Origin: an uncultured Arachnia sp.
Lineage (GTDB): Bacteria; Actinomycetota; Actinomycetes; Propionibacteriales; Propionibacteriaceae
Length of the DNA: 64,000 nucleotides
Assembly: GCA_947493995.1 (NCBI GenBank)
Contig: CANLTJ010000001.1
Location: forward strand, 186,001-250,000
Direction: 5' to 3'
In this document: positions 1 through 64,000 of the stretch, in pieces
Layout: every line of letters starts with the position of its first letter
Position numbering within the stretch: the stretch's first letter is position 1
The notes under the pieces: model-generated
The model's database searches: none
What the model was told of the DNA's origin: nothing
The model's input: the letters and a program-made list of their open reading frames with translations, nothing else
Made by a program: the position numbers and the translations under genes

Positions 1-554
1 GGTTCGTCCAGGAGCAGCGTGTCGGCGTCCGAGAACAGAATCCGTGCGAGCTCCACGCGGCGACGCTGACCACCGGAGAGCGTCGACAACTGCTGCCCCA
101 GGATCCGCTCAGGCAGTCCGAGATTGGCCGCAATGCGCGCCGCCTCCGCCTCTGCGGCATACCCGCCTGCAGCCTGCAAAGCGTTCTCCGCGCGGGTGTA
201 GGAGGCCATCGCCGCCTCGCGTTCCCCGGCGTCGGATTCGGCCATTCTCTCCTCCGCGTCGCGGAGACGTCGCATCACATGGTCAAGCCCCCGGGAGCCG
301 AGAATCCGGTCACGCGCCAGCTGGTCAGGATCTCCCGCGCGGGGATCCTGCGGCAGATATCCCAGCTGGCCGGCCCGCGTCACATTTCCTGAGACCGGCA
401 GGGCGTCACCGGCAAGAATCCGGGTGAGAGTTGTCTTGCCCGCGCCATTTCGCCCAACGAGGCCAATGCGGTCCCCCGGGATCACCTGGAACGAGACGGG
501 GGACAGCAACAGCTTCGCCCCTGCGCGTACTTCTACATCCTTGGCCTGCAACAC
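1..554 (-). CDS. ABC-F family ATP-binding protein (3' part cut off by window edge)
   Basis: The minus strand encodes the N-terminal ATPase domain of an ABC-F protein: Walker A (GRNGAGKTT), a Q-loop region (YLPQDP), signature (LSGGQRRRVEL) and Walker B (DTLLLDEP) in order. ABC-F proteins are soluble twin-ATPase factors that act on ribosomes and can mediate antibiotic protection; which role applies here cannot be told. I chose GTG at 554 because family members start just before the VEVRAGA-like strand and a TAGAGT -10 box lies 8 nt upstream, suggesting a leaderless mRNA. An in-frame ATG at 602 is possible but would leave only 28 bp to the divergent thpR. The second ATPase domain lies outside the window. 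Confidence 0.85.
   Translation of the reverse strand, partial: MLQAKDVEVRAGAKLLLSPVSFQVIPGDRIGLVGRNGAGKTTLTRILAGDALPVSGNVTRAGQLGYLPQDPRAGDPDQLARDRILGSRGLDHVMRRLRDAEERMAESDAGEREAAMASYTRAENALQAAGGYAAEAEAARIAANLGLPERILGQQLSTLSGGQRRRVELARILFSDADTLLLDE
63..68 (-). other. ABC signature region of the ABC-F gene (within CDS)
   Basis: Coding sequence near this point encodes the LSGGQ signature of the ABC-F protein; no separate regulatory signal is claimed here. The proposed -10 box (TAGAGT) for the gene is at 563-568. Confidence 0.3.
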
Positions 555-562
555 GAGGGGAG

Positions 563-568
563 ACTCTA
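563..568 (-). promoter_or_regulatory. -10 box (TAGAGT), leaderless start of ABC-F gene
   Basis: TAGAGT on the minus strand ends 8 nt before the GTG at 554 and there is no Shine-Dalgarno sequence between them. No convincing -35 is visible. Confidence 0.35.
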
Positions 569-630
569 CGCGCTGGTTGCCGTGTTCCCCATTTCTCTGC
601 ATCCGGGAGCTGTCGGAGGTCTGTGGTTAC

Positions 631-1209
631 ATGGCGAGCATGGGTACCAAGCGGATGTTCGTCGCCCTGCGACCTCCGGCCGAACTAGTGGCCGAGCTGG
701 AGGACTTCGTCGAAGCCACCGGGATCGCCCGAACAGGCGTGAGACTGGTGAACCCCGCCAAATGGCACATCACCTTGTCCTTCATGCCCGCGGTCCAGAG
801 CGTACTGGTGGACGCGCTCCGCGACGAGCTCTCGTCACTGGCCACGAACACCCGCCCTCTGGAGCTGGTGCTGCGGGGGGCCGGGCTGTTTCCACGACCG
901 GGCGCCTCCACCCCCATCTGGATCGGTGTGGATGGCGATCTGCCGGGCCTTGACAACCTTGCTCTGCGTGTCCGTGCCGCCTGTCAGCGCAGCGGAGCGC
1001 GCGTCGACTCGCCCAAACGCTTCAAACCTCATATGACCCTGTCGCGGCAACGGCCAACAGACCACTGGGAGCTGTGGATAGAACGGCTCAACCAGTTCCA
1101 CGGGTCTGACTGGCTGGTCACGGAAGTGCTCCTGATCGAGACCACAATGGGTGGGCGTGGACACCCTGCGCGCCACGACGTCGTCGGGCGCCATCCACTG
1201 TCGGGCTGA
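631..1209 (+). CDS. thpR: RNA 2',3'-cyclic phosphodiesterase (ThpR / 2H family)
   Basis: This 192-aa protein has the two HxTx motifs of the 2H phosphoesterase fold (HITL at about residue 48 and HMTL at about residue 132). Family members open RNA 2',3'-cyclic phosphates; the name 2'-5' RNA ligase reflects an in vitro reverse activity. ATG 631 was chosen because GGAGGT lies 10 nt upstream; an in-frame ATG at 640 is an alternative. The ORF track extends further upstream (424), but that part overlaps the divergent ABC-F gene. It is divergent from the ABC-F gene and followed by a 399-bp gap. Confidence 0.88.
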   Translation: MASMGTKRMFVALRPPAELVAELEDFVEATGIARTGVRLVNPAKWHITLSFMPAVQSVLVDALRDELSSLATNTRPLELVLRGAGLFPRPGASTPIWIGVDGDLPGLDNLALRVRAACQRSGARVDSPKRFKPHMTLSRQRPTDHWELWIERLNQFHGSDWLVTEVLLIETTMGGRGHPARHDVVGRHPLSG

Positions 1210-1508
1210 GCCTACGACCTGAGTCGGTGGTGGGATTCGCTGGTCGTTCAGACGTCGAATGGTCCGACGAATTGAAAAATCGCCTGCTCGCATTCCGGCT
1301 GGCGGCGTCCCCCCGAACCGCACCCGGAGAATCCGAGCGGCACCGCCCCCCTGCATGTCAAGGAGCGTCAAGAGACTGTCCAGGTCAGTGCTCATGGTGT
1401 GGCACTCACGGCTGTGAACGAGATAGCCATCATTGGCTTCCAGGACGAACATATTGGTCCGTGCATCCGGCGCTACCGGAGAGGTTGCCGACGATAAAGC
1501 TTCCACCC

Positions 1509-1530
1509 CAACATTGTTTCTCAACATTGT
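1509..1530 (+). repeat. Two direct CAACATTGT repeats, 13-bp period (possible regulator boxes)
   Basis: CAACATTGT occurs at 1509-1517 and 1522-1530, overlapping the proposed -35 of the response regulator promoter. The second copy reads on to TTGTCAC, which recurs in the promoter of the peptide gene at 2807-2813. This is consistent with binding by the local NarL-type regulator, but that is inference. Confidence 0.5.
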
Positions 1531-1541
1531 CACGCTACTAT
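1514..1541 (+). promoter_or_regulatory. Promoter of the response regulator gene
   Basis: TTGTTT (1514-1519), a 16-bp spacer and TACTAT (1536-1541) form a sigma-70-like promoter about 68 bp before the ATG at 1609. The direct repeats described at 1509-1530 overlap the -35. Confidence 0.45.
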
Positions 1542-1608
1542 CTGAGGGCTGTTGCCCTACGATGGGCGGGTGCGGAGCCCCCCCAATACCGCACGAGAAG
1601 GAGCCCTG

Positions 1609-2250
1609 ATGTCAGGTCCGACCATCCGTGTCGTCGTTGCCGAGGACGATCCGTTGGCCCAGATGGCAATCGAGAGCTACGTGGCACGCGCCGACGACAT
1701 CGAGATTGTGGGCAGCGCCACGGATGGCGCTCCGGCTCTGGAGCTGGTGAAGTCGCTGAAACCCGATGTCCTGCTCACGGACATCCACATGCCGCAGATG
1801 TCAGGGGTCGAGTTGATCCGCAAGGTGTTCGCGCTGACTGATCCGCCACGCGTTCTCTGTTTCACGGTCCTCGGCGACGAACACACGATGAGAACCGCCC
1901 TGGAAGCTGGCGCCAGTGGCTTCCTACTCAAAGTGGATCCACCCGACATGCTGATCCACGGCATCCGCAGTGCCTATCACGGGGACGCGCTGGTCTCCCC
2001 CAGGCTGCTGGCCACCGTGCTCAGGCAGTTCCAGCGCCAGGTTCAGCCACCTGCTGATCTCGGTGAGACCGAATTGGAACTCGTACGCCTTGTCGGCAAG
2101 GGCTTGGACAATGCACAGATTTCCGAGGCCATCTATCTGGCACCCAGTACGGTGAAGACCTACGTCAGCCGGTTGCTTAAAAAGACCCAGTCACACAGCC
2201 GTGCGCAGCTGGCAGCAAAAGCCCACGAATGGGGTTTGGTGGAGAATTAG
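1609..2250 (+). CDS. NarL/FixJ-type response regulator
   Basis: This 213-aa protein has an N-terminal receiver domain with the acidic pair (EDD, residues 12-14), the phosphoacceptor D58 (LLTDIHMP) and a conserved Lys in FLLKV, followed by a C-terminal LuxR-type helix-turn-helix (ETELELVRLVGKGLDNAQIS). It should be phosphorylated by a histidine kinase, most likely the one at 3097. ATG 1609 has GAAGGAG at good distance. The gene converges with the small membrane protein gene and the two overlap by 4 bp at their stops. Its targets are unknown; repeats in its own promoter and before the peptide gene are candidates. Confidence 0.9.
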   Translation: MSGPTIRVVVAEDDPLAQMAIESYVARADDIEIVGSATDGAPALELVKSLKPDVLLTDIHMPQMSGVELIRKVFALTDPPRVLCFTVLGDEHTMRTALEAGASGFLLKVDPPDMLIHGIRSAYHGDALVSPRLLATVLRQFQRQVQPPADLGETELELVRLVGKGLDNAQISEAIYLAPSTVKTYVSRLLKKTQSHSRAQLAAKAHEWGLVEN

Positions 2251-2612
2251 GCGGCGCGCATGTGGGTATGGCGGCGGACCCCGGTACTCGGTGGGGGCAG
2301 TGAGTCACCCGGGTCCGCCGCTGTCTGTGGGGGGAATATCGTCAACTCCTCCCGTGCTCGCCGGCGGGAGTCACGGGCGCTGATCCACCACGCCAGGAGT
2401 CCCAACAGCCCTAGGGCCGCGAACACGAAGTCTGTCAACGAGGAGAGCCGGCCCGTGGCTCCCAGGACCAGCAGAAGCACGAAATAAACAGCCGGCACGA
2501 ATGCGCCCAGCCATCCGCGCTCTCGGTTCACCAGCAGCGCCTGTGCCCCGACGAGCAGCAGGAAGACGACGGCGACCAGGAGATACGTCCAGTCCATATT
2601 GGAGAAGTCCAC
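2247..2612 (-). CDS. Small integral membrane protein, unknown function
   Basis: About 121 aa with three predicted transmembrane segments (LLVAVVFLLLVGA, AFVPAVYFVLLLVLG, FAALGLLGLLAWW) and a basic, then Pro-rich cytoplasmic tail. I do not recognise a family. GTG 2612 is chosen with an AAAAGG stretch upstream; ATG 2597 is equally possible. It lies tail-to-tail with the response regulator and points away from the peptide and kinase, so the locus is RR(+), membrane protein(-), peptide(+), kinase(+). It may belong to the same signalling or immunity function, but nothing in the sequence proves this. Confidence 0.6.
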   Translation of the reverse strand: MDFSNMDWTYLLVAVVFLLLVGAQALLVNRERGWLGAFVPAVYFVLLLVLGATGRLSSLTDFVFAALGLLGLLAWWISARDSRRRAREELTIFPPQTAADPGDSLPPPSTGVRRHTHMRAA

Positions 2613-2889
2613 ATCTCCCCTTTTCGCTGCTCGGCCAGTCTGCTGACAATTCCGCAATCACTGGGTCTTCCGCAGTGACGTGATACAAGCACACACCAAT
2701 CACAGTCACAACACAAATGCGATATGATTAAAGCCGACCGCCAATGAAGATGTGTCGTCGCAAGTTGACCCCCAATTGACCACGAGAAGTTGTCATTCCC
2801 CCGTAGTTGTCACTATCCATTTTGGCTGGCTTTTTGCGTCAGCGAGGCAATACGGTGATGTCAACAACGTATCCCCCACGGAGGTTCTA
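2613..2889. other. Divergent regulatory region between membrane protein and peptide genes
   Basis: This 277-bp region is AT-richer than its surroundings and contains no gene. It carries an imperfect TTCCGCA direct repeat around 2650-2675, four TTGAC/TTGTC elements (2765-2811) and probably promoters in both directions. Confidence 0.5.
2764..2813 (+). repeat. Array of four TTGAC/TTGTC elements upstream of the peptide gene
   Basis: GTTGAC (2764), ATTGAC (2775), GTTGTCA (2789) and GTTGTCA (2806) lie in the same orientation, starting 11, 14 and 17 bp apart. TTGTCA at 2790 with TATCCA at 2814-2819 (18-bp spacer) could be a promoter. The TTGTCAC form is shared with the response regulator promoter (1527-1533), so this may be the regulator's operator. 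Confidence 0.45.
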
Positions 2890-3048
2890 ATGTTCTCACC
2901 AGATGATGTCACCCCAGCCCTCGCAGCGTTCCCCTACGTCGCGTACACCACCAAGTCAGTCGTCAAGAGCTCGATGGGCGGACGCCTGCTCGCGTCCCGT
3001 CCCGGGTACTGCCGCTGGCTGCCCTGGCTGTGCACACGGTGGGGGTGA
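2890..3048 (+). CDS. 52-aa Trp/Cys-rich small peptide (possible signal or bacteriocin precursor)
   Basis: ATG 2890 follows GGAGG with 5-nt spacing and the codons show high third-position GC, so this short ORF is very likely real. The N-terminal half is ordinary; a Met-Gly-Gly at about residues 29-31 resembles a double-glycine processing site; the C-terminus (PGYCRWLPWLCTRWG) has four aromatic Trp and two Cys seven residues apart, able to form a disulfide ring. It precedes the histidine kinase by 48 bp. I recognise no family and see no signal peptide. A pheromone sensed by the kinase, or a bacteriocin, are both possible; no exporter or modifying enzyme lies nearby. Confidence 0.65.
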   Translation: MFSPDDVTPALAAFPYVAYTTKSVVKSSMGGRLLASRPGYCRWLPWLCTRWG

Positions 3049-3082
3049 GGATTGCAATCAGACACCAGGGTGTTGGTGCCGT

Positions 3083-3088
3083 TATAAT
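3083..3088 (+). promoter_or_regulatory. Consensus -10 box (TATAAT), leaderless start of the kinase gene
   Basis: A perfect TATAAT ends 8 nt before ATG 3097 and no Shine-Dalgarno intervenes, so transcription should begin at or next to the start codon. It gives the kinase its own promoter, separate from that of the peptide gene just upstream. The -35 region is poor. Confidence 0.6.
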
Positions 3089-3096
3089 CAGCAAAC

Positions 3097-4284
3097 ATGA
3101 CGGAAACTGCGCGCAGATGGTCCACCGCTGGGTGGCTGGAGCCGCTGGTAAGTCTGATACTTTTCCTGTTCGCCCTCTTGATTAACCAGACCATTTATCA
3201 TCCTTGGTTTTGGGTAGTAGACATAGCAGCATGCGGCGGGGCGGCCATTTCCTACAGACGTCCTGCTGTCGGAGGGGTTCTTGTCGCATTGAGTTTGGCA
3301 TTTTGGCTGCCGCTCGAGAGCCCGATGTCCAGTGCCAGTGGGTTGTCCTTCTACGTCAACATCTTTGCAGCTGCCCGGAGAGATATCGCGTGGAAGACCC
3401 CATTGGTCATGGGACTTATGGGGCTAGGTTATTTGGCTTTGGTCAGGACGTCTATAGAATCGGCCTCTGATCGATGGGCCACCTCAGTCATCCTCCTGAT
3501 TCTCCTTGCCTTGTCGTATGGCGGCGGGGTCGCGTACCGTCGCGCTAGCCAACGCATTGAGCGCGAACGAGAAACCGGCGAGGAGCGGGTGCAGCAACTG
3601 CAGACTGCACTTGCGCGGGAGCTGCACGACAGCGTGGCGCAGACGTTGTCCAGCGCGGCCATGCGTGCCAACATCGTCATGAGCGACCCGAACCTGTCAC
3701 CGATGGCGCTCGGGCAGCTTGAGAAGATTGCAGAAGACTGCAGGTCCTCGGCGCATGACCTGCGCCAGCTTCTCGCAGCTCTGCGTGACGAACCGGATCG
3801 GACCCTGCCGCCCGGTCCCCCAGCCGACGTGGACACTCTCCGCGCCGCTGTCAACGATCAGGCCGAGCGGCTGCGCGCGGAGGGTTTCGACGTGGACGTT
3901 CACTTCGATGTCACGAAGCTGAGCGCGGCACGATGCCAGACTTTGTCCGCCATCGCAGTCGAGGTGGGAAACAACGTCGTGAAGCACGCGAAGCCCGGCA
4001 GCAGGTGCTCGTTCTCCATCCTGCAGGGCGACGAAGACGTGCTGGGCGAATTCAGCAACGAGCGCAAGGATTCCCGAGCAGCGCGGCGGGGGTTCGGCCT
4101 CACAGGCGTTCAGGAACGCCTGGCCCTGCTGAATGGCACGTCGCAGGCAATCGTGAAGGGCGGCCGGTGGATTCTGCAGGTCCGGTTACCGTTCGGCTCG
4201 GACAGCTCGGAGAGCGCCGTCAACTCGCCGCCGAACCCCACGATGTCCGAGGAGTCGATGTTCTCGAGACCCGGGACTTCCTAG
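3097..4284 (+). CDS. Sensor histidine kinase (HisKA_3 / NarL partner type)
   Basis: The 395-aa protein has four to five N-terminal transmembrane segments (residues about 12-150), then a short linker, the HisKA_3 phosphoacceptor motif (ARELHDSVAQTL, His about residue 177) and an HATPase domain with an N-box (NNVVKHA) and a G-box (GFGLTGVQER). The usual D-x-G of the G1 box is not evident (FSNERKDS). There is no large extracellular sensor domain, as is typical for kinases that sense small membrane-near ligands such as peptides. Its likely partner is the regulator at 1609. The stop codon TAG is the first three bases of the inverted-repeat element at 4282, so the tail may have been altered by insertion. 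Confidence 0.88.
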   Translation: MTETARRWSTAGWLEPLVSLILFLFALLINQTIYHPWFWVVDIAACGGAAISYRRPAVGGVLVALSLAFWLPLESPMSSASGLSFYVNIFAAARRDIAWKTPLVMGLMGLGYLALVRTSIESASDRWATSVILLILLALSYGGGVAYRRASQRIERERETGEERVQQLQTALARELHDSVAQTLSSAAMRANIVMSDPNLSPMALGQLEKIAEDCRSSAHDLRQLLAALRDEPDRTLPPGPPADVDTLRAAVNDQAERLRAEGFDVDVHFDVTKLSAARCQTLSAIAVEVGNNVVKHAKPGSRCSFSILQGDEDVLGEFSNERKDSRAARRGFGLTGVQERLALLNGTSQAIVKGGRWILQVRLPFGSDSSESAVNSPPNPTMSEESMFSRPGTS

Positions 4285-4450
4285 GGGAGCGCTGATCAAT
4301 GCTGTTCTCGGCGAGGACTTGGCCGGGGCGGGATGAGATGGTGTCACGTCATCTGGTGCGTGTACTGGATGTCCATATCCAGATGGTGGGGCGCCAGGTC
4401 GCCCGATCCGGTACGCCGCAGCCAGGGCATAATTGATTAGCGGTGCCCTA
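4282..4450. mobile_element. 169-bp MITE-like element with 19-bp terminal inverted repeats
   Basis: The left end (TAGGGGAGCGCTGATCAAT, 4282-4300) and the reverse complement of the right end (TAGGGCACCGCTAATCAAT, 4432-4450) match at 16 of 19 bases. The interior carries no ORF of note but has nested inverted repeats (CATCTGG/CCAGATG and CTGGAT/ATCCAG around 4349-4386). The terminal TAG triplets serve as stop codons for the kinase gene on the plus strand and for the sufT-like gene on the minus strand. A related single end occurs at 28679. The layout fits a non-autonomous derivative of an IS using a TA-containing target; the parent transposase is not in the window. Confidence 0.7.
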
Positions 4451-4831
4451 AAGGTTGTAGCCCACGGCGCGGAGCTGCTCGCGGCCGTCATCGCTGATCA
4501 TTTCCAGCGACCACGGTGGCAGCCACACCCAGTTCACGGTGACGGACTTGACAAGTCCGTCCAGCACGTACCTGGTGTCGTACTCAATCTTGTCCGTCAA
4601 CGGGCACGTGGGTGAGGTCAGCGTCATGTCGAGCGTGACGTTGCCTTCGTCGTCCACGGTCACGCCATAGAGCAGGCCGAGGTCCACGATGTTGACGAAC
4701 AGTTCAGGATCAACGACGTCCTTCATCGCCTCCTCAATCTCCTCCTCCGTGGGGACGGAGCTGGCCTCGTCGACATCCGGCAGATCATCCTTGACGAGAT
4801 CACTGGGACGCTGGGTATCGTTCTGGTACAT
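4448..4831 (-). CDS. sufT: SufT-like metal-sulfur cluster assembly factor (MIP18/DUF59 family)
   Basis: The 127-aa protein contains the MIP18/PaaD-like domain with the characteristic DPELFVNIVDLGLLYGV and the conserved Cys in SPTCPL. In actinobacteria this gene is the last of the suf operon and supports Fe-S cluster maturation. ATG 4831 follows AAGGAG by 11 nt and starts 5 bp after sufU. The stop codon TAG lies in the right repeat of the element at 4282-4450, which abuts the gene. Confidence 0.88.
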   Translation of the reverse strand: MYQNDTQRPSDLVKDDLPDVDEASSVPTEEEIEEAMKDVVDPELFVNIVDLGLLYGVTVDDEGNVTLDMTLTSPTCPLTDKIEYDTRYVLDGLVKSVTVNWVWLPPWSLEMISDDGREQLRAVGYNL

Positions 4832-4836
4832 GTGTC

Positions 4837-5280
4837 TCACGACTCCTTGGAAGTGGCTTGACTGAGCGCATCTCGCAATGCCGCCCAGGACAACAGCGCG
4901 CACTTGACACGCGCAGGAAACTTCGAAACGCCGGCGAAGGCGATGGCGTCCTCGAAACGATTCTCGTCCGGGCTGATCTCCCCCTTGGACTGCATCATTT
5001 CGAGAAAGTCATCGTACAGGGCGAGCGCGTGCTCGACGCTCTGCCCGATGACAAGATCGGTCATGACCGACGTCGACGCTTGCGAGATGGAGCATCCGAC
5101 GCCGTCGTAGGACACGTCAGCGATGGTGTCCCCCTCAAGGTGCGCCCTCAGCGTCAACTCATCGCCACACGACGGGTTGACGTGGTGAACCTGTGCCTCA
5201 TAAGGCTCGCGCAGACCCACATGGTGCTTCTCGCGGTAGTGATCGAGAATGATCGTCTGGTACAGCTCATCGATGTTCAC
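4837..5280 (-). CDS. sufU: SufU-type Fe-S assembly protein (zinc-dependent sulfurtransferase)
   Basis: The 147-aa protein has the SufU/IscU fold with three conserved cysteines (NPSCGDE about 40, VGCSISQAS about 66, VKCALLSW about 128) and the SufU-specific insertion before the last Cys. SufU accepts persulfide sulfur from SufS and passes it to SufBCD. GTG 5280 is preceded by AAGGGTG with 8-nt spacing. It follows sufS by 7 bp and is itself followed by sufT. Confidence 0.92.
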   Translation of the reverse strand: MNIDELYQTIILDHYREKHHVGLREPYEAQVHHVNPSCGDELTLRAHLEGDTIADVSYDGVGCSISQASTSVMTDLVIGQSVEHALALYDDFLEMMQSKGEISPDENRFEDAIAFAGVSKFPARVKCALLSWAALRDALSQATSKES

Positions 5281-5287
5281 AGCTGCA

Positions 5288-6532
5288 TCACCCTTGCTTG
5301 ACGAGTGGGGAGAAGTAGTTGCGGGTGAACACGAGTGCGTCAGCCAGAGCATCAATCTCCGATTTCGTGGTGTAGAGGTACGACGAGGCGCGCGTCGATG
5401 ACTGGTGGCCCAACCGACGGTGCAGCGGCCGGGCGCAATGGTGGCCACCGCGGATGGCGATGCCCCGCGAGTCCAGAACCTGCATGACGTCATGGGGATG
5501 CACATCGGCAAGGTTGAAGGAGATGGCACTCCCCCGGTCCGCCGAATCCGTGGGCCCGAGAACGGCCAGGCCATCGATGCTTGTCAGCTTGTCCAACGCA
5601 TAGGCCGTCATCGCGTTCTCGTGCTGCGCGATGGCCTCCATGCCAATCCCAGAGAGGTACCGCACGGCTGCTCCCAGTCCCGCGGCCTGCGCGATCGGGG
5701 GCGTTCCCGCCTCGAACCGATACGGAGGTGGCGCGAACGTGGAGCGCTCCATCTCCACAATCTCAATCATCTCCCCGCCGCCCAGGAACGGGGGAAGCGT
5801 CTTCAGGAGATCGTGGCGACCCCACAGCACGCCAATGCCCGTGGGCCCGCACATCTTGTGCCCGGTGAAACAGATCACGTCTGCTCCGAGGGTGGAGACG
5901 TCCGTGACCTGGTGGGGAACGGCCTGGGAGGCGTCGACGACCATCAGGGCTCCGACGTCATGCGCCTGTCGCGCGATCTCCGTGATGGGATTGTGGGTCC
6001 CCAGCACATTGGAGACGGAAGTGAGGGAGACAATCCTGGTGCGCTCGTTGATGAGCTGCTCGCGTTCGGCAGCTTCGAGATCGAGCCGACCCTCGTCGGT
6101 GACGTCGAACCACCGTAGCCGGGCACCGGTCCGTTCACAGACAAGCTGCCAGGGAACGATGTTGGAGTGGTGCTCCATGACGGAGATGACCACCTCGTCG
6201 CCGGGTTTCAGCGAGGCACCGAGTGTGTGGGCAGCCAGATTCAGCGCCTCGGAGGCGTTCTTGGTGAAGACCACCTCGTCGCCGCGTTCCGCACCGATGA
6301 ACTCCGCGACGGCGGTGCGGGCGCCCTCGAATGCCTCGGTGGCCTCCGCACCCAACATGTGCATCGCTCGGGCGACGTTGGCATTGTGCTCCGAGTAGTG
6401 CTCCGAGATTGCGTCAATGACGGCACGGGGCTTCTGCGACGTGTTGGCCGAGTCCAGGTACACGAGCGGATGCTCGCCGGATGTACGACTCAGGATCGGG
6501 AAGTCCTCGCGGATCCTCTCAACGTCAAACAC
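5288..6532 (-). CDS. sufS: Cysteine desulfurase SufS
   Basis: A PLP-dependent class V aminotransferase-fold enzyme of 414 aa that removes sulfur from cysteine. The PLP lysine lies in TGHKMCGPTG, the catalytic cysteine in GGHHCARP, and the substrate-binding HH in VMEHHSN. GTG 6532 has GGGAGG 9 nt upstream; the ORF track's start is a TTG two codons earlier (6538), too close to that site. It lies between sufC (42-bp gap) and sufU in the suf operon. Confidence 0.95.
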   Translation of the reverse strand: MFDVERIREDFPILSRTSGEHPLVYLDSANTSQKPRAVIDAISEHYSEHNANVARAMHMLGAEATEAFEGARTAVAEFIGAERGDEVVFTKNASEALNLAAHTLGASLKPGDEVVISVMEHHSNIVPWQLVCERTGARLRWFDVTDEGRLDLEAAEREQLINERTRIVSLTSVSNVLGTHNPITEIARQAHDVGALMVVDASQAVPHQVTDVSTLGADVICFTGHKMCGPTGIGVLWGRHDLLKTLPPFLGGGEMIEIVEMERSTFAPPPYRFEAGTPPIAQAAGLGAAVRYLSGIGMEAIAQHENAMTAYALDKLTSIDGLAVLGPTDSADRGSAISFNLADVHPHDVMQVLDSRGIAIRGGHHCARPLHRRLGHQSSTRASSYLYTTKSEIDALADALVFTRNYFSPLVKQG

Positions 6533-6574
6533 TCTCAATCGCCTCCCTCTCTGGATGGCGCGGTAGGGAACCGC

Positions 6575-7339
<765 letters not shown>

Positions 7340-7345
7340 GGGTAT

Positions 7346-7687
7346 TCAGGACTCCTGGATTGCTTGGCTGTTGATGGGATTGTCGATGTCCACTTCGATG
7401 GATGTGCCCTCGACTCGGCAGGGAAAAACAGCCACCGGTTGGGTGGCGGGGAGGCAGCGGGGCACGCCGGTCTTCAGGTCGAAGACCGAGCCGTGGAGGT
7501 AGCACTCGACGGCGCCATCCTCCACGTCGCCCTCGCTGAGGGCGACCTTGCCGTGCGTGCATTCATCCTCCAGCGCGAAGTACTCGCCCTGGTGCAGCAC
7601 GATGGCCACATCGAGGTCCCCCACCTCCACCGCGAGTGGCTGATCGGCGGTCACTTCGGACACGTCGGCCACGGCCTGGAAACTCAC
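7346..7687 (-). CDS. Rieske [2Fe-2S] ferredoxin of the suf operon
   Basis: 113-aa single-domain Rieske protein: CTHGKVALSEG and CYLHGSVFD give the C-x-H and C-x2-H cluster ligands. Such small Rieske proteins, often annotated as dioxygenase ferredoxin subunits, are a regular member of actinobacterial suf operons; electron delivery during cluster assembly is plausible but unproven. GTG 7687 overlaps the sufD stop by 4 bp (GTGA), implying translational coupling. Confidence 0.92.
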   Translation of the reverse strand: MSFQAVADVSEVTADQPLAVEVGDLDVAIVLHQGEYFALEDECTHGKVALSEGDVEDGAVECYLHGSVFDLKTGVPRCLPATQPVAVFPCRVEGTSIEVDIDNPINSQAIQES

Positions 7688-8889
7688 GACCCACTGCCCT
7701 CGATGAGGGCGGAGAGTTCGAGTTCACGCTCCACCTGCTGCAGCAAGCGGTCCTCCACCTGTGGAACGCCGATCCGGCGGATGATGTCGACGAAGAAGCC
7801 GTGCACGACGAGTCGGCGCGCCTCCATCTCGGAGATGCCGCGGCTGCGGAGGTAGAACAGCTGGAGGTCGTCGAAGCGTCCAGTGGTAGAGGCGTGACCG
7901 GCACCTGCGATCTCGCCGGTCTCGATTTCGAGATTCGGCACCGAGTCCGCTTGGCAGCCGTCGGTCAGGACGAGGTTCTTGTTGGACTCATAGGTGTCGA
8001 TCCCCTCGGCCTCCTTGCGGATCAGGATGTCTCCGATCCACACCGAGTGCGCCCCCTGGCCCTGCAGGGCGCCGCGGTAGTCCACGTTGCTCCTGGTCCT
8101 GGGCTCGTTGTGATCCACGAACAGCCGGTGTTGGATGTGTTGCCCGGCGTCGACGAAGTACAGACCATAGGCTTCCACCTCACCGCCAGGACCCTCGAAG
8201 TGGGAGTTCTCCTGGAGGCGGACGACGTCGCCACCCATGGAGGCTGTGATGGTCTTCACGTGCGCATCACGCCCCACCCGTACGGAGCGCTGGCCGCCGT
8301 GGATCGCATCGTCGGCCCAGTCCTGCAGCGTGACGAGGTTCAGGCGCGCACCGCCGTTGACGATGATGTCGGTCTTCTCGGCGTAGCTGCCCGATCCGGT
8401 GTAGTGGATCACGATCGTGGCGTGGGCGTTGGCGCCGACGGTGACGATCACGTGATCTGAGACGTCGCCCCCTGTGCCGCGAGCTCCGATAATGATGGGT
8501 TCGTCGATCTCGGCGTTGGCCGCCACGCGCAGGTGGAAGGCTTCAGCGGCGTTCTTGGCGGCGAGGGCGGACACGCGATCCACGGGTGCCTCGACGGACA
8601 GCCCGCGTGCCTCCTCCTGCGTGATCCGCTCCAGGGTGACGCCCTCCGGCAGGTCGGTGGACCAGTCGAGCGTGTCCGGGCTCGCCTGATCGGCGAGGAG
8701 ACCCTTGAAACGCTTGATCGGGGTGAAACGCCAGATTTCCTCACGACCGGAGGGCATCGGGTGGTCGTCGATGTCCCACGACGGAGAGGGGTGCAGGTGT
8801 GACTCGACCGTTTCGATGGCCGATGCAACGTTCGGCGCCTCGGAGCGGTCGGGGGCAGCGTTGGGTACGGGCTCAGTGATGGTGGACAA
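7684..8889 (-). CDS. sufD: Fe-S cluster assembly protein SufD
   Basis: About 401 aa with the right-handed beta-helix core of the SufB/SufD family and the conserved C-terminal segment around RSRGISEMEARRLVVHGFF. SufD is a structural partner of SufB and SufC. The start is uncertain: TTG 8889 (an AAGAAAG stretch 8 nt upstream) avoids overlap with sufB, whereas the ORF track start is a GTG at 8949 lying inside the sufB 3' end directly on its own GGAGG. I prefer 8889. Confidence 0.9.
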   Translation of the reverse strand: MSTITEPVPNAAPDRSEAPNVASAIETVESHLHPSPSWDIDDHPMPSGREEIWRFTPIKRFKGLLADQASPDTLDWSTDLPEGVTLERITQEEARGLSVEAPVDRVSALAAKNAAEAFHLRVAANAEIDEPIIIGARGTGGDVSDHVIVTVGANAHATIVIHYTGSGSYAEKTDIIVNGGARLNLVTLQDWADDAIHGGQRSVRVGRDAHVKTITASMGGDVVRLQENSHFEGPGGEVEAYGLYFVDAGQHIQHRLFVDHNEPRTRSNVDYRGALQGQGAHSVWIGDILIRKEAEGIDTYESNKNLVLTDGCQADSVPNLEIETGEIAGAGHASTTGRFDDLQLFYLRSRGISEMEARRLVVHGFFVDIIRRIGVPQVEDRLLQQVERELELSALIEGSGS

Positions 8890-8935
8890 TCTCGTGTCTT
8901 TCTTCGGTGGAGAACTATGGAGTGGGTGGGTGGCG

Positions 8936-10381
8936 TCAGCCGACCGCACCCTCCATCTGCAGTTCGATGAGGCGGTTCAATTCCAGTGCGTACTCCATGG
9001 GAAGTTCCCGTGCAATCGGCTCGACGAAGCCCCGCACGATCATGGCCATGGCTTCGAACTCACCCATGCCCCGGCTCATCAGGTAGAAGAGCTGGTCCGC
9101 CGACACCTTGGAGACCGTCGCTTCGTGTGCCATGGAGACATCGTCCTCACGCACGTCCACGTACGGATACGTGTCGGAGCGCGAGATCTGGTCCACCAGC
9201 AGCGCGTCGCACATCACCGACGACTTCGAGTGGTGTGCGCCGGGCTCAACCTTCACCAGACCGCGGTAGGACGAGCGTCCGCCACCGCGGGCAACCGACT
9301 TCGACACGATGGAGCTGGACGTGTTCGGTGCGCAGTGCACCATCTTGGAGCCGGCATCCTGGTGCTGACCCTCGCCTGCGAACGCGATGGACAGTGTCTC
9401 GCCACGAGCATGCTCACCCATGAGGTAGACGGCCGGGTACTTCATGGTGACCTTGGAGCCGATGTTGCCGTCGATCCACTCCATGGTGGCGCCCTCCTCA
9501 CAGGTGGCGCGCTTGGTGACCAGGTTGTAGACGTTGTTGGACCAGTTCTGGATGGTGGTGTAGCGGCAGCGTGCGTTCTTCTTCACGACGATCTCAACGA
9601 CGGCGGAGTGCAACGAGTCGCTGGAGTAGATCGGCGCAGTGCAGCCCTCGACGTAGTGCACGTAGGCACCCTCGTCGACGATGATCAGCGTGCGCTCGAA
9701 CTGGCCCATGTTCTCCGTGTTGATCCGGAAGTAGGCCTGCAGCGGGATCGTCACGTTGACGCCCTTGGGGACGTAGATGAATGACCCTCCGGACCACACG
9801 GCCGAGTTCAGAGAGGCGAACTTGTTGTCACCGACGGGGATGACGGTGCCGAAGTATTCCTTGAAGAGTTCCGGGTGCTCCTTCAGCGCGGTGTCGGTGT
9901 CCATGAAGATGACGCCCTGACGCTCGAGCTCTTCATTGATCTTGTGGTACACCACCTCGGACTCGTACTGCGCGGCCACTCCTGCGACGAGCCGCGCCTT
10001 CTCGGCCTCCGGGATACCCAGGCGGTCGTAAGTGTTCTTGATGTCCTCGGGAAGGTCCTCCCAGGTCTGGGCCTGCTTCTCGGTGGAGCGGACGAAGTAC
10101 TTGATGTTCTCGAAATCGATGCCGCTGAGGTCCGCGCCCCATGTGGGCATGGGCTTCTTGCGGAACAGCTTCAAGCCCTTCTGACGGAAGTCGTGCATCC
10201 ACTCGGGCTCATCCTTCAGCTCCGAAATGTTGCTGACGACGTCCTCATTGATGCCCCGCTTCGCGACGGCGCCAGCCGTGTCGCTGTCGTGCCAGCCGAA
10301 TTGATAGCTCGCAAGTGCATCAAGGTGCTCGTCCTGCGTTGCTCCCAGGCCCGGAGCCGGCTTTGGTGCTGTCTGCGTCAT
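8936..10381 (-). CDS. sufB: Fe-S cluster assembly protein SufB
   Basis: 481-aa SufB, the scaffold subunit on which clusters are built. The family core is unmistakable ([38 protein letters not shown], and the C-terminal [20 protein letters not shown]). ATG 10381 overlaps the sufR stop codon by 4 bp (ATGA), with AGGAAG 10 nt upstream, so sufR and sufB are co-transcribed and probably coupled. No intein is present, unlike some mycobacterial SufB proteins. Confidence 0.97.
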
Positions 10382-11064
10382 GATGGAGTCACTTCCTGAA
10401 GGGTGGCGGTGGTCTGGGTGACGGGATGGGGCACATGGGTGGTGCACACCCCGTCGCCGTGTGCGATGGTGGCGAGCCGCTGAACGTGGCTGTCGAGCAG
10501 CCGTGAGAACAGGGCGGTCTCCACCTCGCAGAGAATCGGGAACTCGGCGGCAACGTGTGCCACCGGGCAGTGATGTTGACAGAGCTGCTCGCCGGAGGCA
10601 ACAGGTTTCACCTGGGGTGCATAGCCATTTCGGGCGAGCGTCTCCTGGAGAATCTCGACGGAATCCCGGTCCGGCTGTTCAGCCTTCAACTCGTTGAACT
10701 GTATCTCAAGGCCTGCAAGGCGTTCTTCGGTCAAACCCCGAACCGCGTCGGAGCCAGCGGCCTCCTGCAACCGACGCAGAGCCGCGATGGCCAATGCGTC
10801 GTAGGTGTGGGGGAACTCGGCCCGAGCGACATCGGTGAGAGAGAAGATCTTCGACGGGCGTCCCCTGCCCCGGGCGCCGTAAACGCGTTGCTCGGCGTCC
10901 GCGAGTGTCCCCTCGGCGAGCAGAGCGGTGAGGTGGCGGCGAACGGCGGCTGGTGTCAGCGCGAGTCGATCGGCCAGCTGACGCGCCGTCGAGGGACCGT
11001 GCTGCAGGATGGAATCGACGACGCGCTGCCGGGTGGAGCGGTCGTCTGCTTCGTGGTTCTCCAT
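10378..11064 (-). CDS. sufR: Iron-sulfur cluster-dependent repressor SufR
   Basis: 228-aa DeoR/ArsR-like regulator: an N-terminal winged helix-turn-helix ([22 protein letters not shown]) and a C-terminal cysteine cluster ([19 protein letters not shown]) that in the family holds an Fe-S cluster. SufR represses the suf operon when clusters are sufficient. ATG 11064 follows GGAGGG. It is the first gene of the suf operon and lies just downstream of the 32-bp dyad at 11086-11117, its presumed operator. Confidence 0.95.
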
Positions 11065-11085
11065 GACGCCCTCCTTCCGTCGCAA

Positions 11086-11117
11086 ATGATTTGACTACAC
11101 AAGTGTTTCCTAATCAT
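11086..11117. promoter_or_regulatory. 32-bp dyad, probable SufR operator
   Basis: ATGATTTGACTACACAAGTG with its right half has two-fold symmetry about 11101/11102: outer arms ATGATT/AATCAT, inner arms ACAC/GTGT and one paired G/C between them. It sits 22 bp upstream of the sufR start, in the sufR/ABC exporter divergent region. SufR proteins of cyanobacteria and mycobacteria bind inverted repeats in the same place; the exact motif here is read from sequence only. Confidence 0.65.
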
Positions 11118-11183
11118 CTCGATCATTCAAGCGAGGGGACCCTTACCGCGGCCCCGCGAGCCCGCCGTTCCAACACGCCCCGG

Positions 11184-11189
11184 TACGCT
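11184..11189 (+). promoter_or_regulatory. -10 box (TACGCT), leaderless start of ABC exporter ATPase
   Basis: TACGCT ends 6 nt before the GTG at 11196, with no Shine-Dalgarno between, suggesting a leaderless transcript for the exporter-ctaA operon. Confidence 0.4.
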
Positions 11190-11195
11190 GAGTGC

Positions 11196-11906
11196 GTGTC
11201 CGTGCCACCGCCGATTGCAGCGACCCAGCTGAGCGTTGAATTCGCTTCTGGAAGAGCTCTGCAGGAGTTGTCGCTGGAGGCCGCTGCTGGACGCGTCACC
11301 GCCCTGCTGGGCCCCAACGGCGCGGGCAAAACCACCTTCATCCGCTGCTGCACAGGTCTGCTGACTCCCGACAGCGGCGAGTTGCACATCTTCGGACATG
11401 TGCCGGGGACGCGTGAAATTCTTCCCCGTGTCGGCCTGATGCCCCAGCAGACGGGCGCCTGGTCCCAGATCACCCCACGCACGCTTCTTCACTATCTCTC
11501 GCAGCTCTATGCTCGCTCCCACTCTTCTGATGTCCTGATGGATCTCTTGGGGATTGACGCTTTTGCCGCCACACCGTACCGACGGCTCTCAGGAGGACAA
11601 CAGCAGCTCGTGAACCTGGCTGGGGCTCTGGTGGGGCGCCCTGAGCTCGTGTTTCTCGACGAACCCACAGCGGGGCTTGATGTCCGTGTCAAGCGTTTTG
11701 TCTGGGACGTGGTGCGCCGGGTGCGCGACGCCGGAGTTGCTGTACTGCTCACCACCCACGACATGCGCGAGGCAACGGAACTGGCCGACGAAGTACACAT
11801 CATTGACCATGGCCGCATCACCGTCAGCGGCACGGTCGGGGACCTGACCCGCCACGAGGATCTCGAGACCGTGTTCCTGAACAACACCACCGGGTCGGAG
11901 ACATGA
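11196..11906 (+). CDS. ABC exporter ATP-binding protein (CcmA-like)
   Basis: 236 aa with Walker A (GPNGAGKTT), signature (LSGGQQQLVNLAG), Walker B (LVFLDEPTAGLD) and switch His (LTTHD). It forms a drug/lipid-type ABC-2 exporter with the next gene. GTG 11196 is preferred over the ORF track start (11091), because 11091 lies inside the sufR operator and its first 35 residues do not look like an ABC N-terminus. In actinobacteria an ABC pair next to sufR and ctaA is a conserved arrangement; the substrate is unknown. Confidence 0.9.
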   Translation: MSVPPPIAATQLSVEFASGRALQELSLEAAAGRVTALLGPNGAGKTTFIRCCTGLLTPDSGELHIFGHVPGTREILPRVGLMPQQTGAWSQITPRTLLHYLSQLYARSHSSDVLMDLLGIDAFAATPYRRLSGGQQQLVNLAGALVGRPELVFLDEPTAGLDVRVKRFVWDVVRRVRDAGVAVLLTTHDMREATELADEVHIIDHGRITVSGTVGDLTRHEDLETVFLNNTTGSET

Positions 11907-12652
11907 CCAGCCTCAACTTCGCGCCCGCCGGTGCCGCGGCGCCACGCTCCCGACAGGTGTGGGGGCACGCCCGTACAGAGGCAGGTCTCATTCTGCGCAA
12001 CGGCGAACAGGCATTGTTGGCGCTGGTGATTCCCATCGGGATTCTCGTCGCCGGACGATTCCTCGGGGCAGGCTTCGGTCTGAACTTCCCGACGCTCGTG
12101 CCGTCCGTTTTCGCCCTTGCCATCTGGTCCTCGTGCTTCACCTCATTGGCCATCGCCACCGGGTTCGAGCGACGCTACAACGTGCTTGAGCGGCTGGCCG
12201 CCACTCCTTTGGGCAAGCTCGGAATCCTGTTGGGCAAGGCCACGGCGATTGCCCTGGTCACAACGCTGCAGCTGCTGGTCCTCGCGATCGTTGCCCTGGT
12301 CCTCGGGTGGCGTCCGGGATTTGATCCTCCGACCCTTTTGGTGGGGGTGGCCGGGTGCGTTCTGGCAGCGGGAGCCTTCGCGGGTCTGGCACTGTCCCTG
12401 GCGGGCACGGCGCGCCCGGAGGTCACTCTGGCCGTCGCCAATCTGGTCTACCTGTTCGGTGTGGTCGCGGGAGCTCTCCTTCTGCCGGTCAGCAGCCATC
12501 CCGGCTGGGCCCAGCCGCTCGTGGCGTTGCTGCCCACTGCCGCTCTCGGCGAGGCCCTGCGCAGCGGTACGCCCTCCAGTCTGATTGTGCTCGCGGTGTG
12601 GTGCGCGGGCACACTGGTTGTTGCACGAAAGGTGTTTCGATGGACGTCATGA
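11903..12652 (+). CDS. ABC-2 type exporter permease
   Basis: 249-aa membrane protein with six predicted transmembrane helices and the ABC-2 permease layout (first helix LALVIPIGILVAG; loop with FERRYNVLERLAATPLGKLGILLGK, a typical coupling segment). It overlaps the ATPase gene by 4 bp (ATGA) and ctaA overlaps its end, so the three genes form an operon. Its proximity to ctaA hints at a link to heme or respiration, but that is inference. Confidence 0.9.
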   Translation: MTSLNFAPAGAAAPRSRQVWGHARTEAGLILRNGEQALLALVIPIGILVAGRFLGAGFGLNFPTLVPSVFALAIWSSCFTSLAIATGFERRYNVLERLAATPLGKLGILLGKATAIALVTTLQLLVLAIVALVLGWRPGFDPPTLLVGVAGCVLAAGAFAGLALSLAGTARPEVTLAVANLVYLFGVVAGALLLPVSSHPGWAQPLVALLPTAALGEALRSGTPSSLIVLAVWCAGTLVVARKVFRWTS

Positions 12653-13617
12653 CTCGCACCACCCGCAGCCCCAACGGCTGGACTCCCCTCCGCCTCGTCG
12701 ACAGCGAGAAGGCAATGAAGCGGTGGCTGATCGCCTCGTTGGTGGCCAACATGCTGATCATCGTCACCGGAGCCGTGGTACGTGTCACCGGATCCGGGCT
12801 CGGCTGCCCCACCTGGCCCCACTGCTACGAGGGTTCCTGGACTCCCCATCCGGAATCGGGTGCGAATGGAGTCATCGAGTTCGGGAACCGGCTGCTGACC
12901 TTCGTGCTGATCATCGCCGCACTCGGCGCGTTCATCTCCGTGTGGCTCAACCGTCGCGCATTCACCAAGTTGTGGTGGCTGTCGCTGGGCATTGGGTTGG
13001 GCATCCCCCTCCAGGCCGTGGTCGGCGGCATCGTCGTCCGGCTCGACCTCAATCCATCCCTGGTGGCCGCACATCTGCTGCTGTCGGTAGCGCTCGTCGT
13101 GCTGGCAACCTGGGCGGTGACAGTCGCTCGCGGGGTACCGGCTGATGCGGTGCCGCCCTTCATGCGCTACGTGGTGATCGGTACGTTCGCCATGGCCATG
13201 GTGTCGATCGTCATCGGCACGCTCGTCACGGGGGCGGGCCCACACGCCGGGGACATCGACGCCGAGCGCAATGGCCTCAGCATTCCCATCATTGCGAGGG
13301 TTCATTCCGCGTCGGCGTGGCTCCTCACTCTCGGATCCATCGCCAGCGTCGTTCTTCTGCGGCGGGGACGTCACGTTCGTGCAACGAGGGCGGCGTGGGT
13401 CCTTCTGGGGACGGTGGCGCTGCAAGGACTCATCGGCTACGTCCAGTACTTCACGGGCGTCCCTGTCGGACTGGTCATCCTTCACATCATCGGTCTCACG
13501 CTCGTGACCCTGGCGGCGGCATGGCTGCTGTTCTCCACGCGACGACGCTCGACCGCGACCGACACCACCGTTGCCTCGTCGGCATCCACCAGAAGGTCCA
13601 CCTCCGCTTCCCGCTGA
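12640..13617 (+). CDS. ctaA: Heme A synthase CtaA
   Basis: 325-aa protein with eight predicted helices in two four-helix repeats. It oxidises the methyl group of heme O to the formyl of heme A for cytochrome aa3 oxidase. Conserved features include VRVTGSGLGCPTWPHCYEG with a cysteine pair, E in VIEFGNRLL, and the heme-ligand histidines in AAHLLLS, ARVHSASAW and ILHIIGL. ATG 12640 has AAAGGTG upstream and overlaps the permease end by 13 bp; ATG 12649 (ATGA overlap) is an alternative. Confidence 0.93.
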   Translation: MDVMTRTTRSPNGWTPLRLVDSEKAMKRWLIASLVANMLIIVTGAVVRVTGSGLGCPTWPHCYEGSWTPHPESGANGVIEFGNRLLTFVLIIAALGAFISVWLNRRAFTKLWWLSLGIGLGIPLQAVVGGIVVRLDLNPSLVAAHLLLSVALVVLATWAVTVARGVPADAVPPFMRYVVIGTFAMAMVSIVIGTLVTGAGPHAGDIDAERNGLSIPIIARVHSASAWLLTLGSIASVVLLRRGRHVRATRAAWVLLGTVALQGLIGYVQYFTGVPVGLVILHIIGLTLVTLAAAWLLFSTRRRSTATDTTVASSASTRRSTSASR

Positions 13618-13653
13618 CCCGACACGCGGCATTGGATGCCCGCCGCGCCGTAT

Positions 13654-13670
13654 GTGTCCTCGCTGGACAC
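13654..13670. terminator. Weak bidirectional hairpin between ctaA and ctaB
   Basis: GTGTCC-tcgct-GGACAC lies in the 91-bp gap between the convergent genes. The stem is only 6 bp and there is no U-tract, so its role as terminator is uncertain. Confidence 0.3.
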
Positions 13671-13708
13671 TGAGTGAGGCGTGTCCGGTCAGAACGAAGT
13701 GGGCCGCG

Positions 13709-14665
13709 TCAGGTGATCAGGGGATCGATGGCCATGGCCAGGAAGAGCAGCGCCAGATAGCTGTTGCTCCAGTGGAAGAGCCGCATGGCCTTCAACTGGG
13801 TGATGGAGACGTCGGCACGGGCACGCTGCCACAGCCGCCATGCCTCCCAGAGGAACACGACACCGAGCACGGCGGCGACGATCGGATACAGCCAACCGGT
13901 GGGCGCCAGGGGCCACAGCAGCAGGGAGACGGCGACGGTGGCGACGGAGAACCAGAAGATCTGCATCGCCACGTGCGGTGCGGAGCGGACCACCGGCAGC
14001 ATCGGCACCTCGGCCGCGGCATAGTCGTCGCGGTACCGGAAAGCGAGCGCCCACGTGTGGGGCGGTGTCCACAGGAAGACGATCGCGAAGAGCACGAACG
14101 GCGCCACGGCGAGCTCGCCCGTCACTGCGGTCCAGCCGATCAACGGTGGGAAGCATCCCGCTATGCCTCCCCAGACGATGTTCTGCGAGGTTCGGCGCTT
14201 CAACCACATCGTGTAGACGAAGACGTAGAAAGCGTTCGCCGTCAGGGCGAGGATGGCCGAGAGCCAGTTGGCTCCGAATCCCAGAACGAGGGTGGCAAGG
14301 ATCCCCAGCAGCACTCCGAACACGGAGGCGGGCACCGTACCCACCTGATGACGCGGCATCGGCCGACGGCGGGTCCGACGCATGATCTCGTCGATGTCGG
14401 CATCGAGCACGCAGTTGAAAGTGTTGGCGCTGGCCGCAGCGAACATGCCGCCGATCATCGTCCACAGGACGAGGTCCCAGGCAGGGAGACCCCCCGCTGC
14501 CAGGAACATGGCGGGCACAGTGGTGACGAGCAGTAGCTCGATGATGCGAGGTTTGGTCAGGGCCACGTAGGCCTTCACCACGTCCTTGACGCCTGCCCGG
14601 ACGGCGGTTGCCTCGGCGGCTCCTGCAACCACGTACACGCCCACTTTCACATCGTTTTGCCCCAT
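13709..14665 (-). CDS. ctaB: Protoheme IX farnesyltransferase (heme O synthase) CtaB
   Basis: About 318 aa, UbiA-type polytopic prenyltransferase with the first Asp-rich motif NTFNCVLDADID and the second region YRDDYAAAEVPMLP. It adds a farnesyl group to protoheme to give heme O, the substrate of CtaA. The start is uncertain: ATG 14665 (MGQNDVKVG) or the GTG five codons later (preceded by GGGG) are both reasonable; the ORF track start (14842) overlaps the divergent zwf promoter region and is unlikely. It converges with ctaA. Confidence 0.93.
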   Translation of the reverse strand: MGQNDVKVGVYVVAGAAEATAVRAGVKDVVKAYVALTKPRIIELLLVTTVPAMFLAAGGLPAWDLVLWTMIGGMFAAASANTFNCVLDADIDEIMRRTRRRPMPRHQVGTVPASVFGVLLGILATLVLGFGANWLSAILALTANAFYVFVYTMWLKRRTSQNIVWGGIAGCFPPLIGWTAVTGELAVAPFVLFAIVFLWTPPHTWALAFRYRDDYAAAEVPMLPVVRSAPHVAMQIFWFSVATVAVSLLLWPLAPTGWLYPIVAAVLGVVFLWEAWRLWQRARADVSITQLKAMRLFHWSNSYLALLFLAMAIDPLIT

Positions 14666-14850
14666 GATGGGGACCCACCACACAACTCGCTGGTCGACTT
14701 CGCATCCTACCTGCCCCACCGGGCTCCCCCAAGACGGGCCGATCGGCTTCACGACGCATCCATCCGTGAAGGACACCCCCGACGATCCCCCAGCAGTGGC
14801 TATGGTTGTGATGCTGTCCCGACACCACCCTTCCCCAGCCAAGGAAGCCG

Positions 14851-16383
14851 ATGCCTGAATACTCTGACAACCCGTTGCGTGATCCCCAGGACCGCAGACT
14901 CCCCCGGATCGCTGGCCCCTGCGTTCTCGTGATCTTCGGTGTGACCGGAGATCTTTCCCGCAAGAAGTTGATGCCAGCCGTCTACGACCTGGCGAACCGC
15001 GGCATGCTGCCGCCGGGATTCGGTCTGGTGGGATTCGCCCGCCGTGACTGGAAGAACCAGGACTTCGCCCAGGTGGTCCACGACGCGGTGAAGGAGAACT
15101 CCCGCACCCCTTTCCGTGAGGAGGTCTGGGAACAACTGCTTGAGGGAATTCGCTTCGTGCCGGGCACTTTCGATTCCGACGAGTCCTTCAGCAAGCTGAA
15201 GGAGACCATCACCGAGCTTGACGAGGCCCGCGGAACCGGCGGCAATCACGCGTTCTACCTCTCCATCCCCCCCTCGAGTTTCGAGCTCGTCGTCTCCCAG
15301 TTGAAGAAGCACGGGCTGACCAAACGGGACGAGGGCGGATGGAATCGCGTGGTCATCGAGAAGCCGTTCGGGCACGATCTGGAGTCCGCCAAGGAACTGA
15401 ACGACGTGGTCAGTTCCCTCTTCGAGCCCCACGAGGTCTTCCGCATCGACCACTACCTGGGCAAGGAAACGGTCCAGAACATGCTGGCGCTGCGCTTCGC
15501 CAACCAGATGTTCGAACCCATCTGGAACAACCACTACGTCAGCCATGTGCAGATCACGATGGCCGAGGACATCGGTATCGGTGGCCGTGCCGGCTACTAC
15601 GACGGCATTGGCGCCGCGCGCGACGTCATCCAGAACCACTTGCTCCAGCTGCTCGCCCTCACCGCGATGGAGGAGCCGACGTCCTTCGAGGCCTCACAGC
15701 TGCGCACCGAGAAGCAGAAGGTGCTGGCTGCGGCCCACGTACCCGGCAACCTGTCCGAGACGACGGCGCGCGGACAGTACTGTGCGGGCTGGCAGGGGGC
15801 GGAACAGGTGAAGGGATATCTGGAGGCCGACGGCGTGGATCCCGGGTCCACCACCGAGACATACGCGGCTATCCGGGTGGACGTGGACAACCGCCGCTGG
15901 GCTGGAGTTCCGTTCTATCTGCGCGCCGCCAAACGCATGCCCCGACGGGTCACGGAAGTCGCCCTGAGTTTCAAACGGGCACCCCACCTGCCCTTCACCG
16001 CCACGGACACCGAGGAACTGGGCACGAACGCCCTGGTCATGCGGATACAGCCGGACGAGGGCGTCACACTGCGCTTCGGGGCCAAGGTTCCGGGGACGCA
16101 GATGGAGATCCGCGAGGTCTCCATGGACTTCGCCTACGGCGGATCGTTCACCGAGTCCTCCCCCGAGGCCTACGAACGTCTGATTCTGGACGTCATGCTG
16201 GGCGACGCACCATTGTTCCCGCAGCAGCAGGAAGTGGAACTCAGCTGGAAGATCCTGGACCCGGTACTTGAGCACTGGGCGAGCCTGGATGAGCAGCCGC
16301 AATCCTATGAATCCGGAACGTGGGGCCCGCAGAGTGCATGGGACATGCTTGCCCGCGACGGCTTCGCCTGGCGCAGGCCCTGA
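14851..16383 (+). CDS. zwf: Glucose-6-phosphate 1-dehydrogenase
   Basis: 510 aa. The Rossmann start IFGVTGDLSRKKLMPA binds NADP and the active-site segment RIDHYLGKETVQN carries the catalytic His and Lys. It commits glucose-6-phosphate to the oxidative pentose phosphate pathway. ATG 14851 follows AAGGAAG. It heads a zwf-opcA-pgl operon. The tkt and tal genes that often sit between ctaB and zwf in actinobacteria are absent. Confidence 0.97.
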   Translation: MPEYSDNPLRDPQDRRLPRIAGPCVLVIFGVTGDLSRKKLMPAVYDLANRGMLPPGFGLVGFARRDWKNQDFAQVVHDAVKENSRTPFREEVWEQLLEGIRFVPGTFDSDESFSKLKETITELDEARGTGGNHAFYLSIPPSSFELVVSQLKKHGLTKRDEGGWNRVVIEKPFGHDLESAKELNDVVSSLFEPHEVFRIDHYLGKETVQNMLALRFANQMFEPIWNNHYVSHVQITMAEDIGIGGRAGYYDGIGAARDVIQNHLLQLLALTAMEEPTSFEASQLRTEKQKVLAAAHVPGNLSETTARGQYCAGWQGAEQVKGYLEADGVDPGSTTETYAAIRVDVDNRRWAGVPFYLRAAKRMPRRVTEVALSFKRAPHLPFTATDTEELGTNALVMRIQPDEGVTLRFGAKVPGTQMEIREVSMDFAYGGSFTESSPEAYERLILDVMLGDAPLFPQQQEVELSWKILDPVLEHWASLDEQPQSYESGTWGPQSAWDMLARDGFAWRRP

Positions 16384-16406
16384 GAGACGACGACAGGACA
16401 ACCGAC

Positions 16407-17309
16407 GTGATCATCGAACTGAAGAACACCACCACCCGCGAGGTGGCCTCCGAACTGCTCCGAGCACGCCGCAACGTGGGACCCGCCAGCGGCATGGTCC
16501 TCACACTTCTCGTGGTCTCCGACGAGGAACATCGCGACGATGCGCTGCAGGCTGCCCGCGCATCGGCGACGGCACACCCGTCGCGAGTGATCGTGGTGAC
16601 CTACGCCAACGGGGAATCCGCCCTCGACGCCGAGATTCAGGTGGGCGAGGGTCTGCCCGGCGACCTCCTGGCCCTGACCATGTCCGGAGCCCTCGCAGAG
16701 CATGCCGGTTCCGTTCTCCTGCCCCTGCTGCTGCCTGACTCCCCCACCATCGTGTGGTGGCCCCATGACGCACCCGACGATCCCAGTGAGGACCCCGTCG
16801 GCAGACTGGCGGATCGACGCATCACCGACGCGGCGAGCGCAGAGGATCCGCAACAGGCGCTCATCACGCGAGCCCGCAACCACACCCCCGGCGACACGGA
16901 CCTGACGTGGACACGCCTCACGCGGTGGCGTGCGCTGCTCGCCGCTGCCCTCGACCAGTACCCGGCGACCGTCACCGGCGCCCTCGTGCGCTCAGCCCCC
17001 GACAATGCGCCCGCCACACTCCTGATGGCGTGGCTGGAGGACAGACTGGGCATCGCTGTCGAGAATGAGGAAAGCTCCATGCCGGGCGTCTCCGAAGTCC
17101 GCCTCACCACCGAGGGCGGAGACATCGTCATCAATCGAGGGACATCGGACAGCATCGCCCTGTACAACGTCCCGGGCCAGCCGGAACGCAAGGTGGCTCT
17201 CCGTCGCAGACCGTTGACGGATCTGTTGACCGAGGAATTGCAGCGCATGGACGCCGACGACATCTTCGAGTCCGCCGTCAGTCGCATCCTGGAACGAAGG
17301 AATGACTAA
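16407..17309 (+). CDS. opcA: OpcA, glucose-6-phosphate dehydrogenase assembly/allosteric protein
   Basis: About 300 aa, matching the actinobacterial OpcA family by position and by the segments VLTLLVV, SPTIVWWPHDAP and the C-terminal LLTEELQRMDADDIFESAVSRIL. OpcA modulates Zwf assembly or activity and has no catalytic residues of its own. GTG 16407 lies 23 bp after zwf with only a weak AGGA upstream; an earlier start within zwf (ORF track 16320) is less likely. It overlaps pgl by 8 bp. Confidence 0.92.
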   Translation: MIIELKNTTTREVASELLRARRNVGPASGMVLTLLVVSDEEHRDDALQAARASATAHPSRVIVVTYANGESALDAEIQVGEGLPGDLLALTMSGALAEHAGSVLLPLLLPDSPTIVWWPHDAPDDPSEDPVGRLADRRITDAASAEDPQQALITRARNHTPGDTDLTWTRLTRWRALLAAALDQYPATVTGALVRSAPDNAPATLLMAWLEDRLGIAVENEESSMPGVSEVRLTTEGGDIVINRGTSDSIALYNVPGQPERKVALRRRPLTDLLTEELQRMDADDIFESAVSRILERRND

Positions 17310-18045
17310 GACGATGTATCGCCGCATAGTGCGGATGCCCGATGCCGATGCGGTGGCAGACATCGTCGCGCGTCGGCTGCTGGGGCGTGTCATCGAACTG
17401 CAGGAGGAGCGTGGCGTCGTCCATGTATGCCTGACAGGGGGGCGAACGGCCAACAAGATGTACGAACGATTCGCCGAGCTGGTGGCGGGCTCCGACCTCG
17501 ACGCCACCAAACTCCAGCTGTGGTGGGGCGATGAGCGCTTCATTCCCGCAACCGATTCCGAGCGCAACTCCCTGCAGGCAGTCAGTCGGCTGGCTCGCAC
17601 CGTCCACATCAAATCAGCGGACATTCACATGATGCCCGCGCAGGACGGACGAGCGGACTCGCACCAGGGCGCCGCCGAGTACGAGACGGAACTTGGGGAC
17701 ACCGTCTTCGACATCACCCTCGTGGGGGTCGGCCCGGACGGTCACGTCGGGTCAATATTCCCGGGCCACCCCAGCTTCGAGGTGACGAACCGCATGGTGG
17801 TGGGGGTCACGGATTCGCCCACGCCACCGTCGGAACGCATCTCCCTCACACTTGACGCCATGAACCGTTCCGACGAGATCTGGGTGATCACAACGGGTGC
17901 CGGGAAAGCGGATGCAGCTGCGCGAGCCATCGACGGTGACCCGTCTCTGCCCGCCTCCCACCTCGAGGCACGCCATGTGACCTACTGGTTCCTGGATGCA
18001 GAGGCGGCCGTCAACCTCCCGCAGCCCTACGACTGCGCCCTCTGA
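17302..18045 (+). CDS. pgl: 6-phosphogluconolactonase
   Basis: 247 aa of the SugarP isomerase/DevB type, hydrolysing 6-phosphogluconolactone made by Zwf. Characteristic segments are CLTGGRTANKMYE, LQLWWGDERFIP and LVGVGPDGHVGSIFPGHP, which includes the catalytic region. It begins inside the end of opcA and ends 4 bp from the convergent rbpA. Confidence 0.95.
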   Translation: MTKTMYRRIVRMPDADAVADIVARRLLGRVIELQEERGVVHVCLTGGRTANKMYERFAELVAGSDLDATKLQLWWGDERFIPATDSERNSLQAVSRLARTVHIKSADIHMMPAQDGRADSHQGAAEYETELGDTVFDITLVGVGPDGHVGSIFPGHPSFEVTNRMVVGVTDSPTPPSERISLTLDAMNRSDEIWVITTGAGKADAAARAIDGDPSLPASHLEARHVTYWFLDAEAAVNLPQPYDCAL

Positions 18046-18049
18046 GAGC

Positions 18050-18406
18050 TCAGTAGATGATCTCGCCGGCGGCTCGACGTGCCCTCAGCGATTTCACAGC
18101 CTCGTCCAGAATCTGGGCGGCTTCAGCCTCGCTGCGACGTTCCTTCACGTAGGCAAGATGCGTTTTGTACGGAGTGATCTTCGGCGGAGGTGGCGGGTTC
18201 TCCGCATCGGTATTGGCCGGCAGACCGCACCGGGGACAATCCCAGGACTCGGGAATGGTGGCATCAACGGCGAACGCGGGGCGCGTCTCGTGTCCGCTGG
18301 AGCAGTAGTACGAGACGTGCAGCCTCGGGGCCGAATCGCCCCGTTCTGCTTCTCCCATGGGACCGGCGCCGACTCGGCTACCGCGGATGGCGTTGCCACC
18401 TGCCAC
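18050..18406 (-). CDS. rbpA: RNA polymerase-binding protein RbpA
   Basis: 118 aa with the zinc-ribbon region YYCSSGHETRPAFAVDATIPESWDCPRCG and the C-terminal sigma-interaction domain (LAYVKERRSEAEAAQILDEAV). RbpA is an actinobacterial transcription factor that stabilises the RNA polymerase open complex with principal sigma factors. GTG 18406 follows AAGGAG. It is 42 bp downstream of secG and probably co-transcribed with it. Confidence 0.95.
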   Translation of the reverse strand: MAGGNAIRGSRVGAGPMGEAERGDSAPRLHVSYYCSSGHETRPAFAVDATIPESWDCPRCGLPANTDAENPPPPPKITPYKTHLAYVKERRSEAEAAQILDEAVKSLRARRAAGEIIY

Positions 18407-18448
18407 GATTACTCCTTATGTGGGATTGACTAATTGACCGGAGGAAGC

Positions 18449-18709
18449 TCAGGCGCCAATGCGGTACAGCACCAGCAGAGCTGCGATTGTGAGCACCCAC
18501 ACAGCGGTCAGAACCACGGTGATGCGGTCAAGTCGGCGCTCAGCAGTGGAGACTCCGCCCATGGACGTTGACATGCCACCACCAAAGAGATCCGACATTC
18601 CTCCTCCACGACCCTTGTGGAGAAGAACCGACGCCGCCAACAGAACGCTGAGCAGGATCAGGATGATCGAGAGAGTCGTTACGGGCCAGCTGACGAGAGG
18701 GACAATCAC
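18449..18709 (-). CDS. secG: Preprotein translocase subunit SecG
   Basis: 86 aa with two transmembrane helices separated by the conserved SecG loop (HKGRGGGMSDLFGGG). It assists SecYE in export. GTG 18709 has no Shine-Dalgarno but a TAGACT box 7 nt upstream, so the mRNA is probably leaderless. Confidence 0.93.
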   Translation of the reverse strand: MIVPLVSWPVTTLSIILILLSVLLAASVLLHKGRGGGMSDLFGGGMSTSMGGVSTAERRLDRITVVLTAVWVLTIAALLVLYRIGA

Positions 18710-18716
18710 GCACTGG

Positions 18717-18722
18717 AGTCTA
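18717..18722 (-). promoter_or_regulatory. -10 box (TAGACT), leaderless start of secG
   Basis: TAGACT on the minus strand ends 7 nt before the secG GTG. A perfect GAGAGCTCTC palindrome lies just upstream at 18726-18735. Confidence 0.45.
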
Positions 18723-18876
18723 TCCGAGAGCTCTCAAATCTCCACATCCGGGGTTCGCCTCGGACAGCGTGAGACCGAGGGCACTGTGTAATCCTGGTTG
18801 GTCCTCCAACCACAACTGCACTATGCCTCCACCGCGTGCTCCTGCCTTCCCCGGCGGGGCGGCCTGGACACAACAA

Positions 18877-18904
18877 CGGCCGCCGGGAAGGATCCCGGCG
18901 GCCG
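18877..18904 (-). terminator. Rho-independent-type terminator after tpiA
   Basis: CGGCCGCCGGG-loop-CCCGGCGGCCG is an 11-bp perfect stem with a 6-nt loop, followed on the minus strand by TTGTTGTG. It lies 19 bp after the tpiA stop and ends the gap-pgk-tpiA transcript. Confidence 0.8.
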
Positions 18905-18923
18905 CTCTTGTCGTGATTGATGT

Positions 18924-19709
18924 TCAGGCCAGCAGCTTCTCGAACAGCACGATGGCTGCGAACTCCTCGGGCTGGAGACTGGCTCCACCGACGAGCGCGC
19001 CGTCGACATCTGGCTTGGCCATGATCTGCGCGACGTTGCCCGACTTCACGGAACCGCCGTACTGAATACGGATGCTGTCAGCAGTGGCGTCGTCGTACAG
19101 GCTCGCGACCTCCGTGCGGATGGCTCCACACACTTCCTGAGCGTCCTCGGGAGTTGCTACTTCTCCTGTACCGATCGCCCATACCGGTTCGTAGGCGATG
19201 ACAAGACCCGCCACCTGTTCGGCGCTGAGCCCCGCCAACGTGCCGCGCACCTGGTTGAGTGTGTACTCCACGTGGCGGCCCTCCTTGCGGATGTCCAGAC
19301 CCTCGCCCACGCAGATGATGGGCGTCATGCCTGCGCCGAGGACCTTGTGGGCCTTGGTGTTGATGATCTCATCCGTTTCGGCGTGGTACTGGCGACGCTC
19401 GGAGTGCCCGACCACCACGTAGGAGACACGGAGCTTGGCCAACATGGCGGCGCTCACCTCCCCCGTGTAGGCGCCGGAGTCGTGGGCAGAGACGTCCTGC
19501 GCACCCAGTGTGATGGGCATGCGTTCACCGTCGATGAGAGTTTGAACGGTGCGCAGATCGGTGTAGGGGGGCACGACGACGCATTCGACGGTTGAACCGT
19601 CGTACTCCTTGTCGTTGAGAGTCCACGCCAGCTTCTGCACCATGCCGGTGGCCTCGACGTGGTCGAGGTTCATTTTCCAGTTGCCTGCCATGATCGGCTT
19701 GCGGGTCAT
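18924..19709 (-). CDS. tpiA: Triose-phosphate isomerase
   Basis: 261-aa TIM barrel interconverting dihydroxyacetone phosphate and glyceraldehyde-3-phosphate. Catalytic residues are visible in NWKMN (Lys), VGHSERR (His) and [11 protein letters not shown] (Glu). The start codon overlaps the pgk stop (TGATG), so it is coupled to pgk. Confidence 0.97.
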
Positions 19710-20923
19710 CAGTTGGTTCCTTCTTCCAGAACGGAGATACCGGGCAGTTCTCTGCCCTCAAGGAACTCCAGGGAGGCGCCGCCGCCCGTGGAGATGTGGC
19801 CGAACTCATCGTCGGAGTGGCCGAGCGTGCGAACGGCCGCAGCCGAATCGCCGCCACCCACCACGGACAGTCCGTCCACCTGTGTGAGGGCCTTGGCCAC
19901 CGCGGCGGTGCCACTCGCGAGTTGCTCGATCTCGAACACCCCCATGGGACCGTTCCAGAACGCAGTCCTGGCAAGACGAATGGACTCCGCGAACAGTTTC
20001 TCGGTCTCCGGGCCAATGTCGAGGCCCATCTTGTCGCCGGGGATGGCGTTGGAACCGACAACGTCGACATGTCCGGTGACAGTGCGGGCTCCGAAGTCCA
20101 TTCCCTCGGCAACACGGACGTCGACAGGCAGCAGAATTTCCTTGCCCTGCGCCTGCGCAGCCTCGATGTAGCCGCGGCACGTCTCGAGATTGCTGTCATC
20201 CACCAGGGAGCCCCCGATGTCATGACCCTGTGCCTTGAGGAACGTGAACGCCATGCCACCGCCGATGACGAGTGTGTCGGCCACCTTCAGCAGGTTGTCA
20301 ATGACGGACAGCTTGTCCGCCACCTTGGCGCCTCCCAGGACGACGACGAATGGACGCTCGGGAGTTTCGGTGAGCCGACGCAGAACGTCGACCTCCTTGG
20401 CCACCAAGTAGCCGGCAGCGTTCGGAAGAAGTTTGGCCACGTCGTAGACCGATGCCTGCTTCCGGTGTACGACCCCGAAGCCGTCGGACACGAACATGTC
20501 CCCGAACTGGGCGTACTTCTCCGCCAGCGCGGCGCGTTCCGACTCGTCCTTGGACTCTTCAGCCGCCTCGAAGCGGACGTTCTCCAGAAGGGCGACGTCC
20601 CCGTCACCCAGTGCGTCCACCGTCTGGACAGCAGAGGCACCCACCACGTCAGTGGCGAGGGAGACCTCGGCGCCGAGCAGCTCCGAGAGCCGCCCGGCCA
20701 CCGGGGCCAGGGAGTACTTCGGATTGAAAGCTCCCTTGGGGCGGCCCAAGTGAGCCATGATGACGATCCGTGCACCCTTTTCACGCAATGCCTTCAGCGT
20801 GGGCAGGGCTGCACGGATGCGGCCGTCATCCGTGATGGTCTCGCCGTCGAGCGGGACATTGAAATCGCAACGGATCAGAATCCGCTTGCCCGACAGGTTG
20901 CCGAGGTCATCGATGGACTTCAC
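19709..20923 (-). CDS. pgk: Phosphoglycerate kinase
   Basis: 404-aa glycolytic kinase. The N-terminal substrate motif [17 protein letters not shown], the hinge and the ATP-site glycines ([19 protein letters not shown]) are all present. GTG 20923 follows GGAAGG. It lies between gap (42-bp gap) and tpiA in one operon. Confidence 0.97.
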
Positions 20924-20965
20924 GTGGAATCGCCTTCCCTTGGTTGACAGGTGGTGGAGCCGGAA

Positions 20966-22033
<1,068 letters not shown>

Positions 22034-22050
22034 CTATGGACATCTCCCAC

Positions 22051-22079
22051 CCTATCGAACGGGGCCGGTTCAGGTTCAA
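22051..22079 (-). promoter_or_regulatory. Promoter of the gap-pgk-tpiA operon
   Basis: TTGAAC, a 17-bp spacer and GATAGG (or TAGGGT two bases on) are read on the minus strand, placing transcription start about 70 bp before the gap ATG. Confidence 0.5.
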
Positions 22080-22125
22080 GCGGGGTCGCTGGCGAACCCC
22101 AGCCCGGCTTGTTGGCGGTGACCGA

Positions 22126-23109
22126 TCACTCGTCGTCGCGCAGCTCCATCGGGAGGCTCGCCTCAGTGCCCGGCACACCGGCCGTGGCTGCGGCCTTGTC
22201 CGCGGTGGCGAGGAGACGGCGGATCCTGCCTGCAATGGCATCCTTTGTCAGTGGAGGGTCGTGCAGCTTCCCGAGTTCCTCCAGGCTCGCCTGCTGGTGC
22301 TGCAGGCGCAGTTCCCCCGCCATCCGCAGATGTTCCGGTGTCTGTTTCCCGAGGATCTCCAACGCCCTCTCGACGCGTGCGCCAGCCGCCACTGCCGCAC
22401 GGGCGGAGCGGCGGAGGTTGGCGTCATCGAAGTTGGCGAGGCGGTTGGCCTGAGCGCGCACCTCCCGACGCATGCGACGTTCCTCCCACACGAGGCGCGT
22501 GTCGTGAGCTCCCATCCGCGTGAGGAGATCCGCGATGTCCGCCCCGTCCCGCAGCACGACACGCTCCACCCCTCGCACCTCGCGGGACTTCACCGTCAGC
22601 CCGAGGCGCCGCGCAGCACCCACCAGCGCAAGTCCCGCCTCCGAGCCCGGACATGTGACTTCAAGCGCCATGGAACGGCCCGGCTCCGTCAGCGAACCCC
22701 GGGCCAGGAAGGCGCCCCGCCACACCGCGACGGCATCCGCCAGCGATCCACCGACGACGGAGGGAGGAAGGCCCCTGACGGGGCGGCGTTTCTGATCGAC
22801 CAGCCCGGTCAACCTGGCGAGCTTCTCCCCGTCGCGTACCACCCGCACGCTGTAGCGGGTGCTGCGACGCAACCCCGAGGAGTTGATCACGAGCATTTCG
22901 CTGTCCAGCGAATACAGTTCACCGATGAAGGCACGCAGGCGCCGAGCGGCAGCCCCCGTGTCGAGTTCGGCCTCAACGACGATGCGTCCCCCCACGAGGT
23001 GCAAGCCACCGGCGAATCGCAACATCGTGGACACTTCGGCGCGTCGTGCATTGGGGTGCGGGGTGGCCACGGCAGCGAGTTCGGACTTCACCTTCTGTGT
23101 CAGGGCCAT
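22126..23109 (-). CDS. whiA: DNA-binding protein WhiA
   Basis: 327-aa regulator with the degenerate LAGLIDADG-like N-terminal domain ([16 protein letters not shown]...[15 protein letters not shown]) and the C-terminal helix-turn-helix ([32 protein letters not shown]). In actinobacteria WhiA controls division and sporulation genes. ATG 23109 is chosen because the family begins MALT/MAMT; the ORF track start at 23130 is 7 codons earlier and lacks spacing for its GAGGG. It follows yvcK in the conserved rapZ-yvcK-whiA string. Confidence 0.94.
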
Positions 23110-23142
23110 GCGGTAGATACTGCCATGCATCCCTCGCCCTGA

Positions 23143-24096
23143 TCATCCCCGGGTCAGCACCTCGGAGAAAACTGAGGCGAGACGATTCGTGTCATGCCGG
23201 GGTGACTCATCGCGAAGACCGACGTCCTCCACCACCAGACGTGCGCCCAGCGACGCTGCATAGCGCTCCAGGTGCGGATCCGTCCCGGCGAAGCGATCGT
23301 CGGCTATGACCACATCGAGCCGAAGGCTGGGCGCATGCTCTGCAAGGAGCTCTATGTGCCGGGAGGCAGTGAACCCATCGGTCTCGTCGGCGGGGGCGAT
23401 GTTCAGCACCAGGACGCGTTGCGCAGGGGTGTGAAGGATGGCGCGCGCCAGGTCCGGTACCAGCAAGTGGGGTATCACCGACGTGAACCACGATCCGGGC
23501 CCCAGCACGACGAAATCGGCATCCATGACCGCCTCGACGGCCTCCGCGCATGCAGGGGGTTCGTGCGGGATCAGTCGCACCGACTGCACGGTGCCGTCCG
23601 TGCTGGCGATGGTCGCCTGACCCGACAGCGTGGCAACCTCATCAGGCGCGACGTCCGAGAGACCAATGACGTCCGCCTCAATCTCCAGGGGCAAGGAGGA
23701 CATGGGCAAGACCCTTCCCCGCGTCCGCAGAAGATCCGCCACCATGTCGAGGCCAGCCACGGTGTCACCCAGCTGCTGCCAGAGACCTGCGATCAGCAGG
23801 TTGCCGATGGCGTGCCCGGAGAGGGCTCCGTCGCCGGTGAAACGGGATTGCAGGACGCTGGCCCAAGTACGTCCTTCCTGGTCATCGCTGCAGAGCGCTG
23901 CGAGTGCCATCCGCAGATCCCCGGGCGGCAGGCAGCCCAGTTCGCGGCGCAACTGCCCGGAGCTGCCTCCATCATCGGCGACGGTGACCACCGCCGTCAG
24001 ATTGTCGGTGACCCGCCGCAACGCCGTGAGGGAGGCAGACAGTCCGTGTCCACCACCGCACGCCACCACGTTGGGGAGCGCTCCGATGCCCTGCAT
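23143..24096 (-). CDS. yvcK: Gluconeogenesis factor YvcK/GlmR (CofD-like)
   Basis: 317 aa with the family signatures GGGHGLSASLTALRR, VTVADDGGSSGQLRRELG, and GPGSWFTSVIPHLLV. YvcK binds UDP-GlcNAc and links carbon metabolism to cell wall synthesis in Firmicutes and mycobacteria. ATG 24096 has AAGGAG 8 nt upstream; the ORF track's GTG three codons earlier abuts that site. It is adjacent to rapZ (5 bp) and whiA. Confidence 0.93.
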   Translation of the reverse strand: MQGIGALPNVVACGGGHGLSASLTALRRVTDNLTAVVTVADDGGSSGQLRRELGCLPPGDLRMALAALCSDDQEGRTWASVLQSRFTGDGALSGHAIGNLLIAGLWQQLGDTVAGLDMVADLLRTRGRVLPMSSLPLEIEADVIGLSDVAPDEVATLSGQATIASTDGTVQSVRLIPHEPPACAEAVEAVMDADFVVLGPGSWFTSVIPHLLVPDLARAILHTPAQRVLVLNIAPADETDGFTASRHIELLAEHAPSLRLDVVIADDRFAGTDPHLERYAASLGARLVVEDVGLRDESPRHDTNRLASVFSEVLTRG

Positions 24097-24101
24097 GGTG
24101 T

Positions 24102-24971
24102 TCACTCCTTGCCCATGTCACGGTGGAGGATGGTGACGCCGAAGCCTCTCTCCTGGAGGCGCGGGGCCAGCGCCTCGCAGATGGCCGTCGAGCGGTGTTT
24201 GCCCCCGGTGCAACCCACCGCCACGGTCACCTGTCGTTTGCCCTCGCGCATATAGCCGGGAGCCATGGTGCTGAGCAGCTGCAGCACGTGTTCCTGGAAC
24301 GCGGGGGCGTCGGGCTGCCCCAGCACATATTCGGCGACGTCCGGGGAGAGCCCGGTCCGAGGACGCAACTCGGGCACCCAGTAGGGATTCGGCAGGAATC
24401 GGACGTCGAAGACCACGTCGGCATCGATCGGCACACCGTTCTTGAACCCGAACGAGATCAGGGCGATGCGAAGTGTGTCGGTGGCGTCGTTCCCGAAGTG
24501 GTTGGAGACGCGCTGCGCCAGCTGCCGGGGAGTGAGACCGGAGGTGTCCACGACGATGTCGGCACTCGCCCGCAGATCCGCCAGGAGGCGACGCTCGCGC
24601 ACCATGCCCTCCACGAGCCGCCCGTCGCCCTGCAGGGGAAGCGGACGTCTGTTGGATTCCTGCCGTTGCACGATGATGTCATCGCTGGCTTCGAGGAACA
24701 GGACGGTGACCTCGACACCCTGCGCGCGGAGTGCGGCCAGCGCATCGGGAAGCTGCTCGAACTGTTCACGGCTGCGCACATCGAACCCGACGGCCACCCG
24801 ATCAGTTCCGGTGCGGACGAGTTCCGCAGCGAGTCCCGGGAGCATGACGGGCGGCAGATTGTCCACGACGTACCACCCGAGATCCTCCATGGCGTGGGCG
24901 GCGGTTCGCCGCCCGGCACCGGACATTCCGGTGACGATGACCAATCGTTGCGTCACGTGGGTTGCAGGCAT
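24102..24971 (-). CDS. rapZ: RNase adapter protein RapZ (nucleotide-binding, YvcJ-like)
   Basis: 289 aa with a P-loop variant GMSGAGRRTA, the Walker B-like VVDNLP, and the C-terminal GCTGGKHRSTAICEAL domain. The Walker lysine is replaced by Arg, as I recall for other actinobacterial members, so this alone does not imply inactivity. In E. coli RapZ senses GlcN6P and guides RNase E; the role here is unproven. ATG 24971 is likely leaderless (TAGTGT 7 nt upstream). Confidence 0.92.
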   Translation of the reverse strand: MPATHVTQRLVIVTGMSGAGRRTAAHAMEDLGWYVVDNLPPVMLPGLAAELVRTGTDRVAVGFDVRSREQFEQLPDALAALRAQGVEVTVLFLEASDDIIVQRQESNRRPLPLQGDGRLVEGMVRERRLLADLRASADIVVDTSGLTPRQLAQRVSNHFGNDATDTLRIALISFGFKNGVPIDADVVFDVRFLPNPYWVPELRPRTGLSPDVAEYVLGQPDAPAFQEHVLQLLSTMAPGYMREGKRQVTVAVGCTGGKHRSTAICEALAPRLQERGFGVTILHRDMGKE

Positions 24972-24978
24972 GGCCACC

Positions 24979-24984
24979 ACACTA
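24979..24984 (-). promoter_or_regulatory. -10 box (TAGTGT), leaderless start of rapZ
   Basis: TAGTGT ends 7 nt before the rapZ ATG with no Shine-Dalgarno. It gives rapZ-yvcK-whiA its own promoter now that uvrC is separated by the inserted region. Confidence 0.4.
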
Positions 24985-25003
24985 GTCCGAGCGGCTCGCG
25001 GGG

Positions 25004-25633
25004 TCAGTCGGCCAGAGTGCGCTCTCCAATGCCGCGGGCCATGAGTGCCTCACCGCTGCGCTCGGCATACGCGACCGCACCAATGATCACGGGGGTGAGC
25101 AGCAGGGCGGGATTGCGCTCCAGCCCCCGCGCCCGTGCGGCCATCCGGGCATCATCGACACTGCCGAGGAGGTACGGAATGGACCGGATCATGAGCGCCA
25201 CGGCCAGCGCCACCTGGTCCGGATTGACGCCGAGGAACCGGAGGGGCCGCAGCGCCCACACCAACGCATCCAGCAGCTCGGGTGCTCCCGTTGTGAGGGT
25301 CAGCATCCGCGCTGCGAGGATGGCCACCAGCAGATTTCCGGGGCGCACAAATGCTGCTTCGGGGGCCAGTGTCACCAGATGGAACAGCGCAAGCACAGCC
25401 AAGATGCTCCACATCATCCAGCCCAGCCGCAGCGCTCGCGACAACCGGATGCCGCTCGTGCGGTGGAACAACAGCACCACGAGCAGGGCGCCCAGGGTGA
25501 CCGGCCACGATGCGAACGCCAGTACGGGCACCACCAGTGCGAGTAGGAGGAGGTACTTGATCCCGACCGGGATCCGAAACAACCACCCGTCTCCGGGTTC
25601 ATGGATACCGAGCACCCCCGCGTGCGGATTCAC
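25004..25633 (-). CDS. bioN: ECF transporter transmembrane subunit EcfT (BioN)
   Basis: 209-aa membrane protein with about five helices and the EcfT coupling motif AARARGLE. Together with BioM and BioY it should import biotin. GTG 25633 overlaps the bioM stop by 4 bp. The ORF ends 32 bp from the start of rapZ. Confidence 0.88.
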   Translation of the reverse strand: MNPHAGVLGIHEPGDGWLFRIPVGIKYLLLLALVVPVLAFASWPVTLGALLVVLLFHRTSGIRLSRALRLGWMMWSILAVLALFHLVTLAPEAAFVRPGNLLVAILAARMLTLTTGAPELLDALVWALRPLRFLGVNPDQVALAVALMIRSIPYLLGSVDDARMAARARGLERNPALLLTPVIIGAVAYAERSGEALMARGIGERTLAD

Positions 25634-26334
25634 GAGCGCACCCCCATGAGTTGTTCGTAGTGCCGGATCGCCCGGCCGGGTTCGTCATCTGCCACGATGC
25701 GTCCGTCGTCGATCACGAGCACCCGGTCAGCATCGGCGGCTACGCCCAGGTCGTGGGTGGAGTAGATGAGCTGTTGCGGGAGCGCCGCGAACGTGGCCCG
25801 TAGTGCGAGTTTGTTCCGAAGGTCCAACAGCGTGGTCGGTTCGTCGGCCACGATGATCGACGGCTCCACGGCCAGCACGCTGGTGAGGGCCACGAGTTGC
25901 CGCTCCCCACCCGAGAGATCGTGGATGCTCTGGTGCGCCAGTCTTCCCAGTCCCCGCTCCTCCAGCAGCTCCAGGGCCCGCGCAGCGCGAGCGGGACGGC
26001 CCTTGATCCGGCTCCGCAGGCTGAGTTCCACATCCTCGATCGGAGTGGACATGACAAGCTGTGCCAGCGGATCGGTGAAGATGAAGCCGACGGCGTTGCG
26101 GACGTCCCGACCCTGGTTGACGGTGTCGAATCCGGAGGCCGTCACGCGTCCCGATGAGGGTAGCCGCAGGCCGTTCATGAGTCTCAGCAGCGTCGACTTC
26201 CCCGACCCGTTGGCCCCGATGACGCAGATGCGACGTTCGTCCAGCGTCAGGGAGACATCCGCCAACAATGTACGGTCGGCTTCTCCGCGACGGTGCGCCG
26301 GAATCACGACGCTGACGTCGTGGAGGTGGATCAT
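25630..26334 (-). CDS. bioM: ECF transporter ATP-binding subunit (BioM)
   Basis: 234-aa ABC ATPase: Walker A (GANGSGKST), Q-loop (FTDPLAQLVMSTPIEDV, the ECF-type Q-helix region), signature (LSGGERQLVAL), Walker B (IIVADEPTTLLD), switch His (STHD). A single ATPase is present, consistent with a dedicated BioMNY system. It overlaps bioY and bioN by 4 bp each. Confidence 0.92.
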   Translation of the reverse strand: MIHLHDVSVVIPAHRRGEADRTLLADVSLTLDERRICVIGANGSGKSTLLRLMNGLRLPSSGRVTASGFDTVNQGRDVRNAVGFIFTDPLAQLVMSTPIEDVELSLRSRIKGRPARAARALELLEERGLGRLAHQSIHDLSGGERQLVALTSVLAVEPSIIVADEPTTLLDLRNKLALRATFAALPQQLIYSTHDLGVAADADRVLVIDDGRIVADDEPGRAIRHYEQLMGVRS

Positions 26335-26921
26335 CGTCCAAGTAGCCGGGGAAACGCCTTGTGGACCGCCATGGCCAGCGTCACAGCGATGATCGACTTG
26401 ACGAGGTCCCCCACCCAGAACGGCACGTCAATGAAGAGGGCTTCCCGCCAGCTGACTCCCAGCACGTTGGAAAGATGGGTGACCCCGATCGGCATGATGA
26501 CGAGGTAGCGGGCGAGCAGCAGACCCCCCAGCATGATTAGCGGCGTCGTCGCGCTCAGACCTCGGCGCACTGCCCACCGGGCCACGAATCCCCCCACCAG
26601 GGCCGCGAGCGGGAATGAGAGCAGGTATCCGCCCGTCGGGCCGATCAGCACCCCCACGCCGGCAGCGCCGCCGGAGAAGACCGGAAGGCCAGCAGCACCT
26701 ACGGCGACGTAGAGGGCCACAGCTGCAAAGCCGCGCCACGGGCCCAGGCAGAGGCCGGTCAGGGCCACTCCGAGTGTCTGCAGCGTGATGGGGACTGGGC
26801 CCAGCGGAATGGGCGGAGTCAGCGCCATGGCGGAGAGCAGGGCGGCGAACACGGCAATGCGAGCGAGATCACTCGGGGCCAATGCTCGTTGCCGGCCGGG
26901 GGCGCTCACCTGTGTCGACAT
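26331..26921 (-). CDS. bioY: Biotin transporter substrate-binding subunit BioY
   Basis: 196-aa S-component with six predicted helices and the BioY hallmarks (PPIPLGPVPITLQTLGVALTGLCLGP and SGGAAGVGVLIGPTGGYLLSFPLAA). ATG 26921 follows GTGGAGCGG. It is the first gene of bioYMN and carries a TGAAC-N3-GTTCA palindrome 55-73 bp upstream. Confidence 0.95.
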   Translation of the reverse strand: MSTQVSAPGRQRALAPSDLARIAVFAALLSAMALTPPIPLGPVPITLQTLGVALTGLCLGPWRGFAAVALYVAVGAAGLPVFSGGAAGVGVLIGPTGGYLLSFPLAALVGGFVARWAVRRGLSATTPLIMLGGLLLARYLVIMPIGVTHLSNVLGVSWREALFIDVPFWVGDLVKSIIAVTLAMAVHKAFPRLLGR

Positions 26922-26975
26922 CTACCGCTCCACTTCCTGGGGTGAAAAAACAACTGGCGTCCATTCAACACCACG

Positions 26976-26994
26976 ACTTGAACAGCGTTCAAGT
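26976..26994. promoter_or_regulatory. BioQ-type operator palindrome upstream of bioY
   Basis: ACTTGAAC-agc-GTTCAAGT is a perfect 8-bp inverted repeat with a 3-bp spacer. The core TGAAC-N3-GTTCA matches the motif described for the TetR-family biotin regulator BioQ in corynebacteria and mycobacteria. It lies between bioYMN and the divergent short-chain dehydrogenase; a bioQ gene is not in the window. Confidence 0.75.
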
Positions 26995-27089
26995 AGGCGG
27001 GTGAAAGACCGGGCAGGTGGGCGCAGCCCGAACGCCGATACAGAGACCACGACGACAAGATAAGTTGTCCACGTGGGAAGGAGCGCCAG

Positions 27090-28001
27090 GTGCAACGCTC
27101 GGATCATGACATCGAAGAGGCTTCTGGTCGCTTCGAGCAGTCAGCGAACAATCTTGACCGAGCGACCTCGACCGAGGCTGAACACGACATATTGGCCCGC
27201 GACCCGCTGCCCCTGATGGGGAAGTCAGCGGTGGTGACCGGGGTGAGTCGTCGGGCAGCCATCGGTTACGCCACCGCCTGCCGACTGGCCGCCTACGGCG
27301 CGAGCGTGTTCTGCCATCACTTCTCGCCGCACGACGATGAGCAGGCTTGGGGTGGCGATGACATGGAAGCGGTGCTCGCCGGAGTTCGAGCTCATCTCAT
27401 CGGAGACGCTCGAGTTGCTGACCTCCATGCAGATTTCGTCGATCCTGAGGCGCCCGCCCGGGTGATCGATGCAGCAATTGAAGAGTTCGGCACCATCGAC
27501 GCGTTGATATGCAACCAGGCCATGTCAGGGTCCGACGGCGCCGTGGGCGAGTTGAGCGCTGCTGATCTCGATCGGCACTGGGCGGTCGATGCGCGCGCCT
27601 CCATCCTCCTGACGCAAGCCTTCATGACGCACCATGAAGAGGGCTCCACGGCATCGATCGTCTTCCTCACCTCGGGTCAGGGGCTGGGTCCGATGCCGGG
27701 GGAGGTCGCCTACGCGGCGGCCAAGGCCGCCATCGCGGGAGTCACCACAACGATTGCGGATGAGCTCGCGGATCGCGGCATCCGCGTCAACACCGTCAAC
27801 CCTGGACCCGTGGACACCGGCTACATGACTGAGGAGACCTGGCGGATGGTTGAGCCGATGTTCCCTCTCGGTCGCTTCGGACAGCCAGACGACGCAGCGC
27901 GGCTCCTCGCCTGGCTCCTCACGGACGAGGCCGCATGGATCAGCGGTCAGATCATCAACTCAGAAGGCGGCTTCGGCCGCTGGCGTCCCCACGGCCATTG
28001 A
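27090..28001 (+). CDS. Short-chain dehydrogenase/reductase
   Basis: 303-aa SDR with an atypical cofactor loop (VVTGVSRRAAIGYA), the catalytic Ser in FLTSGQG and YxxxK in VAYAAAKAAI, then the usual PG motif (VNPGPVDTG). An N-terminal extension of about 44 residues precedes the Rossmann fold. FabG-like 3-ketoacyl reductases and antibiotic-modifying SDRs share this loop, so substrate is not assigned. GTG 27090 follows GGAAGGAG. It is divergent from bioYMN across the BioQ-type palindrome. Confidence 0.88.
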   Translation: MQRSDHDIEEASGRFEQSANNLDRATSTEAEHDILARDPLPLMGKSAVVTGVSRRAAIGYATACRLAAYGASVFCHHFSPHDDEQAWGGDDMEAVLAGVRAHLIGDARVADLHADFVDPEAPARVIDAAIEEFGTIDALICNQAMSGSDGAVGELSAADLDRHWAVDARASILLTQAFMTHHEEGSTASIVFLTSGQGLGPMPGEVAYAAAKAAIAGVTTTIADELADRGIRVNTVNPGPVDTGYMTEETWRMVEPMFPLGRFGQPDDAARLLAWLLTDEAAWISGQIINSEGGFGRWRPHGH

Positions 28002-28031
28002 GCAATACCAACCCAGCAGATCACCACATGT

Positions 28032-28046
28032 TGGCATATACTGCCA
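28032..28046. promoter_or_regulatory. Palindrome overlapping the -10 of the parDE promoter
   Basis: TGGCA-TATAC-TGCCA is a perfect 5-bp inverted repeat that overlaps the TATACT -10 box (28037-28042), 16 bp before the antitoxin start. Antitoxins of this class usually repress their own operon from such sites. Confidence 0.6.
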
Positions 28047-28061
28047 GTGGAGGTGGTTGCC

Positions 28062-28337
28062 GTGGCTACGAGAAATGTCGTTCTGAGTCAGCACCAACAC
28101 GAACTTGTTGAGGCGCTGGTGAAGTCTGGGCGCTATCAGAACGCCAGCGAGGTACTGCGCGAAGGCCTGCGACTCGTGGAGCGCGAGCACGCACAGGAAG
28201 CAGCGAAAGTCGCAGTCCTCCGCCGAGCCGCCGATGAAGGGTGGTCGGATCTTGCCGCGGGTCGTTTCGACGACATCGAAGATGAGTCCCTCGACGACTT
28301 CATAGGGCAGCTCGGCACCCGCGCTGCAGCGGGCTGA
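28062..28337 (+). CDS. parD: ParD-family antitoxin
   Basis: 91 aa with an N-terminal ribbon-helix-helix (VVLSQHQHELVEALVKSGRYQNASEVLREGLRLVE) and a charged, flexible C-terminus that would bind the toxin. GTG 28062 follows GGAGGTGG with 5-nt spacing; the ORF track begins at an upstream GTG (28047) that overlaps the ribosome binding site. It overlaps parE by one base (TGATG). Confidence 0.9.
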   Translation: MATRNVVLSQHQHELVEALVKSGRYQNASEVLREGLRLVEREHAQEAAKVAVLRRAADEGWSDLAAGRFDDIEDESLDDFIGQLGTRAAAG

Positions 28338-28681
28338 TGACGAGGTATCGCCTCACACATGCCGCTCAGACCGACATTCTCTCGATCCTCGCCTGGTCGC
28401 ACGACCAGTTCGGGGAGGAAGCACGCCAGCGATACGAGGCACTGATCTCCGCAGCCATCAGGGACGCCGCCGCCCGCAACGACGAGTTGGGGCGGACACC
28501 TCGCCCAGAGCTGGGCGACGGGGTGTTTTCCTGGCATCTGGCGCAGAGCCGTCGTCGCTCGCGCGGTGGAAAAGTTCGCCGTCCGCGGCACTTCCTGACC
28601 TGCCGACTCGACGGCGACGTCCTGGTTGTCGGTCGAGTCCTCCACGACGCGATGGATCTACGACGACACCTCGATTCCTAG
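28337..28681 (+). CDS. parE: RelE/ParE-family toxin
   Basis: 114 aa with the ParE fold start (YRLTHAAQTDILSILAWSHDQFGEEARQRYEALI) and the C-terminal strand (VLVVGRVLHDAMDLRRHL). ParE toxins poison gyrase; RelE toxins cleave mRNA; the sequence resembles the ParE branch. Its stop TAG is the first triplet of the IS-like end at 28679. Confidence 0.88.
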   Translation: MTRYRLTHAAQTDILSILAWSHDQFGEEARQRYEALISAAIRDAAARNDELGRTPRPELGDGVFSWHLAQSRRRSRGGKVRRPRHFLTCRLDGDVLVVGRVLHDAMDLRRHLDS

Positions 28682-28721
28682 GGAACCACTGATCAATCAT
28701 GCCCTGGCTGCAGCGCACCGG
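28679..28721 (+). mobile_element. Solo end of the 169-bp MITE-like element
   Basis: TAGGGAACCACTGATCAATC and the following bases match the reverse complement of the right end of the element at 4282-4450 at 37 of 43 positions by hand count (TAGGG, TCAAT, ATGCCCTGGCTGC and ACCGG are shared blocks). No second inverted repeat follows before the convergent VapC gene stop (28744), so this is a truncated or single end. Its TAG ends parE. Confidence 0.65.
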
Positions 28722-28743
28722 GCGTCCCAACAATGCCGCAGGT

Positions 28744-29136
28744 CTACCAAACGGTGATCGGATGTGGATGCCGGTGCTTGCGCATTCGGCCATCCTTGGT
28801 GACCAGACTGGCACCGTGCTCGACGGCGGTGGCGAAGATCAGCCGGTCTGCTGGATCCCCGGGAAATGACCCGGGCAGGGCCACTGCGGCGTCCGCAAGA
28901 GACGTGGTGATCGGAAGCGTGCGGACCCGTGAGGCAAGGCCAGCCAACCACACCCGGATCGGAATACTCACCACGATGCGTCCGTGTGCCGCCAGCCACG
29001 CGAGCTCGTACCAGCTGATGGCGGCGACAGCGAGTTCATCGGCTGATTCGATGGCCGCGACTGCCGGCTCGCTGAGGCGCTCCGGCTCAGCGGACCACCA
29101 CTGAACGACGTGGGTGTCCAGGACGATCAAGCTCAC
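28744..29136 (-). CDS. PIN-domain ribonuclease toxin (VapC-like)
   Basis: 130 aa with PIN acidic residues: Asp in IVLDTHVVQWW, Glu in ISWYELAWL, Asp in GDPADRLIFATA. This subtype is the LDTHxxxWW group often paired with Phd-type antitoxins. GTG 29136 overlaps the antitoxin stop by 4 bp; the ORF track begins 4 codons earlier inside the antitoxin gene. Confidence 0.9.
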   Translation of the reverse strand: MSLIVLDTHVVQWWSAEPERLSEPAVAAIESADELAVAAISWYELAWLAAHGRIVVSIPIRVWLAGLASRVRTLPITTSLADAAVALPGSFPGDPADRLIFATAVEHGASLVTKDGRMRKHRHPHPITVW

Positions 29137-29360
29137 GCCGTTTCCCACGTCGTACCTGCACCGAAAAGCGACTCGTCGTCCTCATCGGAGATCGCGACGC
29201 CAGCATACGCACCCTTCAAGGCGGACGGGCCGGTCGCAGGGACCAGCCGTGCGACTGTCCGCCCGTGCTTGGTGATCTCAAGTTCCTCGCCGTCGGAGAC
29301 GTCATCGAGGAGCGCGAGTAACTTCGCCTTGGCCTCTGTCGCAGTCATTCGACGAGTCAT
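29133..29360 (-). CDS. Phd/YefM-type antitoxin
   Basis: 75 aa beginning MTRRMTATEAKAKLLALLDDV, the typical Phd N-terminal DNA-binding domain, with an acidic C-terminus for toxin binding. ATG 29360 is probably leaderless (TATCAT 6 nt upstream); ATG 29348 (MTATEAK) is the alternative. The ORF track start at 29450 is too long for the family. It is coupled to the PIN toxin gene. Confidence 0.88.
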   Translation of the reverse strand: MTRRMTATEAKAKLLALLDDVSDGEELEITKHGRTVARLVPATGPSALKGAYAGVAISDEDDESLFGAGTTWETA

Positions 29361-29366
29361 ATGGTC

Positions 29367-29372
29367 ATGATA
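29367..29372 (-). promoter_or_regulatory. -10 box (TATCAT) of the Phd/PIN module
   Basis: TATCAT on the minus strand ends 6 nt before ATG 29360, with no Shine-Dalgarno, so the antitoxin mRNA is probably leaderless. Confidence 0.4.
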
Positions 29373-29453
29373 GCGGTCAGACCACAACCTGGTCCAGCCT
29401 TCAAGCCTTCCGCACGAGGGTGGGTCTGTGTCGATGCGACAGCGACCCAAGTC

Positions 29454-29864
29454 CTACACACCCTGCTCCGGTGTCACGACTTCGCAGCGGACACCGGGCG
29501 CGCGACCGATGCGCCGGTCAAGCGTGACCAGCTTCGTCTCGAGGAACTCCGCGAGGGCGACATAGCTGGCGTCGTACGCCGTCAGGTTGGCGCGGAGCTG
29601 CCACGATCGGTGCGCCAAGAGTTCGTAGGGCCACTGCTCGACGGCCAAGTCGAGCAGATCTGCGTACGCCTGGGCTGCCTGGTCCGAGGTGATGAGAGCC
29701 GCCAAAACGTGTCGTCGGATGATGTTGGCGGCCTCGAATGGAAGCAAGCTGGGGGCTGCGAGATCCTCCCCCGCGAGAAGGTCGGTGGCCCAGCGACCAT
29801 CCGGCCCTGCGTCCAGAAGGACGGCCACCACGGCCGAGGCGTCACAGACGATCCAGCGCCTCAC
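29454..29864 (-). CDS. vapC: PIN-domain toxin VapC
   Basis: 136 aa with the PIN catalytic set: Asp in CDASAVVAVLLD, Glu in FEAANIIRR, Asp in YDASYVALAEFL and Asp in TLDRRIGRA. VapC toxins are Mg-dependent ribonucleases, many acting on tRNA or rRNA. GTG 29864 overlaps the antitoxin stop by 4 bp. It belongs to a different PIN subgroup from the one at 28744. Confidence 0.92.
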   Translation of the reverse strand: MRRWIVCDASAVVAVLLDAGPDGRWATDLLAGEDLAAPSLLPFEAANIIRRHVLAALITSDQAAQAYADLLDLAVEQWPYELLAHRSWQLRANLTAYDASYVALAEFLETKLVTLDRRIGRAPGVRCEVVTPEQGV

Positions 29865-30097
29865 CGACGATCCGCATCGCGTGCCGACAGGATCGACGCA
29901 GCATCGACATGCACGCCGGTGGCCTCGACGCGAGAGCGAGCACGCGCGATGACGTCGTCTACAGCGGGGCGCGCAGTACTCTGAACAAGCATTGTCCGCA
30001 GGTACTCCTGCAATGACATGCCAGCCCGAGCAGCGCGCGACGCCAACTCGTCGCGGACGTGATTTGGAACCTCACGCACAGTGATAGCAACACTCAT
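29861..30097 (-). CDS. vapB: FitA/VapB-type ribbon-helix-helix antitoxin
   Basis: 78 aa with the FitA-like RHH start (AITVREVPNHVRDELASRAARAGMSLQEYLRTML) and a variable C-terminus. ATG 30097 has no Shine-Dalgarno; TAAAAT ends 6 nt upstream, suggesting a leaderless transcript. It is coupled to vapC and lies 45 bp from the end of uvrC. Confidence 0.9.
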   Translation of the reverse strand: MSVAITVREVPNHVRDELASRAARAGMSLQEYLRTMLVQSTARPAVDDVIARARSRVEATGVHVDAASILSARDADRR

Positions 30098-30101
30098 GCA
30101 G

Positions 30102-30112
30102 CTATTTTAGCA
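30102..30112. promoter_or_regulatory. GCTA-AAA-TAGC palindrome over the -10 of vapBC
   Basis: GCTATTTTAGC is a perfect 4-bp inverted repeat around the TAAAAT -10 box (30104-30109, minus strand). GCTGC direct repeats flank it. This is a likely autoregulatory site of the VapB RHH protein. Confidence 0.5.
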
Positions 30113-30141
30113 GCACTGCCAGCGTTCCAGCAGTACCACCA

Positions 30142-32082
30142 TCAGGTGTCGGTGACCTCTCCCGTGGCGAGGTTGATGGCTTCGCCGCCGGTATCGGCCA
30201 CCGCGGCGAAGACGGCCTCGGCGAGGCGGGGACCGAAGCCGGGGACCTGAGCGATCTCCTCCGGGGTGGCCGCGCGAAGCTTGCGGAGACTACCGAAGTA
30301 CGTCAACAGCGCCTTGCGTCGCATCTCCCCCAGCCCCGGCACGGTGTCAAGGGTCGAGGCCACCATGTTCTTGGCACGACGCGAACGGTGGTGGGCGATG
30401 GCAAACCGGTGCGCCTCATCCCGCACCCGCTGGAGCAGGTACAGGCCCTCGCTTGCCCGCGGCAGGATCACCGGGTACTCGCTGCCCGGCACCCACACCT
30501 CCTCGAGCCGTTTGGCCAGGCCACACAGCGCAATCTCGTCGGCCAACCCCAGATCATCCAGGACGGCTTGGGCAGCGTTGACCTGCGGGAGACCACCGTC
30601 GACGACGATCAGGGCGGGAGCGTAGGAGAACCTGCGCGGGGCGCCCGTGGTGGGATCGATCAGCAGTGGTCCCTCCCCGCCCGATTCGCCCGGCCGGTCA
30701 TCCAGCAGACGACGGAGACGCCGTCGCAGCACCTCATCCATCGCCGCCACATCGTTGGATCCCTCGAAGGACTTGATGATGAAGCGTCGGTAGTCGGACT
30801 TCTTCGCCATGCCGTCCTCGAACACGACCATGGATCCCACCACCTCGGAGCCCTGCGTGTGGGAGATGTCGTAGCACTCGATGCGCAGCGGCGGGGAGGG
30901 TAGGTTCAGCGCCTCCCCCACCTCGTCGAGCGCACGGTTGCGCGTGGTGAGGTCGGAGGCGCGTTTGGTCTGGCGCTGGGACAGGGCCATCTCCGCGTTC
31001 TTCACCACTGTGTCCAGCAGCATCCGCTTGTTGCCGCGCAGCGGAACCCGGATGTCTACCTTGGCACCGCGCTGCACGGCCAGCAGCTCCACCAGCGTGT
31101 GCTCCGCCTCCACCGATGACAGGATCAGAGGGGGCACAGCGACGTCGAATTCCCTGTACAACTGCAGCAGGAAGGATTCCAGGAGCTCCGTCAGATCGCG
31201 GTCATCGGTGCGGTCCGCGACCCATCCCCGCTCCCCGGTGATGCGTCCGGCGTGAATGTGGAACACCTGCACGGCCACCTGTTGGCCGTCGTCGGCGAAC
31301 CCCACCACGTCTGCTCGGGTGTCCTCGCCCAGCACGACGGTGTTCTTCTCCTGAACCCGACGCAGCGCTCCCAGGGAGTCCCGCAGCACGGCGGCCTTCT
31401 CGAAGTTCAGATCCGCGGAGGCCTGCAGCATGTCGTGCTCCAGCTGCCCGATGATGCCTGCCGTGTTGCCGCCCATGAATGAGCAGAAGTCGGCCACGAT
31501 CTGGCGGTGTTCCTCCTCGCTGACCCGGCCCACACAGGGGGCGGAGCACTTGCCGATGTCCCCGAGGAGGCAGGGTCGGCCTGCCGAGCGTGCGTTCCGG
31601 AAGACGCCCTGGGTGCAGGAGCGCATGGGGAAGACGCGCAGCAGCATGTCGACGGTCTCCCGGATCGCCCAGGCCTGACCGAAGGGACCAAAGTACCGGG
31701 TCCCTCTCTTCTTCGCTCCCCTTCCGACGAACACGCGCGGGTATTCCTCTGACCAGGTCACGGCGAGCCAGGGGTAGGACTTGTCATCGCGGTACTTGAC
31801 GTTGAACCGGGGGTCGTACTCCTGGATCCACGTGTACTCGAGTTGCAGGGCCTCGAGCTCGTTGGCCACCACGGTCCACTCCACCCTTGCCGCCGTCCGT
31901 ACCATCGTCTGGGTGCGGAAGTGCAGCGACGCCGGATCGGCGAAGTAGGAGTTGAGCCGCTGGCGCAGGTTCTTGGCCTTGCCCACGTAGATGACGTTGC
32001 CGAATGCGTCGAAGAAGCGGTAGACACCCGGATCGGTGGGGATGGATCCCGGGCGCGGACGGTACGTGGACGGATCAGCCAT
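30142..32082 (-). CDS. uvrC: Excinuclease ABC subunit C
   Basis: 646-aa nucleotide excision repair nuclease. Domains in order: GIY-YIG ([26 protein letters not shown]) for the 3' cut, UVR motif (about residues 205-240), RNase H-like 5' nuclease region (IECYDISH...DGG) and C-terminal tandem helix-hairpin-helix ([31 protein letters not shown]). ATG 32082 follows GAGGATC; the ORF track starts 14 codons upstream without support. rapZ, the usual next gene, is displaced by about 5 kb. Confidence 0.96.
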
Positions 32083-32136
32083 GATCCTCGATGATAGGTC
32101 GGCCTCCCAGCGGACGGACCCCACCCCTGCGAACGC

Positions 32137-35016
32137 TCAGGACGCCACCCGGTTGAGCAGTGCCCGGCCGCCGTTCAACATCGGCGCAAGGTACTCACCG
32201 GTCACCGAATCCGGCGCATCGGCAACCGCTTCCGGTGTACCGCTGGCCACCACCTCGCCGCCATGCGAGCCACCACCGGGCCCCATGTCGATGACCCAGT
32301 CGGCGCTCTTGATGACATCGAGGTTGTGCTCGATGACCACCACGGTGTTTCCGGTGTCGACGAGCCTCTGCAGGACTCCCAGCAACTTGCGGACATCCTC
32401 GAAGTGCAGCCCGGTGGTGGGCTCATCGAGGACGTACAGGGTGCGGCCGGTGGATCGCTTCTGCAGCTCGGCGGCGAGCTTGACCCTCTGCGCCTCGCCG
32501 CCGGAGAGGGTGGTGGCCGGCTGGCCGAGACGGACGTAGCCGAGACCCACCTCCTCCAACGTCTTCAGGTGACGAGCGATGGAACCGATGGAGGCGAAGA
32601 AATCCGCACCCTCGGTGATGGACATGTCCAGAACCTCAGAAATGGACTTGCCCTTGTAGTGCACCTCCAGGGTTTCGCGGTTGTACCTGGCTCCGTGGCA
32701 CACCTCGCAGGGCACGTAGACATCCGGCAGAAAGTTCATCTCGATCTTGATGGTGCCGTCGCCGGAGCAGTTCTCGCACCGGCCACCCTTGACGTTGAAG
32801 GAGAAGCGGCCCGGCATGTAGCCGCGAACCTTCGCCTCGGATGTCTGGGAGAACAGGGTACGGATCTTGTCGAACACCCCGGTGTAGGTGGCGGGGTTGG
32901 ACCGCGGTGTGCGGCCGATCGGCGACTGGTCCACCTGGATGACCTTGTCCAGGTGTTCGAGGCCCTTCAGCGACCTGTGCCTGCCGGGCACGGCTTTGGC
33001 GCCGTAGATCTGCTTGGCCGCCGATGTGTAGAGGATCGAGTTGACCAACGACGACTTGCCCGAGCCGCTGACGCCCGTGACTGCCACGAACTTGCCCAGG
33101 GGGAAGTCCACCGTGACATTGCGCAGGTTGTTCTCGGTGGCTCCTACCACCCTGACCGCCAGACCGTTGCCGGCACGGCGGGTGGCGGGCGTCGGGATGG
33201 ACAACTGGCCCTTGAGGTACTGCCCGGTGAGGGAACCGTCGGACTGCAACAGCTCCTCAACGGTTCCGGACACGACCACGTTGCCGCCGTACTCACCGGC
33301 GCCGGGGCCAATGTCCACCACCCAGTCGGCCGAACGGATGGTGTCCTCGTCGTGCTCGACGACGATGAGGGTGTTGCCCAGGTCCCGCAGCCGGATCAGG
33401 GTCTGAATGAGGCGCTTGTTGTCCCTCTGGTGGAGACCGATGCTGGGTTCGTCCAGCACATAGAGCACACCCACGAGACCGGAGCCAATCTGGGTTGCGA
33501 GCCTGATGCGCTGGGCCTCGCCGCCGGACAGGGAGCCGGCTGACCGTGACAGTGTCAGGTAGTCCAGCCCCACGTCGAGGAGGAACCGCAGTCTCTCCCG
33601 GATTTCCTTCACAACCCGCTCGGCGATGTGGGCGTCCCTCGCGGACAGCACCAAACCGTCCAGGAACTCCGACGCGTTCGCGATGGACATGGACGCAACC
33701 TGGGCGATGTTGTGCCCGGCGACGGTGACGGCCAGCGTGGCGGGACGCAGCCGCGCTCCGCCACAGGCCGAGCAATCGATCTCGCGCATGTAGCCGCCCC
33801 ACCTGTCGCGGGCGCTGTCGGTCTCCGCCTCACCATGGCGTCGTCGGACGAACGGCAGGATGCCCTCATACTTCTGCGAGTACGTGCGCACGCGTCCGAA
33901 GCGGTTGCGATAGCTCACGAGAACCGGGTCCCCGACGCCCTCCAGCAACAGTTTGCGGTGACGTGGCGCGAGCCCCTCCCACGGGACGTCGACACTGAAA
34001 CCATGCTCGTCTGCGAGCGATCCCAGAACGTGGTCGTAGTGACCGCGCAGGTGAGGGGTGGCCCACGGTGCGATGGCGCCCTCGGCGAGGCTGAGTGACT
34101 CATCCGGAATCACGAGCTCCGGATCCACCTCCAGCGTCGTGCCGAGGCCCGAGCACACGGCGCAGGCTCCCCACGGGCCGTTGAACGAGAACTGACGGGG
34201 TTCGAGCTCGTCGATGCTGATGTCGTGCTCGTTGGGGCAGCCCAGCTTCTCCGAGAATCGCTTCTCCCGGTCGGGGTCCTTCTGGTCAAGATCGACGAAC
34301 TCCACCCCCACCACACCGTGGGCGAGAGCCAGGGCCGCCTCCACCGATTCGGTGATGCGCTGCTTGGCCGATTCGCGGACCACCACACGATCCACAATGA
34401 CATCGACATCGTGTTTGCGTTTCTTGTCCAGCTCAGGAATCTCGGTGAGCTGGTACACCCCGCCGTCCACGCGGACACGGCTGTAGCCGTCGGTGACCAG
34501 CTGACGGAACAATTCGACGAACTCGCCCTTCCGCCCTTTCACCAGGGGCGCCAGAATCTGGAAACGGGTCCCCTCCTCCATCCCCATCAGCCGGTCCACG
34601 ATCTGTTGCGGGGTCTGCTTCCCGATGGGTGCTCCGCACACCTCGCAGTGCGGTATGCCGATTCGCGCGAACAGCAGGCGAAGGTAGTCGTAGACCTCGG
34701 TGATGGTTCCCACCGTGGAACGAGGATTCCGGCTGGTGGACTTCTGGTCAATCGACACCGCCGGCGACAGGCCCTCAATGAAATCGCAGTCCGGCTTCTC
34801 CATCTGGCCGAGGAACTGCCGGGCGTAGGCGGACAGGGACTCGACGTAGCGGCGCTGCCCCTCAGCGAAGATGGTGTCGAACGCCAAGGAGGACTTTCCC
34901 GAGCCGCTCAGCCCCGTGAACACGATCATCGCGTCGCGGGGCAGATCAATGGAGACGTTCCTCAGGTTGTTGACCCGGGCTCCCCGTACTCTCAAGTGTT
35001 CATCCACTCGCACCAT
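32137..35016 (-). CDS. uvrA: Excinuclease ABC subunit A
   Basis: 959-aa DNA damage sensor with two ABC ATPase modules (Walker [10 protein letters not shown] near the N-terminus and GVSGSGKSS in the second half), two signatures ([18 protein letters not shown]) and zinc-finger cysteines (CEVCGAP, CENC...CEVC). ATG 35016 precedes the family start [15 protein letters not shown]; the ORF track's TTG 35037 is less likely. No clear Shine-Dalgarno precedes it. uvrB and uvrC are close by. Confidence 0.97.
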
Positions 35017-35126
35017 GGTACTGATGAGCCCCGACAAAACTGTCTTCCCAGTGCGAGGCTCGTGGCGAACACTCGAACCCGCATCTTGATGTGCGCGTCA
35101 TCACGCGGAGCATTGGGCCGCCTTTG

Positions 35127-35132
35127 GTAGGT
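35127..35132 (+). promoter_or_regulatory. -10 box (TAGGTT), leaderless start of the DinB-like gene
   Basis: TAGGTT ends 8 nt before ATG 35141, with no Shine-Dalgarno in between. Confidence 0.4.
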
Positions 35133-35140
35133 TGTCCGAC

Positions 35141-35836
35141 ATGTCGAGCCGCCCGGGAGAAAACGGCGTCCAATACGATGTCCTCCTTGTCGCCATCCGA
35201 GAGCACACGCAACAATTGCTTGGTGCCACCATAGGTTTCTCGGAGGAGCAGTGGGCCCTACCGTCGGGTCTGCCCGGATGGACGCGCAGTCACGTCGCAG
35301 CGCACCTCGTGGAGAACGCTCGTGGCTTTCTTCGTGTGTGCCGGAGCATCGCTCTCGACCGTCCCACAGGGATGTACGAATCGCACCGTGAGAAGGTGCG
35401 AGCCATTGAGGAGGGCGCTCTGGCAAGCGGGCTACGCCTCCAGGTGGACCTGGACACATCGGCGAGCGAACTCCAGACCCTGCTGCCCTCCCTTGAGGGA
35501 AACGCCACTGAGGTGGAGCTGCGTCCCGGATACCGGCTCGCTGTCAACCAGATCCCGTTGGCGCGGCTGTTTGAAGTGGTCGTGCATTCCGTTGACATGG
35601 GCGTCGACGGCTTCCGTGTCCATGTGGACGATGACATCGCGGAAATGCTGCTGGCCTTCGAAGCCGAGCGCATCGGACGGCGTCCGGACCTGCCCGGCAT
35701 GCTGATCCTCGCCGACGAGGGCTTTCGAGCGCGATTGGGTGGCGACGATGAGTTCGACACGATCGGTGGCCCTTCCCTGGACCTTCTGCTGTGGCTCACG
35801 CGCAACAGGACCTCTCCCCGGCTGCGCGGCATCTGA
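35141..35836 (+). CDS. Maleylpyruvate isomerase-like mycothiol-dependent enzyme (DinB fold)
   Basis: 231 aa with the MDMPI N-terminal metal-binding domain: the metal His in [13 protein letters not shown] and the E-x3-H motif in [12 protein letters not shown], plus the characteristic LPGWTRSHV start. Members use mycothiol as cofactor or co-substrate, which fits an actinobacterium. The physiological substrate is not evident, since no aromatic degradation genes are nearby. It lies between uvrA and uvrB. Confidence 0.85.
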
Positions 35837-35906
35837 GAGGATTCCTGACTGCAGCCCCACCGATCGAGAGCACTCGGCGCCCGGAAAAACTGTCAGCGGG
35901 GGTGAT

Positions 35907-35912
35907 TACTCT
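35907..35912 (+). promoter_or_regulatory. -10 box (TACTCT), leaderless start of uvrB
   Basis: TACTCT ends 7 nt before ATG 35920 and there is no Shine-Dalgarno. I see no LexA (GAAC-N4-GTTC) box here. Confidence 0.4.
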
Positions 35913-35919
35913 TGGGTGC

Positions 35920-37986
35920 ATGAGACCAGTTGACGAGCTGCAGCGGCAGGTGGCGCCGTTGAAGATGCAGGCCGGGTTCGAGCCGTCCGGTGACCAGCCC
36001 ACAGCCATCGCGGAGCTGGAGCGTCGCATCAACGCAGGCGAACAACACGTCGTCCTCCTCGGCGCCACGGGCACCGGCAAGACAGCCACCGTCGGATGGT
36101 TGGCGGAACGCGTGCAGCGCCCCATCCTGGTGATGCAGCCCAACAAGACCCTGGCTGCGCAGTTCGCCAACGAACTCCGCTCGTTCTTCCCGGACAATGC
36201 GGTGGAGTACTTCGTCTCCTACTACGACTACTACCAGCCGGAGGCCTACGTCCCCCAGACAGACACCTACATCGAGAAGGACTCCTCCCTCAACGAGGAA
36301 GTGGAGCGGTTGCGCCACTCGGCAACCAGTTCGCTGCTCACCAGGCGCGACTGCATCGTGGTGGCTTCGGTGTCCGCCATCTACGGCCTGGGCACCCCCG
36401 AGGAGTACCTGAGGCAGCGCATCACCCTGCGCGTGGGGGAAAGCCACGACCGCACGACACTCCTGCGGCACCTCGTGGACATCCAGTACGCCCGCAACGA
36501 CCTCGCCGGTACCCGCGGCACATTCCGGGTACGCGGTGACACGCTGGAGATTTTTCCCATGTACGAGGAGAACGCGGTGCGGATCGAGTTCTTCGGCGAC
36601 GAGATTGAGCGCATCTCCACGATGCAGGCGCTGACCGGCACCGTGCTCCATGACGAGCAGGAGATCTACATCTTCCCCGCCACGCACTACTCGGCGGGAC
36701 CGGAACGGATGGAGCGAGCCATCGCGGGCATTGAAGCGGAGCTGGTGGTGAGGCTCCAGGAACTCGAGAGCGAGGGCAAACTCCTGGAAGCCCAACGCCT
36801 GCGGATGCGCACCAGCTACGACATCGAGATGATGCGCCAGATCGGCACCTGCTCCGGCATCGAGAACTACTCGGCGCACGTGGATGGCCGGCCACCGGGT
36901 TCGGCCCCGTCCTGCCTGCTGGACTACTTCCCGGAGGACTTCCTGCTGGTGGTGGACGAGTCCCATGTCACCATTCCGCAGATCGGTGGCATGTTCGAGG
37001 GCGATGCCTCGCGCAAACGCACCCTCGTGGACCACGGTTTCCGCCTTCCCAGTGCCCTGGACAATCGCCCACTGAAGTTCGACGAGTTCGTCGACCGCAT
37101 CGGACAGACCGTCTACCTGTCGGCCACCCCGGGTCCCTACGAGACGGATCGTGGCGACGGCTATGTGGAACAGATCATCCGCCCCACCGGCCTTGTGGAC
37201 CCCGAAGTGGTGCTGAAACCCACCAAGGGCCAGATCGACGACCTGATGGGTGAGATCAAGCAGCGCGTGGAGCGCAACGAGCGTGTCCTGGTCACCACAC
37301 TGACGAAGAAGATGGCCGAGGACCTGACCGACTACCTCATGGACAACGGCATCAAGACCCGCTACCTCCACTCCGACATCGACACGCTGCGCCGCATCGA
37401 GCTCCTGCGGGAGCTGCGGCTCGGCGAGTTCGATGTCCTCGTCGGGATCAACCTTCTCCGCGAGGGGCTGGACCTTCCCGAGGTGTCGCTGGTGGCCATC
37501 CTCGACGCCGACAAGGAGGGCTTCCTCCGCTCCGAGAGGTCACTGATCCAGACCATCGGGCGCGCGGCCCGAAACGTTGCCGGCCAGGTGCACATGTATG
37601 CCGACAAGGTCACACGCTCCATGGAAGCCGCGATCGAGGAGACCAATCGTCGTCGCGAGAAGCAGATTGCGTACAACACCGAGCACGGCGTGGATCCCCA
37701 ACCACTACGGAAGAAGATCGCCGACATCACCGACATGCTCCAGCGTGAGGATGCCGACACCGAGGACTTGTTGGCCAAGGGCAAGCAGGGGCGGACCTCG
37801 AAGCGCAACGGCGGTCTGGACCCCTCCAACCTGGCCGTCAATGAACTGACAGATCTGATCGAGAGCCTGACGAGCCAGATGCACGAGGCGGCCGCGTCAT
37901 TGCAGTTCGAGGTGGCGGCGGCCCACCGGGATGAGGTCTCGGACCTGAAGAAGGAACTACGGCAGATGATCGAGGCCAACAAGTAG
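35920..37986 (+). CDS. uvrB: Excinuclease ABC subunit B
   Basis: 688-aa helicase-like damage verifier. Walker A ([10 protein letters not shown]), the beta-hairpin region ([20 protein letters not shown]), DEAD-type box (VVDESH), motif VI (QTIGRAARN) and the C-terminal UVR domain ([22 protein letters not shown]) are all present. ATG 35920 (MRPVDEL) is chosen by family start and the upstream TACTCT; the ORF track start 35791 overlaps the previous gene. It converges with coaE. Confidence 0.97.
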
Positions 37987-38007
37987 ATCGGCGGCAATGG
38001 TGTCCAC

Positions 38008-38031
38008 CTGTGGCTGGTCTACCAACCACAG
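38008..38031. terminator. Bidirectional hairpin between uvrB and coaE
   Basis: CTGTGGcTGGT-ct-ACCAaCCACAG forms a 10-bp stem with one mismatch and a tight loop, in the 69-bp gap between these convergent genes. There is no U-tract. Confidence 0.5.
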
Positions 38032-38055
38032 ACGGCCACAACCCGAACAATCGGC

Positions 38056-38667
38056 TCAGCCGTCAGTGGCGTCGAGCAGTGTGGCGATGTGTTCGTGCCA
38101 CAGTTCTTCCACCCGCCGCCGCGTCTGCTCGGGTGTGCCGCTGTTGTCAATGACCCAGTCAGCTGCCGCCAGCCGTTCACTCCGCGGAGCCTGGGCAGCC
38201 ACCCGAGCCTCTGCCTGATCGCGGGTCAACCCGTTGCGCTCCATGAGCCTTCGGAGTTGGAGGTCCTCCGGAACATCGACGACGACGACGGAGTCGAACT
38301 TGTCCTGCTGTCCGGTCTCGACGAGGAGCGGGATCACGTGGACCACCACGGCATCCCGAGGGGCGGCCTGTTCGATGCGGTAAGCTTCCGCTCGCACTCG
38401 TGGATGGACGATGGCGTTGAGGTCAGCTCTGGCCCCGGCATCGGCGAACACCATCTCTCCCAAATGTGCGCGGTCGAGCGAACCGTCGGGGTGCAGCACC
38501 TGGTCACCGAAGCGCTCGACAACTTCGCGGAGACCCGTTGAGCCCGGCTCCACCACCCGTCGCGCCAGTAGGTCGGAATCGATGATGAGGGCTCCCGCAG
38601 CGCCCAGCTGATCGGAGACCAGTGTTTTTCCCGACGCGATGCCGCCCGTCAGCCCGATCCGCACCAT
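38056..38667 (-). CDS. coaE: Dephospho-CoA kinase
   Basis: 203 aa performing the last step of coenzyme A synthesis. P-loop (GLTGGIASGKT), DSDLLAR and the CoaE motif HPRVRAEA (normally HP.V) followed by VVHVIPLLVETG are present. ATG 38667 is likely leaderless (TACTGT 6 nt upstream); the ORF track start 38880 is upstream of the promoter. No C-terminal GrpB fusion as in mycobacteria. Confidence 0.95.
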   Translation of the reverse strand: MVRIGLTGGIASGKTLVSDQLGAAGALIIDSDLLARRVVEPGSTGLREVVERFGDQVLHPDGSLDRAHLGEMVFADAGARADLNAIVHPRVRAEAYRIEQAAPRDAVVVHVIPLLVETGQQDKFDSVVVVDVPEDLQLRRLMERNGLTRDQAEARVAAQAPRSERLAAADWVIDNSGTPEQTRRRVEELWHEHIATLLDATDG

Positions 38668-38673
38668 GCCCAC

Positions 38674-38679
38674 ACAGTA
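38674..38679 (-). promoter_or_regulatory. -10 box (TACTGT), leaderless start of coaE
   Basis: TACTGT on the minus strand ends 6 nt before ATG 38667, without a Shine-Dalgarno. Confidence 0.4.
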
Positions 38680-38790
38680 TCTCGGTTGTTTCGCCCCCAC
38701 GGAGTGGCTCCCCGCCACCGAACCACTTGTCCGGCTAGGATCGGACCTCAATCTCGTGGGCGGATAGCCCTCGTCCCGAAAGGAAAACGC

Positions 38791-38946
38791 ATGGCCCGCA
38801 TTCTCTGGATCGTTCTCGTGGTGCTGCTCGCCCTGTGGCTGATCGGCTTCATCGCCGACATCGCTGGCGGCCTGATCCACATCCTGCTGGTGATCGCACT
38901 GATCGTCCTGGTCGTCAACCTCGTCACCGGCCGCAAGGGCGCCTGA
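38791..38946 (+). CDS. 51-aa two-helix membrane protein (lmo0937-like)
   Basis: Two hydrophobic helices (ILWIVLVVLLALWLIGFIADIA and GLIHILLVIALIVLVVNLV) joined by a Gly, ending in a basic RKGA tail; this is the form of the lmo0937/DUF5670 small membrane proteins. Function is unknown, often stress-associated. ATG 38791 follows AAAGGAAAA; the ORF track start 38686 is not supported. It is divergent from coaE and followed by a very strong terminator. Confidence 0.8.
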   Translation: MARILWIVLVVLLALWLIGFIADIAGGLIHILLVIALIVLVVNLVTGRKGA

Positions 38947-38955
38947 CGCTCACCA

Positions 38956-39009
38956 CTGACAAAGCGAGAAGGCCCGCCCCACGATGGGGCGGGCCTTCTC
39001 GCTTGTCAG
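38956..39009. terminator. Strong bidirectional terminator
   Basis: CTGACAAAGCGAGAAGGCCC and its complement form a stem of about 24 bp with one bulged A and an acgat loop. It separates the small membrane protein gene (+) from rpsA (-) and serves both directions. Confidence 0.9.
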
Positions 39010-39037
39010 CGAGACAATTCACATCTCACGGCCGTGA

Positions 39038-40492
39038 TCAGCTGCCGCCCGTGAGCTTGTCGCGCAGCGCCTGAAGAGCCTCGTCCGATGCGAGCGAACC
39101 CTCTCCCGACTCGGACTCCTGCGTGGGTGCGGAGGAGAAGCCAGCACTTGCCTGCACCGCCGCTTCACGCTCGGACGTCTCGGACTCGCTGACCTGCCTC
39201 TTGTGTGCTTCCCAGCGGGCCTGGGCCTCGGCGTACTGACGCTCCCACGCCTGCTGCTGCTCCTCGAAGCCGGGCTTCCACTCCTGCGTTTCCGGATCGA
39301 AGCCCTCCGGATAAATGTAGTTGCCCTTCTCGTCATAGCTGTCGGCCATGCCGTAGAGCGAGGCGTCGAATTCTTCCGCGTTGACGTCCAGACCCTCGTT
39401 CGCCTGCTTCAGCGAGAGGGAGACACGACGACGCTCAAGGTCGATGTCGATGACCTTCACCATCACTTCGTCGCCCACAGAGACAACCTGCTCCGGAATC
39501 TCGACGTGGCGCTCTGCGAGCTCGGAGACGTGCACCAAGCCCTCAATGCCGTCACCGACACGAACGAACGCACCGAACGGCACCAGCTTGGTGACCTTGC
39601 CCGGCACGATCTGGCCGATCTGGTGCAGACGTGCGAAGGTCTGCCACGGATCCTCCTGTGTGGCCTTCAACGACAGTGAAACACGCTCGCGGTCCATGTC
39701 CACCTCGAGCACCTCGACGGTGACCGGGGTACCGACTTCGACCACCTCGTTCGGGTGATCGATGTGCTTCCAGGACAGCTCGGAGACGTGCACGAGTCCG
39801 TCAACGCCGCCGAGATCGACGAACGCACCGAAGTTGACGATGGAGGACACGACACCCTTGCGGATCTGGCCCTTCTGCAGCTGCGTGAGGAACGTCTGAC
39901 GCACCTCGGACTGGGTTTGCTCAAGCCAGGCACGGCGGGACAGCACCACATTGTTGCGGTTCTTGTCCAGCTCGATGATCTTGGCCTCAAGCTCCATGCC
40001 CACGTAGGGCTGCAGGTCACGGACACGGCGCATCTCCACCAGCGACGCGGGCAGGAAGCCACGCAGACCGATGTCGACGATGAGTCCACCCTTGACCACC
40101 TCGATGACGGAACCGGAAACGACGCCGTCCTCTTCCTTGATCTTCTCGATCGTGCCCCAGGCGCGCTCGTACTGAGCCCGCTTCTTGGACAGGATCAGGC
40201 GTCCCTCCTTGTCCTCCTTCTGCTGGACAAGGGCCTCGATCTCATCACCGACGCTGACCACCTCGAACGGGTCCACGTCGTGCTTGATGGAGAGTTCCTT
40301 GGAAGGAATGACGCCTTCGGTCTTGTAACCGATGTCGAGCAGGACTTCGTCCCGGTCGACCTTGACGACGGTGCCGGACACGATGTCCCCGTCGTTGAAG
40401 TACTTGATGGTGGCATCGACGGCAGCCATGAAGGCTTCCGGGGTGCCGAAATCGTCGACTGCGACAGCAGACGCCTCAGTGGAGGAGGTCAT
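39038..40492 (-). CDS. rpsA: 30S ribosomal protein S1
   Basis: 484 aa with four S1 RNA-binding domains (starting near residues 35, 120, 205 and 290) and a long acidic/Gln-rich C-terminal tail, as is usual in actinobacteria. S1 brings mRNA to the ribosome; many genes here appear leaderless and would not need that. A good promoter lies about 135 bp upstream, leaving a leader with a stem-loop. Confidence 0.96.
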   Translation of the reverse strand: MTSSTEASAVAVDDFGTPEAFMAAVDATIKYFNDGDIVSGTVVKVDRDEVLLDIGYKTEGVIPSKELSIKHDVDPFEVVSVGDEIEALVQQKEDKEGRLILSKKRAQYERAWGTIEKIKEEDGVVSGSVIEVVKGGLIVDIGLRGFLPASLVEMRRVRDLQPYVGMELEAKIIELDKNRNNVVLSRRAWLEQTQSEVRQTFLTQLQKGQIRKGVVSSIVNFGAFVDLGGVDGLVHVSELSWKHIDHPNEVVEVGTPVTVEVLEVDMDRERVSLSLKATQEDPWQTFARLHQIGQIVPGKVTKLVPFGAFVRVGDGIEGLVHVSELAERHVEIPEQVVSVGDEVMVKVIDIDLERRRVSLSLKQANEGLDVNAEEFDASLYGMADSYDEKGNYIYPEGFDPETQEWKPGFEEQQQAWERQYAEAQARWEAHKRQVSESETSEREAAVQASAGFSSAPTQESESGEGSLASDEALQALRDKLTGGS

Positions 40493-40514
40493 GTAGTGGG
40501 GCTCCGAAATGGGT

Positions 40515-40536
40515 AAGGCCTAACGCTCAGGGCCTT
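40515..40536 (-). promoter_or_regulatory. Stem-loop in the rpsA leader
   Basis: AAGGCC-ctgagcgtta-GGCCTT forms a 6-bp stem 23 bp upstream of the rpsA ATG. S1 synthesis is autoregulated via the leader in E. coli; whether this hairpin does the same is unknown. Confidence 0.35.
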
Positions 40537-40624
40537 GTTGTCGGGAGCTCGAATCGTGTACGACGGACCGTTCAACGCGCCCACCCCTCTACGTCCGGGG
40601 GCGGACAGGCCACTATGCGCTTTC

Positions 40625-40654
40625 ACTGTAGCTTCACGCCGCTGGGCCGGTCAA
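40625..40654 (-). promoter_or_regulatory. Promoter of rpsA
   Basis: TTGACC, an 18-bp spacer and TACAGT are read on the minus strand, placing the transcript start about 125 nt before the ATG. Confidence 0.6.
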
Positions 40655-40677
40655 ACGGGTGTGGTTCCGCAAGAGGT

Positions 40678-40683
40678 TAGGCT
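40678..40683 (+). promoter_or_regulatory. -10 box (TAGGCT), leaderless start of the sortase gene
   Basis: TAGGCT ends 6 nt before GTG 40690. It is arranged back-to-back with the rpsA promoter. Confidence 0.45.
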
Positions 40684-40689
40684 GGCGGT

Positions 40690-41460
40690 GTGACCAGTGC
40701 AACAGTCGGCCCCAGCCGCCGCCGCTTCGTGACCCTCGTGGTCGCCGTCGCCGTCCTGGTCGGCGTCGTCGCCTTCTTCGCATTCCGCACACCCGGCACC
40801 ACCCAGGCGGAACCCCAGGCGGTGGAGACGACCACAGCACCCACCGTCGACGTGTCCCCCGCTGCCGTGGAACCGGTCACCAGTGAGCCCGCCGTCGAAC
40901 AACCGGCAAGTACGCCACCGGCAACATCTCCCGCGCCCTCCCCATCTCCCACCGTCACCGGCTACTGTCAGCCGCTCAGCGACGAGGGATTCGAGCCGGT
41001 ACGATACGTTATCCAGCGCTTCGGGGTGGATGAACAGGTCGTGTCGCTGGGGATCGACGCCGAGGGAGCCATTGCTGCCCCACCCAAGAGCGAACCGCGC
41101 ACGGCGTCCTGGTGGAACCAGGGCCCGGCAGCGGGCGCCTCCGCCGGCAAGACCGTCTTGTCCATCCACACCTACCGCCGCGGCGGCGCTCTCGGAAACC
41201 AGCTGTTCGAGGGCGGCCAGAGCCAACTCCAGCCCGGCGACCGCATCGTCCTTCACGGTGCTCAAGGTGAAGTGGCGTGCTACGACTTCGTGGAGGCGCA
41301 GAAGATCTTCGTGGAGGACTACGATCCTGATTCCGACGTCATGGTGGACTACGAGGGCGACCCTCTGCTCACGATGATCATCTGCTGGGATCACCGCGCG
41401 GGGACGGATCTGTGGGACTCCCGGGTGTTCTTCTACGCGGCACCCTACGTGGGCGCCTGA
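40690..41460 (+). CDS. Class F sortase
   Basis: 256 aa: an N-terminal signal-anchor helix (FVTLVVAVAVLVGVVAFFA), a Thr/Pro/Ser-rich linker (about residues 38-92) and a sortase fold with the catalytic His in VLSIHTYRRG, Cys in LTMIICWDH (the TLxTC position) and a following Arg (WDSRVFFYA). Sortases attach LPXTG-type proteins to the wall or process surface proteins; class F is common in actinobacteria. No LPXTG substrate gene is nearby, so its substrate is unknown. Start is GTG 40690, likely leaderless. Confidence 0.85.
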   Translation: MTSATVGPSRRRFVTLVVAVAVLVGVVAFFAFRTPGTTQAEPQAVETTTAPTVDVSPAAVEPVTSEPAVEQPASTPPATSPAPSPSPTVTGYCQPLSDEGFEPVRYVIQRFGVDEQVVSLGIDAEGAIAAPPKSEPRTASWWNQGPAAGASAGKTVLSIHTYRRGGALGNQLFEGGQSQLQPGDRIVLHGAQGEVACYDFVEAQKIFVEDYDPDSDVMVDYEGDPLLTMIICWDHRAGTDLWDSRVFFYAAPYVGA

Positions 41461-41464
41461 CCCC

Positions 41465-44140
41465 TCAGTGAGCGGCAGTGAACCAGGAGTCGCCGACGCC
41501 GATCGACACCTCGAGCGAGACAGTCAGCTCCATCGCCCCCTCCATGTGACGACGTACCAGTTCGCCCACGGCATCCTGCTCCCCCGCTGCAACCTCGAGG
41601 ACCAATTCGTCGTGCACCTGCAGCAGCATCCGGCTCCGGAGGCCCTCCTCCTCGAGCGCACGGCCGACGTTGATCATCGCGATCTTGATCACATCGGCTG
41701 CTGAGCCCTGGATGGGCGCATTCAGCGCGGCACGCTCCGCCATCTCGCGGCGCTGGCGGTTGCCCGACGTCAGATCCGGCAGGTATCTGCGGCGTCCCAG
41801 CATCGTGGAGGTGTAACCGCGGCGACGCGCTTCGGCGACGATGTCCGCGAGATAGGCCTGCACCCCTCCCATGCGGGAGAAGTAGTCCTCCATGAGGGCC
41901 TTGGCCTCCCCGACGGTGATCTTCAGCTGGTTCGACAGGCCGAAGGCGCTCAGCCCGTACGCCAGCCCGTAGTTCATGGCCTTGATCCGTGCACGCATCT
42001 CCGGGGTGACATCGGCGGGGTGGACGGCGAAGACCTTGGCCGCCATCTCGTTGTGGAAGTCGCGGCCGGAACGGAATGCCTCGATCAGCCCCTCGTCCTC
42101 GCTCGCGTGGGCCATCAGCCGCATCTCGATCTGCGAATAGTCAGCGCTCATCAGATTCTCAAAACCGTCACCGGCAATGAACGCGCTGCGAATCTGGCGT
42201 CCGAGCGAGGTGCGGATCGGAATGTTCTGCAGATTGGGATCGATGGACGACAACCGGCCGGTGGCTGCCATCGTCTGGACATAGGTGGTGTGAATCCGGC
42301 CGTCCGGCTGCACGGAGCCCAGCAGACCGTCGACCGTCTGCCGCAGCCTGATGGAGTCCCGGTGGGAGAGCAGGTGCCCGAGGAAAGGGTGCTCCGTCTT
42401 CGCGAACAACCCCTCCAACGCTTCGGCGTCAGTGGTGTAGCCCGATTTCGTTCTGCGAGTCTTCGGCATGTCCAGCTCGTCGAACAGCACCGCTTGGAGC
42501 TGCTTGGGGGACCCGAGGTTCACCTCGTGCCCCAACACCTCCCAGGCCGCTTCCTGGGCCTGTCTCACCGCGTCGTCGAACTGGCTCCGAAGGTCCTCCA
42601 GCCGCTCCGCGTCCACAGCGATGCCCAGCTGCTCCATCCCGGCCAGCGTGCGTTGCAGGGGAAGCTCCACCTCACGCAGGAGGTCGTCGGCATCCCTTTC
42701 CACCAACTCGGTGCGCAGGGCGGCGGCGAGATCCAGGACCGCCCGCGCATGGAGCAGAGCGATGTCGACGGTCTCGTCGTGATCGGTGTCGAAGTCCAGG
42801 GTGAGTTGAGGGGCGTCCACCTCCGCGGTTCTGTCCGCCAGTTCACGCTTCAGATGGCGCATCACGAGATCGGCCAGATCGTACGTGCGCTGGTCGGGCC
42901 GCAGCAGGTATGCGGCCAGGAGCGTGTCGAGCTCGATTCCGGCAAGGTTCCAGCCCCGCGCCCAGCAGGCGAGCGTGGGTCCCTTGGCCTCGTGCACCAC
43001 CTTGCGTGGTGTCGGGTCCTCCAGCCACGCGGCCAGTGCGGCGTCGTCGTCCGGGGTCAGTTCGGTGACGTCGATCCACGCACCGGCCCCATCTGTTCCC
43101 GCCAACGCAAGACCGGACAGGTCCCCCGTCCCGGAGCCCCACGCACCCACGAAGTGCACGCCGGTCAGGTCCCGGGCGTGCTCCCCGAGCCAGGCGCGGA
43201 CTGCGCCGGGCTGCAGAGCGATTCCCTCGACGTCGAAGGCGCCGGTCGCGACGGGTTCCTGGGGCGACAGCTCAAGCAGGCGTTCCCGCAGAACCCGGAA
43301 CTCCAGCGAGTCGAACAACTCGTGCACCCGTTCCCTGTCCCATTCCCGACGGATGGTGCCGGTCACCGCCAGCGGAAGGTCGAGGTCACGCACAAGCTCA
43401 TTCAGGCGACGGTTGCGGGCGACGTCGTCGAGGTGAGCCCGCAGGGACTCCCCGGCCTTGCCCTTGATCTGTTCGGCCCGCGCCAGAATATTGTCCAGGC
43501 CGTCGAACTCCGTGATCCATTTGGCGGCAGTCTTCGGGCCCACGCCGGGGACGCCGGGGAGATTGTCGCTCGACTCGCCGACCAGTGCAGCGATTTCGGG
43601 ATGGCGCGCCGGGGGCACCAAGTACTTCTCCTCGACCGCTTCCGGAGTCATGCGCACCAGATCCGACATCCCCTTGCGGGGGTAAAGCACCGTCACCTGG
43701 TCGGTGACCAGCTGAAAGGCGTCGCGATCGCCCGTGCACACGAGGACGTCGAAACCATCAGCCGTGGCCTGGGTGGCGAGGGTGGCGATCACGTCGTCGG
43801 CCTCGTACCCCTCCAGTTCCACGTGCGGGACGTTCATGGCCTCGAGTACGTCCTTGATGAGCGTCACCTGGCCCTTGAACTCCTCCGGGGAGGTGGAGCG
43901 GTTTGCCTTGTACTCGGGATAGCTGTCCGTGCGAAACGACTGCCGGGAGACGTCGAAGGCAACAGCCACATGGCTGGGTTTCTCGTCGCGCAGAACGTTG
44001 ATCAACATGGAGGTGAAACCAAAGACAGCGTTCGTGTGCTGCCCCGTCGTCGTGGAGAAGTTGTCGACGGGCAGTGCGAAGAACGCCCGGTACGCCACGG
44101 AGTGTCCATCGATGAGCAGCAGTCGCGGTTGGGGATTCAC
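41465..44140 (-). CDS. polA: DNA polymerase I
   Basis: 891 aa: N-terminal 5'-3' exonuclease/FEN domain (LIDGHSVAYRAFFAL, EGYEADDVIATL, GDRDAFQLV), a 3'-5' exonuclease-like domain lacking the DxE motif (LSGLALAGTDGAG), so probably inactive, and a family A polymerase domain (SADYSQIEMRLMAH, RIKAMNYGLAYGLSAFG, LLQVHDELVLEV). GTG 44140 is preferred because TATCCT ends 7 nt upstream and the family starts just there; the ORF track GTG at 44161 adds seven residues. Confidence 0.96.
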   Translation of the reverse strand: MNPQPRLLLIDGHSVAYRAFFALPVDNFSTTTGQHTNAVFGFTSMLINVLRDEKPSHVAVAFDVSRQSFRTDSYPEYKANRSTSPEEFKGQVTLIKDVLEAMNVPHVELEGYEADDVIATLATQATADGFDVLVCTGDRDAFQLVTDQVTVLYPRKGMSDLVRMTPEAVEEKYLVPPARHPEIAALVGESSDNLPGVPGVGPKTAAKWITEFDGLDNILARAEQIKGKAGESLRAHLDDVARNRRLNELVRDLDLPLAVTGTIRREWDRERVHELFDSLEFRVLRERLLELSPQEPVATGAFDVEGIALQPGAVRAWLGEHARDLTGVHFVGAWGSGTGDLSGLALAGTDGAGAWIDVTELTPDDDAALAAWLEDPTPRKVVHEAKGPTLACWARGWNLAGIELDTLLAAYLLRPDQRTYDLADLVMRHLKRELADRTAEVDAPQLTLDFDTDHDETVDIALLHARAVLDLAAALRTELVERDADDLLREVELPLQRTLAGMEQLGIAVDAERLEDLRSQFDDAVRQAQEAAWEVLGHEVNLGSPKQLQAVLFDELDMPKTRRTKSGYTTDAEALEGLFAKTEHPFLGHLLSHRDSIRLRQTVDGLLGSVQPDGRIHTTYVQTMAATGRLSSIDPNLQNIPIRTSLGRQIRSAFIAGDGFENLMSADYSQIEMRLMAHASEDEGLIEAFRSGRDFHNEMAAKVFAVHPADVTPEMRARIKAMNYGLAYGLSAFGLSNQLKITVGEAKALMEDYFSRMGGVQAYLADIVAEARRRGYTSTMLGRRRYLPDLTSGNRQRREMAERAALNAPIQGSAADVIKIAMINVGRALEEEGLRSRMLLQVHDELVLEVAAGEQDAVGELVRRHMEGAMELTVSLEVSIGVGDSWFTAAH

Positions 44141-44147
44141 GCCTCTG

Positions 44148-44153
44148 AGGATA
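44148..44153 (-). promoter_or_regulatory. -10 box (TATCCT), leaderless start of polA
   Basis: TATCCT on the minus strand ends 7 nt before GTG 44140. Confidence 0.4.
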
Positions 44154-44180
44154 GCTGCCACGATGAACGCGCCGGGGCCC

Positions 44181-44186
44181 TACAGT
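44181..44186 (+). promoter_or_regulatory. -10 box (TACAGT), leaderless start of the thioesterase gene
   Basis: TACAGT ends 6 nt before GTG 44193, divergent from polA and without a Shine-Dalgarno. Confidence 0.4.
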
Positions 44187-44192
44187 GACGTT

Positions 44193-44603
44193 GTGATGGA
44201 ACACCCCCTGCCGGACTGGCTGCACACCCTCGACTTTCCCCTCGACCAGAAGATGGGCTTCGAGATGCACGAACTCACTGCCGAGAAGGTGGTGGGGAGC
44301 ATCCCGGTGGAGGGCAACACCCAACCGTTCGGGCTGCTGCACGGGGGAGCATCCGCGGTGCTGGTGGAGACTCTGGCGTCCATGGGCGCTGTGATGCACG
44401 GGAGGCCGATGAAGCATGTGCCGGTGGGAGTGGATCTCAACGTCACCCACATCCGGTCAGCCAGGCAGGGACGCGTGACGGGTACGGCAACGGCGCTGCA
44501 CCTGGGACGACGCACCGCCATCTACGAGGTCGAGATCGTTGACGACGCCGGCCGCCGGACCGCCATCGGCCGCCTCACCTGCCACATGCTGCCCGAATCC
44601 TGA
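44193..44603 (+). CDS. PaaI/MenI-like hotdog-fold thioesterase
   Basis: 136 aa with the hotdog-fold 4HBT signature (FGLLHGGASAVLVETLASMGA), whose Glu is the likely catalytic base, and VGVDLNVTHIRSA. The closest functional groups are PaaI, EntH and MenI (DHNA-CoA hydrolase in menaquinone synthesis); assignment between them is not possible here. GTG 44193 or ATG 44196 are both possible; the long ORF from 43929 overlaps polA in antisense. Confidence 0.88.
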   Translation: MMEHPLPDWLHTLDFPLDQKMGFEMHELTAEKVVGSIPVEGNTQPFGLLHGGASAVLVETLASMGAVMHGRPMKHVPVGVDLNVTHIRSARQGRVTGTATALHLGRRTAIYEVEIVDDAGRRTAIGRLTCHMLPES

Positions 44604-44644
44604 CCGTGCGAGCGGAGCGAGTTCCAAAGCTTTACCCGGGGGTT

Positions 44645-44665
44645 CACGGGGGCGGAGCCCCCGTG
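44645..44665. terminator. Bidirectional hairpin between thioesterase and pdtaR
   Basis: CACGGGGGC-gga-GCCCCCGTG is a 9-bp stem with a 3-nt loop in the 65-bp gap between these convergent genes. Confidence 0.7.
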
Positions 44666-44668
44666 CGT

Positions 44669-45256
44669 TCAGCGCTTCTTGTGGCTGATGACGCCCTCGG
44701 CGACCTCGCGCATGGACTTGCGCAGATCCATGGCGGTCTTCTGGATCCATCGGAAGGCCTCGGGTTCAGTGAGCCCCAACCCTTCCTGGAGGATCCCCTT
44801 CGCCTGGTCGATGATCTTGCGCGACTCGAACCTGTCCTCGAGTGAGGCAAGCTCCTCCTCGATCGCCTTGATCTCGGCGAAGCGTCCGATGGCGATTTCA
44901 ATGGCGGGGACGACGTCGGAGGCGTCGAACGGTTTCACCACATAAGCCATGGCGCCGGCGTCGCGTGCCCGCTCCACGAGGTCGCGCTGGTTGAATGCCG
45001 TCAGCATGACGATGGGGGCGATGCGCTCCTCGGCAATGGACTCCGCAGCGGCAATGCCGTCCATGCGGGGCATCTTCACGTCCATGATCACAAGATCAGG
45101 CTCCAGCTCCCGGGCCAGCTTCACGGCTTCTTCACCATCCGCCGCCTGACCGATCACCTCAAAACCCTCATCGGTCAGCAGCTCCACCAGATCCAGACGG
45201 ATCAGGGCCTCGTCCTCGGCAACGAGCACTCTGGTCGGACGTGAGTTCGTGGGCAT
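44669..45256 (-). CDS. pdtaR: ANTAR-domain response regulator PdtaR
   Basis: 195 aa: receiver domain (AEDEALIR, phosphoacceptor in VIMDVKMP, Lys in YVVKPF), a coiled linker (FAEIKAIEEELASLEDRFESRK) and an ANTAR RNA-binding domain (KIIDQAKGILQEGLGLTEPEAFRWIQKTAMDLRKSMREVAEGV). In mycobacteria PdtaR with the kinase PdtaS regulates by antitermination or RNA binding. The PdtaS kinase is not in the window. Confidence 0.95.
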   Translation of the reverse strand: MPTNSRPTRVLVAEDEALIRLDLVELLTDEGFEVIGQAADGEEAVKLARELEPDLVIMDVKMPRMDGIAAAESIAEERIAPIVMLTAFNQRDLVERARDAGAMAYVVKPFDASDVVPAIEIAIGRFAEIKAIEEELASLEDRFESRKIIDQAKGILQEGLGLTEPEAFRWIQKTAMDLRKSMREVAEGVISHKKR

Positions 45257-45307
45257 TGTCGCTCCCTCGGCGATGGTGTCTGCGCTGCTTCCCCGCAGCG
45301 TCTGTGA

Positions 45308-45338
45308 ATACTACCGCGCGAACAAGCGTGACGGCCAA
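45308..45338 (-). promoter_or_regulatory. Promoter candidate of pdtaR
   Basis: TTGGCC, a 19-bp spacer and TAGTAT are read on the minus strand, about 50 bp before the pdtaR ATG. The spacing is long, so support is moderate. Confidence 0.35.
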
Positions 45339-45423
45339 GCCGCGCACGAATGCTCTGCGGTGCAGGACACATGTGACCGATGCGCATCGTCGCGAACAGC
45401 TGTGGCACAATATTGGGGACCCG

Positions 45424-45506
45424 GCCCGGGTGGCGGAATGGTATACGCGGACGGCTCAAACCCGTCTGGCCGAAAGGCTGTAGGGGTTCGACTCCCCTTC
45501 CGGGTA
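45424..45506 (+). tRNA. tRNA-Leu (anticodon CAA)
   Basis: The 83-nt sequence folds as a class II tRNA: acceptor GCCCGGG/TCCGGGT (with two G-U pairs), D-arm GTGGCGGAATGGTATACGC, anticodon loop CTCAAAC with CAA anticodon reading TTG codons, a long variable arm (GGCCGAAAGGCTG), T-arm AGGGG-TTCGACT-CCCCT and discriminator A. The CCA end is not encoded. It stands alone, followed by a strong terminator. Confidence 0.95.
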
Positions 45507-45512
45507 CGACGA

Positions 45513-45539
45513 GAGGGAGGCCGCTGAGCGGCCTCCCTC
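45513..45539 (+). terminator. Terminator after tRNA-Leu and pyk
   Basis: GAGGGAGGCCGC-tga-GCGGCCTCCCTC is a 12-bp perfect stem followed by CTTTCGTT on the plus strand. It also lies 37 bp past the pyk stop on the opposite strand. Confidence 0.9.
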
Positions 45540-45576
45540 CTTTCGTTGCACATGTACTCAGTGCGCGCCGCGCTGA

Positions 45577-47004
45577 TCAGATCTTCTCGCTCCGTTCCTT
45601 GATCTTGTGGACCCGCAGGTTGTTCGTCTTGCCGGGCACACCCATCGGGGAGCCGGAGAGAATGACGATGCGCTCCCCCACGTCGATCATGTTCCGGTCG
45701 CGCAGGAACTTGTCCACCTCCACCACCATTTCCTCCTGATTCGCGAAATCAGGGGTCATGTGCGTCTCAACACCCCATGACAAGGTCATGGACTGCTGCG
45801 TGCTGTGCTCGGGGGAGAACACCAGCAGGGGGATCGACGAGCGGAGCCTGGAGAGTCGGCGTGCCGTGTCCCCGGATTTGGTGAATGCCACCAGGAAGCG
45901 GGCGCCCACGCGGTCAGCCACCTCGGCCGCGGCCTTGGCCAGCACGCCACCTGTGGTGTGGGGATCCCAGTCGATGATGTTGATCTCATCGTGGCCGGTC
46001 TGCTCCGTCTTCTCCGCGATCCGGGCCATGGTGGCCACGGTCTCCACGGGGAAGTCGCCGACGGATGTCTCGCCGGAGAGCATGACCGCATCTGCCCCGT
46101 CGAGGATGGCGTTGGCGACGTCGCTGGTCTCGGCTCGCGTGGGGCGCGGCGCGGAGATCATGGACTCGAGCATCTGGGTGGCGACAATGACCGGCTTGGC
46201 CCACTTGCGGGCCGCACGGATGATTTCCTTCTGGACCAGCGGCACATCCTCGAGCGGCAGCTCGACGCCCAGGTCTCCGCGCGCCACCATGAACGCGTCG
46301 AAGGCGTCGATGATGGCCTGCAGGTTCGTGATGGCCTGCGGCTTCTCGAGCTTGGCGATCACCGGCAGATGGCGCCCCTCCTCGTCCATGATCTCGTGGA
46401 CCCGCTTGATGTCATCGGCGGAACGCACAAAAGACAGTGCAATGAGGTCAATGTCCTGCCCGAGGGCCCATCGCAGATCGGCCTCATCCTTCTCGCTCAG
46501 TGCTGGGACGGAGACGGCGACGCCCGGAAGGTTGATGCCCTTGTTGTTGGACACGGGACCGGGAACGATCACCTTGGTCACAACGTCAGTGGCGGTGACC
46601 TCGATGGCCTCCAGCCCCACCTTGCCGTCATCGATGAGAATTTTGTCCCCGACGTTGACGTCGTCGGGCAGTCCCTTGAACGTCGTGGAGCAGCGGGAAC
46701 CGTCGCCCTCGATGTCGTCGATGGTGATCGTGAAACGGTCACCCACATCGAGATGGTGCTTCTCGTCGTTGGCGAAGCGTCCCAGCCGGATCTTGGGGCC
46801 CTGCAGGTCGGCGAGGACGCCCACCGTCTTGCCCGTGATGTCAGCAGCTTCACGGACCGCCTTCAACCGTGCGCCGTGTTCGTCGTAATCGCCGTGGCTC
46901 ATGTTGAGCCGCGCGACGTTCATACCGGCGTTGATCAGCTCGACCAGACGCTCCGTGGTGTTGGATGAGGGACCGAGGGTACATACAATTTTCGCTCTGC
47001 GCAT
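45577..47004 (-). CDS. pyk: Pyruvate kinase
   Basis: 475 aa converting phosphoenolpyruvate and ADP to pyruvate and ATP. Family signatures MRRAKIVCTLGPSS, NMSHGDYDEH, the active site VIAKLEKPQAI and MVARGDLGVELP are present, followed by the regulatory C-domain. ATG 47004 follows AGGGTG. It lies 53 bp after rluD. Confidence 0.96.
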   Translation of the reverse strand: MRRAKIVCTLGPSSNTTERLVELINAGMNVARLNMSHGDYDEHGARLKAVREAADITGKTVGVLADLQGPKIRLGRFANDEKHHLDVGDRFTITIDDIEGDGSRCSTTFKGLPDDVNVGDKILIDDGKVGLEAIEVTATDVVTKVIVPGPVSNNKGINLPGVAVSVPALSEKDEADLRWALGQDIDLIALSFVRSADDIKRVHEIMDEEGRHLPVIAKLEKPQAITNLQAIIDAFDAFMVARGDLGVELPLEDVPLVQKEIIRAARKWAKPVIVATQMLESMISAPRPTRAETSDVANAILDGADAVMLSGETSVGDFPVETVATMARIAEKTEQTGHDEINIIDWDPHTTGGVLAKAAAEVADRVGARFLVAFTKSGDTARRLSRLRSSIPLLVFSPEHSTQQSMTLSWGVETHMTPDFANQEEMVVEVDKFLRDRNMIDVGERIVILSGSPMGVPGKTNNLRVHKIKERSEKI

Positions 47005-47057
47005 TCGATCACCCTACTGGAAAGACCGTCGCAGACTCACGCGGGGCTCCCCGATAC

Positions 47058-47978
47058 TCAATTCTCGCGAACGATGTCCAGTGCTCTTCTGAGTTGCTCG
47101 GGCGGCGTGGACGAGAAGTGGACCCATTCCCCCGAACCGGGGTGCGTGAAGCCTAGCCCGGCGGCATGCAACCACTGCCTGTCCAGGCCGAGCCTTTCAG
47201 CGAGAACGGGATCGCATCCATACAGAGCGTCCCCGCAGCAGGGATGTCCGACGGCTGCCGCATGGACCCGGATCTGGTGTGTCCGCCCCGTCTCGAGCTG
47301 CACTTGGAGCAGGGTGGCTGCACGATGGGCCTCCAGTGTCTCGTAGTGCGTGACGCTGGCCCTACCCCTTTCCACGACCGCCATCTTCCACTGCGCACCG
47401 GGATGTCGCCCGATGGGGGCCTCGATGGTGCCGCTGAACGGATCCGGATGCCCCTGAACCAGCGCCAGGTAGGTCTTGTCCACCGCTTTGTCGCGGAATG
47501 CCTGCTTCAAGACGGTGTATGCGAGCTCGGACTTGGCCACCACCATCAACCCGCTGGTGCCGACGTCAAGGCGGGAGACGACACCCTGGCGCTCGGATGC
47601 CCCCGAGGTGGAGATGCGGAAGCCGGCCGCCGCGAGGTGTTCGGTGACGGAGTGGCCGTCCCATCCCAGGCTGGGGTGGGCCGCCACGCCGGCGGGCTTG
47701 TCCACTACCACCACGTGCGCGTCGTCATGGACGATCTCCATGCCAGCCGCCTCCCGGGGGCGCACGGGGACGTCCAGTGGTCGGGGCTCCGCAACCAGTT
47801 CCAACATCTCCCCGCCAACGACCCGCTGGGACGCCTTGGTAACAGGCCTCCCGTCCAGCTCGAGGCCGCCATCGCCAATCAGGGAATCGATCCGTGACCG
47901 GCTGTGGCCGGTGATGCGCGCCGCCACCGCATCCACTCGTTCGCCGGCCAGGTCCGGGGGGACCAGAAAAATGCTCAC
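47058..47978 (-). CDS. rluD: RluA-family pseudouridine synthase (RluD-like)
   Basis: 306 aa: N-terminal S4 RNA-binding domain (ERVDAVAARITGHSRSRIDSLIGDGGLELDG) and a catalytic domain with the active Asp in VSRLDVGTSGLMVVAKS. Family members modify uridines in 23S rRNA (RluD in helix 69); I infer RluD from position next to lspA. GTG 47978 overlaps the lspA stop by 4 bp. Confidence 0.92.
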   Translation of the reverse strand: MSIFLVPPDLAGERVDAVAARITGHSRSRIDSLIGDGGLELDGRPVTKASQRVVGGEMLELVAEPRPLDVPVRPREAAGMEIVHDDAHVVVVDKPAGVAAHPSLGWDGHSVTEHLAAAGFRISTSGASERQGVVSRLDVGTSGLMVVAKSELAYTVLKQAFRDKAVDKTYLALVQGHPDPFSGTIEAPIGRHPGAQWKMAVVERGRASVTHYETLEAHRAATLLQVQLETGRTHQIRVHAAAVGHPCCGDALYGCDPVLAERLGLDRQWLHAAGLGFTHPGSGEWVHFSSTPPEQLRRALDIVREN

Positions 47979-48478
47979 GGGCGGGATGCCTTCTGCTCGC
48001 GACGGCCGTCCAGGAATGCAATCAGGACCACCAGAACCGCGGCCGTGGTGATGCAGATGTCGGCAACGTTGAAGATGGCGAAGTTGGGTAGTTGGAAGAA
48101 GTCGATGACGTGCCCCAGCAGGGGCGATGGTGCCCTCAGGAGACGATCATGGAGGTTGCCTCCTATCCCTGCAATGAGCAGCCCGAGGGCAAGCCCTTGC
48201 GGCAGGGTACGGACGCGGGGCAGTCCCACGACGAGGCAGCCGAGCAGCGCCGCGATGGCGAAGATTGAGAGCGCGAGGGTGAAATTGCTGCCGAGGCCGA
48301 AAGCCGCGCCGGGATTGCGGATGAGGGTGAACCGGAGGAGAGACCCGATCACCTCGTGCGGCTGCCCGGGGGTGAGGTGTTGCAGCGCGAGAAGCTTGGT
48401 GAGCTGGTCAATGGCGTATCCCAGAACGCCAGTCCCCAACGCCAGGAGGAGCGCTGGCCTCGGCCATGCACTGCTCAG
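47975..48478 (-). CDS. lspA: Lipoprotein signal peptidase (signal peptidase II)
   Basis: Catalytic aspartates lie in GGNLHDRL and FNVADICI, with NPGAAFG and four helices typical of LspA. The ORF track begins at a TTG (48439), which would delete half of the first helix. An in-frame CTG at 48478 restores it (PALLLALGTGVLGYAIDQ), has AGGAG five nt upstream and overlaps the preceding stop as CTGA; a stop codon lies four codons further upstream, so CTG is the only way to gain a full first helix. Length is then 167 aa. The enzyme cleaves prolipoproteins after lipidation. Confidence 0.88.
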   Translation of the reverse strand: MSSAWPRPALLLALGTGVLGYAIDQLTKLLALQHLTPGQPHEVIGSLLRFTLIRNPGAAFGLGSNFTLALSIFAIAALLGCLVVGLPRVRTLPQGLALGLLIAGIGGNLHDRLLRAPSPLLGHVIDFFQLPNFAIFNVADICITTAAVLVVLIAFLDGRREQKASRP

Positions 48479-48903
48479 CGCCGCTCCTCACGCTGTTTGC
48501 ACGTGACACACAGCGTCGCGCGGGGAAAGACTTGCAGCCTGCCCTTGCCGATCGGGTTGTCGCACACTTCGCACAGTCCGTAGTTGCCCTCGTTGAACAG
48601 ACGCAGAGCGAGTCTTGCCTGATCAGCCATCTCTCTGGCGTTCTGGGCCAGGGCAACCTCCTGGTCTCGCTCGAAGTTGCTGGACCCGAGGTCCGCGGGG
48701 TCCCGTCCCGCACCATCGGTGCCACCCTTGAGAATGTCACTGAGTTCGTCCTCGGTAACGGCAATCTTCTTCTCGAGACGCTCGATCTCCTCGCTCAGAG
48801 CCGCACGTTGTTCGGCGATCTCTTCGGCCGTCCATGGGTCCTCGCCCTCACGGACGGGCAGGTCCATGGTGGACTCCTCGGATGCTTGCTTGTTCGTGGT
48901 CAT
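48475..48903 (-). CDS. TraR/DksA-type C4 zinc finger protein
   Basis: 142 aa with an N-terminal coiled coil (EEIAEQRAALSEEIERLEKKIAVTEDELSDIL) and a C-terminal zinc finger CEVCDNPIG...CVTCKQ. DksA-like proteins bind the RNA polymerase secondary channel; actinobacterial relatives are small and poorly studied. ATG 48903 has GGAGAG 6 nt upstream; ATG 48909 lies too near it. It is directly upstream of lspA with coupled translation. Confidence 0.88.
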   Translation of the reverse strand: MTTNKQASEESTMDLPVREGEDPWTAEEIAEQRAALSEEIERLEKKIAVTEDELSDILKGGTDGAGRDPADLGSSNFERDQEVALAQNAREMADQARLALRLFNEGNYGLCEVCDNPIGKGRLQVFPRATLCVTCKQREERR

Positions 48904-48975
48904 GGTCATCTCTCCGGCTCATGAGTGGTTCGCAGGAGAATACACCCCGCAGGCTCCAAATCAACCCCAGCGAGA

Positions 48976-49917
48976 TCAGTGGTCGCGACCCTGCGCCAGC
49001 GCGTCGAGCCGGGGGGTGTCCGAGTCCTTGCGCGTCGCCAGCTCGGGCACGTCGACCGGCTCCGGTGTGTCCTCATCCAACATCGAGATGTGCTTGTTGA
49101 GGTAGCTCCTGAGGTTGTCCCGGTACGACGCCTCGAAACCGCGCAGCGCATCCACCTTGTGACTCAATTCACTCTGTTCACGTTCCAGATCCGTCAACAG
49201 CTGGGTGCGGCGCTCCGCCGTCTCGGTCTCCAGCTGTTGCGCCCGAGCTTCAGCCTCGGACTCCACGCGTTCTGCCTGGGTCCGGGCATCGGTGATGATC
49301 TCCTGGGACTGCTGCTTGGCGTCGTCAAGCTTCCGGGCCGCCTCCGCGCTCGCCTCTTCGACGAGCTGCTCGGCCTGTTCGGTGGCGAGCTGCACCAGCC
49401 GGATGACGGCGGGACTGGCATCGTCGCGGGTACCCACGGTCAGGGTCTGCACCTGCCCCGCCACCTCGTTCACGCGGGCGGTACGGACCTCATCGAGTTC
49501 AGAGCGGACACGATCCAGTTCTGAGCGCAGTTCGTCGTTGCGTGCCTGCACTTGGTCAAGCTGGCCACGCAGCCGTCCGGCCTCACCGTCGTCCTCGGCG
49601 CCAGGTTCGGCCGCGTCCCCGGCAGCCGACGCGTCCGCTGCTTCGGCATTGAGCCGGTCAACCTCGGCGCGCAGCGCAGCGATCTCGGCGTCCTTGGCTG
49701 CCTGATCCTGATCCGTGACGGCCGCGTGGCCGACGTCATCGGAGCTGCGCAGGGACTCGGCCTCGCGACGCAGCAACTCTCTCTCGTTCTCGAACTGGGC
49801 GAAGGACTCCTCCACCTTGTCGATGAACGTGTCGACATCACCGACCTCGTATCCCGTCACATTGCGTTTGGCCATGCGGAACCGGACGCGGCGGACCTCT
49901 TCGAGGGTAAGGCTCAT
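48976..49917 (-). CDS. divIVA: DivIVA/Wag31-type polar growth and septum protein
   Basis: 313 aa. The N-terminal DivIVA membrane-binding domain (SLTLEEVRRVRFRMAKRNVTGYEVGDVDTFIDKVEESFAQFE) is followed by a long coiled coil of Ala/Glu/Arg-rich heptads (about 65-275) and an acidic tail. Wag31 directs polar peptidoglycan synthesis in actinobacteria. It lies 41 bp after sepF; the yggT gene often found between them is absent. Confidence 0.93.
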   Translation of the reverse strand: MSLTLEEVRRVRFRMAKRNVTGYEVGDVDTFIDKVEESFAQFENERELLRREAESLRSSDDVGHAAVTDQDQAAKDAEIAALRAEVDRLNAEAADASAAGDAAEPGAEDDGEAGRLRGQLDQVQARNDELRSELDRVRSELDEVRTARVNEVAGQVQTLTVGTRDDASPAVIRLVQLATEQAEQLVEEASAEAARKLDDAKQQSQEIITDARTQAERVESEAEARAQQLETETAERRTQLLTDLEREQSELSHKVDALRGFEASYRDNLRSYLNKHISMLDEDTPEPVDVPELATRKDSDTPRLDALAQGRDH

Positions 49918-49958
49918 CTTTTCAACTCCATACGTGTCGGGACGGGGGTGGAATGTGT

Positions 49959-50438
49959 TCAGCTCTGGTTGAAGAAGCCGCCTGTTGCCAGGCGTTCCTT
50001 GTCCTCAGGTCCCACCACAAGGTTCTGGGGACACAGCAGGAAGACCTGGCTGGATACGCGCTCGATGTTGCCGCGCAGTCCGAAGATGAGGCCCGCGGCG
50101 AAGTCCACAAGGCGCTTGTCCTCACCGGTCTCCATGTCGGAGAGATTCATGATCACGGGGATGCCGTCGCGGAAGTTCTCCGCGATTGCGCGCGCCTCGT
50201 TGTAGGAACGCGGCCTCACACTCACGATGCGATTGATGTCGGCCACCTCGGGCTCGGGGGCGGCCACGCTCATCTGGGGCCGTTGCTGCGGCAGCTTGGA
50301 CACTCGACTCACCAACTCCTCGGGTTCCTCATCGATGTAGACGTCCTCGCTGAGTTCGGCTGAGACTTCATCGGCCGGATCGCTGTACCGGCTGTCCTCT
50401 ACCAGACCCATCCACTCGGCCAGCTTTCGTACGCCCAC
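49959..50438 (-). CDS. sepF: Cell division protein SepF
   Basis: 159 aa: N-terminal amphipathic membrane-binding segment (MGVRKLAEWMGLVED), acidic linker and the SepF domain (RPRSYNEARAIAENFRDGIPVIMNLSDM...RLVDFAAGLIFGLRGNIERVSSQVFLLCP). SepF tethers FtsZ to the membrane in actinobacteria, which lack FtsA. GTG 50438 follows GAGGAGA by 8 nt. Confidence 0.94.
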   Translation of the reverse strand: MGVRKLAEWMGLVEDSRYSDPADEVSAELSEDVYIDEEPEELVSRVSKLPQQRPQMSVAAPEPEVADINRIVSVRPRSYNEARAIAENFRDGIPVIMNLSDMETGEDKRLVDFAAGLIFGLRGNIERVSSQVFLLCPQNLVVGPEDKERLATGGFFNQS

Positions 50439-50582
50439 AGTTCCGTCTCCTCATGTCTGTGCTTTCTCCACGAGACACTATCGTGCCCACCCCCGGGGAG
50501 ACGCACAAGCGACACATGACACGCGACAGATTCCCTCGATTTCCGAAAAAACCTCGCGGTGCAGGAACAGTGTGGGGTCAAC

Positions 50583-51734
50583 TCACTTCATGAAGTCCGG
50601 GACGTCCAAGTCCTCGTCGGCGGGTCGAGGAGCGGCGGTGCGCTGCTGGTGCTGCTGGTCCGGCCTGGCGGAGGGCATGGGACTTGCCTGCGGGGCCTGT
50701 GAGGATCCGTGGCCTTCCTGTGGTGCGGGGCGGGACTGCTGCTGGCGAGCGTTGTCGGGACGGGCGTTCGACCGCTTCTGGGGCATGCCGCCGTCGAAAC
50801 CGGCCGCGATGACGGTCACGCGCACTTCATCGCCGAGGGAGTCGTCGATCACGGTACCGAAGATGATGTTGGCCTCATCGTGGGCGGCCTCCTCGATCAG
50901 TTGCGCAGCAGCCGAGACCTCGAAGAGCCCGAGGTCGCTGCCACCGGCAACGGCGAGCAGAACGCCGTGCGCGCCGTCGATGCTCGCCTCGAGGAGTGGG
51001 GATGAGATAGCCATCTCGCACGCTGCCCTCGCACGATCCTCGCCACGTGCCGAACCAATACCCATGAGCGCGGAACCGGCCTGGCTCATGATGGACTTCA
51101 CGTCGGCGAAGTCCAGGTTGATGAGGCCGGGAGTGGTGATCAGATCCGTGATGCCGGAGACACCCTGCATGAGCACCTGGTCGGCCGCCTTGAAGGCGTC
51201 CAGGATGGCGACCGTGTGGTCGGTCATCTGGAGCAGTTTGTCATTGGGGATCACGATGAGTGTGTCGACCTCTTCGCGCAGCGCATTGATGCCGGTGTCC
51301 GCCTGCGTGGAGCGGCGGCGCCCCTCGAAGGAGAACGGCCTGGTCACGACGCCAATGGTGAGTGCGCCCAGCGAACGAGCCACCTTCGCGACGATCGGAG
51401 CGGCTCCTGTGCCCGTGCCGCCCCCCTCGCCCGCGGTGACGAAAACCATGTCGGCGCCCTTGAGCGCTTCCTCGATCTCGTCCGAATGGTCCTCAGCGGC
51501 CTGCTGACCCTTCGCGGGATCGGCGCCGGCGCCGAGTCCGCGGGTCAGCTCACGTCCGATGTCGAGTTTCACATCAGCATCGCTCATCAGCAGAGCCTGG
51601 GCGTCAGTGTTGACGGCGATGAACTCCACTCCCCGGAGCCCTGCCTCGATCATGCGGTTGACGGCGTTGACACCACCGCCGCCGACTCCGACCACCTTGA
51701 TGACTGCCAGGTAGTTCTGTGATGCGCTTGCCAT
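50583..51734 (-). CDS. ftsZ: Cell division protein FtsZ
   Basis: 383-aa tubulin-like GTPase: [13 protein letters not shown], the tubulin signature [10 protein letters not shown], the T7 loop [11 protein letters not shown], a Gln/Pro-rich linker and the C-terminal peptide DLDVPDFMK that binds SepF/FtsW. It forms the Z ring. The laccase-like (pgeF) and yggS genes that often follow it are absent; the next gene is sepF after 144 bp. Confidence 0.97.
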
Positions 51735-51796
51735 GCTTGGGCCCTATCGTTTCGTCGGAATTCTAGACGTCAGTTGGTGCAGCGAGACCCGCTGTA

Positions 51797-51812
51797 ATAG
51801 CCGCAAGGCTAT
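51797..51812 (-). promoter_or_regulatory. Hairpin in the ftsQ-ftsZ gap
   Basis: ATAGCC-gcaa-GGCTAT is a 6-bp stem with a 4-nt loop in the 189-bp gap before ftsZ. It may be part of the ftsZ leader or a weak attenuator; no clear promoter is visible beyond a TTGGAC/ATAGCC pair around 51805-51835. Confidence 0.3.
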
Positions 51813-51923
51813 GGTGCCGAAACCACCACGTCCAACGCGGCGCCGCGATCCGCTCAGATCACCTCAAGTGCAACTTCAGGGTTGCCTCTGAGGGGCACCG
51901 CGACGAGAGCTGGGATCGCCACA

Positions 51924-52646
51924 TCAGCGGGTGGTGGGGTTGCTGGGGGCCGACACGTCGTAGACCTGCGCCTCCACGGACAGCAGCGCTTCCAAGACAT
52001 CCGCCTTCAGTTCGGACTGCTCCGCGCTCCCCCACACGACGAGGTCCCCTTCGCTCAGTTCGAGGGTGATCCGGTCAACCGCCTTCGCCTGCACCAGTTC
52101 AACTCGTGGAAGCAACGGCGGCGGTATGCGGGAGACGACTTCGGCCACGTCCTGCAGCACCCGCTGGTCCTCGCTGGCCGTCACGACCTGCAGCACGTCC
52201 GCGACGGGCTCGGCCGACGTCGAGAAGATCACTCCTTGGTCGTCCACCCATTGGAACGTTCCGGCTTCCACTCGTTGGAAGACGATGGAGCGCTCCGTGA
52301 CGTCGATCACCACGGTGCTGGGCAGATCGCGACTCACCTCCACGTCGCGGACGGCGGGCAACTCCGCAACGCGTGTCTCGATGTCACCGACCTCGAGAGC
52401 AATCATGCGGCTGTCAGGAACCACCCGCGCCGCCAGGAGGACCTCGTCGCCGGAGAGCAGCTCGGTTCCCTGCACGGTCACGTCATGCACTCGGAAGACG
52501 GGTGACAGCGTCACCAGCCACACCAGGGCACCGAGCACCAGCACGATGCCGGCAATCACGCCCCATCGGATCATGCGCCGACGCCGCCCACTTCGCTTCC
52601 GTTGCTCCAGCAACGCGGCAAAGGATCCACTGTTGGAACTGCTCAA
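51924..52646 (-). CDS. ftsQ: Cell division protein FtsQ
   Basis: 240 aa: basic cytoplasmic N-terminus, one transmembrane helix (MIRWGVIAGIVLVLGALVWLVTL), then a POTRA domain (SPVFRVHDVTVQGTELLSGDEVL) and the FtsQ beta domain. It links divisome proteins FtsL/FtsB and FtsW/FtsI. The start is TTG 52646, overlapping the murC stop as TTGA with GGAAG upstream. Confidence 0.92.
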   Translation of the reverse strand: MSSSNSGSFAALLEQRKRSGRRRRMIRWGVIAGIVLVLGALVWLVTLSPVFRVHDVTVQGTELLSGDEVLLAARVVPDSRMIALEVGDIETRVAELPAVRDVEVSRDLPSTVVIDVTERSIVFQRVEAGTFQWVDDQGVIFSTSAEPVADVLQVVTASEDQRVLQDVAEVVSRIPPPLLPRVELVQAKAVDRITLELSEGDLVVWGSAEQSELKADVLEALLSVEAQVYDVSAPSNPTTR

Positions 52647-54094
52647 CTGGAGACGGCTTCCGGACGCTCAGCCAGTAGTGGTGCCAGCAGCGGACCGACG
52701 ATGGTGACGTCTCCGCAGCCGAGGGTGATGATCAGATCTCCCGGTTGTGCGATGTCGTTCAACGCTTGGGGAAGGTCGTACTTGTCCACCACGTATTCCA
52801 CTTCGCGTGCGCCATGACGTCGCGCCGCGTCCACCACCAGCTGTCCCGTCACCCCGGGAATCGGGTCCTCGCGGGCCCCACAGACGTCGTTGATGACGGC
52901 GATGTCCGCCAGTGTCATGACTTCGCCGAACTCGTCGTGGAAGTCCTGGGTGCGCGAGTAGAGGTGCGGCTGGAAGCAGGCGATGAGACGGCCGGGCAGG
53001 CCGGTGGCCTCGTTCCCCGCCTCCGTGGCGCGCCGGGCAGCGCTCAGCGCGGCCCGGATCTCGGTGGGGTGGTGGGCGTAGTCATCGAAGACGCGGATGC
53101 CGGCGGTGTCGGTGATGAGCTGGAACCGCCGCAGAGTCCCCTCGTAGCGTTCCAGAGAGCTGATGCACTCGGCATGTGAGTGTCCGAGCAGGCGTCCCGC
53201 GGCATAGGCGGCGGAGGCGTCCGCGAGATTGTGGTTTCCGGGCACCTGCAGCGTGATGGGGCCCGAGTCCTCGCCGTACGTCAGCGTCGCTGTGACGCCG
53301 TTGCCGCTGGGCTCGACATCCGTGATGCGCACGTCCGCGTCGGCCGACTCGCCATACGTGATCAGGTTCGGCACCTGGCCAACGAGCTCCGTCGCGATTC
53401 TCCGTGAACCGGGATCGTCGACGTTGATGACGACGGATCGCACACTATCTCCCGTCGCGAACGCACGGAATCCCTCCGCGTAGGCCTCCGGTGTTCTCCA
53501 GTTCACGAGATGGTCCGCCCCCACGTTGGTGATCACGGCGATCTCAGTCGGGTACTGCATGAAGGAGCCGTCGCTCTCGTCGGCCTCGACGACGAACGCT
53601 TCCCCCGTACCGGCTGCCGAGCTGACTCCGGTGCTGGACAGCGGCCCTCCGATGACATAGCTCGGATCCGCGCCGATCTCGGTCAGCATGACGGCAGTCA
53701 TGGCTGTGGTTGTGGTCTTGCCATGGGTGCCTGCAACGGAGATGCCTCGCTTGCCCATCATCAGGGCAGCCAGCGCTGCCGACCGGTGCCAGACCCGCAG
53801 TCCCCTCCGACGTGCCTCAACCAGTTCGACGTTGGACTCACGCACTGCCGAGGAGATGACGACGGTGGCCGCGTCCCCGAGGTTGGCCACATCATGGCCC
53901 ACGGACACGGTGACACCCACCTGGGCCAAGGATTGCAGTGCCGTCGAATCACTCTGGTCCGATCCGGAAACCACAATTCCCTGCTGGGCGTAGAGGCGTG
54001 CGACACCGCTCATGCCCGAGCCTCCTGCGGCAATGAAGTGGACCGGTCCCACCTGTGCGGCGGGTTCGACGTCGATGGGTTTCACGAGGGTCAC
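52643..54094 (-). CDS. murC: UDP-N-acetylmuramate-L-alanine ligase
   Basis: 483 aa with the Mur ligase P-loop GTHGKTTTTAM, the UDP-binding start FIAAGGSGMSGVA and the DDYAHHPTEI motif. It adds L-Ala to UDP-MurNAc. GTG 54094 follows AAGGA. It lies 14 bp after murG in the dcw operon. Confidence 0.96.
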   Translation of the reverse strand: MTLVKPIDVEPAAQVGPVHFIAAGGSGMSGVARLYAQQGIVVSGSDQSDSTALQSLAQVGVTVSVGHDVANLGDAATVVISSAVRESNVELVEARRRGLRVWHRSAALAALMMGKRGISVAGTHGKTTTTAMTAVMLTEIGADPSYVIGGPLSSTGVSSAAGTGEAFVVEADESDGSFMQYPTEIAVITNVGADHLVNWRTPEAYAEGFRAFATGDSVRSVVINVDDPGSRRIATELVGQVPNLITYGESADADVRITDVEPSGNGVTATLTYGEDSGPITLQVPGNHNLADASAAYAAGRLLGHSHAECISSLERYEGTLRRFQLITDTAGIRVFDDYAHHPTEIRAALSAARRATEAGNEATGLPGRLIACFQPHLYSRTQDFHDEFGEVMTLADIAVINDVCGAREDPIPGVTGQLVVDAARRHGAREVEYVVDKYDLPQALNDIAQPGDLIITLGCGDVTIVGPLLAPLLAERPEAVSS

Positions 54095-54108
54095 GGTGGT
54101 GTGTGTCC

Positions 54109-55197
54109 TTACTTGGTGCCAATCACGGCGAGGGTGGCGCGTGCGAGCGATTCAGCAGCGTCACGAGGATAGTGGGTGCGCGCCCTCTTCGACATTTCCT
54201 GCAGCCGCGCCGTATCCGTCATGAGCGGCAGGATCTCGGCGCGCAGTGTGTCGCCGCTCAGAGCATCGTCTCGAATCATCAGTCCGGCGCCGCTGTCGAC
54301 GAGCCCGGAGACGTTCTTCTCCTGCTCTCCGTTGCCCCACGGCAGCGGCACGAAGACGACGGGCAGCCCGGAAACGGCGGTCTCCATGACGGTGGCGGCT
54401 CCACCGCGAGCCAGCATCAGGTCGGCTGCGCGGTAGGCGTCGGCCATGGTTTCCACGAACGGCACTGGGCGGTAGCGCCCCCCGCTCGGGTGCGTGCGTA
54501 CCACGTGCTGGTCCGTGAAGTTCTTGGGTCCGAGGACGTGCAGCACCTGGATGCCTGCAGAGAGAAACTCATCCAGTGCCGAGTGCACCGCATCATTGAT
54601 GCTGCGTGCCCCCTGGGAGCCGCCGCTGACGAGCAGCACCGGCCGGTCGGGATGGAGATCGAACTGTTCGCGAGCCCGGTCAACGGACCCGTGGCCGTCG
54701 GTGATCGAGCGCGACATCGGCATACCGGTCAGGTGAGCGCCCGGAAGTGCGGTCTCCTCGAACGTGGTGGCGACGTGGGCCGCGAACCGCGCACCAATCC
54801 GGTTGGCGATGCCGGGCACCTTGTTGGCCTCGTGGATCACCACGGGCACACCCATGGTGCGGGCGGCGATGTAGGCGGGGATGGCCACGTAGCCACCGAA
54901 ACCCACCAGGGCATCCGCCCCTGCATCTCGCAGGATTCGACGGGACTCCCGGACGGATCTGGCGAGCTTCCAGGGCAGTTTCACCAGATCCGAGCCCGGT
55001 TTCCTTGGCATGGGAACCGGTGTGATGAGTTCCAGTGCCAGCCCCGCCGCGGGCACCACCCGGGTCTCCAGTCCCCGCGCGGTTCCGACGCACACCAGTT
55101 CCCCGTGCGGATCGAGAACCTTCAACGCCTCCGCAGTCGCGATGAGGGGTGACGTGTGACCCGCTGTTCCCCCGCCGGCGAGAACGACGCTGGTCAA
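54109..55197 (-). CDS. murG: UDP-GlcNAc-undecaprenyl-PP-MurNAc-pentapeptide GlcNAc transferase MurG
   Basis: 362-aa GT28 enzyme making lipid II. Family motifs GGGTAGHTSPLIATAEAL, GFGGYVAIPAYIAARTMGVPVVIHEAN and VSGGSQGARSIND are present. The start is TTG 55197, overlapping the ftsW stop (TTGA) with GGGGAG upstream; the ORF track extends through ftsW without support. Confidence 0.95.
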   Translation of the reverse strand: MTSVVLAGGGTAGHTSPLIATAEALKVLDPHGELVCVGTARGLETRVVPAAGLALELITPVPMPRKPGSDLVKLPWKLARSVRESRRILRDAGADALVGFGGYVAIPAYIAARTMGVPVVIHEANKVPGIANRIGARFAAHVATTFEETALPGAHLTGMPMSRSITDGHGSVDRAREQFDLHPDRPVLLVSGGSQGARSINDAVHSALDEFLSAGIQVLHVLGPKNFTDQHVVRTHPSGGRYRPVPFVETMADAYRAADLMLARGGAATVMETAVSGLPVVFVPLPWGNGEQEKNVSGLVDSGAGLMIRDDALSGDTLRAEILPLMTDTARLQEMSKRARTHYPRDAAESLARATLAVIGTK

Positions 55198-56438
55198 CGC
55201 GCGCTCCCCGCCGCCAAGATGCTCGTCATGCGCGGTTTCGTGATGGTATTCCTGCGCGCCGCGAGGTGCGCTCGTGCCTGCGGGGTGTCGCGAGCACACG
55301 CGAGAAGGATGCCAACGGCAAGGAGATTGGCCAGCAGGGCGGATCCTCCCGAGGAGACGAAGGGAAGAGGGATCCCGAGCACCGGGAGGAGGTGCATCAC
55401 AACCATGATGTTGATAAGTCCTTGGACCAGGAGCCATCCAGTGATGCCAGCGGCAACGATGCGATTGAAGAGTCTGTCAGAGCGCAGGGCGATCGAGAAG
55501 CCGGCGCGGGCCAGGATCGCGAACATGGCGATCACCACGAGTACGCCGAAAAGTCCCAGCTCCTCACCGATGACGGCGAAGATGAAGTCAGTGTGTGCCG
55601 CGTCCTTCAGTCCTCCCCACTTCTGCCTGCTGGCGCCCAACCCGAGTCCCCACCATCCCCCGGAAGCGAGCGCATAGACGGCGGCCATGGGCTGCGACGA
55701 GAGGTCCGTGTTGGAGCTCGGGTCCCAGAAGACCCTCATGCGCGACATGCGGTTCGGGGAGCCGATCACGAGCAGCGCCACGCCTGTGATGGCGACGACG
55801 GCGGCCGGGACCAGCAGCCTAAATGAGGTACCGACGAAGAAGAGGAGGGCCGCGATGATGATGCCCACCACGATGCCGGTGCCGAGATCCCGCCCCGCCA
55901 GGATGAGGGCGAGGATGAGAGCGGCGCCCGGTATGAACGGTACGAGCAACTGCGGTACCTCATGCAGACGGCCTCGCTTCGTGTGCCAGATGCCGGCGGC
56001 CCACACGATGAGGCCCAGCTTTGCGAACTCCGATGGCTGGAAGGTGAAGCCTGCGACGTTGATCCAGTTCTGGTTGCCGTTGACAGTGTGTCCCAAAGGA
56101 CTCAACACCAGAAGCAGTCCGACCATGGACAGCCCCCATCCCAGCCATCCCATGCGCTGGATGACGCGGGGATTGATGCGGCCGATCACGACGGCACCGA
56201 TGATTCCGGCCGCCATGAACACGAGCTGACGGATGGCGTAGTAGTAGGGGGATCGCCCACTGAACTGGGCCTGCACCGACGAGGCCGAGAGCACCATCAT
56301 GGCGCCGACGGCACACAGGATGGTGACGGCGAAGCTGACCATGTACTGGTCAGCCAGAGGGGATGCCACCAGCGCACGCAGTCCCGAGGGCGCTGGTGCC
56401 TGTCGCGGCTGCGAGGCGGTGTCAGTGGCAACGGCCAT
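55194..56438 (-). CDS. ftsW: Peptidoglycan polymerase FtsW (SEDS family)
   Basis: 414 aa with about ten helices, the SEDS motifs QPSEFAKLG and LAGRDLGTGIVV, and the C-terminal GIPLPFVSSGGSA. FtsW polymerises glycan strands at the septum together with FtsI. It is 32 bp from murD and overlaps murG. Confidence 0.95.
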   Translation of the reverse strand: MAVATDTASQPRQAPAPSGLRALVASPLADQYMVSFAVTILCAVGAMMVLSASSVQAQFSGRSPYYYAIRQLVFMAAGIIGAVVIGRINPRVIQRMGWLGWGLSMVGLLLVLSPLGHTVNGNQNWINVAGFTFQPSEFAKLGLIVWAAGIWHTKRGRLHEVPQLLVPFIPGAALILALILAGRDLGTGIVVGIIIAALLFFVGTSFRLLVPAAVVAITGVALLVIGSPNRMSRMRVFWDPSSNTDLSSQPMAAVYALASGGWWGLGLGASRQKWGGLKDAAHTDFIFAVIGEELGLFGVLVVIAMFAILARAGFSIALRSDRLFNRIVAAGITGWLLVQGLINIMVVMHLLPVLGIPLPFVSSGGSALLANLLAVGILLACARDTPQARAHLAARRNTITKPRMTSILAAGSAR

Positions 56439-56470
56439 GGTGGGCAGGTGTCCCTTCGGCGTCGGCGATG

Positions 56471-57934
56471 TCAGAGTTCTGGTCCCAGGTGGACGTGGCG
56501 TCGGACGGCAGCTGTGAACTGTTCGCCACGGTCGCCGTAGCCGGCGAACATGTCCAGGCTTGCGCAGCCGGGTGACAGGAGAACCACGTCACCGTCCCGC
56601 GCCATCTCTGCCGCCAGTGCCACCACCTGATCCATGACCCCACTCTCCGATGAATCGAGGACATGGACCGGGACCTCGGGCGCGTGTCGTGAAAGTGAAT
56701 CCGCCACCAGATGCCGGTCGATGCCGATGACGACGGCGCCCCGCATCTGGGACCCATGCTCCTGGACGAGCTCGTCGAAAGTTGTTCCCTTTGCCTGTCC
56801 ACCTGCAATCCACACGAAGGACGGGTACGCGTTCATGGCCGAGTTGGCGGCGTGGGGGTTGGTGGCCTTGGAGTCGTCGACCCATGTCACACCGTCGGCG
56901 GCCGCCACCGTCTGCATCCGGTGGCCGGCCAGCTCCACATCCTGCAATCCGCGTGCGACGGCGCCCGCGGACACGCCGAAGCTTCGGGCCAGCGCGGCCG
57001 CGGCCAGCGCGTTCTCCACGTTGTGGGGAGCATACGGGCTGACGTCGACGAGCTTGGCCACTTCGAGCGCGGAATCCTTGCGCTGTGCAACGAAGGCACG
57101 ATCCACGAGGAGGTCGTCCACGACGCCGACCATGCTGGGGGCCGGGATGCCGGTGGTGAATCCGATGGCGCGGGCACCCTCAGTGACCTCTGCCTCCTCG
57201 ACCAGCTTCTCAGTGGCCGGTTCGGCCACGTTGTAGACGGCTGCATGGCGCACCCCGGCGTAGATTCTGGCCTTGTCCGCGACGTATCGTTCGTAGCCGT
57301 CGGGACCCTCGTACCACTCGAGATGATCCGGATGCAGATTCAGCACCACCGCCGAGTGCATCTCGACGGTGTGCATCCAGTGCAACTGGAAGCTGGACAG
57401 CTCCACGGCCAGGACGTCATAGGCGGTGTCGTCAAGGATCGCTTCCACGATGGGCCGGCCGATGTTGCCGACGGCGGCCGTGGCGAGGCCCTCAGCACGC
57501 AGCATGGACTCCAGCATCTGGGTGGTGGTGGTCTTGCCGTTGGTGCCGGTGACCGCGAGCCACGGCACTACGCGATCCGGATGCATCATGCGCCACGCCA
57601 ACTCGGTCTCGCCCCAGATGGGAACCCCGCGAGCCGCCGCCTGCTGCAGCAGCGGCGCGCTCGGACGCCACCCCGGTGAGGTGACCACCAGGTCCACGTC
57701 GTCGGGCAATGTACTCGTGGCACCGGGACCGAGCCGTACCGTGACGTCCAACATCTCGAGCAGGGAGGCCTTGTCGGCGTGCTTCTCGGACTCATCGAGG
57801 ACGGTGATGCGGGCACCCAACGACATCAGGCCATCCGCAGCGGCGAACCCCGAGACGCCCAGCCCCGCCACCACCACGTGCGCCGAGGGCCAGTCACTCA
57901 GGCGATCGGCGGTCGAAATCCACTCCTTCGTCAC
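56471..57934 (-). CDS. murD: UDP-N-acetylmuramoylalanine-D-glutamate ligase
   Basis: 487 aa with the Mur ligase P-loop [21 protein letters not shown] and the [10 protein letters not shown] motif. It adds D-Glu to UDP-MurNAc-L-Ala. GTG 57934 overlaps the mraY stop by 4 bp; the ORF track start 58033 lies inside mraY. Confidence 0.96.
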
Positions 57935-59001
57935 TGTCCCACCACCCATTCCGCGTAGAAGATGCCGAGCCCCACCGCCACGCAGAGACCGCTGATGATC
58001 CAGAACCGTATGGTGACGGTGATCTCCTGCCATCCGAGCAGTTCGAAGTGGTGGTGAATGGGTGACATCTTGAAGATTCGTTTGCCCCTGGTCAGTTTGA
58101 AGTAGGCCACCTGCAGAGTCACGGAGCCTGCCTCCATCACGAAGAGGAAACCCATGATGACCAGCAGGAGTTCTGTGCGGGTCATGACGGCCAGTCCCGC
58201 GAGCGCACCGCCGAGAGCCATCGAGCCGGTGTCACCCATGAAAATCTTCGCGGGTTTGGCGTTCCACCAGAGGAACCCGAAGCAGGCCCCGGCGAGTGCG
58301 AGCGCGACGACAGCCACGTCGTAGGGATCGCGGACCTCATAACACCGTGGACCGGCCGTCGATGTGCGGGCGCACCACTGGTTGTACTGCCAGATGTTGA
58401 CCAGGGCGTACGCGGCGAAGACCAGCGTGGCGCTGCCGGCGGCGAGTCCATCGAGGCCATCGGTCAGATTCACGGCATTGGACCACGCCATCACCTGGAA
58501 CAGGATCCAGACGACGGCGACGATGAACGGCAGGTAGAGCCAGGGAATGTCGCGGAGGAAGGAGACCAGCTGGGAACCGGGGGTCAGTCCACGCTCGTTG
58601 GGAACGCTCAGGGCGAGGACCCCGAAGACAGCCCCGATCAGGAACTGGCCGATGAGTTTGCCGCGCGCTGTGAGCCCGAGCGATCGCTCAGCGGAGATTT
58701 TTGCCCAGTCATCGAGGAATCCGAGGACACCCATGGCGGCCATCAACCCGAGCAGCAGCACCCCGGAGTAGGTGGGTGGCGTGAGACGGATGAGGTGGGC
58801 GATGAAGTAGGACAGGACCACCGCGATGACGATGACTATTCCCCCCATGGTGGGGGTACCGCGCTTGACGAGGTGCTCCTTGGGGCCGTCCTCCCGGACA
58901 AACTGCCCGTACTGCCTGACCGTCAGGAACTTGATCAGGCGCGGTGTGCCGATGAGGGTGAACACCAGCGAGAGCCCTCCGGCCAGCAGAATGGTGATCA
59001 T
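57931..59001 (-). CDS. mraY: Phospho-N-acetylmuramoyl-pentapeptide transferase MraY
   Basis: 356 aa, ten predicted helices, with the family motifs [27 protein letters not shown] and [10 protein letters not shown]. It makes lipid I in the membrane. ATG 59001 overlaps the murF stop (ATGA). A loop around residues 225-245 ([16 protein letters not shown]) carries two cysteines not typical of E. coli MraY. Confidence 0.96.
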
Positions 59002-60422
59002 GCGGTGTCCTCCATCAGGGCGGCGGCCACCGCTTCCAGTCCCACGCCGCGTGAGCCCTTGATGAGCACAACGTCTCCGGCGCGAAGTTCCAGCTGTGCT
59101 GCTATCTCGTCCCGGTGAGACTGCGAGGCCTCGACGCCGGCCCGGTACGCGCCCTCGCACAGTTGCGCGGAGAACTCCCCCACGGCCAGGAGCTGCGTGA
59201 CGCCGAGGTCACCGGCGAGTTGGCCGATGGCGAGATGCGCCTCCTGCGCAAGAGGTCCCAGCTCCAGCATGTCGCCCAGCACCGCGATGACGCGTGCGTG
59301 CGGGTGTTCGCTCCGCTGGGCCTCGGCCAGTTCCACGGCGGTGCGCACCGCGGCGGCCATGGAGTCAGGGTTGGCGTTGTAGGAATCGTTCAGGATCAGC
59401 ACGCCGTCGGAGCGTGGATGGAGTTCCATGCGCCAACTCGATCGGGGCTCGGCGGACGCGAGCCGGGAGGCGACGTCCTCGACGGCGGCTCCGGTGGCGA
59501 GGGCGGCAGCGGCAGCGGCCAGCGCATTGGAGACCTGGTGGCGGCCGACGAGCTTCAGCTGCACGGGAACTGACTGCTCCCGTGCGTTACGCACCACGAC
59601 CAGATCGAAGCGCGGTTGGCTGAAGGCACCCATCGCCACGTTCCGGGCGGCCACCTGCAGATCGCCGGGCGGCAGCTCACCCTCGCCGAACCAGGCCAGG
59701 CGGGCGCCGGTGTGCTCCCGCATGTCCGCGACGCGGGGATCATCGGCGTTCAGGACGGCCCAGCCGGTGCCGTCCAACCCCTCCACCAGTTCGCGTTTGG
59801 CCAGCGCTGTCTGCTCCAGCCCACCGAACTCTCCGACGTGTGCATGACCCACATTGAGCACCACCGCCACGTCGAGGGGTACGAGCGACGTGAGCCATGC
59901 GATGTGCCCGATCCCCCGTGCCCCCATCTCACTCACGAGGTATGCGGTCTGGTCCCCGATCCGGCACGCCGTCAGGGGAACACCGATCTCGTTGTTCTGG
60001 CTGCCGGTGGGAGCCACCGTCTCGCCTGCTCCCTCGAGCACGTGGGCCAGGAGGTCCTTCGTGCTGGTCTTGCCCGAGGAGCCGGTGATGCCGATGCTCA
60101 CCAGTCCGCGACGGCGTGCCTCGCGAACCACGCCGCGGGCCAACGCCGACAGCCCTGCCACGGTGTCCTCCACCAGCAGGTGCGGCACCTCTGCCTCGGT
60201 TGCGCGGTTCCCCATGACGGCCGCAGCTCCGGCCCGGGCGGCGCTGGGCGCGTAGTCGTGGCCGTCCACCCGTTCGCCGGGGATCGCAAGGAACAGTGCA
60301 CCGTTGGTCGCGGAGCGATTGTCCAGCACCACATCGGGGCCCACCATCACGTCGTCGCCAAAGAGCTCAACCGGTGAGGGGCGCATGAGCGCCACGAGCT
60401 CAGACAGCATGCGGGGCCTCAT
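58998..60422 (-). CDS. murF: UDP-N-acetylmuramoyl-tripeptide-D-alanyl-D-alanine ligase
   Basis: 474 aa with the P-loop GSSGKTSTKDL, the MurF start around DVVLDNRSATNGALFLAI, and NDSYNANPDSM. It adds D-Ala-D-Ala to the stem peptide. It overlaps murE and mraY by 4 bp each. Confidence 0.96.
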   Translation of the reverse strand: MRPRMLSELVALMRPSPVELFGDDVMVGPDVVLDNRSATNGALFLAIPGERVDGHDYAPSAARAGAAAVMGNRATEAEVPHLLVEDTVAGLSALARGVVREARRRGLVSIGITGSSGKTSTKDLLAHVLEGAGETVAPTGSQNNEIGVPLTACRIGDQTAYLVSEMGARGIGHIAWLTSLVPLDVAVVLNVGHAHVGEFGGLEQTALAKRELVEGLDGTGWAVLNADDPRVADMREHTGARLAWFGEGELPPGDLQVAARNVAMGAFSQPRFDLVVVRNAREQSVPVQLKLVGRHQVSNALAAAAAALATGAAVEDVASRLASAEPRSSWRMELHPRSDGVLILNDSYNANPDSMAAAVRTAVELAEAQRSEHPHARVIAVLGDMLELGPLAQEAHLAIGQLAGDLGVTQLLAVGEFSAQLCEGAYRAGVEASQSHRDEIAAQLELRAGDVVLIKGSRGVGLEAVAAALMEDTA

Positions 60423-61945
60423 CCGGGCTTTCCTTCCGTCTTCTGCAACCAGGCACGGCGTGCCTCCACGGCGTCGTCGAAATCGAGCACTTCCCGCCCG
60501 ACCTGCTGTCCACGCTCGTGTCCCTTGCCAAGGATCGCCACCACACTACCGGCGCCAGCCCTACCGAGTGCATGCTCGATGGCGGCCCTGCGGCCAGCAA
60601 CCTCTGCGACGTCCCCCCTGGCCTGTGCGGTTCCGGCCAGCATGGCCGCCCTGATACTCGCAGGGTCCTCCGTGCGCGGATTGTCATCAGTCACCACCAA
60701 CAGATGGGAGTGTTTCGCGGCTGCCGCTCCCATCAATGGCCTCTTCTCCCGGTCCCTGTCCCCACCGCACCCCAGCACGGTGATGATGTGGTCGAAGGAC
60801 TGGGCCAGGGCATCCAGCGTCGCCGTGACGGCTTGGGGCGTGTGCGCGAAATCGACGATGACCGACGGCGCGTCGTCGCCGAGATCGAGCAGTTGCATAC
60901 GGCCGGGTACCTGCGCGCTCCTCAGGCCGGCGAGGGCCTGTTCGGCGGGGACGCCGACGACCTCCGCCATGGCGAGCGCCATCACCGCGTCGATCATGTT
61001 GTGCAGGCCGGGGAGCGCGATCTGCACCGGCATTTCCTGTCCGTGCAGCCTGAGCATCGCTGCGCCACCCAGCGGAGGCACCGGTGTGAAATCGGAGAGG
61101 CGCACATCCACGTCGTCGCCGGTGCCCACGGTGACCACGGCCAGTCCGGCGGCTCGCGCACGCTCGGCGATGCGCGCCCCGTGCGCGTCATCCACCCAGC
61201 AGACGGCGGCGCGCGTGTGCTCCGGGGTGAAGAGGGCGGCCTTGGCCTCGAAGTAGCGTTCCTGATCCCCGTGAAAGTCCAGGTGATCCATGCCCAGGTT
61301 GAGGAAGCCAGCCACATCCAGGACCATGCCAGCGGCCCGGTGCAGCGCCATGGCATGGCTGGAGACCTCGAGGGCGACGGCATCCGCCCCTCCTTCGAGC
61401 ATCACCGCCAACAACGCCTGCAGATCGGGCGATTCCGGCGTCGTCACGGTGGATCGGGCCGAGGGCAGCTCCTGTCCCGCCATCCTGAAACCGATCGTCC
61501 CGATCGTGCCCACCCGTTGTCCGGATGCGGTGAGTGCGAACTCCAGCAGCGCCACAGTCGTGGTCTTGCCGTTCGTGCCGGTGACACCCAGCATCCTCAA
61601 ACGCTCGGCGGGATTGGCGAACACTCGGGCAGCAATCACGCCCATGTCGCGACGAAGGTCCTCGGAGACACACACCGGGACATCGACACTGCCGACGAGG
61701 TCGGCTCCCTCCGGATCGGTGAGGATCGCCGGAGCACCTGAAGCCAACGCGGACGTCGAGAACCGCGCGCCATGGGTTGACGCGCCAGGCAGCGCCACCC
61801 AGAGAGTGTCGGCAGTCACATCACGGGAATCCACGCTGATGTCCCGGATCGAGACCTCGGATTCCGTCCCGCCGGAGACGTCGAGCCCCGCCACCAGATC
61901 GGCGAGCGGGACGGCGTCGACGTGTTGGGGTCGAATCGCTGTCAT
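60419..61945 (-). CDS. murE: UDP-MurNAc-L-Ala-D-Glu-diaminopimelate ligase
   Basis: 508 aa with P-loop [14 protein letters not shown] and the DNPR motif in TDDNPRTEDP, which in this family binds diaminopimelate rather than lysine. The cell wall should therefore be of the DAP type (LL-DAP in propionibacteria). ATG 61945 is 5 bp after ftsI; the ORF track start 62251 lies within ftsI. Confidence 0.96.
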   Translation of the reverse strand: MTAIRPQHVDAVPLADLVAGLDVSGGTESEVSIRDISVDSRDVTADTLWVALPGASTHGARFSTSALASGAPAILTDPEGADLVGSVDVPVCVSEDLRRDMGVIAARVFANPAERLRMLGVTGTNGKTTTVALLEFALTASGQRVGTIGTIGFRMAGQELPSARSTVTTPESPDLQALLAVMLEGGADAVALEVSSHAMALHRAAGMVLDVAGFLNLGMDHLDFHGDQERYFEAKAALFTPEHTRAAVCWVDDAHGARIAERARAAGLAVVTVGTGDDVDVRLSDFTPVPPLGGAAMLRLHGQEMPVQIALPGLHNMIDAVMALAMAEVVGVPAEQALAGLRSAQVPGRMQLLDLGDDAPSVIVDFAHTPQAVTATLDALAQSFDHIITVLGCGGDRDREKRPLMGAAAAKHSHLLVVTDDNPRTEDPASIRAAMLAGTAQARGDVAEVAGRRAAIEHALGRAGAGSVVAILGKGHERGQQVGREVLDFDDAVEARRAWLQKTEGKPG

Positions 61946-61949
61946 GGTG

Positions 61950-63830
61950 TCACTCGTAGTCCAGCGGGAGCTCCGGTGCGGGCGTCGTGGAGGGCAAAAC
62001 GTTGTAGCGGGGCAAGGCTGTCTGCATGATGTTCTGCACGACGGGGAGCGCCAGTTTGCTCCCCGAGCTGCCATTACTGGGTTGATCCAGGACGACGTAG
62101 ACCAGGAGTTGGGGATCCTCGGCCGGCGCCACACCCACGAAGGAGGCCGTGTACCCGTTGTAGCACTTGCAGGACGGATCGAAGCGCTGAGCCGTGCCCG
62201 ACTTGCCGGCGGTCCGATATCCGGGGATTGACCGTGACCCGTTGCCGACACCGGCGATGACCGCCTCCATCACGTCGACGACTTGCGTGGACGCCTCTTC
62301 GGAGATGACTCTCCGCTCTGTCGCCTCCGGTAGCTCAATGGGTGTTCCATCGGCGGTGGTGGCGGACTTGATGATGGTGGGTTGGTGGTAGACACCACCA
62401 TTGACCACCGCTGCCACGGCGGACGCCATCTGCACAGCGGAGACGGACAGTCCCTGCCCGAAGGAGATCTGGTCCCGTGTGTAATCGGCCATGTCGGCGC
62501 CGGGGACGGAGCCCGACGTCTCTCCCGGCAGACCCGTTTCGGGCTGGCTTCCGAGACCGAAGTCTTGCAGATAGTTGGAGAGTTGGTCCTTGGGCAGGAG
62601 GCGGGCCAGCCTGATGGTGCCAATGTTGGACGAATGCGCCACCACACCGCGGACCGTCAGATTGAGCTCCCCATGACTGAAGGCGTCCTTCACCATGCCC
62701 GAGCCTGAGGCGATCAGCGGCGGAACCTCCACACGTGTGTCCGGTTTGATCAGACCAGCGTCCATGAGGGCCGCCATCGTCAGCACCTTCTGCACGGAGC
62801 CGGGCTCGTAGGCGTCGGTCACCGCCCGATTGCCCAGGTCGCGGGTTTCCGCTTCTCCGAGTGCGGTGGGATCGAACGACGGTGCATTCGCCAGGGCGAG
62901 CAACTCGCCGGAGTGCACATTCATGACGAGCGCCATGCCCGTCTCGGCCCCGGAGGTGCTCATACCCTCGGCCAGTTCCTGCTCCGCCAGCAACTGCATG
63001 TCGTTGTCAATCGTCAAGGCGTAGTTGTTGCCGTCGACGGGCGGAACCAGGACGTTGGTGCCGAAAGGGATGCGCCCGTACCGGGAGGCGTCGTAGATGC
63101 TCTGGCCGGGTTGGCCTGCGAGTTCGTCCTCCAGGACGTTCTCCAGCCCGGCGGCGCCCACGCCCTCGCCATTGACAAATCCGACGACATTGCTGGCCAG
63201 CGACCGGTTGGGATAGGTACGGATGGGGTTTGTCTCCGCGGCCAGGCCGTACCAAGCGGGCCTGCCATCACCGTTCGCGCCCGCTCGCATGGCCGCCTCG
63301 ATCTCCAACCATGTCGCTGCCGGCACCTGCCTCTCGACGACTTCGTAGCGCGAGTACGTGCCGTCGGTCCGCTTCTTGGTCAGTGTGGGCAAATAGTCGG
63401 CGGGTTTACCGCCGAGGTGGGTGGCGAGAATCTCTGCAATGGCAGCGGGGGCCGCGTCGGCTTCAGCCTGCTGCTGCTCGGTCATGGGGTAGCGCTTGTC
63501 CGCCCCGTTGGTCACCACCTGGTCCGGATCGGCGATGATGCGCATCGCGGGTTCCGTCGCGGCCAGCACTGCGCCGTTGCGATCCGTGATGGTGCCCCTG
63601 GTGGCGGGCAGTGTGGAGGCGGACTGCATCTTGGTAGCTGCCTCGTCGGCGAAAGCCTCGGCGTCGATGGCCTGCAGCTGGAAGGCACGCCCGCCGCACA
63701 GCACAATGATGAGGGCGCCGATCACCATGGCCGAGCGGATGCGCAGCGAGGACCGCCCGATGGGGAGCTGCCAGCTGCGGCGGTAGCGACGGGGTGTGGA
63801 TGCCGCGGGGCGACGATTGCTCGCGCTCAC
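61950..63830 (-). CDS. ftsI: Division-specific transpeptidase FtsI (class B PBP)
   Basis: 626 aa: short cytoplasmic N-terminus, one transmembrane anchor (MVIGALIIVLCGGRAFQLQA), dimerisation domain with RGTITDRNGAVLA, and a transpeptidase domain with SxxK (EPGSVQK), SxN (SSN in VAHSSNIG) and KSGTA. A CKC pair (DPSCKCYNG) lies near the active site. No PASTA domain. GTG 63830 overlaps the stop of the upstream gene by 4 bp. Confidence 0.96.
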   Translation of the reverse strand: MSASNRRPAASTPRRYRRSWQLPIGRSSLRIRSAMVIGALIIVLCGGRAFQLQAIDAEAFADEAATKMQSASTLPATRGTITDRNGAVLAATEPAMRIIADPDQVVTNGADKRYPMTEQQQAEADAAPAAIAEILATHLGGKPADYLPTLTKKRTDGTYSRYEVVERQVPAATWLEIEAAMRAGANGDGRPAWYGLAAETNPIRTYPNRSLASNVVGFVNGEGVGAAGLENVLEDELAGQPGQSIYDASRYGRIPFGTNVLVPPVDGNNYALTIDNDMQLLAEQELAEGMSTSGAETGMALVMNVHSGELLALANAPSFDPTALGEAETRDLGNRAVTDAYEPGSVQKVLTMAALMDAGLIKPDTRVEVPPLIASGSGMVKDAFSHGELNLTVRGVVAHSSNIGTIRLARLLPKDQLSNYLQDFGLGSQPETGLPGETSGSVPGADMADYTRDQISFGQGLSVSAVQMASAVAAVVNGGVYHQPTIIKSATTADGTPIELPEATERRVISEEASTQVVDVMEAVIAGVGNGSRSIPGYRTAGKSGTAQRFDPSCKCYNGYTASFVGVAPAEDPQLLVYVVLDQPSNGSSGSKLALPVVQNIMQTALPRYNVLPSTTPAPELPLDYE

Positions 63831-64000
63831 CGCTGCGCACCCGGAGCCATGGGAAGGGCTGAGGACGCTGCGGCTGCCGCTTCTTCGTCGGTGTGCAGTG
63901 AGACCGACGGTCGTCGAAGGTGTGGCGCCTCATCGCCGAGAACGGGCGTGGCATCCCCCAAAATCGCGCCATCGGAGAGCCGGATGAACACCGGGTTGGG
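63827..64000 (-). CDS. FtsL-like division protein, C-terminal part only
   Basis: The last 57 codons of a gene entering from the right edge, read in frame to the TGA at 63827. The segment (NPVFIRLSDGAILGD, then an Ala-rich tail) resembles the C-terminus of actinobacterial FtsL-like septum proteins and lies where ftsL belongs, between rsmH and ftsI. The GTGA overlap with ftsI supports the reading. The N-terminal helix is outside the window. Confidence 0.65.
   Translation of the reverse strand, partial: PNPVFIRLSDGAILGDATPVLGDEAPHLRRPSVSLHTDEEAAAAASSALPMAPGAQR

Follow-up and report, generated by a model that had tools for sequence, protein, structure and literature searches.

An unannotated small gene beside a membrane sensor kinase as a candidate ring-peptide pheromone with its presumed receptor

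Does a tiny unannotated open reading frame in front of a membrane histidine kinase encode a signal for that kinase? The question arose in a window of 64,000 nucleotides from an uncultured Arachnia sp. (GCA_947493995.1, contig CANLTJ010000001.1, positions 186,001 to 250,000), and positions below are those of the window. A sequence-only reading had pointed to a 52-aa ORF with a strong ribosome binding site and coding-like third positions ahead of a kinase lacking a large sensor domain, and suggested a processed, possibly cyclised peptide in a signalling system of no described family. The analysis used genome comparison to ask whether the gene is real, whether it is paired with the kinase elsewhere, and what the pair may do.

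The segment 1600-4300 holds four genes in order. A NarL/LuxR-type response regulator of 213 aa (1609-2250, +) has Pfam matches to Response_reg (1.4e-21) and GerE (1.2e-10) and is the presumed partner of the kinase. It is followed by a 121-aa membrane protein with a GTG start on the opposite strand (2247-2612, -), in which hydropathy gives three membrane segments and which has no Pfam family. The 52-aa ORF, MFSPDDVTPALAAFPYVAYTTKSVVKSSMGGRLLASRPGYCRWLPWLCTRWG, lies at 2890-3048 (+) with a GGAGG at 2880-2884, and is divergent from the three-helix gene with a shared 277-bp intergenic region. The 395-aa kinase lies at 3097-4284 (+) and matches HisKA_3 (1.7e-11). Around these are ordinary genes: an ABC-F ATPase and a 2'-5' RNA ligase-like protein upstream and the SUF iron-sulfur cluster downstream, with ABC-F and SUF named from their sequences alone. 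No exporter, protease or bacteriocin gene adjoins the locus.

The small gene is real, and the earlier observation holds. A search of whole genomes found orthologues at E 1e-17 to 1e-20, with 65-72% identity, in three other species of the genus (genomes G033, G025 and G013; G numbers denote genomes and L numbers loci), always between the same regulator and kinase and in the same arrangement with the SUF genes. The regulator is 82-88% identical and syntenic in these three genomes and 50-61% identical in the other genus loci. A GGAGG stands at the same distance in all three orthologues. Substitutions fall mostly at third codon positions, and dN/dS is 0.22-0.50 overall. The leader is the more constrained part: in the closest pair (G025/G013) the C-terminal third has a dN/dS of about 1.4 against 0.11 for the leader. 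The alignment keeps MFSPDD.TPAL, T, K, and C...P.LC. The coordinates given by the sequence-only reading are right, as is its spacing of the two Cys (41 and 48, seven apart), but there are three Trp and not the four it counted. The embedded Met-Gly-Gly, which it took as a hint of processing, reads MQG, LRL and LRL in the orthologues, so it is not a processing signal. A scan of GTDB-220 for the peptide gave one hit (L024, a Bacteroidales MAG), which was rejected as an out-of-frame chance match inside another gene.

The same C-terminal device was then found behind other leaders. The kinase has orthologues in 14 of 40 genomes of the genus, and in 11 of these 14 an intact small ORF sits directly upstream of the kinase and ends, within a few residues of the stop, in a hydrophobic residue followed by Cys-x3-Pro-x2..4-Cys or a similar short Cys ring, although in the more distant genomes its leader is unrelated to the window's. 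The endings are CKRLPWLC-HTS, CLLIPYLC-PHR (twice), CALLPWAC-R, CNIIPSLC-SRW, CRILRIAC-R and CDLFPWLGVC-QRRHKRRLR, together with the window clade's CRWLPWLC, CRYVPWLC, CNYLPWLC and CRYLPFLC. In the window itself the presumed ring, Cys41-Cys48 or CRWLPWLC, is encoded at 3010-3033 (+). Of the three remaining genomes, G016 (L060) has a broken frame in the corresponding ORF, and so does one locus of G139 in another genus (L097); in both the kinase is intact, so these may be signal-blind or listener strains, or sequencing errors. G029 (L059, 4931-5010) has the orthologous regulator and kinase without any ring peptide between or near them, and a second regulator of the same type lies 1.3 kb further on (6241-6831); this may be an orphan receptor or a rewired system. 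G002 has none directly upstream, but carries two similar small proteins with Sec-signal-like N-termini, at L064:10244-10441 (-) and L064:9855-10064 (-), ending CKYLGIFC-RK and CTYVSRFFC-KP, upstream of an ABC transporter and the regulator.

Kinase profiles found relatives in other genera of the same family. No match at E<=1e-42 was found in 395 genomes drawn from the class, other than the window's own genome, so the strict type looks confined to the family; a plasmid search with the kinase returned no match. Next to the kinases of the other genera lie small ORFs with the same C-terminal ring, mostly behind Sec-signal-like N-termini, for example MKNAKKLFAASAAALVLTAGIASPANAAPKSVAPAPSSGATTNANSFCLWFPWAPFCR, MKPVTMIMTLAATVVLALPAAPASAAPVTAASVSPNSPAYCLVFPILPQCRYLLN and MKSLLASIVAVAVLGSGVIPIAAIQGDSLPPWLCNLFPMFCRR. 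A total of 41 such precursors beside kinases of this type were catalogued family-wide. About 27 have a Sec-signal-like N-terminus, a class which rests on a simple hydrophobicity and charge rule and not on a dedicated predictor. The ring has 6 (19 precursors) or 8 (18 precursors) residues, C-x6-C or C-x8-C, in 37 of 41, Pro is at ring position 4 in 36 of 41, and the residue before the first Cys is almost always large and hydrophobic. For part of the set the search criterion asked for a Pro in a range of ring positions, so its presence is partly built in, but its fixed position is not. With a strict criterion, 36 ring ORFs lie in 192 kb within 1 kb of such kinases and 12 in 483 kb elsewhere, a 7.5-fold higher density near the kinases; by our reading the latter are antisense or spurious frames, except one that lies near a kinase missed by the scan. 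Not every kinase of the broader group has a ring peptide beside it. Searches against Pfam and NCBIfam found no model for the peptides.

What might sense such a peptide? The kinase structure was predicted with AlphaFold2 using 19 orthologues (mean pLDDT 80, pTM 0.48). The model shows six N-terminal helices (10-32, 38-51, 56-70, 80-95, 100-117 and 123-195), of which the membrane part spans about residues 10-145 and the last runs straight into the dimerisation helix, with His177 in the HisKA_3 domain and an ATPase domain behind it. It has no extracytoplasmic domain, in line with the sequence-only reading of a kinase lacking a large sensor domain, and its catalytic half matches DesK structures.

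Among window-type loci, similarity of the ring between genomes correlates with identity of the membrane sensor (rho 0.68) more than with that of the catalytic part (0.31). With kinase-core identity partialled out the correlation with the sensor is 0.63 (Mantel p=0.00015), and it stays at 0.62 (p=0.0005) when close relatives are removed, while the reverse partial is about zero. G022 and G023 share an identical WYCLLIPYLCPHR although their leaders differ, and theirs is the highest sensor identity of all pairs (61%), above their core identity (58%). This is what receptor-ligand pherotypes look like. However, the same test did not replicate in the Sec-type loci, which are far more diverged: the partial rho was 0.07 for 8-residue rings, and 0.37 with n=6 and p=0.11 for 6-residue rings.

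The kinase seems to have a promoter of its own. A promoter scan found TATAAT at 3083-3088 (+), 8 nt before the kinase ATG, with no ribosome binding site, giving an apparently leaderless kinase mRNA. About 11 of 19 loci checked have TANNNT 6-8 nt before the kinase start, and TAnnnT -10 boxes and leaderless mRNAs are documented as common in Propionibacterium acnes (PMC3848588). In the intergenic region between the three-helix gene and the peptide gene, the alignment of four upstream regions shows a conserved pair, AGTTGAYCC-N-GTTGT (2763-2810, +). In the four whole genomes this composite occurs once upstream of each peptide gene and elsewhere at only one further place, in G013. It is the natural candidate for the regulator's site, and it would give autoinduction of the peptide and of the three-helix protein, although binding is inferred from sequence alone.

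Export is less well explained. Window-type precursors lack a classical signal peptide, and have instead an acidic N-terminus, a weakly hydrophobic stretch and a basic segment. Profile searches of the whole genome found neither AgrB (PF04647) nor a C39 peptidase (PF03412). Homologues of the three-helix protein occur in six loci only (window, L021, L022, L023, L096 and L148), all with window-type, non-Sec precursors, which makes it a candidate for export or processing, though an immunity or target role is equally possible. Immediately downstream of the kinase in G011 (L055:2862-5493), and in the equivalent place in G022 (L056), lie a small hydrophobic protein, an ABC ATPase and a roughly 530-aa protein without Pfam match, shared by both genomes, which may be a dedicated exporter or target operon.

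Based on these data, the locus is likely a peptide-signalling two-component system. In this view the 52-aa precursor is exported and cut so that its C-terminal 10-14 residues (YCRWLPWLCTRWG or shorter forms in the window), closed by a Cys-Cys disulfide with Pro in the turn, are released outside the cell. The ring peptide would be bound by the six-helix membrane sensor of the neighbouring kinase, which would phosphorylate the NarL-type regulator, which in turn would act on the region between the peptide gene and the three-helix gene to give positive autoregulation and target expression. The sequences themselves show that the gene is real, that it is paired with the kinase, that a conserved ring follows variable leaders, that related genera have Sec-signal-like versions, that ring and sensor covary in window-type loci, that the kinase has an independent promoter, and that a nearly genome-unique conserved element lies upstream of the peptide. 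Export, cleavage, disulfide formation, binding and activation of the kinase by an extracellular peptide, the direction of regulation and the regulated behaviour are all inferred. Against this view stand the lack of a signal peptide in window-type precursors and of a dedicated exporter or protease gene in the window locus, the failed replication of the covariation in the Sec-type loci, and the orthologous kinase of G029 with no ring peptide nearby. The interpretation offered by the sequence-only reading is therefore partly supported: its core idea of a small peptide gene paired with a multi-pass kinase, in a signalling system of no described family, is strongly supported by comparative evidence that it could not see, and the absence of homologues next to kinases, which it had named as refuting, was looked for and was not what we found, but its Met-Gly-Gly hint and its four Trp are not supported.

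In layout the system is closest to ComX-ComP-ComA (ComQXPA) quorum sensing of Bacillus, which shares a variable precursor of similar size (52-73 aa) with a highly variable C-terminal signal, a signal gene directly upstream of a multi-pass HisKA_3 (PF07730) kinase, a NarL/LuxR-type regulator, and a variable kinase membrane domain against a conserved core (PMC4008528). It is not a member. Gene maps of the window locus and its relatives show no ComQ isoprenyl transferase next to the peptide, the Trp near the C-terminus that is isoprenylated in ComX is not conserved here and is absent in several rings, the conserved feature is instead a two-Cys ring with Pro, no ComX family match was found in Pfam, the kinase has six helices instead of 8-10, and many relatives use Sec signals. 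Agr systems share a small precursor, a cyclic peptide signal (presumed here), a multi-pass kinase and, as far as the window-type loci go, receptor/signal covariation, but they use AgrB, which this genome lacks, a thiolactone where the ring here is presumed to be a disulfide, and an AgrC-type kinase with a LytTR regulator in place of HisKA_3 and NarL types. Double-glycine pheromones with C39 peptidase exporters (ComCDE, BlpC, plantaricin inducers) also have a small precursor next to a kinase/regulator pair, and some relatives of the present locus share links to bacteriocin-like genes, but the Met-Gly-Gly is not conserved, the genome has no Peptidase_C39, and the kinase and regulator classes differ. 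DesK/LiaS/VraS-type kinases share the HisKA_3 core, a membrane-embedded sensor without a large extracytoplasmic domain and a NarL-type partner, and DesK gives the best PDB matches, but these kinases sense membrane or envelope state and have no dedicated peptide gene. The conserved linkage of a variable small precursor with a membrane kinase and regulator is that of peptide-sensing two-component systems, and the likeness to quorum sensing, including any reporting of cell density, is by analogy.

It is more likely than not that these pairs represent a family-wide, undescribed class of exported disulfide-ring peptide pheromones (hydrophobic-C-x3-P-x2..4-C at the C-terminus) with dedicated six-helix HisKA_3 receptors, rapidly diversifying into pherotypes, in an actinobacterial family (probably Propionibacteriaceae) in which peptide quorum sensing through two-component systems is essentially undescribed. 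Literature searches for a described actinobacterial or Propionibacterium peptide/kinase system found none, and a 2016 review of quorum sensing in Actinobacteria lists AI-2 as the Propionibacterium signal and, in the parts consulted, names no peptide/kinase pair for it (PMC4748050). The finding names concrete short peptides of 10-14 residues that can be synthesised and tested at once, their presumed receptors, and natural variants for specificity swaps. Because the precursors match no Pfam or NCBIfam family, a whole class of signals has probably been overlooked.

Of the other explanations, the one that survives best, though it is unlikely, is that the peptide is primarily antimicrobial and that the kinase and regulator sense it to switch on self-protection or its own production. 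Small disulfide peptides can be bacteriocins, some relatives lie beside ABC transporters and bPH_2 (bacterial PH-domain) proteins, one (G002) lies beside an aureocin-like bacteriocin, and three loci (G002, G009 and G280) sit beside bacteriocin-immunity-like genes, which leaves an antimicrobial role possible. On the other hand, no transporter, immunity or bacteriocin gene adjoins the window locus or its three closest relatives, and the ring is very small (6-8 residues) and variable, more like a recognition element. In G002 a separate 52-aa ORF at L064:6849-7004 (+), MALFSRLVSYAWNFGRQIVNWLWAHRNVILGWLRNGLAFDVIIDKVRRYLGI, matches aureocin-like bacteriocins (PF11758, 1.1e-8) and lies between regulator and kinase, beside genes clustering with the bPH_2 proteins of G009; it is a possible output of the signalling system, which fits a pheromone regulating it. 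Links of this kind in some relatives suggest a use in controlling competition.

Slightly less likely is that the peptide is not secreted but is a small membrane-associated regulator that binds the kinase within the same cell, like MgrB. If the window-type precursor spanned the membrane, its acidic N-terminus, moderately hydrophobic stretch and basic segment before the ring would by the positive-inside rule leave the ring in the cytoplasm. However, its hydrophobicity is low for a membrane span, relatives carry Sec-signal-like N-termini with the ring on the outer side, and the ring sits at the extreme C-terminus with an unconserved middle. A Trp- or Cys-rich leader or attenuator peptide, suggested by the position of the ORF 48 nt upstream of the kinase and its three Trp codons, was rejected as very unlikely, as Trp is not conserved (CLLIPYLC, CNIIPSLC), the kinase has its own -10 element, and in other genera the peptide gene is on the opposite strand or downstream.

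One further small gene was seen near a related kinase. In G235, a Cys-rich 52-aa ORF without Pfam match at L176:1968-2123 (-), MSLLKSIARQVFGVQTARAGCPTDCWTETRSDGKQRRCCDRPDCTTHCTAWA, may be a modified-peptide precursor.
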